A DNA stretch of 64,000 bases from a virus. Position 1 is the stretch's first letter. Every line of letters begins with the position of its first letter. The stretch spans positions 1-64,000 of the IMG/VR virus record IMGVR_UViG_3300024319_000005, one strand, 5' to 3'. Position numbers and translations under genes: made by a program. This document shows positions 1 through 64,000 of the stretch, piece by piece. The notes beneath the pieces are model-generated. The model worked only from the letters and a program-made list of their open reading frames with translations, was not told where the DNA came from and searched no databases.

Positions 1-3000
1 CTTTAGCTACTTCTGGTTTAAAATCAGTATCAAAATCTAATACATTATTAGGGTTAGCTTGTTTAAAGGTTGTTTTACCTAATCCTGGATGTCCCCAAAC
101 TATCTTATCTTCAGAAGTCAATTTAACTTCACTAGTTTTTGTTGTTGTTTTAGCTTTTTGTTTTTCTGCTTCTAAAAGAATAGCTTTTCTATTTCCATTT
201 TCTTCTCCCCAATTCATTATATTGCCTGATGTTACAGACATTATTTTATTGTCTTTATTTACAAGGTATTTTTTACCTTTATGTTCAACAATTTGTGCTT
301 CGCCTCTTTGTATAGCTAAGTTTCCAAAAATTTTATTTCTATCCTTACTGTCTTTTTTAAATACCTCAACTCCTTTTGAATTATAAATCTTATTACCTTT
401 TACAGTGTAGGTTTGTCTTTTTTTACCTCCAGGAGTATATGTTATTGTTTCAACCTCACTAGTTTGTTGTGTTGGTTTAGAAACTACTCCAGTATCATTA
501 TTAAAACTAAATTCTTCTTGCAGCCTTTGTTTTAAATAAGCATAAGTTTGAGGAGCTTTTTCTTTAAGCTTAGCTAATCCAGTACCAAAACCATCTTTAG
601 GAAATACTACTGATCTACCGTCAGCTTTTATTTTAGCTATGTCAGAATCAATAACATCTTTATTAGATTGTAAATCATTATCAGACATAAATGCAGCAGC
701 ACTGTTATTAGGTTGAAGCTTAGTAGCTATTCCAAAAACATTTTCATTATTCCTAATTTGTGCTTGTCCTCCTATACCTTTTCTTTGAGTATTATCTCCA
801 AATACATATATCTTATTTGGATTAGCTTTTACATCAGCATTAGTATATCTAGATACAACTTCAACCTCATTAGTTGCTTTAGAAGCTTCTTTATTAACTC
901 TAGTACCTATTTTAAATTGTCTAGCAATCAAAGGCATGTCTTGATTAACATCGTTATAAATAAATTTACTTATTGCTAAGTCTCCATTTACTTTTTTATT
1001 ATTAATCTGTGTAAAACGCATATTAATAGTACGATTACCTAGATTTTCTAATAACTCCTCACGAGTTAAATTACTAGCTTCTTCTACTCCATTACTACTA
1101 ATAGCATATGTATTAGTGTCGTTATTTCTTAAGATTATAACATCTGGATCTATTTGTATTTCATTTAAAACTGATATTGTAGTGTCTCCATTTTTTTCTG
1201 CTTTACTAAGTTTATCTTTTAAAGTAGCCATTACACTATCAACATCTTTAGCTTTATTTTTTCTCACAGGTATAGTAGCCCACGTAGTAGCACCGTTAGG
1301 TCCTACTGTAGGTATAACTTGAAAGAATTGATTTTCACTAATTTTATGATTAGGTAAAGGTATGTCTACTGTAGATGTTTCTTTAGTAGCACTGTGCTCA
1401 TATTTATTAGTTTCTGCATTAAACTTTACATTATCTATACGGAGTACTAAGGTACTATTTTCACCTACTTTTCTAGCTCTAGCAATAAACCCTGTTCTTA
1501 CATCATTTTTAACTTTTTTATTTATGTTTAATCTACCTTTACTTACTTGAGTTTTTATAATTACAGTTTCTCCTTTGTTTACTGCAGCTCTTAGTAATGT
1601 CATACTAACTTTACTATTACTTTTTGCAAAAGTTTTTCTGTCAGCTCTACCTAAAATAATTCTATTAGGTATTCTATCGTTTACACCATCCATAGAATCT
1701 CTTGATCCTGTACCAGGTTTTCCGTATCTGTAGTGTACTAATACATACTGATTCTTTGTTGTTCTCCAATTGTTATCTGGGTCTGGTTCTTGTAGTTCTA
1801 AATGTGCTTCTGTAATAGAGTCTCCATTTACATTTCTCCAATCTCTCATAGCTATACCTTCCGCTGTAAGGTTACCATTAATATCTGTAGGTAAAGAATT
1901 ATCATGTTGTTCTACTGGACGTCCATTTTCATCATAGACAACTTTACCATCTTTAAACAGAAGATCTTTAGAAACAGTATACTCATAATAGTTTTCTTTA
2001 CGTTGTTGAGGAGTATCATCAATATCTTCTGTAAATTCTATAGCTAATTGGTTTTTGCTTATATCATTTATTATTTTCTGTCTTTCTTCTGGTGACTTAG
2101 ATTCTTTAATTTTTTCTATAGTCTCTTTATCTGCCTTTGAATCTTCTGCTAATTTTACAGTTGCAGGTATACTTAAAGCAGGATTAGCTTCTACTTTCTT
2201 TTCTGCTCTTTCAATTGCAGCTAATAACTCTTTATTATTATTAACCATAGCAGCTAAATAAGGATTTGCTGCATTCCCACTAGCAGCCTGAAGAATAGTT
2301 CTTGCTTCTTCTGCTACATTATCACTACCTTCAGCTACAGCTTCTAGTGCTGCTAAATCAAGAAGTTGGTTTGCTTCCTCTATATTCTTTCGATCAGCCT
2401 CTCTAGCTTTTTGATCATTAGAACTAAATTTTACAGGGTCATCTGAAATTCTATTTACAAGATCTTGATTTTCTATATAGTCTAGATAATCAGAATTAAT
2501 ACTCTCAGCAAGTTTATTTATCTCTTGCTTATTATCTGTGTATGCTTTATCATTTGCTAAGTCAACATTAGTAACATCTTGATTTTCTAACGCTTTACTA
2601 ATTGAGCTCTCTATTTCAGCTATTACGTTTGGAGATATACCATTTTCTTTAGCCTTTTTTAATCTAGCTTTTAGAATAAGTAAATCAAAATCTTCTTTAC
2701 TTAGTTGTGTCTTATCTAAAGTATTTCTTTTCTTATTATATTTTTCTAGAAGATTTTTTGACTCAATTTTTCTATTATCTAATCTTGCTAATGCAGTATT
2801 TGCACCAGTATGAGCTGCTTTAAATTTATTTTCAAGTGCCGTCTTAGCTTTTGCATCTTCAATTCCATCAAACTTATCACTCACTTCTTCTAAAGCAGCA
2901 TTTGCATCTTCAGCTTGATCTTTTAACTCTTTGTGCCCTTTATCTATAGCAACTATATTTGACAAATCTACGTCTGTAACTTCTTCTGTTTTTGCTTTTG

Positions 3001-4375
3001 CTTCTGCTTCTGCTCTTGCTTTTGCTTTTGCTTCTTCTTCTAGTGTTAATTTATTATTAGTATAAAGAGGATCCTCAAAAGGTTCGTTAGCCCTAAGATT
3101 TTCTTCTTCTTGTGCTCTTGCTTCTTCTTCTTCTTTTGTTAAACCCCTATCACCAGGAGTACCATCACCAGGAGTACCACCAGGAGGAGTACCATCGCCA
3201 GTATTAGATTTACCTGTTAGTTTTTGTTTTTTCTTTTCTATTTCATCTTTCTGCCCTAAGAATTTATTAGCTAAATCTCCTATACCTTGAAATACAACTC
3301 CACCTAATGCACCTTGCACTATTGATTCCCAAAATTCATTGTTATCAAAGTAATCTTCCATTAGATCAGTTGGCTCTCCTGTAGCACTTGCCATAGCTTC
3401 TTTACTAAAAGCATACTGAGTACCTTCCTCAAAACCTTCAGATAGAGCTTGTGACCCATAAGATTTTAATCCAGTAAAAGCACTAGATACTTTACCACTT
3501 TTACTAGTCTTAGCAGCATTCTTAGCTAAGGGGTTACCATATATCATATCAAACTGTGCAAGATCCATAACAGCTAATGCCCAGTTTGCTTTATATACAT
3601 CAGAGGCTCCTGAAGCCGCTAAAGCTTCTGCTTCCTCCACTGACTTACCACTTGCTATTAAAGTGTCTCTAATCTCATCATAAGCCTGTGTAGCTTCCAT
3701 TCCTGATTCAATAGATCTAGATAAAGCTGTAGCTGAACTAGTGTTAGCAATACCTTTATACTTATTAAGTTTTTCCATTGCTCTAGCTCCTGTAGCTGTT
3801 TCCGTTAGTCCTCCCTTTATAGCTCTCTCAGCAGTTAGAATATTCTTAGCCATCTTAGGACTAGCTCCTTTCATAACGTTTAACAAACCTTTACCAGCAA
3901 GACCAGCTCCTCCCATAGATACTGCCATCATAGCAATAGTAGGACCAAACTGCTCTACAGTATTAGCCCAGAACTTAGGGTTAACTGCATCAGACCATTG
4001 TAATCCTTTGTCGTCAGAGGTAGATAGAATTTCAAAGTTTTCTGCTGCTGATTCTTTTAAATCATCTCCTGCAGTTTTCATAATATCCCACACAGTATCA
4101 TTGTAGCCTCTTTCGTCTCTCCATAGAGAAGCCATATTAGCTCCTGCCCCGAGTACTTCACCTACAATATTAGCACCTAGTCTAACTACAGAGTTACCTA
4201 GTGCTGCTGCGCCTGATTGATTTAAAGCTCTTTTATCTTGTATGTCAGTAAAAGAATCAGCTTGAGTAACTACCCCAGTACCTTCAAGAGTACCTTGATA
4301 GTTAGACTTTTTAGCCCCTACTCCTAATCCTGTCTTAGGGCTTATTCCTTTTTTTAATCTATCTCCTAAACTCAT
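1..4375 (-). CDS. Giant virion cargo/ejection-type protein (partial, C-terminus beyond the window)
   Basis: An uninterrupted minus-strand frame starts at the ATG at 4375 and is still open at base 1, giving at least 1458 codons. Visible parts: hydrophobic Gly/Ala-rich helices near residues 142-165 and 343-371; a Gly/Pro linker near 388-411 made of GDGTP-like repeats; a Glu/Ala/Lys coiled coil near 412-462; long helical regions; then at about 1173-1285 a domain with the signatures YVFGDN, GIGGQAQIRN and VVFPKDGFGTG, which I recognise as a phage-associated domain of the DUF7831 type, perhaps macro-like. The last residues hold a Walker A motif, GHPGLGKTT (about 1427-1435), followed by LDFDTDF. 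It is the third and largest of three consecutive large genes after the tail-stabilisation gene, where crAss-like phages encode ejected cargo proteins and the virion RNA polymerase. No polymerase motif is visible in the part present. The start follows the upstream stop at 4390 by 14 nt. Confidence 0.75.
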   Translation of the reverse strand, partial: MSLGDRLKKGISPKTGLGVGAKKSNYQGTLEGTGVVTQADSFTDIQDKRALNQSGAAALGNSVVRLGANIVGEVLGAGANMASLWRDERGYNDTVWDIMKTAGDDLKESAAENFEILSTSDDKGLQWSDAVNPKFWANTVEQFGPTIAMMAVSMGGAGLAGKGLLNVMKGASPKMAKNILTAERAIKGGLTETATGARAMEKLNKYKGIANTSSATALSRSIESGMEATQAYDEIRDTLIASGKSVEEAEALAASGASDVYKANWALAVMDLAQFDMIYGNPLAKNAAKTSKSGKVSSAFTGLKSYGSQALSEGFEEGTQYAFSKEAMASATGEPTDLMEDYFDNNEFWESIVQGALGGVVFQGIGDLANKFLGQKDEIEKKKQKLTGKSNTGDGTPPGGTPGDGTPGDRGLTKEEEEARAQEEENLRANEPFEDPLYTNNKLTLEEEAKAKARAEAEAKAKTEEVTDVDLSNIVAIDKGHKELKDQAEDANAALEEVSDKFDGIEDAKAKTALENKFKAAHTGANTALARLDNRKIESKNLLEKYNKKRNTLDKTQLSKEDFDLLILKARLKKAKENGISPNVIAEIESSISKALENQDVTNVDLANDKAYTDNKQEINKLAESINSDYLDYIENQDLVNRISDDPVKFSSNDQKAREADRKNIEEANQLLDLAALEAVAEGSDNVAEEARTILQAASGNAANPYLAAMVNNNKELLAAIERAEKKVEANPALSIPATVKLAEDSKADKETIEKIKESKSPEERQKIINDISKNQLAIEFTEDIDDTPQQRKENYYEYTVSKDLLFKDGKVVYDENGRPVEQHDNSLPTDINGNLTAEGIAMRDWRNVNGDSITEAHLELQEPDPDNNWRTTKNQYVLVHYRYGKPGTGSRDSMDGVNDRIPNRIILGRADRKTFAKSNSKVSMTLLRAAVNKGETVIIKTQVSKGRLNINKKVKNDVRTGFIARARKVGENSTLVLRIDNVKFNAETNKYEHSATKETSTVDIPLPNHKISENQFFQVIPTVGPNGATTWATIPVRKNKAKDVDSVMATLKDKLSKAEKNGDTTISVLNEIQIDPDVIILRNNDTNTYAISSNGVEEASNLTREELLENLGNRTINMRFTQINNKKVNGDLAISKFIYNDVNQDMPLIARQFKIGTRVNKEASKATNEVEVVSRYTNADVKANPNKIYVFGDNTQRKGIGGQAQIRNNENVFGIATKLQPNNSAAAFMSDNDLQSNKDVIDSDIAKIKADGRSVVFPKDGFGTGLAKLKEKAPQTYAYLKQRLQEEFSFNNDTGVVSKPTQQTSEVETITYTPGGKKRQTYTVKGNKIYNSKGVEVFKKDSKDRNKIFGNLAIQRGEAQIVEHKGKKYLVNKDNKIMSVTSGNIMNWGEENGNRKAILLEAEKQKAKTTTKTSEVKLTSEDKIVWGHPGLGKTTFKQANPNNVLDFDTDFKPEVAK

Positions 4376-4389
4376 ATATTTGTATATAA

Positions 4390-7300
4390 TTATTTATTAA
4401 TCTTTTTTATATCTAAATGTAATCCTTGATTTTTACTGCCATGTATAAGAATACTCATACCACCAAATTCAACTCTATCCTTTTTGTAGTTTCCTTTTTC
4501 ATCTTTAAAAGCTTTATTAAACTTTTTTACGCCTCCAAACTTTTCTACAAACTCAGAAATAAGTTCGTTTGTTGCTGATACGTCTACACCTTCCCCAAGT
4601 AAATGTCCACTAACTAATTGCTTATTAAATATCTCGTAATCTGCATTTAGTTTCTTTTGGTTGTTAAGACTCCTTAACATACTAGTAACGATAACATCAG
4701 ACTTAAAGTTCCCAAAAACCTCAATAAATTGATTTCCAAACTCTTTATCTAAAGCTTTTCTTTCAATTGACTCTGTTGGTGAGAATTTTATATTAGTTGC
4801 TCTTCCAAATCCATCTTCGTAATTAGCTAAGTTTTCAACTTTTAATTCTTTGTCATAAGTACCTGCTGGTCCTAAGCTTCTTGTAGTTCCATCTGCTACT
4901 ACTTCAGTCCTTATCATAGCTAACTTCTGTGCTAAATCAAAACTATCAGTAAATGGCTGCTTATCATACACTTGCTTTCCTACCTCGCTACCTTCTTTCT
5001 TTCCAATTTGATCGTGTATTGTAAAAGACTTTTTACCATTTGAATCTTCTTTTATTTGTATAGCATACATATCCCCTATAAACCCTGTATCTACTGCTCT
5101 TCTATTACTACTAGCTGCTAACTTGTTTAGTAAATTATCAGTATGAGGTTTGATTGCAGTTGGGTTACCACTGTGAGAAAGCTTTTGAAAGTCGTCATTG
5201 TACATTTGATTATATACTGTAACGCCTATGTCAGTAGTTATTATTCTTGCATCTTTACCTTCCCCCTCTAATTTTTGTAAAAATCCTGTCATTATATAAT
5301 TACCTTGTGGATCAATACCAGTAGCACGATAAGATACTCCTACTATATTGTCTTCTGCTATCTTTTCTTTTGATATTGCTTCTGTAGAATCATTTGTAAA
5401 TATTTTTATACTATGTAAATCTAGAGCAGGAGTAAATTTTAAGCCACTACCTGAAGCTCCTATACCTGCAGCATGGTAATGTTCTGTTTCTTGTAGGTTG
5501 TTTAATTTATCAGTTCTTCCAGGTGGGTCTTGTAAATTTGGAAGACCTTCTCCAGTTCTTAGTAAAGAAGTAAATGTTGCTATATCATAATTTTGATTAG
5601 CATACATGTTTTCTAAAATCTCTTCTTGCTTTTCTTGTTTAATATCTTCATACTGTCCGTTAATAGTTTTGTCAAGTAATTCTCTTATGTTTCTCATACC
5701 TTGAGTGTCATCAGACATACCTTTAGCTTTATCTCTTATTTCTTTAGCTTCTTTAAATCTAGGTTTTGCTATTTTCTTCCACTTATCTACACCTTTTAGT
5801 GCTCCTTCTACAGATCCTTCTAATTTTTTTACTTGTAACTCATTATAACTTTCTTTACCTTCGTTTTCTTCTATATATTTAGCTAGTTTTTCTTTCCTTT
5901 CTTCTACTTTAACTTGAGCTTTATCAATGTTATTTTGTGCTCTATCTTCTATACTTTGAGCTCTATTTAATGTTTGTGTTTTACCTTGGTCAGATTTAAA
6001 ATAAGGTTTTATATCTATACCTTTTTCTTCAGCTAACTTTAACATTTCTTCTGGAGTTATTTCTTCACCATTTAAAACTTTCTGAGATAGCAAACTAAGC
6101 TCACCCATAGTTTTTTCTTCAGTTTCTTTATCTATAGCTTTTTTTCTATTTATAAGTCCATTTCTATTTTGTACAACTGCATCTGCTTTAGCTACCAGTT
6201 TGTCATACTCTTGTGTTAGTTCAAGCTCAGGATATTTTAATCCTGCTTTAGTTATTTCATTATTTAATTCATCTGCGGTAAGACCCATTTTTGTAGCTAG
6301 ACCTTTTTTATATTCTGCTACTGAAAGTTTATCATCAAATGTTACTTTTTCTTCTCCTGTGAAGAATGGGTTATCGTCATCTGTATCTTGCATTAACTTA
6401 CCAAGAGTATAATCAACCATACCCATTTCTCTCTTACTGCCACTTACCCCATAGTCATCAGATGGTAACATTTCTGTAATAGCATAAGGTTCATTATCAT
6501 CAGGTAAATCATATGAATTTACAAAATTAGAAACTAAAGTTTGATCAGCATTACTTTTACCTCCTATATTTAAAATATCTTTCGATACGTCTTTACTTGA
6601 TTCTAAGAGATTAGAAATATTTTCATATACATCTTTATTTTCTATTACCTCCCCATCTACTATTTGTTCTTTTTTAACTACTTGAGATTGTGTAGTAACT
6701 GTAGCACCTGATTTAAACTTAAATGTAGTATCCGTTACATTTTTAGCATTTTTATTTGCAGAGTTTCCTATATTACTTATAGTAGTCTTGGTATCAAATT
6801 GGTAATATGATTTTACAGCTCCTTCAATTGCTTTCCTTTTCATTCTTACAGCTGAGTCTCCATACACTTGCTGTGAATTAAATACATCATTGTCACCATC
6901 CATTAAATTAGAGATGTTATCAACTAGTTCATCTATAGTTCGCACTGTCTGACCATTTTTTTGAATTCCAGTAATATTGCCTGCTTCATCTGTAATTACT
7001 GTGTCAAACTCTGTTATTGTAGGTAAACTTTCTTTACCATACTTAAGAGCTCTCTCTGAGTAATTAGGTACTGTAGGTAAAGAACCAGGTGCTACGTACC
7101 TTATAAAATTACCATTTTCATCGTAAGAACTACTAGGAATATTATTTTCTAAATAATCATTATACATTTCTCCAGATACTCCAGCTTCTTTAAGAGCTGC
7201 TTTAGTTTTCTCTGTTTCTTTAAAGTTATTACCCATACCATATACTTCTCCTGTGGTAGAGAAATCAGATTGTATAGTAGACTTTATATTTCTTAATAAA

Positions 7301-7560
7301 GCATTACCAGCTCCAGCTCCTTGAGTAGCATAAGCATCAGTTGCTTTCTGTATAGAAGCTCTATATTCATCTTGCTTATCTCTCATTGCCTGAGAGTCTC
7401 CTTGTAGATATTCAGGTATAGCATTACTTAATGCTTGTACTTCATCGTAACCTGTAGTTATACTATCTAAAGTTTTCTCAGCTTGATTAAGGTCAGGAGT
7501 AAATTGTTTTATTCCTGATAAGTCAAGCGGTTTATTATTTAAAAATCTTGAAAATCCCAT
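4390..7560 (-). CDS. Large virion cargo protein with C-terminal M15-like peptidase domain
   Basis: This 1056-residue protein lies between two other large putative ejection proteins, with 6- and 14-nt gaps. Residues 1-430 are mixed and polar. Residues 430-640 are rich in Lys/Glu and look coiled-coil. The last 100 residues look like a Zn peptidase of the M15 (D-Ala-D-Ala carboxypeptidase-like) fold: TSMLRS near 959, SGHLLGEGVDV at about 984-994, and GLHLD at about 1046-1050. These match the M15 pattern SxHxxGxAxD followed by HxH or HxD, so H986, D993 and H1048 are candidate zinc ligands. The family cleaves peptide bonds in peptidoglycan stem peptides. In a virion protein this would fit local wall opening during DNA ejection. 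The peptidase assignment is inferred from motifs; the rest of the protein is unrecognised. Confidence 0.75.
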   Translation of the reverse strand: MGFSRFLNNKPLDLSGIKQFTPDLNQAEKTLDSITTGYDEVQALSNAIPEYLQGDSQAMRDKQDEYRASIQKATDAYATQGAGAGNALLRNIKSTIQSDFSTTGEVYGMGNNFKETEKTKAALKEAGVSGEMYNDYLENNIPSSSYDENGNFIRYVAPGSLPTVPNYSERALKYGKESLPTITEFDTVITDEAGNITGIQKNGQTVRTIDELVDNISNLMDGDNDVFNSQQVYGDSAVRMKRKAIEGAVKSYYQFDTKTTISNIGNSANKNAKNVTDTTFKFKSGATVTTQSQVVKKEQIVDGEVIENKDVYENISNLLESSKDVSKDILNIGGKSNADQTLVSNFVNSYDLPDDNEPYAITEMLPSDDYGVSGSKREMGMVDYTLGKLMQDTDDDNPFFTGEEKVTFDDKLSVAEYKKGLATKMGLTADELNNEITKAGLKYPELELTQEYDKLVAKADAVVQNRNGLINRKKAIDKETEEKTMGELSLLSQKVLNGEEITPEEMLKLAEEKGIDIKPYFKSDQGKTQTLNRAQSIEDRAQNNIDKAQVKVEERKEKLAKYIEENEGKESYNELQVKKLEGSVEGALKGVDKWKKIAKPRFKEAKEIRDKAKGMSDDTQGMRNIRELLDKTINGQYEDIKQEKQEEILENMYANQNYDIATFTSLLRTGEGLPNLQDPPGRTDKLNNLQETEHYHAAGIGASGSGLKFTPALDLHSIKIFTNDSTEAISKEKIAEDNIVGVSYRATGIDPQGNYIMTGFLQKLEGEGKDARIITTDIGVTVYNQMYNDDFQKLSHSGNPTAIKPHTDNLLNKLAASSNRRAVDTGFIGDMYAIQIKEDSNGKKSFTIHDQIGKKEGSEVGKQVYDKQPFTDSFDLAQKLAMIRTEVVADGTTRSLGPAGTYDKELKVENLANYEDGFGRATNIKFSPTESIERKALDKEFGNQFIEVFGNFKSDVIVTSMLRSLNNQKKLNADYEIFNKQLVSGHLLGEGVDVSATNELISEFVEKFGGVKKFNKAFKDEKGNYKKDRVEFGGMSILIHGSKNQGLHLDIKKINK

Positions 7561-7566
7561 ATTTTA

Positions 7567-9957
7567 TTATTTTTTAGATTCAGGGTTATTAGATGATTTA
7601 CCGCCCAAATTCATTGTAAGTAATATTTCTTCTTGCTCTTTAGGTGTTTTATTTTTAAAAGTATCAAAAATTTCTTTTATATTAGAGTCAGGATATCTAG
7701 CTTCCATTATTTTTAAATTAGCTTGGAACTCTCTATCTGAAACATCTCTGTTAGTTAAAAACTTTTCTAGTTCTATCTTATCATCAAATATTTGTGTACC
7801 TCTATTAATTAACGCTGCTTTATTTTGATCATCTGTTAGATCAGTTCTTCTTAGTTCTGCTGCATCTGCTGCTCCTAACTGATTCTTAACATTAGCTGCT
7901 TGTGCTTTTCTACTTGCCATTATACTATCCTTAGTAATACCTATCTGTGCTAAGTTCTTTTGTGCTTGTACATTTATATTAGCTAAGTTAGCTGCTTCTG
8001 CACTCGAACCTCTGTTTATGTTTCTTAGATTTGCCTTTTGTACTGCAGTTGATGCCGCTAGTTTATTATTTTCATTAGCATTATCAAACCTCATAGTAGA
8101 ATCAGTTAATCTTTCTACCTCAGTTGCATTAGCATTAAACCTTTTTTTAGTAGGACTGTTAGCAGCTAGACCACTAATTGCTTGGTATAACCCTCTTGCG
8201 TTAGCTAAGTTCTTAAACTTTTTTGCATCTTTATCTGCAGTACTTGTAGTACTTGTAGTACTTGTAGTAGTTTTAGGAAGAGTAACTTCTTTTTTTTCTG
8301 TATCTGAAGATAATACTGTTTTTGTTAGATCTAATTTTGGCAATGTTTCTACTGTTGTATTATTTATTATTTCTCCGCTTTTTCCTACCCCTCCTACAAC
8401 TTTTTGTGCATCTTCTTTAGCTTTACCTGTAATAATTTTATTTACGCCATCTTTTAAAAAGTCAATTGGAAAACCTCCTAATTGTAATTTACCTTCTCTT
8501 CTTTTCTTCATTGCTACATTAGCCCATAAACCTCTTTTACTTTCTTTACCATCCTTATTCACATAAGTAGTAGAATTCTTTAAATATCCTCCTTTAGCCA
8601 TTTCATCTTTTGGATTACCACCGTATCCCATTTCTTTTTTTAAATTACCTCCATACCCCATTTCTTCTTGTCCTTCCATCATTTGCTCTCCTTCCATCAT
8701 AGGTTCTGAACCCATAGCCATAGGTTCTGCAGCCATCTGTGCTTCTTGTTCTGCCATCATAGCAGCTTCTGCTTTAGCAGCTCGTATAGCTTTAGCTTTT
8801 TCATTAGACTTCATTAGTTTATCAAGTTCCATTTCTTTAGTACCTTGGTCTATAGAGTTATTATCTTTATATTTTTTATCCATAGCTTCAATAAGAGATT
8901 TCATTTTTTTAGGAAATACATATTTTTTACCAGGGTTAATTTGTTTAAAATTATATGCTTTTTCTTTGCCTTCTACTTCTGGACCATTTGGTCCTATAGT
9001 TCCGTCAGGGTTAATAGGTACTCCACCATTCTTATGTGATGGTCCTGAGTAATTTTTCATGCCCTCTCCTTCTAGTGATCCACCATTTTTCATAATTCCG
9101 TATGGGTTTGTATTCTTTTTTAATTTAATATCTCTTTGTTTTAACTCTTGTATACCGTTTTGTATACCTCCTACTAACTGACCTACTGCCTGTGTTCCTG
9201 TTGTTATAGCTCCTAATGGGTTAGCTGACATTGCTAATTTAGCTGCTGCTCCTTTGGCTCCTATGCCTTGTATAGCTTTACCTAAACCTTCAGAAATCAT
9301 ACCTCCTAAATTCATTTTAGTTTTGCCTCTAAAGTCTTGAGCTTCTGTAATACCTTTACCCATTTTAGTTGGCATTGTAGGAGCTGCTTTAGGTAGAGGG
9401 GCTCCTGTTGTAGTTGACTCTGCTTTTTTCATATTAGCAGTTACACTATTAAAGTATTCTAGCTTTTTAGGTCTTTCGTCTTTAGGTCCTGCATAATGGT
9501 GGTTAACATATACATTACCATAATCACCTTTATTAATGGCATCTATATCTCCAGTACTAGCTTCTCTCATATTAAATAAATCAACCATGTCCTGAGATCC
9601 AGGAGACATTTTAGAAAAATCACCATCACTATTTAAAATATCTTCAGGTAAAACTAAGTTATGTCTTTTAGCGTATGTTTTAGCTCTATTTAGAGCTGTT
9701 ATAGCACTTCCAGAACCACCATCAGTGTCTAGTTCATATTGGTAACCTCCACGCCCAGGAGATGATGTATACCCCTTTCTTGGTACTTGTACAGCTGTGT
9801 AATTACTATTAGACTCTGCCTTACGTACTTTACTTTGGTACTCTAGAAAATTTTCTATATTTAGCCCTCTTTCTTCTTTTAAGAAGTTTAAAGCTTCTTT
9901 AAAAGTTATTGCTTTTGCTTTAGCTAATTTAGCTGCTTTATCTTTTATATCTGCCAT
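7567..9957 (-). CDS. Virion cargo protein with N-terminal lysozyme-like domain
   Basis: This is a 796-residue protein. Residues about 35-178 look like a lysozyme or transglycosylase-type domain: KVRKAESNSNY puts a candidate catalytic Glu at residue 48, followed by GGYQYELD and NVYVNHHYAGP. A hydrophobic Gly/Ala segment follows at about 215-265 (GLGKAIQGIGAKGAAAKLAM and onward). Around residue 300 is the SGPSHKNGGVPINPDGTIG motif that I associate with internal proteins of Bacteroidetes phages. At 400-460 is a low-complexity Met/Glu/Ala segment ending in tandem MGYGGN repeats, then a Thr/Ser-rich linker. It starts 1 nt after the tail-stabilisation gene stops, so the two are probably translated together. 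Proposed role: an ejected protein that opens the peptidoglycan. The catalytic assignment is tentative because the domain is divergent. Confidence 0.7.
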   Translation of the reverse strand: MADIKDKAAKLAKAKAITFKEALNFLKEERGLNIENFLEYQSKVRKAESNSNYTAVQVPRKGYTSSPGRGGYQYELDTDGGSGSAITALNRAKTYAKRHNLVLPEDILNSDGDFSKMSPGSQDMVDLFNMREASTGDIDAINKGDYGNVYVNHHYAGPKDERPKKLEYFNSVTANMKKAESTTTGAPLPKAAPTMPTKMGKGITEAQDFRGKTKMNLGGMISEGLGKAIQGIGAKGAAAKLAMSANPLGAITTGTQAVGQLVGGIQNGIQELKQRDIKLKKNTNPYGIMKNGGSLEGEGMKNYSGPSHKNGGVPINPDGTIGPNGPEVEGKEKAYNFKQINPGKKYVFPKKMKSLIEAMDKKYKDNNSIDQGTKEMELDKLMKSNEKAKAIRAAKAEAAMMAEQEAQMAAEPMAMGSEPMMEGEQMMEGQEEMGYGGNLKKEMGYGGNPKDEMAKGGYLKNSTTYVNKDGKESKRGLWANVAMKKRREGKLQLGGFPIDFLKDGVNKIITGKAKEDAQKVVGGVGKSGEIINNTTVETLPKLDLTKTVLSSDTEKKEVTLPKTTTSTTSTTSTADKDAKKFKNLANARGLYQAISGLAANSPTKKRFNANATEVERLTDSTMRFDNANENNKLAASTAVQKANLRNINRGSSAEAANLANINVQAQKNLAQIGITKDSIMASRKAQAANVKNQLGAADAAELRRTDLTDDQNKAALINRGTQIFDDKIELEKFLTNRDVSDREFQANLKIMEARYPDSNIKEIFDTFKNKTPKEQEEILLTMNLGGKSSNNPESKK

Positions 9958-9958
9958 T

Positions 9959-12900
9959 TTATCTAATTGATTGTTTATTATTAACTGCTAAGAAATGTAC
10001 AGTAGCTTTTACATCTTGTTCAGATTCAAAGAACAATCTTACTTTAACATACTTACCTTTTACTTTAGATAGTTGGTATTGACCTTTATCTTCTATGTTG
10101 GTAGGTACTTTATCTATTGGATACTCATTTACTGTATCCACATAGGCGTTAGAATAAATATTGTTGTTACTACTAATATCCCAAAGTTGAGCTATTTTAA
10201 AATTGTTATCGGTTTTAATACAGCTAATGTCCGTATTATTATAATTTATATTTCCAAATGGGTCTGTTACTTGATTAATAGTATTGATACTTTGTTTACC
10301 AGTACTTTGAAAATCATTGTATGCCCATACGTAATTAAAGTTATCTTCTATTGGCTCCCATCTTTTACCATCTAGTATCTCAAAGTCAGCTACGTAATCT
10401 ACACTAGATAAGAACTGAGTCTGTACTAAAGGCATACTTACCTCTATAATCATTGGGTATTTCTTACCATAGAATGTATTAAAGTTTTTATCTATCTCGT
10501 GTAAATAGATACCTTCTTTAAATGAGTACATTCTATTTATATTGTTAAACCCTAACTCAGATACATAAGGTTGGAAACTATCCCAGCTTTGCTTTAGGAA
10601 AGAATAACAAATAGTAAATGAGTTGTCCTCAAAGTATTTAGAATCTCCATATTCAACTACCTCTATAGTATCTCCTACTGCATAGTAGTATACTCCTAAT
10701 ACTTTTAAGTATGCTGACTTAAGATTAGTTACATCTGGGAAAGCAGGGTATTCTACAAACTCATTAATAGCTACTACATCATTCTTAGTAAGTATTAATC
10801 TCTTAAAGTAAGGGTCAAAGTTTAAGTGTACGCTACCTTCTCCTTTTACAGGTAAGTTAGTCTTAAACCAATGTAACCAACCTTTATCACTAAGTACATC
10901 TAATCCCTGTCCGTTAAAGTTAAATATCTGACCATTAATTGTATCTACCCATTGTAGACCAAATTCGTTACTACTTTCTGCATAAGCATATTGCTTACCC
11001 CCATAAGAAGTATTAGTTTCTCTAAACTGTATTTCAGGTAGTGATAAAAATTCTCCTGTACCTACAAATACATTACTTTCATTTGTTTGTAAGGTTTGAG
11101 GATTTACAGGCTTAACAAAAGATGAGTACGTAGTGTTAATAACTAGCCTATTAGCTTTAGCATTTAGTCCTGTTATTTCTCCTGTATTAGAAGTCATGTC
11201 TCTAAAATCATTTGCTAAAGTAACTCTAAACAAGTCTTGTGACTCCTCTAAGAAAGATACAGGCGAAAACACATATCTATTAGGGAAGTTATTTAAACAG
11301 TTACTACAGAAGTCATAGTTAAACCCTAAAGAATAACTAGCACTTAAATCTGTGTAATTGTAATCTTTATTGTAGTTGTATGGTTCTCCATACGGAGTCA
11401 TGCTTACTGCAAAATCATTGTTCTCTTCATCATAAGAAGTTAACTTACTATTTAAATAAGCTTTTACTCCTTCCCAATATGCAGGAATGTCATCTCTACT
11501 ATCAGCACAAATAAATGTTTCTCCACCAATACCACCTTCGATATCATCTTCAACCATAGTATTTGGTGTAAACTCTAACTGCATAGCAGCAAAAGCATTA
11601 CTTTCTCCTGTATGGTTTAATTTAAAGTTGTAAGTACTATCTACAAACAAGTTGTATAAGTGCTCACTATGAAACTCTGAAGAGCCTCCACTTTCGTCTC
11701 CGTCAAAGTAATTAAAACCTTGTTTATAAAAGAAACTTTCATACTTTTCTAAATCTGAAAATACACTAGCAATACTAGCAAACAAACTTTGACCTATACC
11801 AAATAATGATCTAAACCAAGAGCCACTTCTTTTTGCTAACATATAATTGTTTAGCTGTAACTCAGAGTTAAATATGTTACCTTTAAAGATAGAGAAACTG
11901 CCGCTACCTTTTATTGTTTGGTTGTGTAATCTTTCATACTCTAGGTTTAAAGGATTAGAATATGCATTCTTGTTATAAGTATTTAAACTAATCTTTGCTA
12001 ACCCACTTCCTGCAGGCATTGTAAGAACTCTATCTGTTTCTATTGCATTTATACTATTAGCTACACTTACGTTAATTAAAGTATCTGTACCTACAGTATC
12101 ATAACGTAACCTATCTAGGAATCTATTAGTTATTATGTTTACATTTATCTGTGCTGATTGTTCTAGATCAGTGTACCTTGTTGCTTTACTAATATAATTC
12201 CAATCACTATCAAAGCTTCCAGCTCCAGTACCATCATTGTTAATAGATTGTAACCAAGATAAACCACTATGTAAACCTATGTTCTTTATAAAGGTTGCAT
12301 TTTGATATTCTTTCTGTAATGTCTTAGGAGTAAATACTGCATTCCATGTATCTCGGTCTTTACTTTCTCCTTGTGTTTCTAAGTAACTAAACCCATACTC
12401 TCTCTTATCTGCGTCTCCTCTACCTCTCATTCTTGATGCTACTCCTTGATCTAGTATAAAGTTTTCATCTAACTTAGCAACTACAAACTCATGGCTTATT
12501 ACATCTTCATGTGGGTACTCTACATTAAAGAACTGTATTCCTATTCTACCTTCAGGTATTAATCTTCTGTCTGGAAATCTATAGTGTCTTATTGGACTAC
12601 CTGCTACATCATTACCGCAAATGTCTTTACCCCAAAAGTCTTCAGAGCAGTCAGGTGACTCATATACATTGTCTTCATTTTGGTAATATCCAAACCTACC
12701 TTCTAGTTCATTAATTTGGTAAGCAGTATTGTATATTTGATACCTCTTAGGTAGACCTTGTATTTCTTTTAAAGCTTCTAAAGATGCTGTATCTGTTTTA
12801 CCATAAAGATCTCCTGCAAGTTCTTTATATCTTTCTTCAGTAATAAACCAAGACATATCTTCATTCCAAGTTGGGTATACTGTAGTATCCCATCCTGATA

Positions 12901-14404
12901 ATCCTAATGGTGGTAATGTTTGATTTATAGTTTTATCACTAGGTAAGAAAAATGGCAATGCAGTAATCATTGTTATGTACTCAGGGAAATCATAATCAAA
13001 TGTTACATTTGTTACAAACCCTTCGTCTAGAAATTCTGTGTAGTATTCTAGTTCATCATAGTTACCAAAGATTGCATTTATAGTTATATCTTTAGTAGTA
13101 GGTACTCCATCTAACAAGTAGTTAGCTGTTATAGTTACGACTATATCTTCCCCTAAATTGTTCTGTATGTCAAACCTTGCATTAACAATAGCTTGTACAT
13201 CAGTTACTACTTTTACTGTATCTCCATCAAAACCTTTATTAGTGCATTGACCTATGATAGGGAATACTGGAGATGTCTTACCATTTTTTAATCTGTATTT
13301 TATTCCAAAAGGAATAACTTCGTCAGGCATAAAGCCTTCTCCGTCTATATATGTAGATGGATCTTTATCTACTGCTTGTTCTCCTACTACAAACTTAGCA
13401 CCTATCTTAGATGCAAAAGGTTGAAATGTATTCCAATTGTATACACTCTCTGTTAAATTACCTCTTATTAGTCTGTTGTCTATCTGTGTTATTTGTTTAG
13501 ATGTATCATAAATAACAAAAGGTATTAATGCTTCTGCTATATCTATAAATCCATCTTTGTTAGTTATACCTTTAAATATTAGTTTATTGTTAGTAAACAG
13601 TTTAGATACTCTTATTGCATCTCTCTGTAAGCCATCTCCTGATGTCTTTCTTAATACTACTAGTCTAAGGTATTTAAATGTAGAAGGAAACTCATCTACT
13701 ATAACTTCTATTGAGCCATTTACTTTAGGTATACCGCCTATATTAACGTCAGCTGATGCTATGTTATATGCCCCTGTAGTTTCTGCATTAGTCGCCCCCT
13801 TAGTGGAGTTAAATACAGGTACTGATAGTGACTCCTTAGTTTTGTATATAATATCTAAATCACCATTTAAAGCCTCAACAATAAATGAATATGTACCTAC
13901 TTCTAAACTACCATCTAGGTTAGTTTTCTTTACTGATTTAATTTCTATAGAATCAGATGTTACTGCTAGGTTTAATCTCTCTGTAGAGAAAACACCATCT
14001 ACAATTAATTCATCTAATCTATCTAAGTTTATTCTTCTATCAGGATTAAGCCCATCTACAAAATATATAAGTCTTTCACAACCATTTTTTACTCTAAATG
14101 TAGCTCTAATAGGATCTTTAAAGTTTAAGTCTTCTACTAGATACTCTACAACTGTAGTCTTATTAACTCCTAGTATTATATCTTTTTCTCCTGTTAAAAA
14201 CAAGTATACTTCTTCCTCTCCATTGCACTCTCCTAATAAAGAATACCCAGCATACTCCTTTACCAGAGTATTGCCAGGTTCAGATGACTTAGCTAGTAAG
14301 TCTCCATTTGTTGATTGATCTAATGTACCTCTAGCATAAGATATAAAGTCTTTTACTTTAGGATCAAAATCATTAGTTATTCCCTCTATGAATTGAGTCA
14401 CCAT
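9959..14404 (-). CDS. Tail stabilisation / tail nozzle protein, crAss-like
   Basis: This is a 1481-residue beta-rich protein with no signal peptide. The N-terminus (TQFIEGITNDFDPKVK, then YAGYSLLGECNGEEEVYLF, NGCERLIYFVDGLNPDR and INLDRL) has the pattern of the large tail-stabilisation protein of crAss-like podoviruses, which plays the part of P22 gp10 or T7 gp12: it caps the connector and forms the stub tail. Its position, directly after a ring-type protein (32-nt overlap) and before the large cargo proteins, agrees. Two Cys pairs (for example CSEDFWGKDICG and CSNC) suggest local metal or disulfide sites. It is longer than the phage T7 or P22 counterparts, as usual for this group. Confidence 0.75.
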   Translation of the reverse strand: MVTQFIEGITNDFDPKVKDFISYARGTLDQSTNGDLLAKSSEPGNTLVKEYAGYSLLGECNGEEEVYLFLTGEKDIILGVNKTTVVEYLVEDLNFKDPIRATFRVKNGCERLIYFVDGLNPDRRINLDRLDELIVDGVFSTERLNLAVTSDSIEIKSVKKTNLDGSLEVGTYSFIVEALNGDLDIIYKTKESLSVPVFNSTKGATNAETTGAYNIASADVNIGGIPKVNGSIEVIVDEFPSTFKYLRLVVLRKTSGDGLQRDAIRVSKLFTNNKLIFKGITNKDGFIDIAEALIPFVIYDTSKQITQIDNRLIRGNLTESVYNWNTFQPFASKIGAKFVVGEQAVDKDPSTYIDGEGFMPDEVIPFGIKYRLKNGKTSPVFPIIGQCTNKGFDGDTVKVVTDVQAIVNARFDIQNNLGEDIVVTITANYLLDGVPTTKDITINAIFGNYDELEYYTEFLDEGFVTNVTFDYDFPEYITMITALPFFLPSDKTINQTLPPLGLSGWDTTVYPTWNEDMSWFITEERYKELAGDLYGKTDTASLEALKEIQGLPKRYQIYNTAYQINELEGRFGYYQNEDNVYESPDCSEDFWGKDICGNDVAGSPIRHYRFPDRRLIPEGRIGIQFFNVEYPHEDVISHEFVVAKLDENFILDQGVASRMRGRGDADKREYGFSYLETQGESKDRDTWNAVFTPKTLQKEYQNATFIKNIGLHSGLSWLQSINNDGTGAGSFDSDWNYISKATRYTDLEQSAQINVNIITNRFLDRLRYDTVGTDTLINVSVANSINAIETDRVLTMPAGSGLAKISLNTYNKNAYSNPLNLEYERLHNQTIKGSGSFSIFKGNIFNSELQLNNYMLAKRSGSWFRSLFGIGQSLFASIASVFSDLEKYESFFYKQGFNYFDGDESGGSSEFHSEHLYNLFVDSTYNFKLNHTGESNAFAAMQLEFTPNTMVEDDIEGGIGGETFICADSRDDIPAYWEGVKAYLNSKLTSYDEENNDFAVSMTPYGEPYNYNKDYNYTDLSASYSLGFNYDFCSNCLNNFPNRYVFSPVSFLEESQDLFRVTLANDFRDMTSNTGEITGLNAKANRLVINTTYSSFVKPVNPQTLQTNESNVFVGTGEFLSLPEIQFRETNTSYGGKQYAYAESSNEFGLQWVDTINGQIFNFNGQGLDVLSDKGWLHWFKTNLPVKGEGSVHLNFDPYFKRLILTKNDVVAINEFVEYPAFPDVTNLKSAYLKVLGVYYYAVGDTIEVVEYGDSKYFEDNSFTICYSFLKQSWDSFQPYVSELGFNNINRMYSFKEGIYLHEIDKNFNTFYGKKYPMIIEVSMPLVQTQFLSSVDYVADFEILDGKRWEPIEDNFNYVWAYNDFQSTGKQSINTINQVTDPFGNINYNNTDISCIKTDNNFKIAQLWDISSNNNIYSNAYVDTVNEYPIDKVPTNIEDKGQYQLSKVKGKYVKVRLFFESEQDVKATVHFLAVNNKQSIR

Positions 14405-15248
14405 ATTTCATTAATCTTTGTGCGTTAGTATTTCTTCCAACTATAGAATCTATATCTGATAGTTTAATCTTAGACATTATCTTGTTTGATCTATAAGACA
14501 TAAGTAAAGTCTCTGCTCTTTGTAGGAAATTTACTGAGATAGTCATATTGTTAGGATCCATTCCTATTTTATCTTCGTAAAACATTCCTGTAGCATATGC
14601 AGCTAATCCTCTTAACAGTTTAGTGTCATCAGGCACTAGTGTGTCTGTACCATCTTTAAGAGTAGCTTTGTATACTATGCTTATCCAGCCAGACTCTAAA
14701 TCAAATAATAACTCATTACCTAATGTATTAGATGAAAATGTTTCACTACAACTATTCATACATTGCTTAGAAACTAAATCTCTTGTTGTACCTACATATT
14801 GTAAAGGCTGTAACCTCTGCTCTTCTTCTAAGTAACTTAAAAATACTTGGTAAGATAAAGTGTGTCTACATATTTTATCTTCTCTAGTAGAAAATCCTGA
14901 CCCTGTTTTTACTTCTTCTTTACAAGAACTACAACTTACAGTATTATTAGAAGATGTTACATTGTCACATAGCTCTACTCCGCATTTACATTTTACTTTA
15001 TACTTACATGGAAAGTTAGGGTCTAACTCATCTGTGTAATATATTCTTTGTACTGATACTAGGTCTTCAGGTAATCTTACTTTGTGGTCTCTTATTGGTA
15101 GAATGCAGCATACTGTCTCATAATCAGACCTTCCATCTAATGATTTAAAAGCTGTATTAGCATAGAACATTAAATCCATATCTGATACTTCTTTCCTGAC
15201 ACTAGGAGAAACATAGGCTAACACCTTTTCTATTTTTACATTTTTCAT
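14373..15248 (-). CDS. Connector ring protein with zinc-ribbon-like insert
   Basis: This is a 291-residue protein. Its first 80 residues and last 90 (SDMDLMFYANTAFKSLDG, LPEDLVSVQRIYY, GLAAYATGMFYEDK, NFLQRAETLLMSYR) fit the head-tail ring or tail-tubular proteins that sit between portal and tail nozzle in podoviruses. In the middle there is a compact Cys cluster (CKYKVKCKCGVELC, then CSSC about 15 residues on), which looks like a treble-clef or zinc-ribbon insertion, and further Cys at CRH and CMNSC. The gene overlaps the upstream gene by 4 nt (ATGA type) and the tail-stabilisation gene by 32 nt. The structural role is inferred from context and fold pattern. The Cys insert is visible directly. 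Confidence 0.6.
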   Translation of the reverse strand: MKNVKIEKVLAYVSPSVRKEVSDMDLMFYANTAFKSLDGRSDYETVCCILPIRDHKVRLPEDLVSVQRIYYTDELDPNFPCKYKVKCKCGVELCDNVTSSNNTVSCSSCKEEVKTGSGFSTREDKICRHTLSYQVFLSYLEEEQRLQPLQYVGTTRDLVSKQCMNSCSETFSSNTLGNELLFDLESGWISIVYKATLKDGTDTLVPDDTKLLRGLAAYATGMFYEDKIGMDPNNMTISVNFLQRAETLLMSYRSNKIMSKIKLSDIDSIVGRNTNAQRLMKYGDSIHRGNN

Positions 15249-15724
15249 CTTGTACTTTCGTTAAGGTTTCTAAATTCTAAAAAGTTATCTTTATAATAAT
15301 CAAACATATACTTCCAAGAATATTTAGTTAATAATACTCGCCATTTCCATTTTTGGGTCATTACACCATTGTCTTTATGCTTCCTATGCCAGAGTAATTT
15401 AAACTTACCACCTTTAAGTCCTAAGTTCTTTTTCCTGACTGTACCTTCATTAAAATCTCTGTATGTGCCTTGGTATCTTTTAATTATTAAATAACCTAAT
15501 CTATGTGGTAAATTTAATCTAGACCCTTGTCTAAGATACAGTAAAGTAAATTTAAAAATACACTTTAATATAGTTATGTATTCCTTGTAAGTTAAACTAT
15601 ATTTATGATCACAAACCATATCTGTAGGTTTTACATAAGGTATAGTTATTGTTTTATTTACTTTAACTTCTTGGCACTTGTAAGGGTATTCTTTATAAAA
15701 ATCATGAAAACCCCTATAGCTCAT
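15245..15724 (-). CDS. Basic conserved-type phage protein, unknown function (tail block)
   Basis: This 159-residue protein is strongly basic and aromatic (YKEYPYKC, WHRKHKDNG, QKWKWRVLLTKYSWKYMFDYY). It overlaps both neighbours (11 nt and 4 nt) between two structural genes. The high charge would suit contact with DNA or RNA, or with acidic virion surfaces. I do not recognise a fold. The overlaps and lack of in-frame stops make it a confident gene of unknown function, probably co-expressed with the ring proteins. Confidence 0.65.
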   Translation of the reverse strand: MSYRGFHDFYKEYPYKCQEVKVNKTITIPYVKPTDMVCDHKYSLTYKEYITILKCIFKFTLLYLRQGSRLNLPHRLGYLIIKRYQGTYRDFNEGTVRKKNLGLKGGKFKLLWHRKHKDNGVMTQKWKWRVLLTKYSWKYMFDYYKDNFLEFRNLNESTR

Positions 15725-16400
15725 TGTTTCTATTATTAGTTACATCTTCTCTTACTCCTAAACTTCTTAATAAAGATTGTGAAGCTTCGTCTATTGCGTA
15801 AGCCATAAAGTCTCCTTCTAATCCTATTTCTACTTCATCAATATTAAAACAGTTTAAAGCTATATCTTCATCAGGATTTTCTATGTAATCGCAGTAAGTA
15901 ATTCCATCCCATTCAGTTTCATCTTCAAAAATTCCCTCTACTAGTATTGCAGGTATTAGCTGCTCTGTATTTGTATTCCAAAGAATTATTTTTCTATTGA
16001 GGAATGTATAAGTTACTACTCCTTTTTTTATGTCTATTAGTTGGTTTGTTTTTTGCTCTTGAGTACTTACAGGAAATATTTCTTTGTAATCTAAAGTATA
16101 AACTCTTATCTCATCTCTATATTTTCCTGAGTAAGTTTTAGGTATTTTAAATACAGTCTTCTGTACTTTACAACCTATATCTACACAGTCACAATCGTGT
16201 GAGTTATCAATCTCCAAAGGAGTACAATAGACTGCTTTTAATCTGTCAGAAGTTCTATATGCTTCTTTTATTCTTTGTGACTGATATTTGTTTATATATA
16301 TTTTTAGCTCATTCCATAAATACTCATTTGAGTATGTACTGTCATCTTGAAATTTTTTTATTCTATTTCTAAGTAAGCTAATGCCTTCAACTATTTTCAT
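15714..16400 (-). CDS. Putative connector/tail structural protein
   Basis: This is a 228-residue acidic protein. The N-terminus is helical (ISLLRNRIKKFQDDSTYSN). A short CDCVDIGC cluster near residues 69-76 is followed by a beta-rich middle and a helical C-terminus (AYAIDEASQSLLRSLGVRE). Its position directly upstream of the basic protein and the ring protein suggests a head-tail connector component, similar to the small ring-protein genes of crAss-like phages. Function is inferred only from the neighbourhood. Confidence 0.6.
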   Translation of the reverse strand: MKIVEGISLLRNRIKKFQDDSTYSNEYLWNELKIYINKYQSQRIKEAYRTSDRLKAVYCTPLEIDNSHDCDCVDIGCKVQKTVFKIPKTYSGKYRDEIRVYTLDYKEIFPVSTQEQKTNQLIDIKKGVVTYTFLNRKIILWNTNTEQLIPAILVEGIFEDETEWDGITYCDYIENPDEDIALNCFNIDEVEIGLEGDFMAYAIDEASQSLLRSLGVREDVTNNRNNEL

Positions 16401-16407
16401 AATTTAT

Positions 16408-16611
16408 TTATTTATTCCATTCATCATTGTAATAACACATGTTATCACTAGATTTATAATATTCATCTTTTTTACTGTAAGGTAACTTATTAGCTATTCT
16501 TTCTAACTCACCAACTAAATAATCAAACTTACCATCTTCATTATCAAAACTTAGGCAGTTTAAGTATATCTTCTGCCTTAGACTTAATTGTTCCGTTGTA
16601 CTCGCTCCCAT
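16408..16611 (-). CDS. Small acidic hypothetical protein
   Basis: This 67-residue acidic, helical frame overlaps the end of the nuclease gene by 68 nt in another frame and stops 7 nt before the next gene. No internal ATG is available near the overlap end, so the long overlap is either real or the start is wrong. Composition (LSLRQKIYLNCLSFDNEDG, KKDEYYKSSDN) is protein-like. Unknown function. Confidence 0.5.
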   Translation of the reverse strand: MGASTTEQLSLRQKIYLNCLSFDNEDGKFDYLVGELERIANKLPYSKKDEYYKSSDNMCYYNDEWNK

Positions 16612-17395
16612 ATAAATTTAAAATTTCTTGTGCTTCATGTGTAAGATCTAGTATAGGATATACCTTGTGTGTTCTATTTTCAGGATGAAACCATACTAAC
16701 TCTATATTCTCTACTGGTACTCTAATGTCTGTGTTCTTTTCTAATATGTTTTTATATATACATTGTTGTAAGGAATAAATAACATGCTCACATTCAATCA
16801 AATGGCTAAGTGGTCCTGTAAGGTTTTTTCTAAACTTGTGGGGATCATCTTGCATATGAAACTGCTTGTCTGTCTTATAATCTCTTATACATATTCCTCT
16901 TTCTTCATCTCCAAAGATCTTATCAAAAGTCCCTGAAATACCGTAATCTAAGTCATACATCATTACCTCTGAACCTATGTAAGTAAACTGACTAAAGTCT
17001 TTTAAATACTCGTCAGCTTGCATTATAATATAATTCATGTGGTCAAAGTATAGATATAAATCTTTAGGATGTAAATCAAATACTGCTTTGTCCCATTTAG
17101 GTAATCCTTCTCCTTCTAGTGCAAACTCAATGTATTCGTGCAAGTAAGTACCTTTAGTGTTTCCTAACCATCTTTTATAGTCCCACTCTGCTTGAATACT
17201 TTCTACTGTTCTGTTGTCTCGTTTAGCTATTGCTTTTTGTATAACATTCCAATCGGTCTTTTTCTTGAATCTTGCTTTTGCCTTTGAAACTGAATTAAGG
17301 TTTAAGTCTTTATTATTTATGTAATATTTATGAGCTATTGGCTCTAGCTCTATGCCAGGAAAGGCATTTAAGATTTGTTTTTTGATATCTTGCAT
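16544..17395 (-). CDS. PD-(D/E)XK nuclease, RecB/Cas4-like
   Basis: This 283-residue protein has the RecB/Cas4-type nuclease motifs in order: GTYLHEYIEFAL (motif with the metal-binding His, about residue 80-90), GISGTFDKIFGD (motif II Asp, about 150-160) and GICIRDYKTDKQ (the PD-(D/E)XK core, Asp-x-Lys, about 168-178). A later Q-rich helix (HVIYSLQQCIYKNIL) matches the usual QxxxY-type motif. Related phage enzymes trim or resect DNA ends during recombination, replication or packaging. It is followed by a rho-independent-type hairpin upstream (17428-17459) that belongs to the preceding gene, so it probably has its own start of transcription or is read through. Confidence 0.8.
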   Translation of the reverse strand: MQDIKKQILNAFPGIELEPIAHKYYINNKDLNLNSVSKAKARFKKKTDWNVIQKAIAKRDNRTVESIQAEWDYKRWLGNTKGTYLHEYIEFALEGEGLPKWDKAVFDLHPKDLYLYFDHMNYIIMQADEYLKDFSQFTYIGSEVMMYDLDYGISGTFDKIFGDEERGICIRDYKTDKQFHMQDDPHKFRKNLTGPLSHLIECEHVIYSLQQCIYKNILEKNTDIRVPVENIELVWFHPENRTHKVYPILDLTHEAQEILNLYGSEYNGTIKSKAEDILKLPKF

Positions 17396-17427
17396 ATAAG
17401 TTTTATTAAATAATTAAAAAATAAAAA

Positions 17428-17459
17428 ACAAGGAAGAACCACATTTGGTCCAACCTTGT
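17428..17459 (-). terminator. Intrinsic terminator after the metallophosphoesterase gene
   Basis: On the minus strand, ACAAGG (17459-17454) pairs with CCTTGT (17433-17428) and an inner GGACC/GGTTC-type pairing tightens the loop. An uninterrupted T-rich tract (TTTTTTATTTTTT) follows. It lies directly after the stop codon at 17478. Confidence 0.7.
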
Positions 17460-17477
17460 CTAACTAACAAACTTATG

Positions 17478-18602
17478 TTATTTGATTCGGTATTCTTGCA
17501 TACCTTTAAATCCTATTTCTTTATCGTATGAGTAACTTTGTGCTGCCCTCATAGACATATATGCGTTATCTTTATGCCATTTGTCTGTAACACCTAATGA
17601 TGTAAGGTATCTTACTACAAAACCCCTAAACTCTTTCGTTTGTTGGTGGTGTGTGTGACCAAGTATAGCTTCTCTGTATAATGTATTACCCCATAACTTT
17701 GGTTGCTCTGCTGCAAATACGTTAGGGTAATCAGCCATTTTTAATTCTCCGTGTTCAAACATAAACCCTGTAACTCCGTACTGACAATACTGTCTGCTAT
17801 CTTTGTTATTTAAAATGTTTACGTTATCGTTATTCCAAAAGTATCCTTCTACTGCTCTAATCAATGTAAAACTTTCGTATCTATCATGATTACCTGCAAT
17901 GTGATAAACTTCTATAGGTGCTATAGTAGCTAACCAAGAAAGAACATCTATACAATCTTTAAAAGCTGTATCGAAGCAAGCATAAGCGTCAGCAGAATCA
18001 TGCTGAGGAGTACCTTTAGTAGTTGCTTTGCTGTTTCCATCTGAGTTTAATATATCGTTTCCTATTGGTACAATAAACTTTTCTATTGTATTTGTATCAT
18101 ACCTGCTTACTAATTCTGCTACTGCAGTCCTAAAAGACTTACTTGTTATCTCTAAAGGACCTTTTCCATAGTGTAGATCAGGTATAGATAATAACACTGC
18201 TTGGTTAGCTTCGTCTTTAACTTCTAATTCAGGATACTTTGGTGAATGTATTTTAAGAGACTCTATAAGTTCTTCAATTTTACTATCCTCTGCTTCAGCA
18301 TCTTCTATTTTTTCTAGAGACATCTGCATGCTTCCCGAACGACCCCATGCTTTTTTTATTCTAAATCCATCAGGAATATCCATTCCTTCTACTCCTGCAT
18401 AGTAGTTGTTACTATTATCTTCTACTATTGGACCATTATAGTCAGGTGCTAAATTACCTGTCTTTTCATAATACCTCCAAAAATCATTTGCTTGTTTAGA
18501 ATCTTTTAAATCATACTTAATTGCGTAATCATTCCAAGTTCCTTGTTTGTCGTTAGAGATCAAGTCTTTTATAAACTCTACTCGTCTTTCTGTTAAATTC
18601 AT
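17478..18602 (-). CDS. Calcineurin-like metallophosphoesterase
   Basis: This 374-residue protein contains the full set of metallophosphoesterase metal-site motifs: IPDLHYGKG (D-x-H, about residue 135), VPIGNDILNSDG (GND), HIAGNHDRYES (GNHD) and ILGHTHHQ (GHTH). The family hydrolyses phosphomono- or diesters with a binuclear metal centre. The first 60 residues (NDYAIKYDLKDSKQANDFWRYYEKTG) look like a helix-turn-helix DNA-binding region. Related enzymes are frequent in phages and may act in DNA end processing beside the neighbouring RecB/Cas4-type nuclease, much as SbcD-type proteins do. That pairing is an inference. A terminator follows the gene, and a 247-bp spacer with another terminator precedes it. 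Confidence 0.85.
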   Translation of the reverse strand: MNLTERRVEFIKDLISNDKQGTWNDYAIKYDLKDSKQANDFWRYYEKTGNLAPDYNGPIVEDNSNNYYAGVEGMDIPDGFRIKKAWGRSGSMQMSLEKIEDAEAEDSKIEELIESLKIHSPKYPELEVKDEANQAVLLSIPDLHYGKGPLEITSKSFRTAVAELVSRYDTNTIEKFIVPIGNDILNSDGNSKATTKGTPQHDSADAYACFDTAFKDCIDVLSWLATIAPIEVYHIAGNHDRYESFTLIRAVEGYFWNNDNVNILNNKDSRQYCQYGVTGFMFEHGELKMADYPNVFAAEQPKLWGNTLYREAILGHTHHQQTKEFRGFVVRYLTSLGVTDKWHKDNAYMSMRAAQSYSYDKEIGFKGMQEYRIK

Positions 18603-18849
18603 TTTAAGTTTGTTTGTTAATTAAGTTAGTTATTTACATTTAATAATGTAAGTAGAAACTTATTTACGTTATTAATATGACCACAAGATATGTAAAATAA
18701 CTGACAATACCAAATATTTTAATAGTTATTTTTTTTAAAAAAAAGGAGTTAAATCAACCAACTGACCTAACTCCTTAAGAATCAAAAGACTATGAAGAAA
18801 TCTTATCTAAATTTAATTATTTAAATCTATTAAATTTAAATTTTTATCT
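18603..18849. other. Intergenic spacer between lysis block and metallophosphoesterase
   Basis: This 247-bp AT-rich stretch has no credible ORF. It carries the terminator at 18743-18776 and a small perfect hairpin (TTACAT with ATGTAA) near 18635-18655. The rest, upstream of the start at 18602, is the natural place for a leftward promoter. I see only an imperfect minus-strand match, AATATTTG around 18711-18718, and no convincing -33 element. Confidence 0.5.
18743..18776 (-). terminator. Intrinsic terminator of the lysis block
   Basis: AAGGAGTTA (18743-18751) and TAACTCCTT (18768-18776) form a perfect 9-bp stem with a 16-nt loop. On the minus strand a run of eight T follows the stem. It sits about 75 nt after the last spanin-like gene, the expected place for a late-operon terminator. 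Confidence 0.85.
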
Positions 18850-19344
18850 TTACTTTGCTATAAGTTCTTTAGTTATTATAGCTACTAACAACATACTAGT
18901 TACTCCTCCACCCCATTCTAACCATTTATTTTTTACTTTTAATTTAGAGTTTTGCCATTTAAGAGCTTTTATTTCATCTTTATATGTAGTATGTACACTA
19001 GCGCAATTATTATATAAATCTTCTATTAAAATAAGTTGTTGGTCTTTTTTATCTATTATAATGTCTTTATCTGCAATTCTACTAGAGTAATTATTTATTA
19101 GTATATCTTTACTTTCCATTAAAGTAGTCATTAAATCTATTCTAGTGTTTTGTGCAGTTACTTCTAGTATTAATAAATTAAGCTCCTCGGACTGCTTATA
19201 TAACAAGTCTATTTGCCACGGTGCCAACTCATACAAACCTGTGTTAGGATTTTTAAACGTAAAATCTTGTGCATTACTTGTTGCTGTCACTAGCATTAGG
19301 GCTGAGATAAAACTCATTATTAAGCCATATTTTCCTTTGCTCAT
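18850..19344 (-). CDS. Spanin-like protein: signal peptide, coiled coil, C-terminal membrane segment
   Basis: This 164-residue protein starts with a signal peptide (LIMSFISALMLVTATSNAQ, cleavage after AQ). A long helical coiled-coil region follows (about 45-140), with a single membrane segment near the C-terminus (TSMLLVAIITKELIA). There is no lipobox Cys. The start lies inside the preceding spanin-like gene (71-nt overlap), typical of Rz/Rz1-type pairs. The topology is reminiscent of a unimolecular spanin, except for the missing lipid anchor. Proposed role: outer-membrane disruption at lysis. This rests on topology and context only. Confidence 0.6.
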   Translation of the reverse strand: MSKGKYGLIMSFISALMLVTATSNAQDFTFKNPNTGLYELAPWQIDLLYKQSEELNLLILEVTAQNTRIDLMTTLMESKDILINNYSSRIADKDIIIDKKDQQLILIEDLYNNCASVHTTYKDEIKALKWQNSKLKVKNKWLEWGGGVTSMLLVAIITKELIAK

Positions 19345-19711
19345 CTGTAAATTCTGTTTTATTATTACTTAAAGAATCTCTAAGTTTGTAAATGTTATCT
19401 AATACTTCTTTGTTTTTAGCTAATTTAGTATAAGCTAAGTTTACTTTTTGATTTAATTGTTTTAGTTTTTCTTCAGATTTTAATATAGTGCTGTTTTTAT
19501 GTTTTATTACAGTAATAAGAACATCTATCCTAGATGTAACACTATCTTTATATATTGAGTGTTCTTTCTTTTCCTTAGTTAAGTTAGAATACAAAGGCTG
19601 CATATAAATATATATATAAATACAAGTGCCTATTGCAATTAAACATATTAAATTCCATAACCATTTAGCAGCTATATAAGGGATAGGTATTTTAATGTTG
19701 ACATTCTCCAT
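19274..19711 (-). CDS. Inner-membrane spanin-like (Rz-type) protein
   Basis: This 145-residue protein has one N-terminal membrane helix (about residues 12-36, WNLICLIAIGTCIYIYIYM) followed by a long charged coiled coil. This is the architecture of i-spanins, which link the inner membrane to the outer membrane for the last step of lysis. It overlaps the endolysin gene by 20 nt upstream and the next spanin-like gene by 71 nt downstream. The assignment rests on topology and gene order; spanins share little sequence. Confidence 0.65.
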   Translation of the reverse strand: MENVNIKIPIPYIAAKWLWNLICLIAIGTCIYIYIYMQPLYSNLTKEKKEHSIYKDSVTSRIDVLITVIKHKNSTILKSEEKLKQLNQKVNLAYTKLAKNKEVLDNIYKLRDSLSNNKTEFTDEQRKIWLNNEFYLSPNASDSNK

Positions 19712-20792
19712 GATATTCTGTGCTTTTTAATTGGGATCTTTTATCAAATACAACTAAGTTTCCTTTTCTAGTATCTATATGTATATGTGAGTTGTACAAT
19801 CCTATACCTGTAATACCAGAACTTTTAATAATTTTTATAATATAAGCTTTGTTAACTACATCACTAACAAAGTTCTCGTGCGCTATTCTACTAATAAAAG
19901 AAATATCAATAGCTCTACCAGCTAAATGCTGGCTATACTTTGCTCCTCCTGCTTTATCATTACATTTTCTGTATCTATATGAAGAGTTAATTAGTATAGA
20001 GCTTCCATAAACAGCTCTGAGCTTTTGTGCAAAAATTATAAGTTTATTATCAAGTCTATGTTTATTTAACCCTACACATTTAGAAAAGAATTCAGATATA
20101 TGAAAGTTATTAGTTATAAAATAGTTATCAGTTTTATTTATTTCTATGAATTTATTAGGACCAAAATTAAGACCAAAAAATATTCTTTCATCAAATGTCC
20201 AACCCATGTTAGCTCTATAAAAAGGAGCCATCATACTATTAGGGTCGTCGCTATGATTTAAACCAAAAATATGACCCATTTCATGAGCAGTAATATTGCT
20301 TATGTTTTTAATGTTTTTATAATAAATCATTAAACTATCAGGAGTATTTTTTCCTGGGGGCATGTCGTAGTTATCAAAAGTAATATGTTGTATCTTACTT
20401 GTATCACAATTGGGGTATGTAGCTCTTGCTAAAGTGCCATCTATCCCATCCATGTACTCGTATTTAATTACTAAATCTAATTTTTTTGAAGTACTAGAGC
20501 TTGGTAATTCTTGAACATATTTATTAGCAAGTATAGCTGTTTTTTTTATAGCTAAATCTATATCTTTTTTCACTAAATTAAAACCATCTACTGGAGACTG
20601 ATTTGAATGTTTATAAAATATAGTGTCTATTGCTTTAAAACTACACATTGCCTGTCTGAATTGGTCTTCAGATTCTATAGGGGAGTTATGTAGTACAGTT
20701 GCTACCGCCATCATTTGCCTGTGCTTTATACTTTGACCATTGCAACAGTAGGATAAAGCTATGCAAATAAATAAAAAAATAATATTTTTCAT
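19692..20792 (-). CDS. Exported dual Zn peptidase: matrixin-like plus M15 peptidase (endolysin candidate)
   Basis: This 366-residue protein has an N-terminal signal peptide (IIFLFICIALSYCCNGQ). The first domain (about 30-225) has a complete metzincin site, TAHEMGHIFGLNHSDDPNSM: three zinc His, the catalytic Glu, and a likely Met-turn Met a few residues on (NSMMAP), as in matrixins (M10). The second domain (about 235-366) carries M15 motifs: INSSYRYRKCN, YSQHLAGRAIDIS and SHIHIDTRKG, giving His, Asp and His zinc ligands. M15 enzymes cut peptidoglycan stem peptides. The next two genes are spanin-like, so this is most likely the endolysin. What the protease domain cuts is unknown. Each motif is directly visible; having both in one polypeptide is unusual. 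Confidence 0.85.
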   Translation of the reverse strand: MKNIIFLFICIALSYCCNGQSIKHRQMMAVATVLHNSPIESEDQFRQAMCSFKAIDTIFYKHSNQSPVDGFNLVKKDIDLAIKKTAILANKYVQELPSSSTSKKLDLVIKYEYMDGIDGTLARATYPNCDTSKIQHITFDNYDMPPGKNTPDSLMIYYKNIKNISNITAHEMGHIFGLNHSDDPNSMMAPFYRANMGWTFDERIFFGLNFGPNKFIEINKTDNYFITNNFHISEFFSKCVGLNKHRLDNKLIIFAQKLRAVYGSSILINSSYRYRKCNDKAGGAKYSQHLAGRAIDISFISRIAHENFVSDVVNKAYIIKIIKSSGITGIGLYNSHIHIDTRKGNLVVFDKRSQLKSTEYHGECQH

Positions 20793-20815
20793 GTCATGTT
20801 AAATTGTTATTATTA

Positions 20816-22948
20816 TTAAAAATATTGAGTCCATACTATTTGTATTTCCTCTGTAGCAGAATCACAATTAGTTGCTGTTACTGTAAAGTCACGCATAGAA
20901 ATATTTGCACTATTACAACCCATAACAACACCAGTATTACCTATTTGTATATCAATTTCATACTCATCTTCGCTAAGTATAGTTGTTGATCCTACAGTAT
21001 CAGTTACAGTCCAAGTTACTGGAATGTCTGAGGTAATAACTGCATGCTCAATCTCAGGTGTACAATCCCCACTACCGGCTTTAAATCTGTAATCTTCACC
21101 TCTATTTCCAAAGCAAATAGGTTCGTCACATAAATCAGCAAGGTTAGTAATTGTTATAGTTGGAGTGACAGGTATACAACAATCTGCCTCTCTAAGGTAA
21201 ATGTTTCCACTATTGCTACCACTAGTTATACTATCTATAAAACCATTAAAATTATATATTTTTAAATAAATACCACTACTATCTGTTTCTATTACTTCTA
21301 TAGAAGCGGCAGCACTACATCCGTTAGCTAGTAAGTATGCTAATAATGCATCTTGATTAACTTGGTCAGTAATTGAAGATAAAGGTGCATAGTAGATTTC
21401 ATTTGTTCCTGCTATTGTTACTCCAAAGTTAGTTGCTGACTCTTCTATAAAAAACATTTGACAATCTACTGTAGCGTCAGTTATACAACATCCACAATTT
21501 TCATATTGAGTTTGAGTTATAGTTGTTACATACTGTTCTCCATTAGAATCAGTTTGTCCTGTAATAGTACAACCACTTGCTGATTCTATTGTATTAACTT
21601 GCCAGCTTAGTCCTATTAAATCTCCATCTGCAAAGTCACATATGTCTATTGGTATATCAAAATTGTTTACTGTAGTGTTACCATCAACCGTAAATGTTTG
21701 ATCAATATTTCCAGTAATATAAGATACATTATTTACATATACAGTATAATCTAAATCTATATCTACTGTAGTGTCTACACACTCACAAGAAGCATCTGTT
21801 AAACTTGTTATTCCTATATTTAAATTAGTACAAGTTAAAGTTTCAGGTACTCCTGAACCGCTAATTTGAAAGTTAATTGATGGATCACAACAGTCTTCAT
21901 TATCAAAAGTTAATATAGTAGGCTGCCCACAAGTAAATCCATTTGTTCCTGTTGGTGTCCACTCTACTTGAAACAATACTTCTGATCCATCTGTAGCATT
22001 CCAAGTAGTAGTAGTTTCTAAAGGTAAGAAAGGACCAGTAGATAGTAAATCTTTGTAAAATATTTGCAAAGTACTCCCTGGTAAATTACAATAAAAGGAA
22101 TCAGTAACCATTTCATATATTGCTGTTGTTCCTCCATTTTGTGTGTTAGTACCGTTACAAGCTGCAGATATCATATTTAGCAAACCACTAGGCATATTAT
22201 CATAAAGATTTAATGAAGTTTCACAAGCTTCTACAGTTTCACTATAATCACCTATAATAGGTGATATAATTAATTTTTGTGTTATTTCAACTCCACACCC
22301 TGGGTCATTATTAATAACCCATCTAGCTATAGTTAATTCTCCACAAGTTTGTTTATCATCTGCTATTCCATTAGTAGTAAGATTTCCTGGTATATTTAAT
22401 GTACTAAAATATAAAAAGAAAACTCGAAAAGATGATGAAGTATAAGCAAGAACTGACCCTGCAATAGGATATGATATTTCTATAGCCCCCCCTGGAGCTA
22501 TAGGTATAGTATTTCCATCGCACCCTCCAATAATAGTATCTAAATCTATATTTTGAGTTCCAAAATTACCACTGTCTACAAAACTACCATCAGAGTACAT
22601 CCAACTATAATCAGAATCTCCTTGTTCTGTTCCATCTCTACATACATATATATCTTCAGCAGGTCCAATCTCTGTAGATGTATCATATATTTCTATACTT
22701 GCTTCTACAGGAGCTGTACAATCCCCATTTTCTACTATATATTCAAAAGTATATATACCTGGAGTTAAACAACTAGAAAGAGTTGCATAAGTAAAAGTAT
22801 CCCCTGTATAGTCTACTGAGTCTAAACAACCCTGATCAGTTGAATCTATAGTAAAAGTTACACCTCCTGTAGGTTGAGATACTTGAGTCCAAGTACCTCC
22901 TGGAGTATAGCCAGGGTCTAATAAACTACTTAAACAAAATTGCGCCAT
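20816..22948 (-). CDS. Adhesin-like Cys-rich Ig-domain protein C
   Basis: This 710-residue beta-rich protein has many Cys. The N-terminus begins inside an Ig-like repeat (FCLSSLLDPGYTPGGTWTQ, then a LTPGIYTFEYIVENGDC strand), the GGTW...PGxYxFxY pattern of large flavobacterial surface adhesins. Further segments repeat WT, GTNG and CDxxI-type motifs and Cys pairs. There is no signal peptide or sorting domain, so it is probably a virion fibre or appendage component, not a secreted protein. It is separated from the gene before it by a strong terminator, unlike the other members of this cluster. Receptor binding is inferred from position between fibre genes and lysis genes. Confidence 0.65.
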   Translation of the reverse strand: MAQFCLSSLLDPGYTPGGTWTQVSQPTGGVTFTIDSTDQGCLDSVDYTGDTFTYATLSSCLTPGIYTFEYIVENGDCTAPVEASIEIYDTSTEIGPAEDIYVCRDGTEQGDSDYSWMYSDGSFVDSGNFGTQNIDLDTIIGGCDGNTIPIAPGGAIEISYPIAGSVLAYTSSSFRVFFLYFSTLNIPGNLTTNGIADDKQTCGELTIARWVINNDPGCGVEITQKLIISPIIGDYSETVEACETSLNLYDNMPSGLLNMISAACNGTNTQNGGTTAIYEMVTDSFYCNLPGSTLQIFYKDLLSTGPFLPLETTTTWNATDGSEVLFQVEWTPTGTNGFTCGQPTILTFDNEDCCDPSINFQISGSGVPETLTCTNLNIGITSLTDASCECVDTTVDIDLDYTVYVNNVSYITGNIDQTFTVDGNTTVNNFDIPIDICDFADGDLIGLSWQVNTIESASGCTITGQTDSNGEQYVTTITQTQYENCGCCITDATVDCQMFFIEESATNFGVTIAGTNEIYYAPLSSITDQVNQDALLAYLLANGCSAAASIEVIETDSSGIYLKIYNFNGFIDSITSGSNSGNIYLREADCCIPVTPTITITNLADLCDEPICFGNRGEDYRFKAGSGDCTPEIEHAVITSDIPVTWTVTDTVGSTTILSEDEYEIDIQIGNTGVVMGCNSANISMRDFTVTATNCDSATEEIQIVWTQYF

Positions 22949-22991
22949 TGTATTTTTTTTATTATTAAATAATTAAACTGAAAAAAATAGT

Positions 22992-23031
22992 TATATCCTT
23001 AGAGTAAGTTACGTTATACTCTAAGGATATA
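22992..23031 (-). terminator. Strong intrinsic terminator with 15-bp stem
   Basis: TATATCCTTAGAGTA (22992-23006) and TACTCTAAGGATATA (23017-23031) form a perfect 15-bp stem with a 10-nt loop. On the minus strand it is followed by ACTATTTTTTT. It lies directly after the stop codon of the 240-residue gene (23048), inside the adhesin-like series. Confidence 0.85.
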
Positions 23032-23047
23032 AACTAATGTGTAACTT

Positions 23048-23770
23048 TTAGTTACAAACTGCTAATGAAGTTGCAGTACCTGCTACTAATGCTGCTGTAA
23101 TTTCAAGAATAAATGAAATTACTTGTGTACAATCAGCACAAGATTCATCTACAGTATGGTGCCCACCAGCAACTGATAATGTGTAAGTTACAGTAAAACT
23201 ACCAACTACGGCAGGAGTAGTAAAAGTAATAACACCTGTTGATTGATCTAATGTACCTGGGTTGCCTCCTATTGCCCATGTACCTCCAGATATATAATTA
23301 CCTATTTCGGCAGTAAGATCATAATCTACAGGAAGAGTTGCTTCACAAAAAGTAAGATCCGAAGTAGGTGCTGTCATATTTGGACTATCAACTACTTCTA
23401 TTTCAAAACAAGTAGTATCTCCACATTCAGTTGGAGTAATTAACTCACCATCTTCTGGATTATTATCTCCTACAATATATGCAAAACCATAAAACCCTGC
23501 TGATGCTCCTCCAAAATCAATAGTTTCTTCATCAGGTTCTAGTTTTATTTGAGGATTTACACTAAAGAGTGTACCAGGAATTTCAGTATAGGGGTTACTA
23601 GTATCTATTGGAGCTATTGCAAAGTGATCTTGAATTCCAAAACAAGTACTATCTTCACCATTTGCAGGTACTTGACTACCTGTACTAGTACTCACGTATC
23701 CTAAGTATACAAAATACCCTCCTGTAGATTGATTAGTTAATTGATCATTTAAATTTATTGAACAAGCCAT
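23048..23770 (-). CDS. Adhesin-like Ig-domain protein B
   Basis: This 240-residue protein lacks a signal peptide. The first half is a beta domain. The second half is one clear adhesin Ig repeat: LTFCEATLPVDYDLTA, SGGTWAIGGNPGTLDQSTG, VVGSFTVTYTLSVAGG, CADCTQ. The protein ends with AGTATSLAVCN, the first strand of what would be the next repeat, cut off right after the conserved VC. The much larger protein A ends the same way. Its start follows the preceding gene by 33 nt. It is probably a short capsid- or tail-borne adhesin subunit. Confidence 0.65.
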   Translation of the reverse strand: MACSINLNDQLTNQSTGGYFVYLGYVSTSTGSQVPANGEDSTCFGIQDHFAIAPIDTSNPYTEIPGTLFSVNPQIKLEPDEETIDFGGASAGFYGFAYIVGDNNPEDGELITPTECGDTTCFEIEVVDSPNMTAPTSDLTFCEATLPVDYDLTAEIGNYISGGTWAIGGNPGTLDQSTGVITFTTPAVVGSFTVTYTLSVAGGHHTVDESCADCTQVISFILEITAALVAGTATSLAVCN

Positions 23771-23803
23771 TTTAATTTATTTTATTATTAATTTTTAAAA
23801 AAG

Positions 23804-26800
23804 TTAAGAACATACCATTTGAGAACTTCCATTCCCTGCAGATACTGCTTCTGTAATTATTATTGTTATTGTTTCTGCTGCCCCTCCGCAAGATACACAA
23901 CCGTCAAAAATTGGGTATATATTATTTGGAGTAGAAACAGAATATGTAAATGTATATGTGCCAACTGGCATACTATCTGTATTAAATGTAGCTACGTCAC
24001 CTAAAATAAATAATCCTGGGTTACAGTTATTAAAAGCTATTGTGTAATCTCCACCTGCTGACCATACTCCACCTGCGTCTTCTCCTACAAGTAAATCTCT
24101 TAGTATAAGACACTCTGGCTCTATTTCACAAACAAATTGTGTACCTATATCATTACCTGCAGTTCCTGCTGATACAACTTGTACTACTGTCTGTGAAATA
24201 GAAGTACAACCGTCTACAGTAACTTTATTACTAAAAAAGTAAAATCCTACAGCTGCTCCTTCAAAGGTATAAGATGGACCAGAAATATCTCCTGGTGTTA
24301 AAGTAGGTTCTACACCTCCCCAGCCTCCTGTACCAGGAGTACCTATAGCTACTGTTGAAAATCCATCATAACAGAAAATACCTATAACGCTAGTGTTAGG
24401 TGTAAACATGTCAGGATAAACATCTACTACACAAGCTCCATCGTTACAAACAGCTCCTGGTTGAGGTACTCCTGATCCTGGTAAAGGGGTTACAGTAATT
24501 GTTATTGTAGCATCTGTATTACATGCTGAACAAGTACCATCTGTTCCTGTTACAGTAGAAGTAAATGTAAATACCCATTGTCCTGGTACTGTAGGATTAA
24601 AGTCTCCTGTAGTTAAATTATAATCAGGAATTCCTTCTCCCGCAAGATTTTCACTTATTAATACTAAAGATGTAAAATTATTGTCTAAACAATTAGAACC
24701 TCCGTTTATTTCATTAAAAATATTAAACTCAGGATCTGTATTACACTTTACTATTGTAGTATCTGTTATTACACAAGAAGCTTGATATATGTTTACTTCA
24801 AAGTCTACTTCTTTAGGACAAGCATCTCCGTAGAAAGCTCTAAATAAGTAAGTACCTAATGGTGCTTTACCGTTATCCCAAAGTGCAATACCTTCTGGTA
24901 AAAATGACCCTGCATTAAGCAGCATCTCAGATCCATTTATGTTTAAAAATATTGGAGTATAAGGTGCAGTTAATAGCTGTATTTTACTACCTGCAGGCAA
25001 TCCCATTTCAGTATATAAATCATACTCACACCCTGTAGTTGCAGTATTATTAACAATAACAGGATTTGTAGTACAGCTTGCATCTAATGCAGGATCTGGA
25101 CCATATGAGCAGTATACTAAGCATTGTGTAGGTACATCAACAGGTTCTTCTTGTATGTCTACTGTAAGTATAAAAGTATTACTACATCCTGTTTCATTGT
25201 ATATACCTGGGTTAGTTATGTTATATCTAAAGCTATAAGCTCCTGGAGTAACATCTGCAATTATAGTTACACCGTCAGGATTTAGTACATTAGTTTGATT
25301 TAAATCTGTCCAAGTACCTCCAGTTACATTAGCTAATGTATTTAGATTAATAGTATTAGCATCTGTAACACATATACTAGTGTCTAAATCTACAGATTGC
25401 TCTGAAGCAATAACTTCTATATTAACTGTAGTAAATGCATTACAAGGTCCTGACTCTCCAAATTGAAAAGTATAAATACCTGCATTATTAAATACAACAT
25501 TAGGATTACCTATAATATCTCCTACAATAAACTCTGGTGAATTTAAAGTTCCTGGTATATCTGTAACTTCAGTAGTAAATCCTATAAATGACCAAGGTAA
25601 TAGTTCTTCTGATGTTACTAAACTGTTAAGATCTACTACATCATTTAAACAAATAGATATATTAGAAGTTGGTAAGTTAGCATCTGCTACTGTTATAATT
25701 ACATCTGCTTGGTTAGACTCTACTCCTGCTTCATTTCTTAATTTGTATTTAAGTACAGTTGTACCTACAAATCCTCCTGCTATAAAGTTAATTGAATTTC
25801 CGTTAAGTAATGTTTGTACATTAGGATATTGAGTTATTATTAACTCTGTAAATTGACCTGAATCATTTGCTGTTATATCAATGTATCCAGAACTACCATC
25901 AGAAAGCATACATACTTCATTGTCTACTGCTACTGGAGTACTGCCACATTGTGTACCTTGAAATTCAAGTCTACCTGTAGCTAATACACCATCTATTATA
26001 AGAGAGTAGTTAACAAACTCTACGTTTACTAAACCTCCACTATAAGTGTATAGTACTTCTCTATTAATAGTTAAATTAAGCTCTCCGTGTGGAGTTAACA
26101 TATTTGTGCTAGTAACTAAAGTTTGACCTAAGCTTGGTATAAAAGTAAATGAAGTCCAATCTACATTTCCTTCTACTAAATCTTCTAAGTTAATACTTAA
26201 ATTAGATAAACAAGCATCTTCACCGTCTCCTCTGTTAGAAGCTACAGATCTAAAGTTATCTCTATCTATACAATCTTGACATCCAAACGTGTGGTTGTAA
26301 GGTATTATATTAGGTATAACAGTACACTGTATAGGTTGTAGACAAAGTGTAAAGTATGTAGTATACCCTGCACAATCTTTAGCTTTCATTGGTACAACTA
26401 TAATGTTGTTACTTAAAGATATCTGGTATGTAGATATTTTAAATGAGTCTTCTGTAGTAGTTATAACTAAACCATTTTGGACTTGTAAAAACTCTACTGT
26501 AGAATAATCTATAGGCTTACTACAAGGTGTACCTAAGCTTATCGGTGAAGTAGTATAACTTGTATTTATAGCTCTTGGTTGGCATACTATGTCAAAGTTA
26601 TATTTAACTTCGTTATTAATACATATTTCAACATCTATAGTATCTTCTACTGAACATCCGTATTTATTAGTAGCTATTACTTTTAAAGGAGTAGATGTAG
26701 TAGTAATAAATGCACCATCTACATATTCAAGTTCTACTCTATCGTTTATTGATGTAGTAGTAAATATTTGAGAATCTACTATCCATTCGTAAGTAATACC

Positions 26801-27127
26801 AGCTTCATTAGTAGGAGCTTTATATGCTATAGTACATCCATTACAGTCTTCTAAAGGAGATATTCCTCCTTGAGTAAACTGTAGTTCTGCACATACATCT
26901 TCAAACACACTGTCAATTGTAGTAATACAACCGTCAGCATCTACTATCTTTAAACCTATTTCGTTAAAGTTAAGTAAGCATTCGTTGTCACAAAAATCAA
27001 AAGTTGCAGTAATAGTATTATCTAATACTACACTAGAGATAAGTGTAACACAATCAGGTAAAATCCACTCGTGAGTGAATGCTCCTGTTAAATTTTCTAA
27101 TTCATAAACTTTTGTGATATTAATCAT
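23804..27127 (-). CDS. Adhesin-like multi-Ig protein A
   Basis: This is a 1107-residue, Cys-rich protein made of Ig-like or PKD-like beta domains. Typical units read VTGGTWTDL then PGAYSFRYNITN then CSNTFILTVDI, and GGVWSAGGDYT then PVGTYTFTYSVST then CVSCGG. The pattern is that of very large flavobacterial surface adhesins. The last residues are SAGNGSSQMVCS, stopping just after the VC strand of another repeat. It starts inside the preceding small Cys-rich gene (8-nt overlap). There is no signal peptide and no secretion-system C-terminal domain, so the protein is probably virion-associated, mimicking host adhesins to bind host cells or glycans. Function is inferred. Confidence 0.65.
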   Translation of the reverse strand: MINITKVYELENLTGAFTHEWILPDCVTLISSVVLDNTITATFDFCDNECLLNFNEIGLKIVDADGCITTIDSVFEDVCAELQFTQGGISPLEDCNGCTIAYKAPTNEAGITYEWIVDSQIFTTTSINDRVELEYVDGAFITTTSTPLKVIATNKYGCSVEDTIDVEICINNEVKYNFDIVCQPRAINTSYTTSPISLGTPCSKPIDYSTVEFLQVQNGLVITTTEDSFKISTYQISLSNNIIVVPMKAKDCAGYTTYFTLCLQPIQCTVIPNIIPYNHTFGCQDCIDRDNFRSVASNRGDGEDACLSNLSINLEDLVEGNVDWTSFTFIPSLGQTLVTSTNMLTPHGELNLTINREVLYTYSGGLVNVEFVNYSLIIDGVLATGRLEFQGTQCGSTPVAVDNEVCMLSDGSSGYIDITANDSGQFTELIITQYPNVQTLLNGNSINFIAGGFVGTTVLKYKLRNEAGVESNQADVIITVADANLPTSNISICLNDVVDLNSLVTSEELLPWSFIGFTTEVTDIPGTLNSPEFIVGDIIGNPNVVFNNAGIYTFQFGESGPCNAFTTVNIEVIASEQSVDLDTSICVTDANTINLNTLANVTGGTWTDLNQTNVLNPDGVTIIADVTPGAYSFRYNITNPGIYNETGCSNTFILTVDIQEEPVDVPTQCLVYCSYGPDPALDASCTTNPVIVNNTATTGCEYDLYTEMGLPAGSKIQLLTAPYTPIFLNINGSEMLLNAGSFLPEGIALWDNGKAPLGTYLFRAFYGDACPKEVDFEVNIYQASCVITDTTIVKCNTDPEFNIFNEINGGSNCLDNNFTSLVLISENLAGEGIPDYNLTTGDFNPTVPGQWVFTFTSTVTGTDGTCSACNTDATITITVTPLPGSGVPQPGAVCNDGACVVDVYPDMFTPNTSVIGIFCYDGFSTVAIGTPGTGGWGGVEPTLTPGDISGPSYTFEGAAVGFYFFSNKVTVDGCTSISQTVVQVVSAGTAGNDIGTQFVCEIEPECLILRDLLVGEDAGGVWSAGGDYTIAFNNCNPGLFILGDVATFNTDSMPVGTYTFTYSVSTPNNIYPIFDGCVSCGGAAETITIIITEAVSAGNGSSQMVCS

Positions 27128-27362
27128 TGCACTTATTTGAAATTTCTTTGATTGTAATTTTATTCTTTATAGTTCTTTTTGTCTTTACTTCTACAGGACA
27201 TAAACTATCAACTTCTATTTTTTTACATTCTATGCCTGCACAGTTACTATTTTCTAACCAATGCTTAATGTACTTTGAGTTGTTGTTAGTACACTCCATA
27301 AGGAATTTTTTCTTCTTTATGTTGTCTACCCTATCTTTTATTATACTAGCAGTTACAGTCAT
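27120..27362 (-). CDS. Small basic Cys-containing protein in the adhesin cluster
   Basis: This 80-residue Lys/Asn-rich protein has five Cys spread along the chain (MECTNNN, NCAGIECKK, DSLCPVE, NKCND). It overlaps the upstream gene by 17 nt and the downstream giant adhesin by 8 nt, which supports translation. No family recognised. It may be a chaperone or a small disulfide partner of the adhesin proteins, but nothing in the sequence proves it. Confidence 0.5.
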   Translation of the reverse strand: MTVTASIIKDRVDNIKKKKFLMECTNNNSKYIKHWLENSNCAGIECKKIEVDSLCPVEVKTKRTIKNKITIKEISNKCND

Positions 27363-28842
27363 CGTTTACAAGATTATAGGATTTTAAAATATTATTAAGC
27401 TCTTGATATAATACACATGCAGACTCACACTCGCAGTCTATACACTCGTGTATTGACTTTAGAGCTTCATATAACAATATAGCTTCTTCTAGTTTATCTA
27501 AATCTGTTAACTTAGCTATTTTACATTGTAAGTCTAAATCTACAAATACGCAGTAAGAATCTGTTATAACTTGAGTTTGGGTTTCTGTAGTTAATGTAAA
27601 GTTATATACTCCATTTGTAATAATACCCAAGTACTCTGGCTTTAATCTTAATCCATTACCTACAAACTCTATTAAATCTGCGTTGTACTCTCCTTCAAAG
27701 TAATTTAACTGATCACATTGGAAATAATAATTTTCATTATCTACTTCTAGTTTAAAAGGTACAAAGTCAATGTCTTTAAACGTAAGAGCTATTAGATTGT
27801 CTTCTAGTATAGCTTCTACAGACCCTGTAGTTAATAGTGCAGTTATAGAACTAGCTATTGTTAGTGCATCTATTTTTAAAGAAGATGTAAGTATAGGGCT
27901 TGTAAAACTATTTGTATTATTATACCCAGTAAGAGAGTTTATAAACCCTGTTGTAGGTATTTTTACAGTATAATTACATGATGTAATATCTTCTGCATAT
28001 CCTATGCAATTAGGAAAAGACCCTGTAGTAGTAGTGTTAATACTATACTTAACATATAAGATAGGGTTATCTGTTCCATTAATAATTAAATCATTTCCTT
28101 CATATTCAAATGAATATCTAGTATCATTTAAAAACTCTATTAACCCTACTTGTGCAGTTTCAATAGAAGCTGTATTAAATATAGTAGGAGGAGTATATGT
28201 ACCATTAGCTGTAACAAAAGAAGATATTGCTACATTAGCAGGAAGTATAAACTTATTTTTATTACATTTAATTCCTAAAAAACACTCAGCAGTTACATCT
28301 ACATAACATGTTTCATTATTAGCTAAAATAAAACTTTCAAATACTACGTTAGTAGGTAAGTTACTAATTTTAATTTCTACTTTTAAAAACCCACTTGTAC
28401 TTAACTCAGCATTTATTACTGTATTAGCTATAATACCTTTATTAGTAAAGTAAGAGTCAATATCTGTTTTTAATAAAGCTACATCACTTTCATTTGTCAT
28501 AAGGTATGACTTTGAAAGAATGTTTGTAGATTCACCATCTATAAATAGTTTAACTTCTACTACATTACTATAGTAAACTGATAAAGGAGTAGATTCACAG
28601 TTATCTGTAACTTTACCGCCTGACCCTGGAGTAGGTGAACAACTAGATTGTTCATCATAGTTTTGGTAACTTGCAACGTATATACAAGTTGGGTCAAACT
28701 CAAGGTTAAACTTCTGTGAAGCAATAGGAGTACAACAGTTTTTCTGTCCTTCTATACTCATAGACAATAACTCTTTAGAGTTAAATATCTTAGAGACGTA
28801 CTCATTTTCAATTTCAATATAATTTGATGTGTAATTTAACAT
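27346..28842 (-). CDS. Cys-rich fibre-associated protein, unknown
   Basis: This 498-residue beta-rich protein has an N-terminal Cys cluster (NCCTPIASQ, DPTCIYVASY, SSCSPTPGSGG). A helical C-terminus follows (LTDLDKLEEAILLYEALKS) with a dense Cys segment: CIDCECESAC and finally NDDCNC. Segments such as VEVKLFIDGEST...ALLKTDIDSYFTNKGI resemble a unit repeated in the neighbouring 756-residue protein. It overlaps the downstream 80-residue gene by 17 nt. The C-terminal Cys cluster could bind metal or lock an oligomer. Probable structural protein of the host-recognition block. Confidence 0.6.
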   Translation of the reverse strand: MLNYTSNYIEIENEYVSKIFNSKELLSMSIEGQKNCCTPIASQKFNLEFDPTCIYVASYQNYDEQSSCSPTPGSGGKVTDNCESTPLSVYYSNVVEVKLFIDGESTNILSKSYLMTNESDVALLKTDIDSYFTNKGIIANTVINAELSTSGFLKVEIKISNLPTNVVFESFILANNETCYVDVTAECFLGIKCNKNKFILPANVAISSFVTANGTYTPPTIFNTASIETAQVGLIEFLNDTRYSFEYEGNDLIINGTDNPILYVKYSINTTTTGSFPNCIGYAEDITSCNYTVKIPTTGFINSLTGYNNTNSFTSPILTSSLKIDALTIASSITALLTTGSVEAILEDNLIALTFKDIDFVPFKLEVDNENYYFQCDQLNYFEGEYNADLIEFVGNGLRLKPEYLGIITNGVYNFTLTTETQTQVITDSYCVFVDLDLQCKIAKLTDLDKLEEAILLYEALKSIHECIDCECESACVLYQELNNILKSYNLVNDDCNC

Positions 28843-28880
28843 ACTACTTTTTTAATAGTTTATACTATAACTTGTTTTAA

Positions 28881-28906
28881 TCAAAAGGCTATATACAGCC
28901 TTCTGA
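28881..28906 (-). repeat. Stop-overlapping hairpin after the 756-residue gene
   Basis: TCAAAAGGCT (28881-28890) and AGCCTTCTGA (28897-28906) form a 10-bp stem with one mismatch. It includes the stop codon of the gene ending at 28889. There is no T tract on the minus strand, so it is more likely a 3'-end or pausing hairpin than a full terminator. Confidence 0.4.
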
Positions 28907-31159
28907 TTTTATTTCTAAATTCCAAACATTTGTTGCACACGGATTACCTTTTATAGTAGCTGTTGCTGTATCTACTCCATTTATATAAGAAATTGGTATA
29001 TTTGCTACAACAGCGTCTGGTAATATTAATGAAGTGTATATAATTCCGTTACATTCAAAAGAATCTTCACTAGTACTTATATAAGGCATAACTGCAGACT
29101 CTCCAGTATGGTAAATAACATTACCATTGTACTCTATTACTAACCCATCAGGGACAGAAGCTGCAAAAAATGTTAATTTAATATTAGAAGATTCTCCTAC
29201 TTCTATATTAAACTGTGACGATGATCTTATTCCTCCAGGTCCTATTTGATAATATAATGTACTTGAACCTGTTTCTCCTATATTACAAGGTATCGGAGTA
29301 GTAGTAAATGTTAAGCTATTACAACTAATGTTACTACCTAAATCTGAATCTATTATTTCTATTGTATAAGTTCCTGCTATAAATGGTATAGTTTCATCTG
29401 ATGCATATGTAGTTGCTGCATCATAAAAAGTACCCATTGCTACTTTTATAGTTTGACCTTCTGCATTTTCTGCTGGGTTTAAATCTTCATCTAAAAATTG
29501 TAAAACGTAGTTATCTACGTCTACATTATTTTCTTGTAAAGTTTCCCAAGTTAATTTTCCAGGTACTGTAGCATCTGTATTAAAAGTTATATTGTTGTCT
29601 ATACAGAGATCACAAGAAGATACATTAAAGTTTACTTCTCCATTTACTGTAATATTTCCTGAAACATTAGTAGCTGTATATGCTATAGTACCACTAAATT
29701 CGTAATTATTACTTACTTCTATTTTAAATCCAACAGTAGGAATAATATCTACTACAGTTAATCCAGGGTATAATTCTATATCACTTACTGGATTTTCTAT
29801 AGGTATATTATCAATGTGTGTTATTGATAGCCCATTGTAAGCAGGAAAATCAGTAGCTAATACTGCTAAAATTCCTGAAGTAGTGTTACATACTAACTCA
29901 TAGGTAGTTGGATTTGATACTGGAGTTCCTGTTATACAAAACTGCAAAGTTGCAGTATTTACTTGATTATCATTATTTGTTATACTGTAAGATACTTGTT
30001 CATTTAAATCACTTACATAACCATTAAATGATTGTATTTCAATAACCCCATTTGTTACATATTTAATAGTTAAATTATTATTTATTGCTATTGAAAGGTT
30101 ATCTATTACTGATACACCATTAATGTGAGAAATTGCTTCTCCATTACCTAAAGAATCATTACCTAATAAATTAAGTATAAATGTTTCTCCTGATGTAATG
30201 CAATCTTCTACAATATCATTAATTGCTACAGGTATAGTAAATACTTCTGTAGGTAGGTCAGATAAATCAGTTCCTATAGGGCTATTAACTGTAAATGTAT
30301 AACTAGAACCATTGCTAGAAAACGAAGTGTTTATTCCGTATAATTCTAAGTTATTAACTATTTCAGTAGGAGTTGTCATATTAATTGACCCACCATACTC
30401 TATAGGAAATATTACTCTATCAAATACTAATTCATTTACATCAAAGAAATCAATAGTGCCTAATTCTACATCATAAGTAGTTTCTACAAATTCTACTAAA
30501 GATATATCAGATGCAGTTACTTCTGCTACTATACCTAGTAATCCAAATTGAGTAACTATATTAGCTAATGAATTAACTTGTACTACAGCTCCTCCGTAAG
30601 ATGTTAAATCTATAGAGTTATAAACAGCACTATCAAATGGCGTGTCAACTAAATTGTAAGAAAATTGTACTATAGGATCTGATGATATTTCTATATTAGC
30701 AACTGGACCAGTGTACTGTACAAAAGAAATACCACTAGCAGTTACATTTGTTGTTGCGCCTGTTAGTTCTTCTATTCTTGTTTTTAAAGCATCTAAAGAA
30801 TATATAAACTCTATTGGTTCTCCTCCGTAAAATGCTAAATTAAACCTAGTTTGAGTTGTAATACTAGTACTTGCATTAGCAGCATTAACAAAAATAATAG
30901 CAGGATCTAACGTAGAAATTATGTCAGTTGCTACTGTAGTTGTGTTTAGTATTGTTATTTGATTATTTATCATTTTAACTGCTATTCCTAAAATAGATAA
31001 AGCAGCTATTACTTCTGCATCAGAATTTACAGTAGTAAAAGTACTACCCCCATAAGGGGATAGATCAATATAGTCAAAAGAACTATATACTCCACCAAAA
31101 TCAACACCATTAGGGTTTAAGATAGAGATTGAATTAAAACATTTAAATTCTGTTTGCAT
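28889..31159 (-). CDS. Repeat-built beta protein of the host-recognition block
   Basis: This is a 756-residue protein. The first 290 residues hold about four copies of a roughly 75-residue unit with a YGG core and an LGI(A/V)-type strand: IDLSPYGGSTFTTVNS, FYGGEPIEFIYSL, IDLTSYGGAVVQVNS, IEYGGSINMTTPTE. Next come two cadherin/VCBS-like domains (LNLLGNDSLGNGEAISHING and a degenerate copy), then two Ig-like domains with Cys pairs. There is no signal peptide. It begins directly after the small membrane-protein gene (adjacent stop and start). Likely a fibre or adhesin subunit. Confidence 0.65.
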   Translation of the reverse strand: MQTEFKCFNSISILNPNGVDFGGVYSSFDYIDLSPYGGSTFTTVNSDAEVIAALSILGIAVKMINNQITILNTTTVATDIISTLDPAIIFVNAANASTSITTQTRFNLAFYGGEPIEFIYSLDALKTRIEELTGATTNVTASGISFVQYTGPVANIEISSDPIVQFSYNLVDTPFDSAVYNSIDLTSYGGAVVQVNSLANIVTQFGLLGIVAEVTASDISLVEFVETTYDVELGTIDFFDVNELVFDRVIFPIEYGGSINMTTPTEIVNNLELYGINTSFSSNGSSYTFTVNSPIGTDLSDLPTEVFTIPVAINDIVEDCITSGETFILNLLGNDSLGNGEAISHINGVSVIDNLSIAINNNLTIKYVTNGVIEIQSFNGYVSDLNEQVSYSITNNDNQVNTATLQFCITGTPVSNPTTYELVCNTTSGILAVLATDFPAYNGLSITHIDNIPIENPVSDIELYPGLTVVDIIPTVGFKIEVSNNYEFSGTIAYTATNVSGNITVNGEVNFNVSSCDLCIDNNITFNTDATVPGKLTWETLQENNVDVDNYVLQFLDEDLNPAENAEGQTIKVAMGTFYDAATTYASDETIPFIAGTYTIEIIDSDLGSNISCNSLTFTTTPIPCNIGETGSSTLYYQIGPGGIRSSSQFNIEVGESSNIKLTFFAASVPDGLVIEYNGNVIYHTGESAVMPYISTSEDSFECNGIIYTSLILPDAVVANIPISYINGVDTATATIKGNPCATNVWNLEIKSEGCI

Positions 31160-31531
31160 TTAAAATATATTAGAAATTATTAATAAAGCAATAAGTAAAG
31201 AAAGTATTTTACTACCCCAGTATAAAGTTGGAGTTTTAGATAAATACCTGCTTATTAAACTAGAGTCTCCTATTGTATTCCATGCTACGCTTGTATTACC
31301 TAAAAATGTTTTTAGTACATTTATAATAGTGTCATACATAGCCCAGCTTAATAAAGCTACAGCAATAGATAATACAGGATTTACAAGTCCTATTATTAGT
31401 ATTACTACTAACCTATTAAAAGCTCTTGAGTTGCTGTTTAGTGTTTCTCCTTCTAGTAAATGCTCTGCATCTATTAAGGCTATAGAAACTACCCAAGAAA
31501 AAATTAAAATTGTAATTAAAATTGCTGTCAT
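31160..31531 (-). CDS. Small multi-span membrane protein, holin candidate
   Basis: This 123-residue protein has three or four hydrophobic segments: residues 2-22 (ILITILIFSWVVSIALI), 40-66 (RLVVILIIGLVNPVLSIAVA and onward) and 105-122 (ILSLLIALLIISNIF). Size and topology fit a holin. The gene lies inside the fibre block, about 10 kb from the endolysin, so a holin role is only a suggestion. An alternative is a membrane protein acting at adsorption or superinfection exclusion. The next gene starts immediately after its stop. Confidence 0.5.
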   Translation of the reverse strand: MTAILITILIFSWVVSIALIDAEHLLEGETLNSNSRAFNRLVVILIIGLVNPVLSIAVALLSWAMYDTIINVLKTFLGNTSVAWNTIGDSSLISRYLSKTPTLYWGSKILSLLIALLIISNIF

Positions 31532-31570
31532 GTTTATTTATTAATTTGTTTATAAATTTTTTTATTTTTA

Positions 31571-33325
31571 CTATACTCCACCGTCATCAGTAAAACTCCA
31601 ACCATTAGCTAATAGCGCAGTTCTTGCTGTACCACTTGTTGCTGTAGTATATGTAGATGGAATAGTGTAAATGTTTCTTCCAGTTAGTGAATAAGTAATT
31701 CTTTGTGCATTTAACCTATTTAAAAATCCATCATAGTTTGTTGTTCCTATATTAGTATCAGTAAACATTTGATAATAATCTGTAACTAAACTAAAATTCC
31801 AATTACTTAGATCTGGATTACATTGAGCACCTTTATAAAACATTTGTCTCATAGAAGTCACTTTGCTCGTATCCCAACCGCTTACATCTGGATTAGCTAG
31901 GGAGTTACTATTATTACTATAAAACATATATGCCATTTTAGTTACATTACTAGTATCCCATCCACTTGTATCGGGGTTTGCATCATAAGCATATTGAAAC
32001 ATTGCCTGCATATCAGTAACTAAACTGGTATTCCATCCACTTGTATCTGGATTTGCATCATAGGCACCATAAAACATATATTTCATTGATGTAACTAGAC
32101 TAGTATCCCACCCACTTGTATCTGGAGTTGCAATATAAGCACTACGAAACATATATCTCATTTTTGTTACTTTGCTTGTATCAAACCCACTTACGTCTGG
32201 GTTAGCTGCTCTACAATTAGAAAACATAAACTCCATATTATTAACATTACTTGTATCAAAACCACTAACGTCTGGATTTGCAACGTAACAAGCATCAAAC
32301 ATCCTACTTAAATTAGTAGCAATGCTAGTATCAAAATTACTTACATTTGGTGTAGCTACCCTACAATTACTAAACATACTTTGCATAGTAGTAACGTTAC
32401 TTGTATCAAACCCACTTACATCTGGATTTGCTACATAACAATTTTGAAACATAGAACTTAAATCAGTACAACCACTTGTATCAAAGCCGCTTACATCTGG
32501 AGTTGCTGCTCTAGCACCAAAAAGAAATGAAGAAAGACCATTTCCAGTAATACTACTTGTATCAAACCCACTTACGTCTGGATTTGCAAGAACACATTGA
32601 TAAAACATATATCTCATACTAGTTACTAAACTAGTGTCAAAACTACTTACATCTGGAGTAGCTACTGAGCAATAAAAAAACATACCATACATATTAGTAA
32701 CATTACTAGTATCAAAGTTACTAACATCTGGTGTAGCTAATCTACAAAACCAAAACATACTATCCATTCTTGTAACACTACTAGTATCCCAATTACTTAC
32801 ATCTGGGTTAGCTGCTGAACAATTAGAAAAAATACTACGCATATTAGTAACATTACTAGTGTCTAGTAAACTTACATCTGGATTACCTGTTGAATTAGCA
32901 AAACATAAATACAAATTTGTTGTAGTACTTTCTAAATTTGCAGCAACGGATAGCAAAGAGCTACAATATCTAAAACTTGCAGATGTTGCTCCAGTTATTC
33001 CCCAATCTAAAATCTTAGTTAAGAATTGTTTATTTGCAGTAGATGCACTGCCCCAAGCTAAACTTGTAGCAGTTCCATAATATCTAATAACATAAGTCCC
33101 AGCACTTGCAAACGTATGTGTTGCTTGATCTGGACTTCCAATTACATCTGATGTGCCATCATCAAATACTAGTCTACCACTACTGTCACTTGACCTAATT
33201 GGAAGATAGACAGTTGTATTTGCTGCTGTAGTAGTAAACTCCATAGCAAATGAACCATCTGCCACAAATGAACCACCTACTCCTGCTTGTTGTGGTACGT
33301 GTCTATGTGGGTTAATTATATTCAT
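31571..33325 (-). CDS. BspA/DUF285-type repeat protein (15 repeats), probable receptor-binding protein
   Basis: This is a 584-residue protein. Residues 20-105 form a PKD/Ig-like lead domain (GSFAMEFTTTAANTTVYLP, ATHTFASAGTYVIRYYGT). From about residue 150 to 525 I count 15 tandem units of almost exactly 25 residues with the pattern DVSGFDTSNVTxMxxMFxxCxxANP. This is the DUF285 / BspA-like leucine-rich-repeat signature seen in bacterial adhesins. Such repeats stack into an elongated solenoid. Being between two giant fibres and the Ig adhesins, with no signal peptide, it is best read as a virion receptor-binding protein. Start and stop abut the neighbouring genes. Confidence 0.8.
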   Translation of the reverse strand: MNIINPHRHVPQQAGVGGSFVADGSFAMEFTTTAANTTVYLPIRSSDSSGRLVFDDGTSDVIGSPDQATHTFASAGTYVIRYYGTATSLAWGSASTANKQFLTKILDWGITGATSASFRYCSSLLSVAANLESTTTNLYLCFANSTGNPDVSLLDTSNVTNMRSIFSNCSAANPDVSNWDTSSVTRMDSMFWFCRLATPDVSNFDTSNVTNMYGMFFYCSVATPDVSSFDTSLVTSMRYMFYQCVLANPDVSGFDTSSITGNGLSSFLFGARAATPDVSGFDTSGCTDLSSMFQNCYVANPDVSGFDTSNVTTMQSMFSNCRVATPNVSNFDTSIATNLSRMFDACYVANPDVSGFDTSNVNNMEFMFSNCRAANPDVSGFDTSKVTKMRYMFRSAYIATPDTSGWDTSLVTSMKYMFYGAYDANPDTSGWNTSLVTDMQAMFQYAYDANPDTSGWDTSNVTKMAYMFYSNNSNSLANPDVSGWDTSKVTSMRQMFYKGAQCNPDLSNWNFSLVTDYYQMFTDTNIGTTNYDGFLNRLNAQRITYSLTGRNIYTIPSTYTTATSGTARTALLANGWSFTDDGGV

Positions 33326-33898
33326 TTAATAATTAATATTTATGTAATTAGATACGCTATCTTTTATCCAATTAAATAAAATTAATAAATTTTGATTAGT
33401 AGGTTCTTCTAATTTATTTAATTTGCTGCTAACAATTCTCCATACGCCTCTATAAAGCGGTTCTATGCTAGAATACAGTAATTCTGTTAACTCATCAATT
33501 TCATCTTCTGAAATATTATTGTTTGCACGTTCCGTTTCTAGTTTAACAAAAAACTCATCAAATAATTTTATGCCTTCTTCTTTATGAATTTCCTGCAGTG
33601 TAACATACTGATTAGGATTTTCATAATTTTCTATTTCTTCTTGAGTCATTTCTACTGCTACTGATTCTATAACATATTGATTTAAATATGAATACTCTTC
33701 GTGAGGTGTATTTGTTATCTGCTCTGGTAACTTAACTAATTTATGTGTAGTAGAGTCGTAAGTAGGAATTGGTTTATTTACAATTAATAACCACTCTAAA
33801 TCTTCATCTAAGCCTACAACTGGATCCATTTGTAAATTAGGATACTGATCTTTTTTTATTAGTTCCTGTGTTGATTTTTGTATTAATGCCGCTTTCAT
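33326..33898 (-). CDS. Tail-fibre-associated protein, possible assembly factor
   Basis: This 190-residue acidic protein lies between the second giant fibre (3-nt gap) and the BspA-like protein (adjacent). The N-terminus (ALIQKSTQELIKKDQYP, DPVVGLDEDLEWLLIV) resembles a small domain met next to fibre genes in other phages. The C-terminal half is helical. Size and location fit a fibre assembly chaperone or small fibre adaptor. I do not recognise a defined family. Confidence 0.5.
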   Translation of the reverse strand: MKAALIQKSTQELIKKDQYPNLQMDPVVGLDEDLEWLLIVNKPIPTYDSTTHKLVKLPEQITNTPHEEYSYLNQYVIESVAVEMTQEEIENYENPNQYVTLQEIHKEEGIKLFDEFFVKLETERANNNISEDEIDELTELLYSSIEPLYRGVWRIVSSKLNKLEEPTNQNLLILFNWIKDSVSNYININY

Positions 33899-33901
33899 AT
33901 T

Positions 33902-36900
33902 TTATGCTTTTGTTCCAATTAAGGTTATTTTCAAACCTGCTCCTGCCGTAGTAGACCCTACTTGTCCTATACCTACAGTTATTTCTCCATCATCCCCTAA
34001 TGCTGTTGTAGTTATATTAGCTGCTGTGGCTGCTGTTGTACTTGTTCTTTCTGTAGAGTCTATAGATAGTACATTAGTAGTAAATATAGATGATGCGTTT
34101 TGTTTCACATCTACCAAAATAGTACTGCCTACTGGAGCAGTTGTAACACTTGCTCTTACATCAGTTAAAGTCATTGCGTAAGGCATTCTAAATGTAACTA
34201 CATTTTGTCCTGTTGTTAAGTCTGAAGTTTCGTCACTTGCAGCAATTGTAATTGCAAATTTATTATCATCTACATAATTTTTTGTAGCTACATCTTGAGA
34301 AGCAAGAGGATCACCAACACCTACTATTCTATCATCTCTAAATGTAGCTCCTAGTGTTCCATCAGTATATATTTCAACTCTACCAGAATTATTTTTTATA
34401 TATTCACCTCCTGCTCCTGAATCAAAATCTCCGATACCCCAATTGTAATCGCTAGATCCATCACCAGCATAAAACATTACATCACCTTCTTGATTAAATT
34501 CTACAGATCCATTTACTTCTAATTTAGAACCAGGACTTGTAGTCCCTATACCTACATTACCAGCTGCGGTAATACGCATTTTTTCTGCATTAGTAGTTTG
34601 AAACACAATAGGCGCAGCCTCTCTTGTCTTTATGTTTAAATTACCTGTACCTCTATGGTGAATATCGCTACCTGTATTTGCTCCTGTGTTATTTCTAATA
34701 ATCCTAAGTCCATAATCTGAATAAGTAGCATCTCCGATTAGGTCTATATAAGAATAACCATTTCCTGTTCTGCCTGATCCTAATTCTAGTATAGATGTTT
34801 GTGTAGTGGCAGCTCTTGCAGTAATATTATTACCTGTGAATAAGTTGTATGTTACATCTACATTTCCAACTACTTCTAGTTTTTCTGATGGGCTTGTAGT
34901 ACCTATACCTACGTCACCATTCCCATCAATACGCATATGCTCAGTAGCATTCTTACCAAACGTAATTAAACCACCACTATTATCATGTGATCCAAACTGC
35001 ATATACCCCATTAAGGTACTATCTACTTTTCTCTGTATTTTTTGTCCTAAGGTTTCCCAATTTGTTCCTGTACTTAATCTCTCCGATGTAAATTGTAAAG
35101 TATCAGTGTTGCCAGTTGCAGTTTTTAAACTAAGCAAAGCAACATCATCTCCTGCAGTACCTCCTAATGTTCCACCATCTACATATAATTTAGCTATGGG
35201 ATTAGTATTCCCTATACCTACATTTCCATTAGAGTCTATCCGTACTTGTTCAGCTCCTGCTGTATATAAACGCATAGCATCAACACTATGTGTATATCTA
35301 ATCTGTCCTGCAGTACTTGATGCGGAATCCCCAAAGGCAACAATGCTAGATGCAGTAGCTCCCCCAATTCTTATTCTAACTAAAGCATCATCTGAAGTTC
35401 CTGTGCCTGAAGACCGAACTCTAATAGAAGGATCAGTAACAGCTTGTACATCAAGAAGATGACCAGGGTTAGTAGTTCCTATACCTAAATAACCTGATGA
35501 ATCAATACGCATCTTTTCAGATGTGCCTGAGTCAAATATTAGCTCACCTGCATCTGTATAAATACTTGCGCTAGTTGCTCCACTTTCTCTAAATCTTAGT
35601 CTTGGATTATCTGTTGAGTCTGTATCATTAATAACTATTTCAGCACCATCTCCTGACACTACCAATAGTTTATCTGGATTTGTAATCCCTATACCTACGT
35701 TGCCTGTAGTGTATACTGCATCGTTAGTGTCTGTACCATCTACGAACTTACCTCCACCTCCGCTACCATTAGCAGCAGCAGTTATTCTACCCTGTGCATC
35801 TACAGTAATATCAGCAGCAGTGTAAGAACCTGCAGTTACCGCAGTATCATCAAGGTTTACTGTCAAAGTGGTAGATCCCCCAGCAGTAGATATTCCTGTA
35901 CCCCCAGCTATGTCTACAGTAGCATTATTTGTTATAAAAGTAGGAAGTCCAGTATCTCCTTGTAATCGCCAACTATAAGAACCAGCAGCATCTATCCAAT
36001 CTGTACCAGTTGCGGTAGAAGATAATACTTGACCGCTTGTTCCTGGTGAATTGCTTGAGTCATAGTAACTACCTGTTATTCTAGCGTTACCTTGTACGTC
36101 TAATTTATGTATAGGGCTTGTAGTTCCTATACCTAACTTTTCATCCTTCCAAGTAGATCTTTGGGTAAATTCTCGTTGTGTATACCCAGTGTCTATAGTT
36201 AATTGATCACTAGCTGTAACTGTATTGATTGAAACGTTGGCTTTGTCAGCAGAACTCCTGGAGTTGATCATTAAATCTGCAGTTACACTTCCATATATAG
36301 TTATACCTGCTAATACTTCAAAACCAAATATAAAACCTGCGGTAGTTGTTTCCTTTGTCCATAAGAAAGGTTTAATAAACCTATTCCCATTATTGTCCTC
36401 TTTGTAATATATTTCCCATGCTAAATCTGGCAAAGTCCCAGATCTAAGAACAACGTCAACATCAATTACTTGAACCTGCTGTGCACTCTGAGCATAAAGT
36501 TTCCCAACAATTTGATAGTTCTTAGAAGCACCACTTGGGATAATAGTAACAACTTTTTGGTAATCTCCAGCTACAAAGTAAGAGCCTACTAAATTCCCAC
36601 TATATGCTTGGTTAGCACTAATAAAATTAGATCCAACATACTCTTGTCTTGGACCATTAAATAAAGTGCCACTATATTGAATGTCTCCAGTTACATCTAA
36701 TTCGTAATCAGGACTTGTATTGTTTATTCCTACATGACCATCGTTTTGAATCCTCATCTTCTCATTACCACCAACGCCAATTCTAATAGGGTTTCCTTCC
36801 CCTTCATATAAAAGAACATCACCAGACCTAGCGGATATATCAAAGTCAGAACCAGTAGTATCAGTAAGGCGTAATCCAGCAGTATCTGTATTCTGAATCT

Positions 36901-38584
36901 GTAACCCTTTACCACTATAGGATAATGAAGGACTCATTGTCCCTATACCTACGTTGCCACCATTAAAATAAGAATTTCCAGTTGATGAGTCTAGATGTAT
37001 AGTAGTTGTATTACTACTATTCCTAATATCCACATATCCATTATTTGAACCATCTTCGATAACCTTAAAAATTTCAGATGTATTTCCAGCGTTTTTTACA
37101 GAAATGCCCTCAACTTCTGTAGCACTTGTTTGGATGGTAAGTTTTGCGGTTGGAATAGTAGTTCCTACTCCGACATTTCCTGTAGTATATACTGCATCTG
37201 TAGTAGTTGTTCCATCTACAAATTTATTATTTGGAATAGCATCTACTAAGTCTTTTAAAACTTTGCCTTGTGCTGCTGTTAATCCTTCTGTTGTAGATGT
37301 ACTTGTTAAAGTATTGTTTAATGTAATTGCATCTAAAAATGCAGACATATCAATAGTAAATGTACTTGCATCATCTCTTGTAAACGTAGCTACACCTGTT
37401 GAACTATTTAATGAACCACTAGTTAGTCTAGCTAGGTTTGTATCATCTAAATACAAAGATAAATCTATATCAGTATCAGTACCATTTTCATCTGTATATG
37501 TAAGGATGTTTGATGCAATAGCAATACTTGTTACAGTTTCTGGTATGTTTACTTGCGCTCCAGCTTGTATACTATTTAATTTAGATTTTTCTGTTGGTAA
37601 AAATACTCCAGCAGTACTTGTAGTAGCGGCTGGAATAATACCATTATTTCCATCGCTTGATAATACTGTCACGCTAGTTGTTCCAGTAGAAACTGCTATG
37701 TTTGTAGATACGTTTGATACTTTTGCAGTATTAGCAACGACATCAGTATTAGCTGATACCCTAGCTTCTGTATAATATAAATTAGTAGTACCTTCTAATA
37801 AATCATCTGTATCAGTTGGTGTATTTAATATGTCTGTATACGTTAATTGCCTTCTGTCTGGAGCAGTAGTATTACCAATAAATACATGAAGTGAATCTAA
37901 GTTTGGAATATCATTTGCACGACCAGCACCTTGAATAATTATTGTTCCATTATTATCGCTTCTAACTACTCTACCAATATTTTGAACAAACTGCGTTTCT
38001 GCACTTGGTCTAACATTAGTTAGTTGTCCTGCCGTATTACTAAGATACAATGTATCGTTTTCTGAATACGCACTTGTGTTAAAACTGCCAATTTCACCAC
38101 CAATAATCATTACACCATTTGAGTTATGATTAATGCTAGAGGTTGTTACACCCATTGCAGGGTTTGTTCCAGTATTAACTGCTAATGCTATTAAGTCATT
38201 GTTTCCACTAACTCCACTAATGTATACTGCACTATTAGCTGGAATAGTTGAACCAGTTGTATTACGTACTTCAATTTCTATATGACTTGCTGCTACTGGT
38301 GATCCAGTTGGATCTGTGTATGTAAAAACACCAGTTGCATTATTATAATTTAATGATGAAGAATCAGATGTTAAACTGATTGCATTGCGTGATTTAGTGT
38401 CTGTATAATACTCATTAGTAGTTCCTTCTGCAATGTCATCTGTATCTAAAACAACAACTCCTGTTTGACCATTAACTGAATCAACATCTCCAACATTAGT
38501 TGTTACTGTACCATCTGCAAGTAAAAACTCTGAAGATGTACCGCCTATTACTTGAAATTTATCTGCTATATACTTCTTGCTCAT
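33902..38584 (-). CDS. Giant tail fibre 2 (GIGTTSP repeats)
   Basis: This is a 1560-residue protein. The N-terminal part has two copies of a fibre motif, EGTTNEYYTDTKSR and EGTTNLYYTEARV, with VNGQTGVVVLDTDDI before the first. The middle and C-terminal parts hold about nine copies of the NVGIGTTSPxxKLEVxG motif, each followed by beta segments ending in EKMRI. The C-terminus (MPYAMTLTDVRASVTTAPVG then VDVKQNASSIFTT) is a beta domain typical of Bacteroidetes phage fibre tips. It starts directly after the stop of the first fibre gene. Probable role: trimeric host-binding fibre. Confidence 0.8.
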   Translation of the reverse strand: MSKKYIADKFQVIGGTSSEFLLADGTVTTNVGDVDSVNGQTGVVVLDTDDIAEGTTNEYYTDTKSRNAISLTSDSSSLNYNNATGVFTYTDPTGSPVAASHIEIEVRNTTGSTIPANSAVYISGVSGNNDLIALAVNTGTNPAMGVTTSSINHNSNGVMIIGGEIGSFNTSAYSENDTLYLSNTAGQLTNVRPSAETQFVQNIGRVVRSDNNGTIIIQGAGRANDIPNLDSLHVFIGNTTAPDRRQLTYTDILNTPTDTDDLLEGTTNLYYTEARVSANTDVVANTAKVSNVSTNIAVSTGTTSVTVLSSDGNNGIIPAATTSTAGVFLPTEKSKLNSIQAGAQVNIPETVTSIAIASNILTYTDENGTDTDIDLSLYLDDTNLARLTSGSLNSSTGVATFTRDDASTFTIDMSAFLDAITLNNTLTSTSTTEGLTAAQGKVLKDLVDAIPNNKFVDGTTTTDAVYTTGNVGVGTTIPTAKLTIQTSATEVEGISVKNAGNTSEIFKVIEDGSNNGYVDIRNSSNTTTIHLDSSTGNSYFNGGNVGIGTMSPSLSYSGKGLQIQNTDTAGLRLTDTTGSDFDISARSGDVLLYEGEGNPIRIGVGGNEKMRIQNDGHVGINNTSPDYELDVTGDIQYSGTLFNGPRQEYVGSNFISANQAYSGNLVGSYFVAGDYQKVVTIIPSGASKNYQIVGKLYAQSAQQVQVIDVDVVLRSGTLPDLAWEIYYKEDNNGNRFIKPFLWTKETTTAGFIFGFEVLAGITIYGSVTADLMINSRSSADKANVSINTVTASDQLTIDTGYTQREFTQRSTWKDEKLGIGTTSPIHKLDVQGNARITGSYYDSSNSPGTSGQVLSSTATGTDWIDAAGSYSWRLQGDTGLPTFITNNATVDIAGGTGISTAGGSTTLTVNLDDTAVTAGSYTAADITVDAQGRITAAANGSGGGGKFVDGTDTNDAVYTTGNVGIGITNPDKLLVVSGDGAEIVINDTDSTDNPRLRFRESGATSASIYTDAGELIFDSGTSEKMRIDSSGYLGIGTTNPGHLLDVQAVTDPSIRVRSSGTGTSDDALVRIRIGGATASSIVAFGDSASSTAGQIRYTHSVDAMRLYTAGAEQVRIDSNGNVGIGNTNPIAKLYVDGGTLGGTAGDDVALLSLKTATGNTDTLQFTSERLSTGTNWETLGQKIQRKVDSTLMGYMQFGSHDNSGGLITFGKNATEHMRIDGNGDVGIGTTSPSEKLEVVGNVDVTYNLFTGNNITARAATTQTSILELGSGRTGNGYSYIDLIGDATYSDYGLRIIRNNTGANTGSDIHHRGTGNLNIKTREAAPIVFQTTNAEKMRITAAGNVGIGTTSPGSKLEVNGSVEFNQEGDVMFYAGDGSSDYNWGIGDFDSGAGGEYIKNNSGRVEIYTDGTLGATFRDDRIVGVGDPLASQDVATKNYVDDNKFAITIAASDETSDLTTGQNVVTFRMPYAMTLTDVRASVTTAPVGSTILVDVKQNASSIFTTNVLSIDSTERTSTTAATAANITTTALGDDGEITVGIGQVGSTTAGAGLKITLIGTKA

Positions 38585-41500
38585 TTAATAGTTGTTTTGT
38601 ACTAAATTAATCCATGCATAGGTAGTGGCTCCTGTTTGCATACACATGTCTGCATAACTATTGTTTCCACTTGTTCTATATCTTATTGTTCCTACTTTAC
38701 TTGCTGATGCTGTATCTGTGTCATTGGCAATTTGAACTCCCCCATCTACTTGTAATTTAGAAGAAGGATTTGCAGTTCCTATTCCTACGCTACTAGTTGT
38801 ACCGTCTATTCTTAACATTTCAGTACTGCCAATATTAAAAGTAATATCAGGCTCTACAAAACCATTAGCTTCAGTAGTAAAAACTGTTCCTCCAACGTTT
38901 GAAGATATTTCAACATAGTTATTATCATCTGTTCCTATAGTAGCTGAACCACCTGAAACTTGTAACTTTGAATCAGGACTCTCAGTCCCTATACCTAAAT
39001 TACCATTTGAATCAAATACTGCTATAGCAGTACCATTTTTGTGGTATCTTAAATCTCCTGCATTATTTGCATCTAATGTCCACTTACTAGTACCGTCTGC
39101 GCTCTCTATAGCTAACCCTTCTGCTATACCATCTACACTAGCTTTTACATGTAACTTAGAAGATGGGTTAGTAATACCAGATCCTATTTTTCCAGCAGCA
39201 GTAAAATTAGTAGATACAGCTCCTGACCCAGTAACATCTAAAGTTACAAGAGGATTAGTATTATTAATACCTACTTGACTACCTTTTATAGTCATTGTAG
39301 TATTTATAACTCCAGACTGTGCGGTATTAAAGTTTAATTGACCTCTTTCATTACCATCTGTGTATACACTTGTTACACTATTTATAGAAGAAAAAACTTC
39401 ACTGCTTGCTGCAGAATTTAAAGCTTTAAACTCTATTAAACCGCTTGTAGTATTATTGCCAGTTACTCCACTGTCTGCTATTGTTATTTTAGGGTCAGCG
39501 TTAGTTGTAACTAATAAATCTCCTGTAGTTGTTTCTCCTGTAATTTCAAAATCCCCATCTACTCCTAAATTGTTTATTACAGTTACATCACCATTAGTAT
39601 CTATTCTTAACAACTCATTACCGTGAGCATCAAGATTACCATCTTTTATAGATAGCCCACTAGCATCAGTTAATATTGTCCCTTGACCTCCTGATGTTGT
39701 ATCAAAAGAAAGTATAGGACTTTGCCCATTAAGTGTTAATGAAGCTCCATCTGCAATATTAGAAATAGCTACTGTAGGCTTTATAGTAGTAGATGCATTA
39801 TCTCCTACTGTTATTTCAGAGTTAGGGCTTGAAACTCCTACTCCTAAGTTTCCATCTGATGTTATACGTACACGCTCTGTAGGCGTGTCTGAGTCAGTTC
39901 CATTACCAAATACAAGGCTACCTGCTCCATCATTATATATTCTTGAATCTAAGCCACCTGCAGGTACAGATAAAATTAGTTCAGGAGTAGCTGATGTTAT
40001 TTTAACAGAACCCTGTACTAAAGCATCTCCTACTACTTCTAATTTTTCACTAGGTGTAGTTGTTCCTATACCTACATTAGAAGTAGAATCATCTACTACT
40101 AAACCTGAGCCATTAGATCCTCCTACAGTATAAAAATTAACTGCCCCATCAGCATCTCCATCAGCATATAAACCACCATAAAAAGTACCATTAGAAGATT
40201 TAAAACTATAAACTTTATTCCAATCTGCATTTGGACTTCCTGTAATAGTTACACGCCCTCCTCCAGTTACTGAAAATGATCCATTTTCATTATTTTCACC
40301 TATTTGTAAAGGGTATATTGGAATACTAGTACCTATTCCTAGATTACCTTCGTTATTTATTCTTACAACTTCTCTATTCTGTGGAGAAACATTTCCTGTA
40401 GTATAAAATGCTAGTGCGCCTTTTGAGCCAAAAGCATTGTCTGATACTGAAGCAATTCTTGCCATAATATCATTAGTACTTCCTGGTGCAGTAGAGTTAG
40501 CTTTAAAATCAAGTGAGCCTGTAATATCTCCTTCAGACATAGCAAATAATCCTCCAGTAGCTCCTCCTGTTATTGTTACAGTTGAAGTTGTACTGTCGTT
40601 TACTATTTCTAATTCTGTTAGTGGGGTAATAGTTCCTATGCCAACATACCCTTGACCATTAATAGACATTTTCTCAGTTCTATCTGCAGGTAAAAAAGTA
40701 TTATTATCTTGAGTAAAGAATCCTAGTCTAGGGTTTAAAGTAGCAGGGTCACTGTCAGTATTAATGTTTCTTATTTCTGAACCATACCACTCAACACCTG
40801 CACTATTTTTACTATTTAAAGTAATACCTACATACTCACCGTCAGCATCTGCTCCACTAGTAAAAGTTGCTATATTACCATTAGTTCCTGCGTTATCTAC
40901 AGATAACTTTGATGTAGGAGAAGAAGTACCTACTCCTAAGTCTCCTTCTATAATAGCTCCATTTGTAGGAGCTGCAATATTATTATATCCAGTACCTACT
41001 CTTAAGTTACCTTCTATGTCTAGTTTAGAAGTAGGACTTGAATCTCCTATTCCTATATTATTGTTATTTTCAGTTACAACGCTGTCTTCAATTGTGTTTG
41101 AATCAGCCCATTTAGTTAATTTACCTGCAGTACCAGTACCGTCTATTTTTTCATCTATTAAAATCTGTTGAGCATCTTGCTCATCCTTTAGTACTTTACC
41201 TTGACTAGCAGCTAAACTAATAGTGTTATCAGTTGAATCTAAACCATCATAAACATCTCTTTGTGCTATAGTAGTATCAACTGCATTACCATTATAAGTA
41301 GGTAAGCCATTTACATCTTCACCAAAGTTATCTAAAACTGATTTATTAGCATGGGTGTGTGTACCTAATCCTATATAAGAAGTTACAGTACCATCAGCTA
41401 ATAGTATTTCATCTACAGTTCCTCCATCTTTAATAAAGGCATTACTTTTTATATTGCCATCTACTTCTAAAGCTTCAGATGGACTTTGAGTTCCTACTCC

Positions 41501-42946
41501 TACATTACCTCCTAAAGGGTTTAATAGTAGTTCGTGGGAATTTGCATTAGTTACACTTTGAGATTGTAGCCAAGCTTTGTTAGAATTAAGTACTCCTACT
41601 TGTAATCCATAATAAGCAGGATCAGTATCTGAATTACTTATAAATACACTACCTGTAGCAGCACCTAATGTAGGTATATCAGATGCATTACTTGATTCAA
41701 CGTGTAGTTTTGTTTTTGGGTCTGTTAGTCCAACTCCTACTTTACCATCAAATGTAAGAGCTAAAGTATCATTAGTAGCTCCTGTTCTAAATTCTAATCC
41801 ACCTATTGTGGAGTTATTAGCAATAGTACTTACTCCTGGTCTACTAAAATACATATTAGCACCAGTGTTTTCTATACTTACATTACCTAAAGAGCCATTA
41901 ACCTGAAAATCCCCAGCTACATTTAAAGTTGTAGAAGGGGTAGTTGTATTAATACCAACATTACCAGTATTTGCTTGTACAGTAATCTTAGCATCTGTTA
42001 AATCAGCGTCTGTGTTATCTAAGTCAGAGTTATTGAGTATGTGTACATCACCAGTACCAAAGTTTCCTTTTGTGTCTAGTACTATACCTCCTTTTACTGC
42101 TCCATTTTGATCAATAAATCCAGTTAATCCTACTCCTGTAAACTCATTAGTGTCATTGTTTTGCCCTGCCACTATAGCAAAAGAATCTGTAGTAGTGTTA
42201 TTATAAACTGTAGCTCTGTATCCAGGAGTGTCAGTACCAACTCCTAAGTAACCTGCTACATATGCATCCCCATCTAACTCAGTGTCTCCGCTAACTACTG
42301 CATCTCCTGATACTAGTAAGTCGTTAGTTACATCTAAACTATCTATATTTGCATGTCCAGTTACAGTTAACTCTTGAGAAATTACTTCTCCAGTTACATT
42401 TACATTTCCACCAACAAATAAGTCATTAGAGATTTTAGCATCGCCACCTACATCTAATTTTTTTGTAGGAGTTGTTACGTTTATACCTACGTTTCCGTTA
42501 GCGTAGTTTACAGCTATACTTGAAGGGGTAGCAGTAGATCCATCAGGGTTTTGCCATATACTACTATCAGAACTTTTTCTAATTAATGTAATATCATTGT
42601 TTGTTAACTCCCAGACAAAATCAGGAGTATTGCTATCTCCTAAAAATAAAAGGGCATTTACTTTTTGAGGCTCAGTTAAGTTAGCGTTAATCCAAGTTTC
42701 TACTTCTAGAATTTGTGGATCATTTGTTACAGCAAAGGCTGATAAAGGTATTTCAATTTTTTCTACAGCATAGTCATTAGCAGTACCATAACCTAAAAAC
42801 TCCATTGCTTTATCTACTAAACCAATGAAACTTTGATTATAATTTGCTAAACCTCCTGTTGTTTCCTTAGACCCTCTAATATCTTTTCTTCCAAAGATTG
42901 TATTTTGAGACTTAAAGACTTTTATGAAAACCTTTTTAATATCCAT
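38585..42946 (-). CDS. Giant tail fibre 1 (GIGTTSP repeats)
   Basis: This is a 1453-residue protein. The N-terminal 110 residues (MDIKKVFIKVFKSQNTIFGR and onward, then ETWINANLTEPQKVNALLFL) probably anchor it to the virion. About fifteen copies of the xVGIGTTxPSxKLEVxG motif follow at irregular spacing, separated by beta-rich segments. The C-terminus is VGTIRYRTSGNNSYADMCMQ, a tip sequence often met in such fibres. A terminator in the 105-bp spacer before it (43000-43035) means the fibre genes probably form their own transcription unit. The repeat content it shares with the adjacent fibre gene points to duplication or recombination. Confidence 0.8.
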   Translation of the reverse strand: MDIKKVFIKVFKSQNTIFGRKDIRGSKETTGGLANYNQSFIGLVDKAMEFLGYGTANDYAVEKIEIPLSAFAVTNDPQILEVETWINANLTEPQKVNALLFLGDSNTPDFVWELTNNDITLIRKSSDSSIWQNPDGSTATPSSIAVNYANGNVGINVTTPTKKLDVGGDAKISNDLFVGGNVNVTGEVISQELTVTGHANIDSLDVTNDLLVSGDAVVSGDTELDGDAYVAGYLGVGTDTPGYRATVYNNTTTDSFAIVAGQNNDTNEFTGVGLTGFIDQNGAVKGGIVLDTKGNFGTGDVHILNNSDLDNTDADLTDAKITVQANTGNVGINTTTPSTTLNVAGDFQVNGSLGNVSIENTGANMYFSRPGVSTIANNSTIGGLEFRTGATNDTLALTFDGKVGVGLTDPKTKLHVESSNASDIPTLGAATGSVFISNSDTDPAYYGLQVGVLNSNKAWLQSQSVTNANSHELLLNPLGGNVGVGTQSPSEALEVDGNIKSNAFIKDGGTVDEILLADGTVTSYIGLGTHTHANKSVLDNFGEDVNGLPTYNGNAVDTTIAQRDVYDGLDSTDNTISLAASQGKVLKDEQDAQQILIDEKIDGTGTAGKLTKWADSNTIEDSVVTENNNNIGIGDSSPTSKLDIEGNLRVGTGYNNIAAPTNGAIIEGDLGVGTSSPTSKLSVDNAGTNGNIATFTSGADADGEYVGITLNSKNSAGVEWYGSEIRNINTDSDPATLNPRLGFFTQDNNTFLPADRTEKMSINGQGYVGIGTITPLTELEIVNDSTTSTVTITGGATGGLFAMSEGDITGSLDFKANSTAPGSTNDIMARIASVSDNAFGSKGALAFYTTGNVSPQNREVVRINNEGNLGIGTSIPIYPLQIGENNENGSFSVTGGGRVTITGSPNADWNKVYSFKSSNGTFYGGLYADGDADGAVNFYTVGGSNGSGLVVDDSTSNVGIGTTTPSEKLEVVGDALVQGSVKITSATPELILSVPAGGLDSRIYNDGAGSLVFGNGTDSDTPTERVRITSDGNLGVGVSSPNSEITVGDNASTTIKPTVAISNIADGASLTLNGQSPILSFDTTSGGQGTILTDASGLSIKDGNLDAHGNELLRIDTNGDVTVINNLGVDGDFEITGETTTGDLLVTTNADPKITIADSGVTGNNTTSGLIEFKALNSAASSEVFSSINSVTSVYTDGNERGQLNFNTAQSGVINTTMTIKGSQVGINNTNPLVTLDVTGSGAVSTNFTAAGKIGSGITNPSSKLHVKASVDGIAEGLAIESADGTSKWTLDANNAGDLRYHKNGTAIAVFDSNGNLGIGTESPDSKLQVSGGSATIGTDDNNYVEISSNVGGTVFTTEANGFVEPDITFNIGSTEMLRIDGTTSSVGIGTANPSSKLQVDGGVQIANDTDTASASKVGTIRYRTSGNNSYADMCMQTGATTYAWINLVQNNY

Positions 42947-42999
42947 TCAGATAAACGTTTAAATCTAAGAAAAAATATATTGTAACTTTACATTAAAAA

Positions 43000-43035
43000 A
43001 ATGCAAGCATATCCGATTAAAGATACACTTGCATT
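43000..43035 (-). terminator. Intrinsic terminator at the end of the head operon
   Basis: AATGCAAG (43000-43007) and CTTGCATT (43028-43035) form a perfect 8-bp stem with a 20-nt loop. On the minus strand the stem is followed by TTTTTT (42995-43000 region). It is 17 nt after the stop at 43052 and separates head genes from fibre genes. Confidence 0.8.
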
Positions 43036-43051
43036 AATTATTTTATAAAGT

Positions 43052-44500
43052 CTAGAGTGCTCCTGTTACGACAGCATCTGTACTTGCAACCCAAACTCCA
43101 AGAACTGCATCAAAGTCAGTTTTGAAAGGTGTGTTTAAAGTAGCTCCATCTGCACTTACAGATATAACTGGGAAAAGATCAGCATTATCAGCAGTATATG
43201 CTGTTAGTACTGCGTCTACATCAGCAGTTGCATCCATAGCTGCAGGCATTAACATAACTAGTTGCTTAGGAGAAACTTCTTTTCTAGTAAGAGTTTCTTC
43301 AAAATCAACATAATCAAGAATAGCTGAAGTATATGGTGTGTTTTCAGCTACATAGTTGTAACCTTCAACAACATTAAATGAAGGATAATCTGTTGCTACA
43401 AAAAGATTGTGTACATTTCTTTGTGCACTTCTTCTGTTAGCCATATCCCAATTCATGTTTACAGCTTCTTCGTTACCAGCTTTAGTTGAACTAAATCCTT
43501 CTGATACTCTGAAACCGTCAGTTAAGTTTACAGTAATGTCAACTGTAGTCTTAGGGTTAGTATTTACTCCTAAAGGAATAGAATCTCTTTCTCCTAATAC
43601 AATAAAAGCATCAACCTTAGCTGCAGCACCTGCAGTAGTAAGATCAATTACTTCAACAGTAGTAGCAATATCAATTGCTTCTGTAGCCTTACCTGCTGCT
43701 ACGTCTTCAGCTTGAAGCTTAAGAAGTTTAGCAAGACCTGCAACCATTTCTGGTGTTATTGTTACTGAAGATGTAATACCTTTATAATCCATAAATGGAA
43801 CAGAATCTCCTGCTGCAATACTACCAATTGCTACTCCACCTGAAACTGTACCTGCAATATTTACTGCTAAAGCTACAAAAGGCTTCTTTCCTTTCATGTC
43901 TCCGTTCTCTCCTGAAAAAGTAAAAGAGCTACGGTTTAATTTATAAAGCATGTTTTGGATAACGTAATCCTTAGCATTAACTGTACCTAAAGCTGTAAAG
44001 TCAGGAGCAAGAATTTTACTTGTTACTGAGTTAGAGTTAAATCCGTGAGTCTTCTCTATCTGAGCAGAATCCATCTCAACTATAATACCGTATTCAGTAC
44101 TATCAACAGGAGCTGGAAAATCAGAACAAGAAACTGCAGAATAAACTGCTGTTCTAGGTTTAGTAATAGTTAATGATCGTACATTATCTTTCTGAATATC
44201 ATCAGAAGATACATATACTGGATCTGCTACTTTCCAAGGATCTGCAAGAGCTAAGTTTGAGCTTGCAGGAGTTCCTTGCATTACTCTAATTGCTCTTACG
44301 TTACTTGCTACCTCACCACCAGCTAGAAAATTGTTAGCTGCTACTGTCCCATAAAAATCTGCGGAAGCAACTCCGAACTGACCGTCAGCCAAGTTTACAT
44401 TGCTTGCACCTAGTACTGCTTGATTTTTAGAAAAAGCTTGAGGTTTAGATACTAGAATTTCTTCTATATCACGCTTGTTACTTCTTTTAAATTGTGTCAT
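43052..44500 (-). CDS. Structural protein, unassigned (head or tail)
   Basis: This 482-residue protein has an Ala/Val/Thr-rich, weakly acidic composition typical of abundant virion proteins, with no signal peptide or membrane helix. The N-terminus is basic (TQFKRSNKRDIEEILVSKPQ). The middle has NIAGTVSGGVAIGSIAAGD and the C-terminus alternates short helices and strands. It is the last gene of the head unit, followed by a terminator. It could be a head-decoration, vertex or tail-platform protein. Mass spectrometry of virions would decide. Confidence 0.55.
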   Translation of the reverse strand: MTQFKRSNKRDIEEILVSKPQAFSKNQAVLGASNVNLADGQFGVASADFYGTVAANNFLAGGEVASNVRAIRVMQGTPASSNLALADPWKVADPVYVSSDDIQKDNVRSLTITKPRTAVYSAVSCSDFPAPVDSTEYGIIVEMDSAQIEKTHGFNSNSVTSKILAPDFTALGTVNAKDYVIQNMLYKLNRSSFTFSGENGDMKGKKPFVALAVNIAGTVSGGVAIGSIAAGDSVPFMDYKGITSSVTITPEMVAGLAKLLKLQAEDVAAGKATEAIDIATTVEVIDLTTAGAAAKVDAFIVLGERDSIPLGVNTNPKTTVDITVNLTDGFRVSEGFSSTKAGNEEAVNMNWDMANRRSAQRNVHNLFVATDYPSFNVVEGYNYVAENTPYTSAILDYVDFEETLTRKEVSPKQLVMLMPAAMDATADVDAVLTAYTADNADLFPVISVSADGATLNTPFKTDFDAVLGVWVASTDAVVTGAL

Positions 44501-44521
44501 TTTAAAAATATTAATTTGAAA

Positions 44522-45268
44522 TTATAAATTAGAAACTATTTGATTTTGAGCTACTTGATAATCTGTAGTCTGCATAGCTTCCCATTCTCGAACAACAAAG
44601 TTAACTAGAACATCAATGAATGTTTCATCTATTTCTGGGTTAACAGCGTTGTCTGTTAAAGAATAACCATCTAAGCCTTTACTAGATTCTATACTATTAT
44701 AGCCTCCTATAAATGCTCTTCTTGGTTGTTTAATATACTCAACATCAACTGTTGAGATTGTAAATTTGTTATTTGTATATAAATATATAGAAGAGCCTAA
44801 GCCTGTACTAGCCCTTGCAATAGTAAATGGAATTCTTTTCCACTTTCTAGAAGGCTTAGAAAATGCGTCTCCTAAAATAGTATTTAGTTGTGTGTGCTTA
44901 TCTAAATTTAAGTTAATAGGTCCACAGTCAGTATTAATACTAACTCTAACTAAATGCCTGTACTTGTGCTCTAAAAAAGTAAATGGTATTTCAAATACAC
45001 CATCTTTGTGAGCTAATGGAGTCAAAGGTGCTTGCTCTGGTTGCTTTACTAAAAGATTAGATATCATATCTATTCTCATTTGTGTAGCTTCAAAGCCCAT
45101 ACCTTGAGTAAGTGCAGTACCTGCAAAAGCAGCATCTACGTAGTTGTCTTGACTAATGTTAATCAATTCATCTATTATAGCAGGAGGTAAATCATATCTA
45201 GAATTAGAATCTAATTTTTCTACCTTTGCTTTTACTAATACGTGTACTCTTTCAATTAATGCATCCAT
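44522..45268 (-). CDS. Putative head-tail connector protein
   Basis: This 248-residue protein starts with a helical region (MDALIERVHVLVKAKVEKLD, then LPPAIIDELINISQDNYVDA). A beta-rich middle and a helical C-terminus (FVVREWEAMQTTDYQVAQNQ) follow. This helix-beta-helix order and the position shortly after MCP fit a connector or ring-type protein. It begins 1 nt after the previous stop. No motif proves the role. Confidence 0.55.
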   Translation of the reverse strand: MDALIERVHVLVKAKVEKLDSNSRYDLPPAIIDELINISQDNYVDAAFAGTALTQGMGFEATQMRIDMISNLLVKQPEQAPLTPLAHKDGVFEIPFTFLEHKYRHLVRVSINTDCGPINLNLDKHTQLNTILGDAFSKPSRKWKRIPFTIARASTGLGSSIYLYTNNKFTISTVDVEYIKQPRRAFIGGYNSIESSKGLDGYSLTDNAVNPEIDETFIDVLVNFVVREWEAMQTTDYQVAQNQIVSNL

Positions 45269-45269
45269 A

Positions 45270-46400
45270 TTATTCTACCCAAATGTTTTTAGATTTCACT
45301 TCGTCAAATAAAATTTTATACCAGTTTTGTGATTCACTCTTTTCTGAGTAGTTTTCATATTCTGATAACATAAAGTTTTTAAATGTTAAAGATGAAGTAA
45401 ATTCTCCAACATTAGGATCTTGTATTTGTGAATGCCAAGTATATCTACCGTCTCTTGCAGTAATAACATTACCGTTAAGAGCTTGCTGTATCAAGTACTC
45501 AATATCTATTTTATAAGATTCTTCAGCAACTGACATTCTTTCTACTAAACTAGTCAACCTTTCGCTGTTAGCAAGTTGATGTCTGTTAGAGCTAGAAATA
45601 TACTCAAGTAAAACTTCTTTTACTTTATCATCTGTAGCTTTACCTTTTAGTATATTGTTTCCAACATTATCTTTAAGAATAATAGCTGCTTTGTATCTAT
45701 CATAAGCTTCAAACTTACGCTTTAGAGTTTCATAGTTATATGCTGCTTCAGTTATAACTTCTCTCCTCTTAATCTTTCTTTCTTGTGCCTCATTTTCTTC
45801 TGAGATAAAAAATCTGTGACTAACAGGATTAATGTCATCTATTGACTCTGCAATTCTATTGTGATTTTTTATAAGTTGCATTGACAACCTCCCTCGTGGG
45901 GTATCACTAGAAAATCTATTTGTTCTAGGATATAATACTAACTTAAAGTTCTGTAAGTATGTTGGAACTTCTGCATCTAAATGCGTTCCTTTTCCAGCAC
46001 TTAATAAGGTAGAACCTTTCATTTCTGAAGTATAAAAATCTGGATCTACTCCATCTCTTACTTCGTATTCTCTTTGTTTAGAAATTTTATCTTCTCCTAC
46101 TAATGAGTCTAATAAAGAATCCCATAGTTTAGATAGACCAAATTCTACTTGCAACTCTGTTGCTTTTTTACCTTTAAAAGGATTTTCAACTAATTCATCT
46201 AGCCCAGTGATTAATCTACGTTTAGCGTAATCTGCTTTGAACTTATAAATATCGTGAACTTTTGAACCTCTTGATTGATTTAGTGGAGAACTATTTACTT
46301 CTTCACCTGTAACAGGATCAAATGTTTTATACTGTCTTGTGTGTCTTCCTTGTACACTTGTTCCTTGTACAGGGTTAACGAATAATACATGATTTTTCAT
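45270..46400 (-). CDS. Head-associated structural protein, unknown
   Basis: This 376-residue Lys/Glu-rich, largely helical protein follows the MCP gene and precedes the connector candidate. The N-terminus (NHVLFVNPVQGTSVQGRHTR) is extended and basic. The central region has long helices (EAQERKIKRREVITEAAYNY). It may be a head-completion or minor capsid protein. A terminator lies between it and MCP, so it is probably expressed below MCP level. Confidence 0.55.
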   Translation of the reverse strand: MKNHVLFVNPVQGTSVQGRHTRQYKTFDPVTGEEVNSSPLNQSRGSKVHDIYKFKADYAKRRLITGLDELVENPFKGKKATELQVEFGLSKLWDSLLDSLVGEDKISKQREYEVRDGVDPDFYTSEMKGSTLLSAGKGTHLDAEVPTYLQNFKLVLYPRTNRFSSDTPRGRLSMQLIKNHNRIAESIDDINPVSHRFFISEENEAQERKIKRREVITEAAYNYETLKRKFEAYDRYKAAIILKDNVGNNILKGKATDDKVKEVLLEYISSSNRHQLANSERLTSLVERMSVAEESYKIDIEYLIQQALNGNVITARDGRYTWHSQIQDPNVGEFTSSLTFKNFMLSEYENYSEKSESQNWYKILFDEVKSKNIWVE

Positions 46401-46438
46401 ATCATTTTAACTTTTTCGTGGTTAAATTAAAAAAAATA

Positions 46439-46468
46439 GGTTCCTTTTTAATGTTGTCACCTACAACC
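46439..46468 (-). terminator. Terminator-like hairpin after MCP
   Basis: On the minus strand GGTTGT...ACAACC-type pairing forms a compound stem (GTTGT with ACAAC, and GGTT with AACC), followed by TATTTTTTTT (46430-46437). It lies about 50 nt after the MCP stop and probably causes partial termination, limiting expression of later head genes. Confidence 0.55.
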
Positions 46469-46516
46469 AATCTCCAGTTTGATCATCTATATATAATCAA
46501 AAACAGATAGCGAATT

Positions 46517-48145
46517 TTAATATGCTAGTGTAGGATCGAATTCTACTCTACCAATTCTTTCTGTATCCCATACACAAAGTCCACCAGACATTTCTCTGTA
46601 CATACCCATTTTTTTGTTGTTTGAGTAAGCATTTGAACCGTCAGTAATAGCACCTGTTACAGGGTCATATATGTTAGAAACAGTGTAGTATGATTCTACT
46701 CCACCTTCTTGAACACATGTAATGTTTGCATTGTTTGCTGCTGCAGCTTTTTGATCAGTTGCACCAAAATCAAAGATATCATAAGCGTATGACTCTAAAG
46801 TTCTATCAACTCCTGGAGCCATTTCTGGGAATAAGTTTCTGTCATCTTTGATTGGGTCATGTTGTACTTGAATTACTAGACCATTTGTTAGTCTAATAGA
46901 AGTAAACTGTGATCCGTACTCTAATGCGTTCTGGTGAAATCTTGAATCAACATTACGGATAAATTTATCATCAACAGTAACGTATTGGAATTGAGAAGCT
47001 TCCTTAGCAATTAGTCTGTGGAAGAAATCAACACCTGCTTCACCTGTAGAAAGAATAATCAATCTATCAGAGAAATCACGTCTTGTGATAAATACAGACA
47101 TTAAGTATTCAGAAAGATCTGAAAGAGTTAATGAACCGTTGTGTGAGTAGAAGTTACCATCTTTCACTAACTGTCTCCATCCTGGAGGAGTTTTGATTGG
47201 TCTTCCTGAATCATGATCTTGAGAAAACTGTAAACGACCCCATTCCATGCTGAATTCTAAATCTCTGTGGATTCTTTCTTCAAGGATTCCTTCCATCTTA
47301 GTAATATATGTTCCAGCCATTACTTTCGTAGACTGTCCACCTTTACCTGTGTTTCCTAGATTCTTTAGTTCAGAGTAATACATGTACCCAACTCCTAGAG
47401 CTTCTCCAGTGTGAGTACCTGTTCCGTCTGAATAAGACATACCTGCAGAAGAACCTCCATCTCTACATCCCATTTCTAGTCTGATAAATTTGTCAGTTAC
47501 CTCTACCTTTCTTGCAAATGCTCCTGTCACAGATGACAATTCAAACATTTGGTTAAAGATAGGTGCAGAATATTTTGTGTTAAGCTCTGTTGCTACTTGT
47601 GTAGTTGCATCAATAACTTTTCTACCTGGCATAATGTACTTAATGTCTACCCAAGAATTTGGATCTCCATCTTGTAACTCAACTACGTAGTGGTAGTTAT
47701 TATCAGATACTCTTTTACCGTGTCCTACTATCTTTAGCATAGGAGCATCAGCACTTTCTGTTTTAAGAACAGTTGGCTCATGTACGTTCGGTGTATCAAG
47801 ACCGATCATAAATGACATTCCTCCTCTTCCTGGCTTACTATCAAGAGGTACTAATACGTCTGTGATAGTAAATGAAGTCTCAGTTTCACTAATTAAAGCC
47901 CACTTATAATCATCAACCCCTGGTCGGAGTGTATGAACATTATTATTTCCTTTAGTCATATAAAGGAATTTTTTGTTTAATAGGTGTGTTCCTGGCTTAG
48001 ATGAAAAAAGTTGCGCTCCTCTAACACCGAAGTTATGAGGTCCGTACTTTTTAAACATCTGCGCGTGTGAAAACGAGTCTTGAAATGAACCTCCTAGAGT
48101 TTCTCTTCTTGTAAACTCTAATGCAGTTTTTCTAAATGTACTCAT
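46517..48145 (-). CDS. Major capsid protein
   Basis: This 542-residue protein follows directly after the scaffold gene (13-nt gap) and is bracketed by a promoter before the scaffold and a terminator after it, as expected for the most expressed head gene. It has an N-arm (TFRKTALEFTRRETLGGSFQ), a long helix with charged face, and segments such as ILSTGEAGVDFFHRLIAKEA and DRTLESYAYDIFDFG that fit HK97-fold P- and A-domains. G+C is slightly higher and codon use is smoother than in neighbours, consistent with high expression. The call rests on order, size and composition. Confidence 0.8.
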   Translation of the reverse strand: MSTFRKTALEFTRRETLGGSFQDSFSHAQMFKKYGPHNFGVRGAQLFSSKPGTHLLNKKFLYMTKGNNNVHTLRPGVDDYKWALISETETSFTITDVLVPLDSKPGRGGMSFMIGLDTPNVHEPTVLKTESADAPMLKIVGHGKRVSDNNYHYVVELQDGDPNSWVDIKYIMPGRKVIDATTQVATELNTKYSAPIFNQMFELSSVTGAFARKVEVTDKFIRLEMGCRDGGSSAGMSYSDGTGTHTGEALGVGYMYYSELKNLGNTGKGGQSTKVMAGTYITKMEGILEERIHRDLEFSMEWGRLQFSQDHDSGRPIKTPPGWRQLVKDGNFYSHNGSLTLSDLSEYLMSVFITRRDFSDRLIILSTGEAGVDFFHRLIAKEASQFQYVTVDDKFIRNVDSRFHQNALEYGSQFTSIRLTNGLVIQVQHDPIKDDRNLFPEMAPGVDRTLESYAYDIFDFGATDQKAAAANNANITCVQEGGVESYYTVSNIYDPVTGAITDGSNAYSNNKKMGMYREMSGGLCVWDTERIGRVEFDPTLAY

Positions 48146-48158
48146 TATAATTATTTAT

Positions 48159-49190
48159 TTAAGGATTAACAAATTGAACATCATCCATTAGGTTTTTGTT
48201 ACGCTTAGTTCCAGAGCTTTTTCGTGACGAGGAGCTGTAATTCTGTCTAATAGAATTGTCTTTTAATTTTTCTACCTGTTTAGAGGCTGCAACTTTTGCA
48301 AACTCTGTAAGGTCAAATGTTTTAGTTTTAGCATCATAGTACTGACTTAATGTAATTAACTGTACTAATGATTCAGGATTAGTAAATGCTTCTGTAAATC
48401 TTTCTACATATGCATTACTTCTATAGTTAGCTTTAATAGCCTCCTTTGTTCTTTTAGGAAATTTATTATTATCTATAGTATCATATAGACTAGTAGTAAA
48501 TTCTCGTTGAGCTTCCTGTTGCTCCATCTCTTGTAACCTTTGTTGTTCCAAGATTTCATCAGGTGTAGTCTGAGATGCTTTTTGGTATTTAGAAGCTAGT
48601 TCTTTTAATGCCTTACCTTCTTCATCTCTTGATTCTAATAGGTCAATGTTAGACTCTATTAGATCATCATCAAGCCCTTGAGCTTTTAGATGGTTACTTA
48701 CTATTTCTCTTGCACCTTCTAAAGAGTCAACTGATACTGGTTGGTTATATAAGTTTAAAAATCCAACTACATCTTGATCAGTAAGTTCGTGACCTTTATT
48801 CATAATATACTCCATTATCTGTTTACCTTTTTCATTGGTATTAGATAGTAAGTTATCTTTTACACTTTCAGGAATCTCTTCAAAAATTTCATCAAGTTTT
48901 TCAAATGTACCATCAAAGTCATCTCTGTCTGTAATATAACCTTTGTCAAGTAAAGTTTTATAAGTACCTACTGCGGTAGGATCTTCTTCTACTTGTTCAG
49001 GAGCATCGTTAACATCAACTTCTTCTTCTTCTTGTACATTTTCTCCAGCAGGATCATACGTTGATTCTTGTACTGGGGTGGAATCCTCTCCTTCTGTTTC
49101 TACTTTATAGAAATCTGGATCAGATATAATTTCGACATTTTCATTGTCAAGTAGGTCATCCATAGCAGGGACCTCAAACGTTTTAGCCAT
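48159..49190 (-). CDS. Scaffolding protein
   Basis: This 343-residue, very acidic protein lies directly before MCP. Residues 1-80 are almost all Asp/Glu/Val/Pro (VQEEEEVDVNDAPEQVEED). The middle is helical, with a coiled-coil Gln/Glu segment near 215-235 (EQQRLQEMEQQEAQREF). The C-terminus is basic (SSSSRKSSGTKRNKN), as in scaffolds that dock to capsid protein by a positive tail. Its transcription probably starts at the promoter at 49212-49243. Confidence 0.75.
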   Translation of the reverse strand: MAKTFEVPAMDDLLDNENVEIISDPDFYKVETEGEDSTPVQESTYDPAGENVQEEEEVDVNDAPEQVEEDPTAVGTYKTLLDKGYITDRDDFDGTFEKLDEIFEEIPESVKDNLLSNTNEKGKQIMEYIMNKGHELTDQDVVGFLNLYNQPVSVDSLEGAREIVSNHLKAQGLDDDLIESNIDLLESRDEEGKALKELASKYQKASQTTPDEILEQQRLQEMEQQEAQREFTTSLYDTIDNNKFPKRTKEAIKANYRSNAYVERFTEAFTNPESLVQLITLSQYYDAKTKTFDLTEFAKVAASKQVEKLKDNSIRQNYSSSSRKSSGTKRNKNLMDDVQFVNP

Positions 49191-49211
49191 AATTTTTCTT
49201 TTTATGTTCTA

Positions 49212-49243
49212 CAAATATACTAACATATGTTGAAACTTCAAAA
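49212..49243 (-). promoter_or_regulatory. Bacteroidetes-type promoter for scaffold and MCP
   Basis: On the minus strand TTTTG (49243-49239), a 19-nt spacer, then TATATTTG (49219-49212). This matches the Bacteroidetes vegetative promoter TTG-N19-TAnnTTTG at every conserved position. It ends about 21 nt before the scaffold ATG and lies in the only sizeable gap between portal and MCP. It indicates use of the host housekeeping sigma factor for capsid genes. Confidence 0.75.
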
Positions 49244-49271
49244 TGTAAATTAGATACTTTCTGAAGTTTCA
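49231..49271. promoter_or_regulatory. Inverted repeat overlapping the capsid promoter
   Basis: TGAAACTTCA (49231-49240) and TGAAGTTTCA (49262-49271) are perfect 10-bp inverted arms 21 nt apart. The left arm covers part of the -33 element. No T tract follows on the minus strand, so it is better read as an operator or RNA hairpin than as the terminator of the portal gene. Confidence 0.55.
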
Positions 49272-49305
49272 TACATAGTTATATTTAATTAAAAAATATT
49301 TAAAA

Positions 49306-51894
49306 TTAATTAGTTTCCGATTTAGATTTGGAAGTTGCAATCCTTTCTTTAGACTCAATGTCCTTTTCTTTTAGAACTTTTTCATTCTGAAGTTTAGATT
49401 CTTTAATATCCATATCTCTTTCTTTAATGTTTAATTCTCTAGTTTTAATGTCAGCGTCTTGCCCTAATTTAAGCACTTCCATATAATCAGGTACTCCATC
49501 ATTATCAGCATCTTTATCTTCAGCTCTAGCTGTGTTATTCATGGCAGCTATCTTTTCACTAGATGCATTACGCATTCCCATTAACTGTACTTCATGAGCT
49601 TGTGAATCTTCAACTTGCTCTTTTTGCATTTGTGCCATTTTTTCTTGTGACTCCATACTAGCTTGTTGCTGTGCTTGCGCTCTTTCTTGTTGCTTTTGTA
49701 CTTCTACTTGAATTAACTTATGAGTTTCTTCAGCTGATTGACCTGACGTAATTGATTTTAATAACGTAGATACTGCAGCCATTCCTTGTGGATTCTGCGA
49801 AAACGCTTGAGAGTTTTGCTTCATATAGTTTTGATACTCAATATTGTTTCCAGTATTAGTAACAAATACCATTGTGTTTAGCATTTCTACAGATTTATGG
49901 CTTATCTTAAATAATTCTCTAGTTCCATCTTCAAGTAGATACTCTAATGAGTGTTCTTCTTCATCTTCAAGTAATACTCTTTCTGCAAAAGTTCTAAAGT
50001 TAATTAAATAATCATTAAATACATCTGCCCATATTTGAGAGTGTGCAAAAAACAAAGGCTCTGTAATATGGTGAGACTGTGCAATTGCTTGTCTATTATC
50101 AGCCACATTACTTCCTGAACTAAATGCTGCTTGTCTTTGTGGGCTAATACCCATCGCCATAGACATTTCTCTTTCTAGCAACTCTAGTAATTGTTGTAGT
50201 AGATATATTTCGTTAGCTGTTGATAACATCATCCCATGCCCTCCAGGTGTTCTTTGGGGATTTGGTAAGCCAGACACTCCAACTTGCGACCCTGAGTAAA
50301 AGTTTTTACCTAAGTACCTTTGGTATACTAATGCAACCTTTAGTGGGTCATTTATTGTTTCTCCATCTACATCTTTACCTAGTGATTCTGGTATTTGGTC
50401 TATGTCTATGTTTTGTACATACCCTTCGTATTTTGATAACTCTCTATTTTGTATATTTTTAATAAATAAATATTGCAAGTATAACGGCAATGCTCTTTCA
50501 AACATAGACACAGAAGCTGCGTTTCTAGCAGTTAATACTATACCTTTGGTAGACAATGAAAAATTAGAAAATGGATTTTCTAAATTAGTTACTTGATAAG
50601 GTACTTCTCTATACTTTACAAATTTGTTAGAGTCTAATCTAGTTACTTCATACTTACGTGGAACCCATAACGGCTCTACTGAGTATTCTGAATCTTCATC
50701 CATCCACACAAACTTATGTGTCTTATGTCCAAATTTGTTTGTAAACTTAACTTTTTCTGCAGTTTTAGGTATATCAAAATCGTTTCTAACTAGTAATGTT
50801 ACTTTTTCTCCTAATTCATTAATATAAGACATAAAGTATACAGGCTTAAACGCTTTAAACTCAAATCGAGTTCTAGTTACTAACTGATCATCTCTATGTC
50901 CTGTTGTTTGATAAAGCCCATCAGTCTTTTCTCTTTTACCTCTAGCATCGTCATAAAAATCTTCTAGTATAGAATAGTCTTTTTCTGTGTTCTGTATATT
51001 CCTAGATCCTACCCCTAAACTATTACGTTTATCTCTAATTGATGCATTGATAAAAGAATAATCTGCTATTTCTTCATCACTAAGTACGTCTATATATTCT
51101 TCTATAGCTTGTGCTGGTGTAATAGTATCTATATGTGCAATCCAATCTCCTTTGTGTATTCTAGGTTCATTAGGTGATTTATGAAACTTAGTATTCATTG
51201 GGTTCCACACTTCTACCATAGGTGCTCCATGTTTCCAGCCAGAGTGAATAAAGCATCTATCATTTATAATAAGATCTGCTATTGTATCTAGCTCTTTGGC
51301 TTTAGTGTCTTGAGTAGCTTTACAGAACTTAAGTGCATGTGAGTAAAATATTTCCCACTCAGAGCTAAAGTTTTTTGCATTAATATCTTCAGGCTGCTCT
51401 TGTGTAGTAAGCTCTTGGATCATTTGATCTATCTCTGTAGGCTTCATTCCAGCCATCTTACCTTGCATTTCCTGTATCTTTATAGCTACCTTTTCCTCAA
51501 CCGAGGCTGTAAGTGCAGCTAAAAGCTTTTCATTCTTATCTTTTATTGCTTTAGCAGATAAGATCATTACTTTAAAGTCTTCTACCCTCTTAAGCTTCTC
51601 TCCTTTTAATATGTTAACTAGGTTATGTAGTTTTGGATAAGATATTAAATCTTCTTCTACATTAAAGTCGGTATATACACCTAGTGGGTTACATATTTTC
51701 TTAGTTTCTTCTTTTATACTACTAAGGTCACCGTTATATATTTGGTAATTTTTATGTAATCTATCATAGTCATCTACATAACTATCTTTATAGGGAACAC
51801 AATATTCCATATAGTCTACATACCAGTCTTTAGTTTTCTTAGAGTCTGGTACTTTTAAGTTTAACGGTATTTCCGTATTTTTAAATGCCTTCAT
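49306..51894 (-). CDS. Portal protein
   Basis: This 862-residue protein is located after TerL and the chaperonin gene and before scaffold, as expected for the dodecameric portal through which DNA enters the head. The portal-like core has WYVDYMEYCVPYKDSYVDDY near the N-terminus, and a central helical stem region with ISPQRQAAFSSGSNVADNRQ. The C-terminal 150 residues are an extended Gln/Met/Lys coiled coil with an embedded DADNDGVPDYMEV motif (about residue 800). It overlaps the chaperonin gene by 14 nt. The size is typical of the large portals of crAss-like phages. Confidence 0.75.
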   Translation of the reverse strand: MKAFKNTEIPLNLKVPDSKKTKDWYVDYMEYCVPYKDSYVDDYDRLHKNYQIYNGDLSSIKEETKKICNPLGVYTDFNVEEDLISYPKLHNLVNILKGEKLKRVEDFKVMILSAKAIKDKNEKLLAALTASVEEKVAIKIQEMQGKMAGMKPTEIDQMIQELTTQEQPEDINAKNFSSEWEIFYSHALKFCKATQDTKAKELDTIADLIINDRCFIHSGWKHGAPMVEVWNPMNTKFHKSPNEPRIHKGDWIAHIDTITPAQAIEEYIDVLSDEEIADYSFINASIRDKRNSLGVGSRNIQNTEKDYSILEDFYDDARGKREKTDGLYQTTGHRDDQLVTRTRFEFKAFKPVYFMSYINELGEKVTLLVRNDFDIPKTAEKVKFTNKFGHKTHKFVWMDEDSEYSVEPLWVPRKYEVTRLDSNKFVKYREVPYQVTNLENPFSNFSLSTKGIVLTARNAASVSMFERALPLYLQYLFIKNIQNRELSKYEGYVQNIDIDQIPESLGKDVDGETINDPLKVALVYQRYLGKNFYSGSQVGVSGLPNPQRTPGGHGMMLSTANEIYLLQQLLELLEREMSMAMGISPQRQAAFSSGSNVADNRQAIAQSHHITEPLFFAHSQIWADVFNDYLINFRTFAERVLLEDEEEHSLEYLLEDGTRELFKISHKSVEMLNTMVFVTNTGNNIEYQNYMKQNSQAFSQNPQGMAAVSTLLKSITSGQSAEETHKLIQVEVQKQQERAQAQQQASMESQEKMAQMQKEQVEDSQAHEVQLMGMRNASSEKIAAMNNTARAEDKDADNDGVPDYMEVLKLGQDADIKTRELNIKERDMDIKESKLQNEKVLKEKDIESKERIATSKSKSETN

Positions 51895-53290
51895 TATTTA
51901 TTATATAATTTGTGTTTAGGAGTAGCTCATATGATGCAAATGCATTTTTTAAAGATTGTACTATTACTCGTGTTGGATCTATAATACCTTCTTCTAATAA
52001 GTTACATGCCTTTTTGGTTAAAACGTTAATTTCTTCTACAGTCTGTTCTAATTCAGCATTACTTTTAATTTGATATGCAGGTGCAAAGCCTATATCTTCG
52101 ATTAGAGAGCCTTTTGCAGCCTCTGCTAGGGCTATACCTCCCCCCTTAACATATCCTCCCTCTATGGCAGCCTGTACGGCTCCTAGGGCATCTTCTATCC
52201 TATCGTATTCTTCCTGTCTGTTCTTTTCGGTTGCACCTCCTACATAAATAATAGCAGTAGAGCCTCTTAACTTATTTATTCTAATCTCAGCAAATCTTTT
52301 TTCGTGGTCTTCTATATACCCATCAAACGTTGCTTCTACTTCCGCTATTCTTTTTTCTATACCTTCTTTACTTTCTGTAAAAATAGTAAATGCTACTGGA
52401 GTTATAATAATCTTATCAACCAACCCTTGCTCATTACGTAGTGCTTCTATATCTCTATAATTCTCTACCATATTTCTACCCCAACCTGGAGCTTTAACTA
52501 AACAAGCTTTTAGTCCTTTAGTCATGTTACCGTAAACAGTAGATATAACTGCAGGAGAAAATCCTGGAGAAATAATTACTAATGGTGCATTTAATTTATT
52601 AGCGTGCTCTATAGCTTGTATGTATAAGGATGGATCAGACGATTTGTTTTCATCGATAACAACTAAAGCGTTTTCTAGGTTACAGTACCCATTACGTTGA
52701 TTCTTAAACTTTTCAGAGATATACCCTGTGTTACCAATAAATTCTACACCACTTGCTACTTCGTAGTAAGTCTCAATAGACTCTTCATCTTCTTCTAGTG
52801 TTACTCTAGACTCTAGACCTACTTGCTCGTATACTGTCTTTAGTATTTTTCCTACTTCTTTAGAGTTACCTGACGTAGATGCAATTGCCTCTAGTTCATC
52901 TAGTGTAGTAAGTTCTTTTGAGCTTTCTAGAACTTTATCTATTACTGTTGCTATTTCTGTTTGCAATGTAGTTACATACTCTCTTGTATTACTAGGGATT
53001 TCCCTATTAGCCATTGCTTTTAATAATACTGACGTTGATGTAGTACCATCACCACATTCTTCTACTGTTTTCTGAGCTGAGTTAATTACTAACTGAGCAC
53101 CTATATCTTCTATAGGGTTTCTTAACTTTATTTCTCTTGCTACTGATACTCCATCTTTAGTAAATCTAGAATATCCATTTCTGTTAATTAAAACGTATTT
53201 ACCGTGAGCACCCATTGTTGAGGATACTACATCGGCAGCCTTAGACAAGCCTACTAATACTTCTTTTTTTGTGTCTATGATTCTGGTCAT
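51881..53290 (-). CDS. Phage Cpn60 chaperonin (GroEL family)
   Basis: This 469-residue GroEL-type protein is about 80 residues shorter than bacterial GroEL. All ATPase signatures are present: TKDGVSVAREI, ECGDGTTSTSVLL (the GDGTT loop with catalytic Asp), GGATEKNRQEEYDRIEDAL (catalytic Asp) and GGYVKGGGIALAEAA, with DPTRVIVQSLKNA near the end. The shortening seems to fall mainly in the apical and intermediate regions and the missing C-terminal GGM tail. It starts 50 nt inside the end of terL and overlaps the portal start by 14 nt, so it is translated within the head operon. Proposed role: folding of capsid or other large virion proteins, alone or with host or phage GroES. Phage GroELs are known but uncommon. 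Confidence 0.9.
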   Translation of the reverse strand: MTRIIDTKKEVLVGLSKAADVVSSTMGAHGKYVLINRNGYSRFTKDGVSVAREIKLRNPIEDIGAQLVINSAQKTVEECGDGTTSTSVLLKAMANREIPSNTREYVTTLQTEIATVIDKVLESSKELTTLDELEAIASTSGNSKEVGKILKTVYEQVGLESRVTLEEDEESIETYYEVASGVEFIGNTGYISEKFKNQRNGYCNLENALVVIDENKSSDPSLYIQAIEHANKLNAPLVIISPGFSPAVISTVYGNMTKGLKACLVKAPGWGRNMVENYRDIEALRNEQGLVDKIIITPVAFTIFTESKEGIEKRIAEVEATFDGYIEDHEKRFAEIRINKLRGSTAIIYVGGATEKNRQEEYDRIEDALGAVQAAIEGGYVKGGGIALAEAAKGSLIEDIGFAPAYQIKSNAELEQTVEEINVLTKKACNLLEEGIIDPTRVIVQSLKNAFASYELLLNTNYIINNEGI

Positions 53291-55622
53291 GTATTGCGCT
53301 ATTTGTTGATAAAAACTGTAATCTGTTTGATTCTTTTTTTCTTCTGACTTGTGTCATAAAAGATTCTTGTTCTGATAAAAATGTAGGAACTAGTATTAAC
53401 GATGATACTGCATCAAAGTTACCATCTAGTGTAAACTGAGCAATTTGCCGTACTAAAAATATACAAGGTAGTGTTTCTATTAATTTAACTTCTCCGTTAC
53501 CTCGTGTTACGTCAGTAAGTAATAAGTCATTTGTATCATCTACCATTGTCATTTTACCTATAGCTCCTCTAGCACCTACCATATACCCAAACTGGGTTAC
53601 TTTCTTTTCGTAGATACTGTCTCCTTTTGCATGCTGGGGTCTTAATGCTAGTAAATGTAACTTACTCTTTTTCTCAAAGTAAGACCTACAAAATTCCCCT
53701 CTGTTTGCTTCATATACTAACCCTCTAAATGGGTTACCATAGAATGCTAACAACTTTTCTAAATTCTGATAGTATTGTTTCTTACCTCCTTTAGGTTTAC
53801 CTATGTAAGAACAAACTAGTTGGTTACCATCATGTGTAACACTGTACTTAGGATTTAAAAATCCATAGGTTACTCCTAACGATGCTCCGTCTTCTTGGTT
53901 ATCTGATACATAAGGATCATGTACAAAAAAATACATATCGTTAGGTACTGAACCTCTAACTTCTTGCGGTGGCTGGTACATCATTACTTCACCATCCATT
54001 CTTTCCATGTCTTTTCTAATTGGAAAATCATAAAAAGGATTAGGATTATGCACTATATCATAAGTTACTCCGTTAGGTTTAGCACTATCCCACCTTAACT
54101 CTATAGCTGTACCAATAGTTTGATAGAGCTTTCTGTCCATTAATTGTCTCTCCCTTTCTACTGCTTCTTCATATGGTAGTAAATACTGTGCATCTGTAAC
54201 CCACATGTGTGATGGTATATCAGGGTAGTTCATACAGTGCATTCTAAGTGTTTTGGGATTTGCAGACTGTGCTGCTTCCATATACTCACTTAACCAATGT
54301 TCTCGTGCTGCTTTTACATCTGTATTACCATTTCTATCCTTAAACTGTCTATAAGTCATGTATGCAGGAATAAAAAACCCTATATTACCAGTGTTCTCCC
54401 AAACGTCTTCATATTCTACTATATTAAATTGTGCAGGGTTAGTAAACATTTCTTTTGACTGCAATACTAACTCTACGTTTCCTGATGTACCTAGTAGATA
54501 CTGTATCCCAAACTGTACACCATTTCTTGTTACTGTTGCTTTATTAGAGTTCCATACTTCTATAACGTTATCACTTAATCCAACCTCCTCAAAGGTACTT
54601 ACGTTATAACGACCTCCTGCTGCTGCTTCTGCTCCGTCTTTCTTGTTAGATGAATAAGATACATGAAACATTCTTGTACCTGTACCAAAACCACCTACCC
54701 AACTACCATTAATCTTTTGCTCATATAAGTGTGCCCAACCACCAACTTGTTTGTTACCTGGCTTGATAGGACCATTCATATCTCTGTAGAATGGGTTAGG
54801 AGTCCAATCCGAACCACCTTGTTGCCCCCATACTCCTAGCCTTGGGTTAGTTGCAAACTCATTCATTGCATCTACAAGCTTCTGTATAAGTTCACCAGAT
54901 TTATCTGTCTGCCCAGATCCTATAGCTATTTCTATTTTTTGTACAACTTCTTTGTCATACTTTACTGCTCCATCAAAGCATATCTGATAAAGGTTAACTG
55001 CTATTGCAGAAAAAAAACTTTTACCTGAACCCCTTGATCCAAATACAAACTGGTTACTAGCTGGGTTTTGAAACAAAGGTATTCCTAACGGTTCGTCAGT
55101 TACTCTTCTAAGGTTTTGTCTTGGGGGTAAGTATTTCTTTAACTTTCCTTTTTTGTTTATTACATTTAGTAATGCTTCTTTTAAGTCTGGATCCATGTCT
55201 TCAAACTCTGCAGTGTTAGGAACTCCTTTTTCTACATAATCAAAATACAAACTATCAGAAGTATACTCATCATCATTCTTATATCCTGAAAACCCCCTTG
55301 CTTCCCAATGATGAAAAGCTTGTTCCCACTCTAAGTCTTGTATCTTTGGTGCAGTCTTCTTAGTTACTTTAGTAAACTTGTTAGTATCTACAATAATACC
55401 AAATTTACCATAAAAGTACAAACAACCTGGCATATGCATCCATTTACCAAACTGCTGTGTCCATTTACCTTCTATACAGTATTTTTTTTCTTGTTGCCAA
55501 TATTCTATGTATCTTGGGTCACTAGGGTGAAATATTTTTATTTCATCTAAGTTAAATGCTTTTATATTATCTATTTTTACCCAATTAGGCTGACCACAAG
55601 TCCAATGTTTATATTCTGTCAT
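53241..55622 (-). CDS. terL: Terminase large subunit
   Basis: This 793-residue packaging ATPase and nuclease has Walker A at FVFGSRGSGKSFFSA (about residue 195-209), a Walker B-like STFEEVGLSDN with the adjacent Glu pair, and the nuclease half beginning at YFFVHDPYVSD (metal-binding Asp), with GLVYEANRGEF and NDLLLTDVTRGNG as later acidic motifs. The size and motif spacing match crAss-like TerL proteins. The last 50 nt encode the chaperonin start in another frame. No clear small terminase is adjacent; the 189-residue gene at 56369 is a possible candidate. Confidence 0.9.
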   Translation of the reverse strand: MTEYKHWTCGQPNWVKIDNIKAFNLDEIKIFHPSDPRYIEYWQQEKKYCIEGKWTQQFGKWMHMPGCLYFYGKFGIIVDTNKFTKVTKKTAPKIQDLEWEQAFHHWEARGFSGYKNDDEYTSDSLYFDYVEKGVPNTAEFEDMDPDLKEALLNVINKKGKLKKYLPPRQNLRRVTDEPLGIPLFQNPASNQFVFGSRGSGKSFFSAIAVNLYQICFDGAVKYDKEVVQKIEIAIGSGQTDKSGELIQKLVDAMNEFATNPRLGVWGQQGGSDWTPNPFYRDMNGPIKPGNKQVGGWAHLYEQKINGSWVGGFGTGTRMFHVSYSSNKKDGAEAAAGGRYNVSTFEEVGLSDNVIEVWNSNKATVTRNGVQFGIQYLLGTSGNVELVLQSKEMFTNPAQFNIVEYEDVWENTGNIGFFIPAYMTYRQFKDRNGNTDVKAAREHWLSEYMEAAQSANPKTLRMHCMNYPDIPSHMWVTDAQYLLPYEEAVERERQLMDRKLYQTIGTAIELRWDSAKPNGVTYDIVHNPNPFYDFPIRKDMERMDGEVMMYQPPQEVRGSVPNDMYFFVHDPYVSDNQEDGASLGVTYGFLNPKYSVTHDGNQLVCSYIGKPKGGKKQYYQNLEKLLAFYGNPFRGLVYEANRGEFCRSYFEKKSKLHLLALRPQHAKGDSIYEKKVTQFGYMVGARGAIGKMTMVDDTNDLLLTDVTRGNGEVKLIETLPCIFLVRQIAQFTLDGNFDAVSSLILVPTFLSEQESFMTQVRRKKESNRLQFLSTNSAIHDQNHRHKKRSISRLV

Positions 55623-55645
55623 ACGCTATTCTAGTTTAAAAAGAA

Positions 55646-55666
55646 GAGAGAGCTTCGGGCTCCCTC
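55646..55666 (-). terminator. Hairpin with U tract just before terL (attenuator-like)
   Basis: On the minus strand GAGGGAGC (55666-55659) pairs with GCTCTCTC (55653-55646) around a CCGAA loop, with one G-T pair. TTCTTTTT follows. It lies 24 nt before the terL ATG, after the thioredoxin gene, and could end or attenuate the upstream small-gene transcript. The 55667-55738 stretch before it has only a weak GATTGT/ACAATC inverted repeat. Confidence 0.6.
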
Positions 55667-55738
55667 CCCAATTCACCTATTGGATTGTCTTTATTTACAA
55701 GGGTACAATCTTAAACCCTCTCTGCACAAAGTGTAATC

Positions 55739-56011
55739 TTAAGAGTACTTTCTTAACCACTCTTCTATATGCTCATGCCTAAGTGTTATAGGAGGATCTA
55801 TTTGCTTTTTATTTTTAAAAAACGCAGGTATGCCCTTACGTGTAAATACGTAACCTTGGTCTTCTAATCTACCTTTGTTCTCATTAAAGTTTTCTCTCTT
55901 GCCCATATCTTCTACTCCTAGTTGTATTCCTAGTATGTAAGCTATTTTTCCTATTTGTTCTTTAGCTGTTCTACATGGGCTACACCATTCCGCGCCTGCT
56001 ATTACTATCAT
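55739..56011 (-). CDS. Thioredoxin-like protein
   Basis: This 90-residue thioredoxin-fold protein has the CxxC active site in GAEWCSPCRTAKEQ (residues about 10-13) and a cis-Pro region, RKGIPAFFKNKK. It is shorter than bacterial thioredoxin (about 105), as in many phage redoxins. Its role could be disulfide control of virion or replication proteins. It overlaps the upstream gene by 4 nt. Confidence 0.8.
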   Translation of the reverse strand: MIVIAGAEWCSPCRTAKEQIGKIAYILGIQLGVEDMGKRENFNENKGRLEDQGYVFTRKGIPAFFKNKKQIDPPITLRHEHIEEWLRKYS

Positions 56012-56388
56012 GAGTCTATTTCTTCTTTTAGTAAATCCATAAGTTGTTCCATTCTTTTTGCATAGTATGTTTCAAAAGATTCATCTATGTTATTGTTTTT
56101 GTATACTACGTATAAGGTATTTCTCATTCTTTTAGATAAAGTCTTACCAAACGTTGTATCTGATTTCATTTCATCTAACTCACTAAGCTCCTTTGCTGTA
56201 AAAACTTCTGGTTTCATTGTTATATAACAGAAGTCACTCATTCCTAGTATTTCTCCTGCTACATTAGGCTCTAGTTCATCTGTATTAAACGATATATTTA
56301 CTGTTCTATTTTTTAATCTTTGTACTTTTGTTATTTCTGCTGGTATAGTTACCATAAATTTATATTTATTAGATAAGCCCTCTTTCAC
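56008..56388 (-). CDS. Small phage protein, unknown
   Basis: This 126-residue protein has a beta-rich first half (KFMVTIPAEITKVQRL, TVNISFNTDEL) and a helical charged second half (DESFETYYAKRMEQLMDLLK). It overlaps both neighbours (20 nt and 4 nt). No family recognised. Its conserved-looking place just before thioredoxin and TerL suggests a head-assembly or DNA-packaging helper. Confidence 0.55.
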   Translation of the reverse strand: MKEGLSNKYKFMVTIPAEITKVQRLKNRTVNISFNTDELEPNVAGEILGMSDFCYITMKPEVFTAKELSELDEMKSDTTFGKTLSKRMRNTLYVVYKNNNIDESFETYYAKRMEQLMDLLKEEIDS

Positions 56389-56938
56389 TAGCTGTAAGCT
56401 TTCTACCGCCCTTTAGTTGAGCTTCTGCTTTTTCTAACTGCCACATTTCTTCTAAGTCTTTTAATTCTTTAAACAAACTTGCTATGGTCTTAGATAAAGT
56501 TGCTACCTGCTTTATAGTTCCTGGTATAACTCTTACTTTATTAGTTTCATCTACAGTATCTAGAGTTAGAGTAGTACCATCTATAAACTTTTGGTATCTT
56601 TTAATCTGATCTTGGTGTTTCTTTACAGCTCTTTGTGCAAAGGTCATTGTTAGATCTGTATACTCGCCTCTTCCTACTATATATAAAGGAAAATCTATAT
56701 TAAAATTAGGAAAGAACTTATCTTTTGCATTGTCTATCCTTACTTCCTCTGGTAATGAGTACTGAGGATTTATTTCCTCGTCATTCTCTTCCATTAGAAT
56801 AATCATCCACATATATTTACTTGAAAGCTCTCCACCTTCGTCAGTAGCATGTAACTCTGAATAAGGCTTTATCATAACAAATTGAGGGTTAACTTCCCAA
56901 CAATTTGTGTCAGGAGACCACGGTCTAATAGCTTGCAT
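56369..56938 (-). CDS. Unknown protein, small-terminase candidate by position only
   Basis: This 189-residue protein has an N-terminal mixed domain (AIRPWSPDTNCWEVNPQFVM). From residue 100 there is a helical coiled coil (QRAVKKHQDQIKRYQKF, LSKTIASLFKELKDLEEMWQ). Coiled-coil oligomerisation plus location upstream of terL would fit a small terminase subunit, but I see no DNA-binding HTH. It overlaps the next gene by 20 nt. Confidence 0.5.
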   Translation of the reverse strand: MQAIRPWSPDTNCWEVNPQFVMIKPYSELHATDEGGELSSKYMWMIILMEENDEEINPQYSLPEEVRIDNAKDKFFPNFNIDFPLYIVGRGEYTDLTMTFAQRAVKKHQDQIKRYQKFIDGTTLTLDTVDETNKVRVIPGTIKQVATLSKTIASLFKELKDLEEMWQLEKAEAQLKGGRKLTASERGLI

Positions 56939-57128
56939 TAGTAAACCCTTTTATTTCTCCTGTATTCTTTTTATCTTTATCTGATAGTACTTCCCAGTTT
57001 TTATTTTTAGTAGAATTTACTACACTTTTATAATTCCATCCCAAAAAAAAAGATTTAATTGTCTGTTTTGTATTTGCAATACTGTCTGTCTTCCACTCTA
57101 TCTGATTAATTATCTCCTGTCTGTACAT
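56925..57128 (-). CDS. Small hypothetical protein
   Basis: This 67-residue basic protein (NQIEWKTDSIANTKQTIKSF) overlaps both neighbours (23 nt and 14 nt), which supports a real gene. Unknown function. Confidence 0.5.
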   Translation of the reverse strand: MYRQEIINQIEWKTDSIANTKQTIKSFFLGWNYKSVVNSTKNKNWEVLSDKDKKNTGEIKGFTNASY

Positions 57129-57393
57129 TTGATTGAAATTTTAAATGTTGAATTGTATTATCAGAAAAAGTCACTGTTATAGTACCATTTTTCTTATATA
57201 CTCTACTGTTGCTTCTTGGTGTAAAACTAGCTGTTATTACATACCCTGTTTCTGTTTTAGGATACTCAGCTACCGTACACCCACATGAAGTCTTTACTGA
57301 TTTTATTGTTAGAGGTCCTGTATAGGTAAATACAACTGGTATTGGACTGCCTGATTGTACATCCCCTAAGTCTTGTATTGTTTTGTCCCACAT
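57106..57393 (-). CDS. DUF1573-type Ig-like protein
   Basis: This 95-residue single beta-sandwich domain has the DUF1573 signature: TIKSVKTSCGCTVAEYPK (SCGCT core), a GYVITASFTPRSNSR strand and GTITVTFSDNT. DUF1573 domains are frequent in Bacteroidetes surface or secreted proteins. Here there is no signal peptide, so it may be a small virion Ig module. It overlaps the next gene by 23 nt and follows the previous one by 1 nt. Confidence 0.75.
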   Translation of the reverse strand: MWDKTIQDLGDVQSGSPIPVVFTYTGPLTIKSVKTSCGCTVAEYPKTETGYVITASFTPRSNSRVYKKNGTITVTFSDNTIQHLKFQSNVQTGDN

Positions 57394-57394
57394 A

Positions 57395-57655
57395 TTAATA
57401 ACATGATTTTTCGTAGGGGTAGTACTTTCTTTTAGGACATGGTTTAGATGAGAGTAACATCAAGTCTGTGTCGCATCCACATTCTAAACATGGTCCATTT
57501 TCAAAGCATTCCTTAGCCCCTGTCTTTTTTCTTAAATATTCTTTTCTGTTTATTGTCTTACCTGTTATATACCTAAAAGCGTAATGCAAACATCCTTGGA
57601 TAAAATACAATACGTCTTTAGGGTTATACCAAGCGTGTTTTAGCTTGTCGTACAT
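57395..57655 (-). CDS. Cys-rich small protein, possible zinc binder
   Basis: This 86-residue protein has a Cys cluster in the second half: ECFENGPCLECGCDTDLM then KPCPKRKYYPYEKSCY. Spacing CxxxxxCxxCxC and CPxR suggests metal binding. The N-terminus is aromatic and basic. It overlaps the upstream gene by 16 nt. No family named. Confidence 0.6.
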   Translation of the reverse strand: MYDKLKHAWYNPKDVLYFIQGCLHYAFRYITGKTINRKEYLRKKTGAKECFENGPCLECGCDTDLMLLSSKPCPKRKYYPYEKSCY

Positions 57656-58203
57656 GTAAATAGTAGTTGTGATAAAGGAACTAAAAAATAACCGTGATGA
57701 GGGTTAGTTGAATCTGTCGGCATACCTTCAAGCCCTGACTCTGGGTGAATAAAGCTGTTAGTTAGATTTAATGTAGCTTCGTCTGCGTTACCTGAAGGCG
57801 TAATCTGTATCATTGCTTTGCCAATTATAATTTCATCTCCTGCTTTAATATCAATAGCATCTGTTTTTAAGTTAGATACTGCTACTGCTTTTTGACTAAA
57901 CAACCAAGGATCAGATACTGTAGTCCATTTGCCATGCCCTGCATGTGTTGGAATCTCTATTAGCCTTAGTGGTGGTACAAAAACTCCATCTCTTTCTTCT
58001 GGCTCAGTCTTATAAGCTCTTACTAGCAAAGAGTAGTTTACGCTATTTAATCCCTTATACATAGGGTCAATGTTTTTGATGTTGGCATTATATTCCTTAA
58101 CATCTTGTATATCTTGGGTAGTAAATACTTGATCATCTACATAATCTCTTTGATCAGCTACTTCCCCTAGATGAAGACCATCTAGCATGTTGTTCTTTTT
58201 CAT
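57640..58203 (-). CDS. Possible GroES-like co-chaperonin
   Basis: This is a 187-residue beta-rich protein. Its order of segments parallels GroES: a first strand NYSLLVRAY (compare the GroES DRVIVK strand), an extended loop leading to DGVFVPP (compare the mobile loop GGIVL), KAVAVSNLKT then IDIKAGDEIIIG (compare VLAVG...VKVGDIVIF), and GYFLVPLSQLLFT (compare VLIMSESDILAI). It is longer than GroES (about 97) through insertions. A Cpn60 gene is encoded 4.4 kb downstream in the same direction. The resemblance is by pattern only; a plain structural protein remains possible. Confidence 0.5.
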   Translation of the reverse strand: MKKNNMLDGLHLGEVADQRDYVDDQVFTTQDIQDVKEYNANIKNIDPMYKGLNSVNYSLLVRAYKTEPEERDGVFVPPLRLIEIPTHAGHGKWTTVSDPWLFSQKAVAVSNLKTDAIDIKAGDEIIIGKAMIQITPSGNADEATLNLTNSFIHPESGLEGMPTDSTNPHHGYFLVPLSQLLFTCTTS

Positions 58204-58375
58204 TGTCTTTAAATTTTAAAAATTTTTCTAATTTAATTACGTCAGCTACCCTGTTGGTTAGGTAATATCTGAGCGTTTTGTAAAAGTTACTATATACAAC
58301 TTCTACTAATTCTTTAGAATAACCAGTTTCCTTAGTCACCAAAGTAATAATTGTCTGTTGGTTGGTAAGTTTCAT
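58154..58375 (-). CDS. HU/IHF-like DNA-binding protein
   Basis: This 73-residue protein has the N-terminal helical half of the HU/IHF fold: QTIITLVTKETGYSKELVEVVYSNFYKTLRYYL, seen here as TKETGYSKELVEVVYS then YKTLRYYLTN, followed by VIKLEKFLKFKDN in place of the usual GFGxF element. The beta arm is nearly absent. Small IHF-like proteins are a hallmark of crAss-like phages and could bend DNA in the head or at packaging. It overlaps both neighbours (44 nt and 50 nt). Confidence 0.65.
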   Translation of the reverse strand: MKLTNQQTIITLVTKETGYSKELVEVVYSNFYKTLRYYLTNRVADVIKLEKFLKFKDNEKEQHARWSSSRGSS

Positions 58376-58583
58376 AATTTTCTAATCTTGTATCTCCGTT
58401 CTCTACTATATTTATTACCATACCATGGTAAAATTGTATATCCTGAAGAAAGTTTAAACCTAACTCTGTTTTTAAAGCTAAATAGTCATAATGATCCATA
58501 ACTAATATTGTAGGTATTGCTTGATGGTCTAATTGATACTCTCTATATAAGTCATCAATTTCATCTCTTATACTTGTATTCAT
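58332..58583 (-). CDS. Small acidic phage protein, unknown
   Basis: This 83-residue acidic protein has a helical N-terminus (SIRDEIDDLYREYQLDHQ) and a beta C-terminus (FYHGMVINIVENGDTRLENY) with a YFGD end. It overlaps the upstream gene by 4 nt and the HU-like gene by 44 nt. No family recognised. Confidence 0.55.
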   Translation of the reverse strand: MNTSIRDEIDDLYREYQLDHQAIPTILVMDHYDYLALKTELGLNFLQDIQFYHGMVINIVENGDTRLENYETYQPTDNYYFGD

Positions 58584-58954
58584 TGTTTAATCTTTATTGG
58601 TAATGTTAATTTAATTTCTTTTTTTTGCGCTATTAAATGTACTAAAGGAGAAAATATTCTAGATAAAGTACCATCTTCACCTATGATTTGCTTTTTAATA
58701 AGTTGCTTTCTAACATTAGCTATATGCTGCTTACTCATATACATTTCTTTACTTATCTCATCTAAAACACCTACTCCCTTACATTTAAACTCCGTACCTT
58801 TAGACATTAAATATGCTGTCATGTCAAGTTGCTTGTCTGTTAGTATGTTTTGCGTTTCATTTAAAATAAGTAAGTAATACCTGTAAAATTGTAGCTCAGT
58901 AGTTTCTTTACTAGCTGTACTACTAAGCGTTGGTTGTAATAAGTTTAATTCCAT
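58580..58954 (-). CDS. Helix-turn-helix protein, first gene of the leftward block
   Basis: This 124-residue protein has a winged-helix-like region at about residues 60-100: GVLDEISKEMYMSKQHIANVR followed by KQLIKKQIIGEDGTLSRIF (recognition helix SKQHIANVRKQL). The arrangement is that of transcription regulators and some replication initiators. As the first leftward gene next to a structured 680-bp divergent region, a regulator of the late genes is a reasonable inference. Confidence 0.6.
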   Translation of the reverse strand: MELNLLQPTLSSTASKETTELQFYRYYLLILNETQNILTDKQLDMTAYLMSKGTEFKCKGVGVLDEISKEMYMSKQHIANVRKQLIKKQIIGEDGTLSRIFSPLVHLIAQKKEIKLTLPIKIKQ

Positions 58955-58976
58955 AATCTTTTGTTTTGTTAGTTCC

Positions 58977-58988
58977 TAGGTATACCTA
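58977..58988. promoter_or_regulatory. Perfect 12-bp palindrome, operator candidate
   Basis: TAGGTATACCTA is self-complementary and lies 23 nt upstream of the ATG of the HTH gene (58954). It could be an autoregulatory site for that protein. No other copy was noticed in the window. Confidence 0.45.
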
Positions 58989-59299
58989 TCCCCCTGGAAA
59001 TTTTGTCTTTCTTGAGAGATACTCTCGTAACTCCGTTATTAACCTGTAACTTCTACTCACTGTACGTCACCACTTACGTGGTTACACCCTTGAAGGTACG
59101 TCTATATCAACCCTTAGTATTATTCCTTCCTAAGTTTTATATACAGGCAATTTTTGTTATTATCGGGGACATTTCAACCATTATGTTTCTCTGTTATCTC
59201 AAGAGCATAGTCTATAACCCAACGTCTGAACTTGTGCTTTCTATAAGGATAGATGCTATTAACCAAGTTGTAATTAGTAGTTGAACTAATATAACAATG

Positions 59300-59307
59300 C
59301 AAATATA
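59300..59307 (-). promoter_or_regulatory. Leftward promoter -7 element candidate
   Basis: On the minus strand TATATTTG, a full match to the Bacteroidetes TAnnTTTG element. The -33 TTG is not evident at 19 nt. If used, the leader of the leftward operon would be about 340 nt and would contain the structured segment. Confidence 0.35.
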
Positions 59308-59564
59308 AAACGAATATCTGGATTATCCTAATTTTTTAGCACTTATTTTTAAAAAACTTTTAATCGAAGGAGAGTACTTATAAATAAGGGGTTGGGTTCA
59401 TTTGAGGGTAGTGCATTAGAGCTTAAATATAAATTACATTATTTAAAAAATGGAAATATGGCGTAAAAAGTTGCCTAAAATAAAAAATTTTTTTTTTTAA
59501 AAAAATGGATTTGCGTATAGATAACCTCCGTCGATGTATACAAACAATTACCCCAAACTAATTA

Positions 59565-59593
59565 TTGACAGAATTGTACCCCCAGGGTACGAT
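59565..59593 (+). promoter_or_regulatory. Sigma70-like rightward promoter with palindromic spacer
   Basis: TTGACA (59565-59570), exactly 17 nt, then TACGAT (59588-59593). The spacer and the start of the -10 hold a perfect inverted repeat GTACCC-CCA-GGGTAC (59576-59590), which could be an operator or hairpin. The first rightward gene begins 46 nt downstream. Confidence 0.5.
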
Positions 59594-59607
59594 TCATAAT
59601 TTTTATC

Positions 59608-59624
59608 GAAAGCTTTCTGCTTTC
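59608..59624 (+). promoter_or_regulatory. 5'-UTR hairpin before the first rightward gene
   Basis: GAAAGC (59608-59613) and GCTTTC (59619-59624) form a 6-bp stem with loop TTTCT, ending 14 nt before the ATG at 59639. Position and size suggest an effect on translation or mRNA stability. Confidence 0.4.
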
Positions 59625-59638
59625 AAAAATTTCGTACT

Positions 59639-59962
59639 ATGACTTTTAATGATTTGTTAGACACTCTTAACGTTAACTCTCTTTCTTTAACAATGCAGAA
59701 AGATTTAGACGGTATTGAGACTGGGTATGCTACTCAGTGGGATGCTTCTACTCGTACGAGAGTAGTTATGTCTCCTGAAGCCCTTGCAGGTGCTTCAGAC
59801 CCTTCTGTTAACAACTTCGTTGTTATTCCTTCTTCATTAGTTTCTAAGGACAAGACTGTCCTTAACAAAGAGACTGGTGCTGAAGAAACTATTAAGGGAC
59901 AACCTTATGTGAATAACTTCGTTATTCTCGGTGAGCCAACTATTACGTTTGGCAGACACTAG
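59639..59962 (+). CDS. First rightward gene, unknown small protein
   Basis: This is a 107-residue protein (FNDLLDTLNVNSLSLTMQKD near the N-terminus, FVVIPSSLVSKDKTVLNKE, YVNNFVILGEPTITFGRH at the end). It is polar and beta-prone, with no signal peptide or membrane helix. Codon use is richer in C and G than in neighbours (ACTCTTAACGTTAACTCT start), suggesting strong expression. It has its own promoter candidate, a 5' hairpin, and a UUCG hairpin after its stop. No family recognised; a highly expressed early host-takeover protein is a plausible guess. Confidence 0.7.
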   Translation: MTFNDLLDTLNVNSLSLTMQKDLDGIETGYATQWDASTRTRVVMSPEALAGASDPSVNNFVVIPSSLVSKDKTVLNKETGAEETIKGQPYVNNFVILGEPTITFGRH

Positions 59963-59976
59963 ACTTTGATACACTT

Positions 59977-59998
59977 CCTCTGAGCTTCGGCTCAGGGG
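59977..59998 (+). terminator. UUCG-tetraloop hairpin after the first rightward gene
   Basis: CCTCTGAGC, loop TTCG, GCTCAGGGG: a 9-bp stem (one G-T pair) closed by the very stable C(UUCG)G tetraloop. There is no immediate T tract, so it may protect the 3' end rather than terminate. The T tract of the next element is 38 nt further on. Confidence 0.6.
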
Positions 59999-60002
59999 AT
60001 TA

Positions 60003-60042
60003 AAGCTTGACCTGAACATGTCGCAAACTGTTCTATTTTTTT
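60003..60042 (+). repeat. 40-nt RNA-like element, copy A
   Basis: It begins with AAGCTTGACCTGA. Next comes a GAACA (60014-60018) / TGTTC (60029-60033) stem around a conserved ATGTCGCAAA core, and a TTTTTTT tract ends it. It is matched by copy B at 60414-60453, in which two stem pairs are replaced by other complementary pairs while the flanks and loop are identical. It could be a terminator family or a regulatory RNA motif. Confidence 0.6.
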
Positions 60043-60043
60043 G

Positions 60044-60144
60044 TAGTACATTGGAGATAATACATACGACGGTATGAATCCATAGCATAACTGGGGTCGA
60101 AAATGATAAGTCAACGATGTACTTATTGATGCGCCAATGTACTA
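60044..60144 (+). ncRNA. Candidate structured RNA, about 101 nt, closed by an 11-bp stem
   Basis: TAGTACATTGG (60044-60054) and CCAATGTACTA (60134-60144) are perfect complements. Inside are a CATAC-GACG-GTATG hairpin (60063-60076), a weak CCA/TGG pairing (60080-60094) and an ATAAGT / ACTTAT hairpin extended by two G-T pairs (60104-60128). This gives a multi-branched fold. It ends at a TTTTT run. No ORF. The strand is assumed from the neighbouring genes. No known RNA family recognised. Confidence 0.5.
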
Positions 60145-60164
60145 TTTTTACCTAACGGTAAAAA
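60145..60164 (+). terminator. Hairpin adjoining the structured RNA
   Basis: TTTTTACC, loop TAAC, GGTAAAAA: a perfect 8-bp stem directly following the structured RNA. The A/T-rich arms make it a possible bidirectional terminator. A second small stem, CACTTTT/AAAAGTG, follows at about 60170-60184. Confidence 0.45.
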
Positions 60165-60184
60165 CTTGTCACTTTTAAAAAGTG

Positions 60185-60200
60185 TTATGACATCGTAGTT
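60185..60200 (+). repeat. 16-nt motif TYATGAYATCGWAGTT, copy 1
   Basis: The sequence is TTATGACATCGTAGTT. Copies 2 and 3 are at 60586-60601 and 60626-60641. Each copy follows a small hairpin. The core ATGAYATCG is conserved in all three. Confidence 0.5.
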
Positions 60201-60241
60201 ATAATTACGTTACGGTACATTTACTAATCTTTAAATAATTC

Positions 60242-60412
60242 ATGATTATGATGCATTTGGATACTGTTATTAAACTAGACAGTTTACAAGACCTTTGGAC
60301 TATTGACACTAATGCTCAGTTTGAGACTATGAGTGGTATAGATACTGAGGGTACTTACATAGTCTTTTATAAGATAGGTAAGCAATACTACAGTGTAAGA
60401 CTAAACTCTTAA
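60242..60412 (+). CDS. Small hypothetical protein, 56 residues
   Basis: An ATG at 60242 opens a 56-codon frame (MIMMHLDTVIKLDSLQDLWT at the start, YIVFYKIGKQYYSVRLNS at the end). A second in-frame start is the ATG at 60248 or 60251. The product is mixed alpha/beta and acidic. It lies between two structured elements, with copy B of the 40-nt element starting 2 nt after its stop. Likely a real early miniprotein, function unknown. Confidence 0.55.
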   Translation: MIMMHLDTVIKLDSLQDLWTIDTNAQFETMSGIDTEGTYIVFYKIGKQYYSVRLNS

Positions 60413-60413
60413 T

Positions 60414-60453
60414 AAGCTTGACCTGAGTATGTCGCAAAAGACTCAATTTTTTT
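60414..60453 (+). repeat. 40-nt RNA-like element, copy B
   Basis: It has the same frame as copy A: AAGCTTGACCTGA, stem TGAGT (60424-60428) / ACTCA (60441-60445), conserved loop core ATGTCGCAAA, then TTTTTTT. Relative to copy A, an A-T pair became G-C and a C-G pair became T-A, that is, two compensatory changes. Confidence 0.6.
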
Positions 60454-60476
60454 CTTAACCTTTAGAACATTACGTT

Positions 60477-60548
60477 ATGGAATACACAATAGAAGAACTC
60501 ATTGCAGAGGTACAAGCTTTAACTGATTACTTAACTTGGCTAGATTAG
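60477..60548 (+). CDS. Possible 23-residue miniprotein or leader peptide
   Basis: ATG at 60477, product MEYTIEELIAEVQALTDYLT and three more residues. It is an acidic amphipathic helix. The stop codon lies inside a perfect hairpin, TGGCTA-GAT-TAGCCA (60537-60551). It may be a real miniprotein, a leader peptide, or chance. Confidence 0.3.
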   Translation: MEYTIEELIAEVQALTDYLTWLD

Positions 60549-60551
60549 CCA
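60537..60551 (+). promoter_or_regulatory. Perfect hairpin over the stop of the 23-codon ORF
   Basis: TGGCTA and TAGCCA are separated by GAT. A second perfect hairpin, GGTTAA-CATC-TTAACC, follows at 60605-60620. There is no T tract. Confidence 0.45.
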
Positions 60552-60585
60552 GGTTAAACAGTTGGTTAAATACCTTTAGAAAGAG

Positions 60586-60601
60586 TCATGATATCGTAGT
60601 T
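60586..60601 (+). repeat. 16-nt motif, copy 2
   Basis: TCATGATATCGTAGTT. It differs from copy 1 at two positions and is followed by TTTTGG. Confidence 0.5.
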
Positions 60602-60625
60602 TTTGGTTAACATCTTAACCAGGAA

Positions 60626-60641
60626 TCATGACATCGAAGTT
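60626..60641 (+). repeat. 16-nt motif, copy 3
   Basis: TCATGACATCGAAGTT, 24 nt after copy 2 and directly after the GGTTAA-CATC-TTAACC hairpin. It runs into the CCTGACT tandem repeat. Confidence 0.5.
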
Positions 60642-60642
60642 T

Positions 60643-60663
60643 CCTGACTCCTGACTCCTGACT
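60643..60663 (+). repeat. Tandem heptamer CCTGACT x3
   Basis: There are three perfect head-to-tail copies of CCTGACT followed by CC. They lie 33 nt upstream of the next ORF start and could be an iteron-like protein binding site or a slippage-prone tract. Confidence 0.6.
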
Positions 60664-60695
60664 CCTTATTCTTTTACTTGCTAAATTATATAATT

Positions 60696-60875
60696 ATGTT
60701 ACACCTAAAAATTGTATTCTTTTTCTATCTTATACTATCTATATGCTGCTTTACTACAATATTCGTAGGAGATTTACCTTATATAAGCCTTACCGCTACA
60801 ATAGGACTAACCGTAGTCACTGTTACCGTAGGTCAATGCATCCAACGATGCAAACAACCTCCCCAATCTAATTAA
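60696..60875 (+). CDS. Small two-span membrane protein
   Basis: A 59-residue protein if started at the ATG at 60696; an in-frame TTG at 60678 would add six residues but is less likely. It has two hydrophobic segments (LKIVFFFYLILSICCFTTIF and LPYISLTATIGLTVVTVTVG) with a short Cys-containing tail. Probably an inner-membrane miniprotein acting on the host. A CCCCA/TGGGG hairpin covers its stop and a terminator follows. Confidence 0.55.
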   Translation: MLHLKIVFFFYLILSICCFTTIFVGDLPYISLTATIGLTVVTVTVGQCIQRCKQPPQSN

Positions 60876-60893
60876 TGGGGTTCGTCCTTGAAT

Positions 60894-60918
60894 AATTCTA
60901 CTGGATTTACGTAGAATT
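60894..60918 (+). terminator. Rightward intrinsic terminator
   Basis: AATTCTAC (60894-60901) and GTAGAATT (60911-60918) form a perfect 8-bp stem with a 9-nt loop, followed by TTTTAATTTTT. It lies 18 nt after the membrane miniprotein stop. No gene is seen from here to 61034. Confidence 0.75.
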
Positions 60919-61033
60919 TTTAATTTTTGTTGGTAAATAGGTTACGTTGGGATTAGTACCAACCATACCTTTTACCCTCTTTTTGACACTTACTTATAAT
61001 CACATTCCTAATGAATAATTAAATTCTTTTAAA

Positions 61034-61192
61034 ATGAAAGACTTTCTATCAATCCTATATTTAGTTATAGCTCTATCAATACTTCTTATTGGTTCTTTAA
61101 CTATTATACTTATACTTTCAGATTATCCAGAGATGATATTTGCTAGTATAGCTGTATATTTTACTTTCAACTATTTAGTAGACAAGGTCTAA
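61034..61192 (+). CDS. Small membrane protein, 52 residues
   Basis: ATG at 61034. The product is almost wholly hydrophobic, with two spans (ILYLVIALSILLIGSLTIIL and MIFASIAVYFTFNYLV) joined by a short polar SDYPE loop. It resembles phage holin-like or membrane-modifying miniproteins in topology only. It is preceded by an AT-rich leader (TAATTAAATTCTTTTAAA). Confidence 0.55.
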   Translation: MKDFLSILYLVIALSILLIGSLTIILILSDYPEMIFASIAVYFTFNYLVDKV

Positions 61193-61242
61193 GTTCTAAC
61201 CTAGTAATAGAACGTAATTATAATATCAAAATATATTTTCAA

Positions 61243-61743
61243 ATGAAATACTTTATAACAATACTTACATTATTATCTATTACTAATTTCACTTATTCTC
61301 AAGACTATAGTTATGTAGATAAACTATCTAACACTAACTATACTGAGTGGAATGGTCAAGTAGGACATACTAGTATAGAAAAACCTGTACGAGCTGTAAT
61401 AGAATACCAAGGCAATTACAATTTTATATTTAACTTAGTATTAAGTTTAGAAACTAAAGACAAAGGGTTTTTTACTTTACCTTTTAAAGCTACACATAGC
61501 ACTGCTTTTGATGGCGAAAGTGGAACAGTTATCCTTAAATTAAAGGATTTTGGTAGTCCAGCTTTGTTTATAAAAATACAAATACCAAACAAGCATGGCT
61601 TTCAATGTATAGTACATTACTTATACATTAAATCTTTTATAAATGATGTACCTCTTAGAATAGTAATAAAAGATCAAAAGATTATAGACATAATAGATAC
61701 TCTTACTTCTTCAATAAATAAACAAGAGTATTATGGTATATAA
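61243..61743 (+). CDS. Secreted or periplasmic protein, unknown
   Basis: This 166-residue protein has a clear signal peptide (YFITILTLLSITNFTYSQ, cleavage after SQ as in many flavobacterial exports). The mature part is beta-rich (TGEWNGQVGH-like start, FIFNLVLSLETKDKGFFTL, GTVILKLKDFG). An exported early phage protein could alter the envelope, for example to block superinfection. No family recognised. Confidence 0.65.
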   Translation: MKYFITILTLLSITNFTYSQDYSYVDKLSNTNYTEWNGQVGHTSIEKPVRAVIEYQGNYNFIFNLVLSLETKDKGFFTLPFKATHSTAFDGESGTVILKLKDFGSPALFIKIQIPNKHGFQCIVHYLYIKSFINDVPLRIVIKDQKIIDIIDTLTSSINKQEYYGI

Positions 61744-61891
61744 AGGATGGCAGATAGAAGAAGATGATTGGTTCAAAGACAATTATGTTGCTTGGGATTT
61801 AAATGATTGTGATAATCACAATATACTGCACAGTATTTCTCTAGAATCTATTAAAATAGAAATAGATGAGTACATTGACGATTATAATTAA
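61733..61891 (+). CDS. Small acidic protein, 52 residues
   Basis: ATG at 61733, overlapping the previous stop by 11 nt in another frame. Product MVYKGWQIEEDDWFKDNYVA at the start, IEIDEYIDDYN at the end. It is highly acidic (about 14 Asp/Glu) and could be a DNA mimic or inhibitor, which is speculative. The overlap suggests translational coupling. Confidence 0.5.
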   Translation: MVYKGWQIEEDDWFKDNYVAWDLNDCDNHNILHSISLESIKIEIDEYIDDYN

Positions 61892-61892
61892 T

Positions 61893-61994
61893 GCCTTGAA
61901 ATAACAGGCGAGTTTGGCAACTACTCTAAATAAGTTGCATTTACCTCAGTACAACATAGCTTAAGTAATCGTTAAGTAATATTGTTGTACTGGG
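61893..61994 (+). ncRNA. Stem-loop series upstream of the tRNA-like RNA
   Basis: Three successive stems: GCCT/AGGC (61893-61908), GCAACT/AGTTGC (61917-61938) and a 12-bp stem with CAGTACAACA (61947-61956) pairing to TGTTGTACTG (61983-61992), with an inner CTTAA/TTAAG pair. No ORF. It may be one transcript with the tRNA-like segment that starts 17 nt later, or an independent small RNA. Confidence 0.45.
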
Positions 61995-62010
61995 TATTTT
62001 AAACAACAGT

Positions 62011-62148
62011 ATAGCGTCTCTTTTATGAGTGAGGTTAGATAGATAGGTAAGGTAACTATGTTACGTGAGCATGGAGTAGGATTGCAATTAAGCAATAAAC
62101 TGAAATACGCTTTACTTACTAATGAGAGTTCGAGTCTCTTGCGCTATA
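62011..62148 (+). tRNA. tRNA-like RNA with canonical acceptor and TpsiC arm but an abnormal 100-nt middle
   Basis: ATAGCGT (62011-62017) pairs fully with GCGCTAT (62141-62147; one G-T), followed by a discriminator A. Just before it are GAGAG-TTCGAGT-CTCTT (62124-62140), a textbook TpsiC arm with a TTCRANY loop. Between the halves there are 106 nt instead of about 45, without a recognisable D or anticodon arm. Small hairpins (GTAAC/GTTAC at 62053-62065, ATTGC/GCAAT at 62081-62096) and a possible long pairing of TAGGTAAGGTAA (about 62044-62055) with TTACTTACTA just before the T arm are seen instead. A T-run follows at 62149-62155. It could be a tmRNA-like, intron-bearing or degenerate tRNA. Confidence 0.5.
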
Positions 62149-62189
62149 TTTTTTTATTTCCTAACATCATTATTAAATTTATATAAAAA

Positions 62190-62564
62190 ATGAAACTTAT
62201 TGACTATATCGTAATACTTTACATTATAATTTTTCTAACTTATGTACCATACAAATCTTACTGTATGTATTTAGATAATTTACCAACTAAGAGTTCTGTA
62301 GAATATTCATATACAGAACAAGCAAAAGTGTACATAGGAAAAGATAAATTAGAGCTTGAAGTTACATATTGTAACGACAATACTGAAATAAACTCTATGA
62401 AATCTGAAATAATAGGTGACTACGTATTTGTAGGGTCATATGAAGATATGGAATCTATTATTAATTTATGTTTAGAGAACCAACCTATCGATAATACTGT
62501 TACATATCTTAGAGATTACTATAAAAATATAGTAATAACATCATTAAATAACATTAAAATATAA
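62190..62564 (+). CDS. Membrane-anchored small protein, unknown
   Basis: This 124-residue protein has an N-terminal membrane anchor or uncleaved signal (LIDYIVILYIIIFLTYVPY). A polar acidic domain follows (AKVYIGKDKLELEVTYCNDN, YVFVGSYEDMESIINLCLEN). It probably sits in the inner membrane with its domain facing the periplasm. It starts 42 nt after the tRNA-like RNA. No family recognised. Confidence 0.6.
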   Translation: MKLIDYIVILYIIIFLTYVPYKSYCMYLDNLPTKSSVEYSYTEQAKVYIGKDKLELEVTYCNDNTEINSMKSEIIGDYVFVGSYEDMESIINLCLENQPIDNTVTYLRDYYKNIVITSLNNIKI

Positions 62565-62569
62565 CAAAA

Positions 62570-63118
62570 ATGAGTAAACTATTTAATTTTAAAGCAACAG
62601 TATGGGAAACAGTAGTTGTACCTGAACATTTAGAAGATAAAATTGCAACTTTAATTTCTAATGGTATTATACAATCTAGAGAAGAGCTAGAAAACTATCT
62701 AAAATCAGTAGGTGAAACTGCTGAGGTTTACTTTGAATCTTCATTTAATGATAGTCCGTTACCACCTTCATTTACACAAATGAGTGTAGCGCAAAATAGT
62801 GGTGACCCTACAATAGAAGTTCTTCACGATAATAAAATCATCTGGGATAATACTTTACCACTTACTACAGATAGTTATAAAATATGTATACTTACAAAAA
62901 CAATTAAAGGATTGTCAGAAGAAAGTATATATGGTACTGAAGAGCAAGCACTAGAGTCAGCATACAAAGATGTAATGAATCCAGTGTATTTTAGAGCTCC
63001 TAATAGCAATGATACTCTATCAAATTACATAGATGAATACTACGAGTATGTATCTACAACGTTAGACAATCTAACTGATTACAATATATCTGTTAGATAC
63101 TTAAACATTAACCTTTAA
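62570..63118 (+). CDS. Hypothetical protein, 182 residues
   Basis: This acidic protein has no membrane helix. The N-terminus (LFNFKATVWETVVVPEHLED) resembles a small domain I have seen in phage hypothetical proteins. The rest is mixed (YFESSFNDSPLPPSFTQMSV, IYGTEEQALESAYKDVMNP). The start is 5 nt after the previous stop, so it is coupled. Function unknown. Confidence 0.6.
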   Translation: MSKLFNFKATVWETVVVPEHLEDKIATLISNGIIQSREELENYLKSVGETAEVYFESSFNDSPLPPSFTQMSVAQNSGDPTIEVLHDNKIIWDNTLPLTTDSYKICILTKTIKGLSEESIYGTEEQALESAYKDVMNPVYFRAPNSNDTLSNYIDEYYEYVSTTLDNLTDYNISVRYLNINL

Positions 63119-63131
63119 AATTTATATACAA

Positions 63132-63392
63132 ATGGATAGAAATAATTTTCATACTAAGACTGACTTAACTTATGATTGGATAATAAAGTCAAAGATAGCT
63201 ACTGAGCAAGAAATTAGATTAGTTACTTCTATAATAGGTTATAATTTAGATTCTTTAAATGATATTATATTTGCTAGAACAGCTTATAAAGATATGACAC
63301 AACATCCAGCAGGAGAAATACAGTCTGTAACAGAAGATCAAATATCTTCTCTATCTGAACCTATTAATAACATAGAATTTATAGCATGGTAA
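63132..63392 (+). CDS. Small conserved-type phage protein, 86 residues
   Basis: The middle section, ATEQEIRLVTSIIGYNLDSL then NDIIFARTAYKDMTQ, is a helical pattern that I associate with a small protein recurrent in early regions of tailed phages. There are no catalytic motifs. It overlaps the kinase gene downstream by 7 nt, indicating translational coupling. Confidence 0.6.
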   Translation: MDRNNFHTKTDLTYDWIIKSKIATEQEIRLVTSIIGYNLDSLNDIIFARTAYKDMTQHPAGEIQSVTEDQISSLSEPINNIEFIAW

Positions 63393-63991
63393 ATATAAAA
63401 CACAATCTTATCGGAATCTCTGGCAAAATCAGCTCAGGAAAAGATTTAGCAGGTAAGATATTAAACGATCTTTCAGGAAATATTTTTGAAAACAAAAAAT
63501 TTGCAGATAAACTTAAAGATATAGTTTGCTTACTTATTGGATGTACTAGAGAGCAATTAGAAGATAGAGAGTTTAAAGAAAAAGAACTCGGTGAAGAGTG
63601 GAGGCAATATTTTAATGACGATTATGATTTAGTTTATGAAAAAGAAAGCACATTTTCTTCATTATTAACACCTCGTAAACTTCTACAACTTTTAGGTACT
63701 GAATGTGGTAGACAAATTATCCATCCTAACATTTGGGTAAATGCTTTGTTTGCTGATTATACTCCTTTAACATCTTGGCTAGTAACAGATGTTAGATTCC
63801 CTAACGAATGCCAAGCTATTAAAAATAGAGGTGGTATTGTTATAAAAATAAATAGAGACTTTGATGTAGTAGACAACCATTCATCGGAAACAGCTCTAGA
63901 CAATTACAATGGATTTGATTTTGTTGTAGATAACAATGGAAGTATAGATGACCTTACTAATAACTTAATAAAAATAATTAACAATGATTAA
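63386..63991 (+). CDS. Deoxynucleoside monophosphate kinase
   Basis: This 201-residue P-loop kinase has Walker A GISGKISSGKDLAGK near residue 9-23, KKFADKLKDIV and TRKLLQLLGTECGRQ-type substrate-binding helices (seen as TPRKLLQLLGTECGRQIIHP), WLVTDVRFPNECQAI (Asp/Arg motif near residue 132-146) and a C-terminal VDNNGSIDDL. This pattern matches the T4 gp1-like dNMP kinase family, which phosphorylates dNMPs to dNDPs for phage DNA synthesis. It suggests that the nucleotide-metabolism arm continues to the right. Confidence 0.8.
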   Translation: MVNIKHNLIGISGKISSGKDLAGKILNDLSGNIFENKKFADKLKDIVCLLIGCTREQLEDREFKEKELGEEWRQYFNDDYDLVYEKESTFSSLLTPRKLLQLLGTECGRQIIHPNIWVNALFADYTPLTSWLVTDVRFPNECQAIKNRGGIVIKINRDFDVVDNHSSETALDNYNGFDFVVDNNGSIDDLTNNLIKIINND

Positions 63992-64000
63992 TTTCAAAAA

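Follow-up and report, generated by a model that had tools for sequence, protein, structure and literature searches.

A predicted Sec-exported matrixin-M15 endolysin fusion in the lysis region of a crAss-like phage

The DNA analysed here, hereafter the window, comprises positions 1 to 64,000 of the 99,222-bp virus record IMGVR_UViG_3300024319_000005 of IMG/VR. The results showed that it carries an uninterrupted open reading frame (ORF) of 366 amino acids, in which a matrixin-type metalloprotease domain is joined to an M15 peptidase domain behind a probable N-terminal signal sequence. Matrixins are proteases akin to the human matrix metalloproteinases (MMPs). Both halves belong to known families; the joined architecture is unusual, and it stands in a plausible lysis setting. 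We consider it probable, judging from the sequence, that the gene encodes a Sec-exported two-enzyme endolysin, the matrixin half of which most likely cuts an envelope protein.

Results

A matrixin domain and an M15 peptidase domain are joined in one predicted exported protein

The ORF occupies positions 19692-20792 and is read on the minus strand, from 20792 to 19692. Its features are as follows.

19692-20792, minus strand: fusion gene, Sec signal plus matrixin (M10) plus M15_3 endolysin domain, 366 aa (ORF, Pfam, PHROG)
20736-20792, minus strand: probable Sec signal peptide, residues 1-19 (hydrophobic core IIFLFICIAL and cleavage-like CNG before Q, read by eye)
20157-20639, minus strand: matrixin catalytic domain, residues about 52-212, Pfam core 112-195 (Pfam, AF2 topology, Foldseek to MMPs and karilysin)
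20253-20285, minus strand: zinc motif HEMGHIFGLNH, residues 170-180 (sequence; ligand columns identical in 35 viral matrixins)
20217-20237, minus strand: Met-turn SMMAPFY, residues 186-192, with Met188 (Met column invariant in 35 viral matrixins)
19767-20117, minus strand: M15_3 peptidase domain, residues about 226-342 (Pfam, alignment, AF2, Foldseek)
19905-19934, minus strand: M15 motif SQHLAGRAID, residues 287-296, ligands His289 and Asp296 (alignment)
19773-19787, minus strand: M15 motif HIHID, residues 336-340, ligand His338 (alignment)

An earlier model-made reading of the letters (the sequence-only reading) had described a 366-residue protein at this place with HEMGHIFGLNH, a Met-turn, SQHLAGRAID and HIHID, leaving the strand unstated, and this description was borne out. 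The domain search that it had proposed found Peptidase_M10 (PF00413) at residues 112-195, with 46.4 bits against a Pfam gathering cut-off of 24 (E 5e-12; 47.5 bits in the genome-level search), and Peptidase_M15_3 (PF08291) at residues 248-340, with 60.2 bits against a cut-off of 23.2 (E 2.4e-16). Residues 218-348 also matched PHROG_894, annotated 'endolysin', with an E of 5e-22. At the N-terminus, a Sec-type signal sequence was recognised by eye (MKNIIFLFICIALSYCCNG, followed by Q). The claim that one exported protein carries two metallopeptidase domains was upheld, with both domains above the Pfam cut-offs and the signal peptide read by eye.

The zinc ligands and the base of the matrixin were all present (His170, Glu171, His174 and His180), with Met188 as the Met-turn. 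In the M15 half, His289, Asp296 and His338 were present, in alignment columns that are invariant with phage endolysins. With its full set of ligands and its Met-turn, the matrixin half is predicted to be probably catalytically competent. Alignment showed that the MMP structural-zinc ligand, the His in LAHA, is replaced by Arg in the fusion matrixin (LARA); besides this change, no sign of decay was seen in the sequence of either zinc site. The MMP-type cysteine switch (PRCGxPD) was not found in the sequence of the fusion protein. A structural zinc site and a cysteine switch are features of vertebrate MMPs and are not obligatory for all matrixins.

Structure prediction was performed with AF2. 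A single-sequence model with a pLDDT of 32 was set aside, and a model was built on an alignment of 46 sequences, including 35 viral matrixin and 10 M15 fragments. The mean pLDDT of this aligned model was 65.9, with values of about 77-93 in the M15 domain and 35-75 in the matrixin half, where the active helix reached about 71-74 and the loops 35-55. The N-terminal half of the model showed metzincin topology. In Foldseek searches against the PDB, this half matched MMP catalytic domains and Tannerella karilysin (E 2e-4 to 4e-4, probability 1.00, TM-score (target) about 0.44, with loops of low confidence), and the C-terminal half matched the Zn DD-peptidase 1LBU; against BFVD, the C-terminal half matched phage M15 peptidases. 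The sequence-only reading had named a missing zinc site in a predicted structure as the finding that would count against it. No such loss was seen: both folds were recovered by Foldseek and all ligands were conserved, the matrixin model being of moderate confidence.

The fusion was found in one phage species

The region was 99.95-99.99% identical at the DNA level over 12-17 kb in two further IMG/VR assemblies, and all three contained the same unbroken ORF. The fusion is not an assembly chimera, as the frame runs through without a stop and the two other metagenome assemblies carry the region in near-identical form. These three near-identical assemblies represent one phage species, the only one in which the fusion was found; they exclude a chimera but carry no information on selection.

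Searches for relatives of the full fusion protein, the matrixin fragment or the spanin-like protein described below returned only near-identical copies. Two narrow pattern scans of IMG/VR yielded a set of at least 152 viral matrixin ORFs in 122 clusters. Two of the 152 matrixin ORFs listed were the window phage's own copies, and among the matches listed none of the 150 others carried an M15 domain, the doubtful ones having been checked by Pfam. Three flags for a fused protein raised by a regular expression were rejected in this way, as Pfam shows no M15 in L106 and L152 and puts the M15 of L054 in a separate downstream gene. When the C-terminal half was used instead, 80 M15 loci were recovered, and no metzincin motif lay within 3 kb at any of the 79 loci other than the window phage's own. 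These other M15 relatives were mostly single-domain, and a few had a lysozyme-like module in front.

Among the matches listed in genome contigs and plasmids, where the genome listing held no Bacteroidota locus, the fusion did not occur. Searches of the open-access literature on matrixins or metalloproteases and phage lysis found no description of a matrixin-M15 or matrixin-endolysin fusion. A tblastn search of INPHARED with the matrixin half returned only contigs named 'Acinetobacter phage MD-2021a'; CAKLQH020000026 and CAKLQF020000029, which bear this name, carry grpE, dnaK and purK and look like host chromosome, and the matches were rejected as such.

The fusion gene stands at the endolysin slot of a crAss-like phage

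The record encodes a crAss-like TerL, portal and major head protein (PHROGs 6681, 6547 and 11589), plus a GroEL-like protein. By TerL, the nearest named isolate was Cellulophaga phage phi14:2, with 28.7% identity over 94%. Judged by TerL, portal, major head protein and gene order, the source is a crAss-like phage (Crassvirales). A GroEL-like chaperonin of 469 aa lies directly between the terminase and portal genes (window 51881-53290), and phi14:2 has one at another position.

In phi14:2, the genes run in the order virion protein, gp4-like tail protein, IHF, virion protein, metallophosphatase (g075), small TM protein (g076) and endolysin (g077). The order in the window matches this, and the matrixin-M15 gene stands at the g077 endolysin slot, beside the counterparts of g075 and g076. 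The endolysin that phi14:2 has in this slot is of GH19 type, 187 aa long and without a signal peptide. The neighbours in the window are listed here.

17478-18602, minus strand: metallophosphoesterase-type gene, syntenic marker beside the lysis slot, counterpart of phi14:2 g075 (PHROG, synteny)
18850-19344, minus strand: 164-aa protein with signal peptide, coiled coil and C-terminal TM, overlapping the 145-aa gene
19274-19711, minus strand: 145-aa protein with N-terminal TM followed by a coiled coil, spanin-like, overlapping the fusion gene by 20 bp

Neither the 145-aa nor the 164-aa protein had a PHROG or Pfam family above cut-off. The sequence-only reading had placed spanin genes next to the fusion; the TM segment and coiled coil seen in the sequence of the 145-aa neighbour agree with that claim, but PHROG and Pfam lent it no family support, and no outer-membrane lipoprotein partner or spanin family match was found for this protein. 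By its sequence features, the 145-aa neighbour is a plausible spanin, and the 164-aa protein is a possible second lysis or spanin component.

A profile search showed that the M15 of the fusion gene is the only one in the 99-kb record. GH24 and Amidase_2 had no match in the record, with positive controls that worked; the GH19 and GH108 profiles also had no match, but the controls for both gave none either. In the window phage no gene was recognised as a holin, which counts against a two-enzyme endolysin, as do the restriction of the fusion to one species, the varied contexts of viral matrixins in general, the low-confidence loops of the matrixin model and the lost structural-zinc ligand. A lysis role, which the sequence-only reading had proposed, is suggested because the gene shares the endolysin-slot synteny of phi14:2, a spanin-like gene overlaps it tightly, and no other endolysin was found in the record among the families tested; pairs of matrixin and M15 in the lysis cassettes of other phages, described in the next section, support it as well.

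Just upstream of the lysis gene, at 20816-27127 of the window, are three proteins of 1107, 240 and 710 aa with a repetitive, surface- or adhesin-like look. The 1107- and 710-aa proteins had no Pfam or PHROG match.

Separate matrixin and M15_4 endolysin genes lie side by side in other phages

In three IMG/VR loci (L015, L032 and L054), a holin-like segment of coil plus TM, a matrixin scoring above the Pfam cut-off and an M15_4 endolysin follow one another. In L015 the holin-like segment is a gene of its own, and in L032 and L054 it forms the N-terminal part of the matrixin protein. The matrixin and M15_4 genes overlap by 9 bp in L015 and by 12 bp in L032. A similar membrane-anchored matrixin was found in L092, whose contig stops just beyond. 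The matrixins are homologous across all four loci (about 28-37% identity), and L015, L032 and L092 also share homologous flanking tail genes. By these sequence comparisons, the four loci are one old lineage retaining this arrangement. Among L015, L032 and L054, the matrixins are 31-37% and the M15s 39-41% identical to one another, and with identities this low the arrangement therefore outlasts deep divergence. Within the M15_4 lineage, three of six members have the matrixin, and the other three of that M15 family are without it.

Like the window phage, L015, L032 and L054 have both predicted enzyme activities, there consecutive in a late lysis module. Unlike in the fusion, the two are separate proteins, the matrixin being anchored as a lipoprotein or via coil plus TM. 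The window fusion and this pairing probably arose separately, since the M15 subfamily differs (M15_3 in the fusion, M15_4 in the pair). As for the distribution among phages, which the sequence-only reading had suggested checking, the fusion itself was found in one species and the unfused pair was seen in three divergent phages.

Discussion

Proposed function and alternative explanations

We propose that Sec would export the protein to the periplasm, as its signal sequence suggests, and that the C-terminal M15_3 domain would cut peptide bonds of the peptidoglycan, as its family membership and the endolysin synteny suggest. The M15 domain would hold the matrixin, the second and proteolytic activity, at the wall. 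There the matrixin would most likely cut an envelope protein that otherwise holds the outer membrane or the wall together after the peptidoglycan has been cleaved, and such cleavage would assist the spanin-like neighbours. The sequence-only reading had offered a surface layer, a gliding adhesin or a wall-linked lipoprotein as candidate substrates, or maturation of the enzyme by itself, and the sequence does not discriminate among these. Processing of its own chain by the matrixin would be less likely.

This last possibility is the core of the main alternative, which we regard as unlikely and in which the protein is a self-controlled endolysin: an exported zymogen whose matrixin cuts the pro-segment at residues 20-51 or the linker near 212-225, releasing or activating the M15 domain and timing lysis without a holin. 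A Sec signal on an endolysin calls for a brake, the phi14:2 endolysin in that slot has no such signal, and a short pro-like stretch at residues 20-51 and an interdomain linker are present. Metzincins are commonly made as zymogens; among bacterial relatives with a solved structure, karilysin is the closest. However, the MMP-type cysteine switch is absent, and matrixin and endolysin are separate proteins in L015, L032 and L054, so cis-processing is not common to the pair. Cleavage of an envelope protein is preferred for this reason, because the protease of that other lineage is separate and membrane-anchored, and self-processing is thus not the common denominator. We think it improbable that the M15 domain alone works and that the matrixin is a catalytically weak passenger which binds proteins of the wall or envelope and takes the position of the lysozyme or wall-binding module of other M15 endolysins. 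Some M15-family relatives are indeed bimodular, with a lysozyme-like N-terminal module by sequence (L170 and L205), and one structural-zinc ligand of the matrixin is lost; but the matrixin retains every catalytic ligand, Glu171 as general base, the Met-turn and the APFY that follows it, and drift in a non-enzyme would not keep them.

Other phages have matrixin domains in virion proteins (the tape-measure protein of L152 and a tail-fibre-like protein in L151), and the neighbours at 20816-27127 resemble surface-repeat structural proteins, which would fit a virion-borne protein that works at entry, where it would cleave the wall and a surface or adhesin protein. This explanation is highly improbable in our estimation, as it is opposed by the signal peptide, the position in the phi14:2 endolysin slot, the overlap with membrane and coiled-coil genes and the lack of a virion family match; moreover, g076 and g077 lack the MS/MS detection mark that neighbouring structural genes carry in the phi14:2 record. 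An artefact, either a chimeric contig or a miscalled frame uniting two genes, is hardly credible: occurrence in a single phage species is the only point found in its favour, and against it stand the ORF, unbroken in three assemblies with the DNA identity given above, and the composition of both halves, which fits the phage.

The accepted scheme of Gram-negative lysis consists of holin, endolysin and spanin and has no dedicated protease. Beyond the preferred function of the window protein, cleavage of an envelope protein, we tentatively suggest, at somewhat less than an even chance, that some phages lyse with two coupled cuts, by a matrixin in envelope-tying proteins and by an endolysin in the wall. 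Such coupling would have been reached separately at least twice, by fusion to M15_3 and by adjacency to M15_4, and would functionally resemble Listeria Mtz. If true, phages of outer-membrane bacteria would have, in envelope-protein cleavage, a distinct lysis step that has gone unrecognised. With one protein holding both enzymes and with adjacent pairs elsewhere, the need for envelope proteolysis in lysis becomes directly testable. The proteins are also candidate two-activity lytic enzymes, and the proposal could assign a use to some of the numerous matrixins encoded on viral contigs.

Comparison with known systems

In the Listeria Mtz-Tim system, a secreted metzincin is paired with a TIMP-like lipoprotein, and in prophages Mtz often lies downstream of the holin-lysin genes (PMC8235301). 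When Mtz and Tim were co-expressed, cells became more susceptible to lysis by phage and released more virions, an effect that needs protease activity (PMC8235301). The unfused matrixin-M15_4 pairs agree with this published case. The likeness to the window protein lies in Mtz being a phage-associated secreted metzincin, encoded in prophages near holin-lysin genes, whose protease activity with its partner promotes lysis, whereas Mtz has its own gene and a Gram-positive host, needs the lipoprotein Tim and is not fused to an endolysin.

Phage M15 endolysins (PHROG_894, Peptidase_M15_3, 1LBU) share with the fusion the C-terminal domain, its ligands and the position in the lysis slot. Most of these relatives consist of a single domain (about 115-135 aa), and the bimodular ones combine it with another wall hydrolase instead of a matrixin. 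Karilysin of Tannerella forsythia resembles the matrixin half in HExxHxxGxxH, the Met-turn, the Foldseek match, its nature as a secreted enzyme of Bacteroidota type and the lack of a cysteine switch; it is, however, a bacterial secreted protease, whereas the window matrixin is joined to a phage wall peptidase. The lysis region of phi14:2 (g075-g077) has the same gene order around the endolysin slot as the window, but its endolysin is the 187-aa GH19-type enzyme without a signal peptide.

Matrixins in other viral contigs

Matrixin genes were frequent in viral contigs (at least 152 ORFs, L012-L164), mostly of 140-250 aa, many with a signal or lipobox-like N-terminus, and in varied gene contexts. 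Among the matches listed, 3 of 98 downstream neighbours matched an endolysin family, all from one lineage, and the apparent enrichment of endolysins beside viral matrixins was not accepted as holding generally. Other viral matrixins adjoin topoisomerase, terminase, baseplate or fibre genes. A viral matrixin does not generally signify lysis, and the link between matrixin and lysis stands on the two separate cases plus the literature.

Several of these proteins showed other architectures. In L152 (1572-8768), a tape-measure protein of 2,399 aa (PhageMin_Tail) contains a matrixin domain and is a possible entry protease, and in L151 a matrixin domain lies inside a collagen-like, fibre-type protein. 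In L065, L106, L080 and L144, the matrixin protein begins with a PG_binding_1-like domain and bears a cysteine-switch motif resembling PRCGxxD, as vertebrate MMP zymogens do; L106 additionally has three ChW repeats. Two adjacent, diverged matrixin-like genes were found in L085 (7759-9083), the second with the motif RELGHELGLPSF, in which zinc-binding His residues are changed; this suggests a duplication with one copy inactive.
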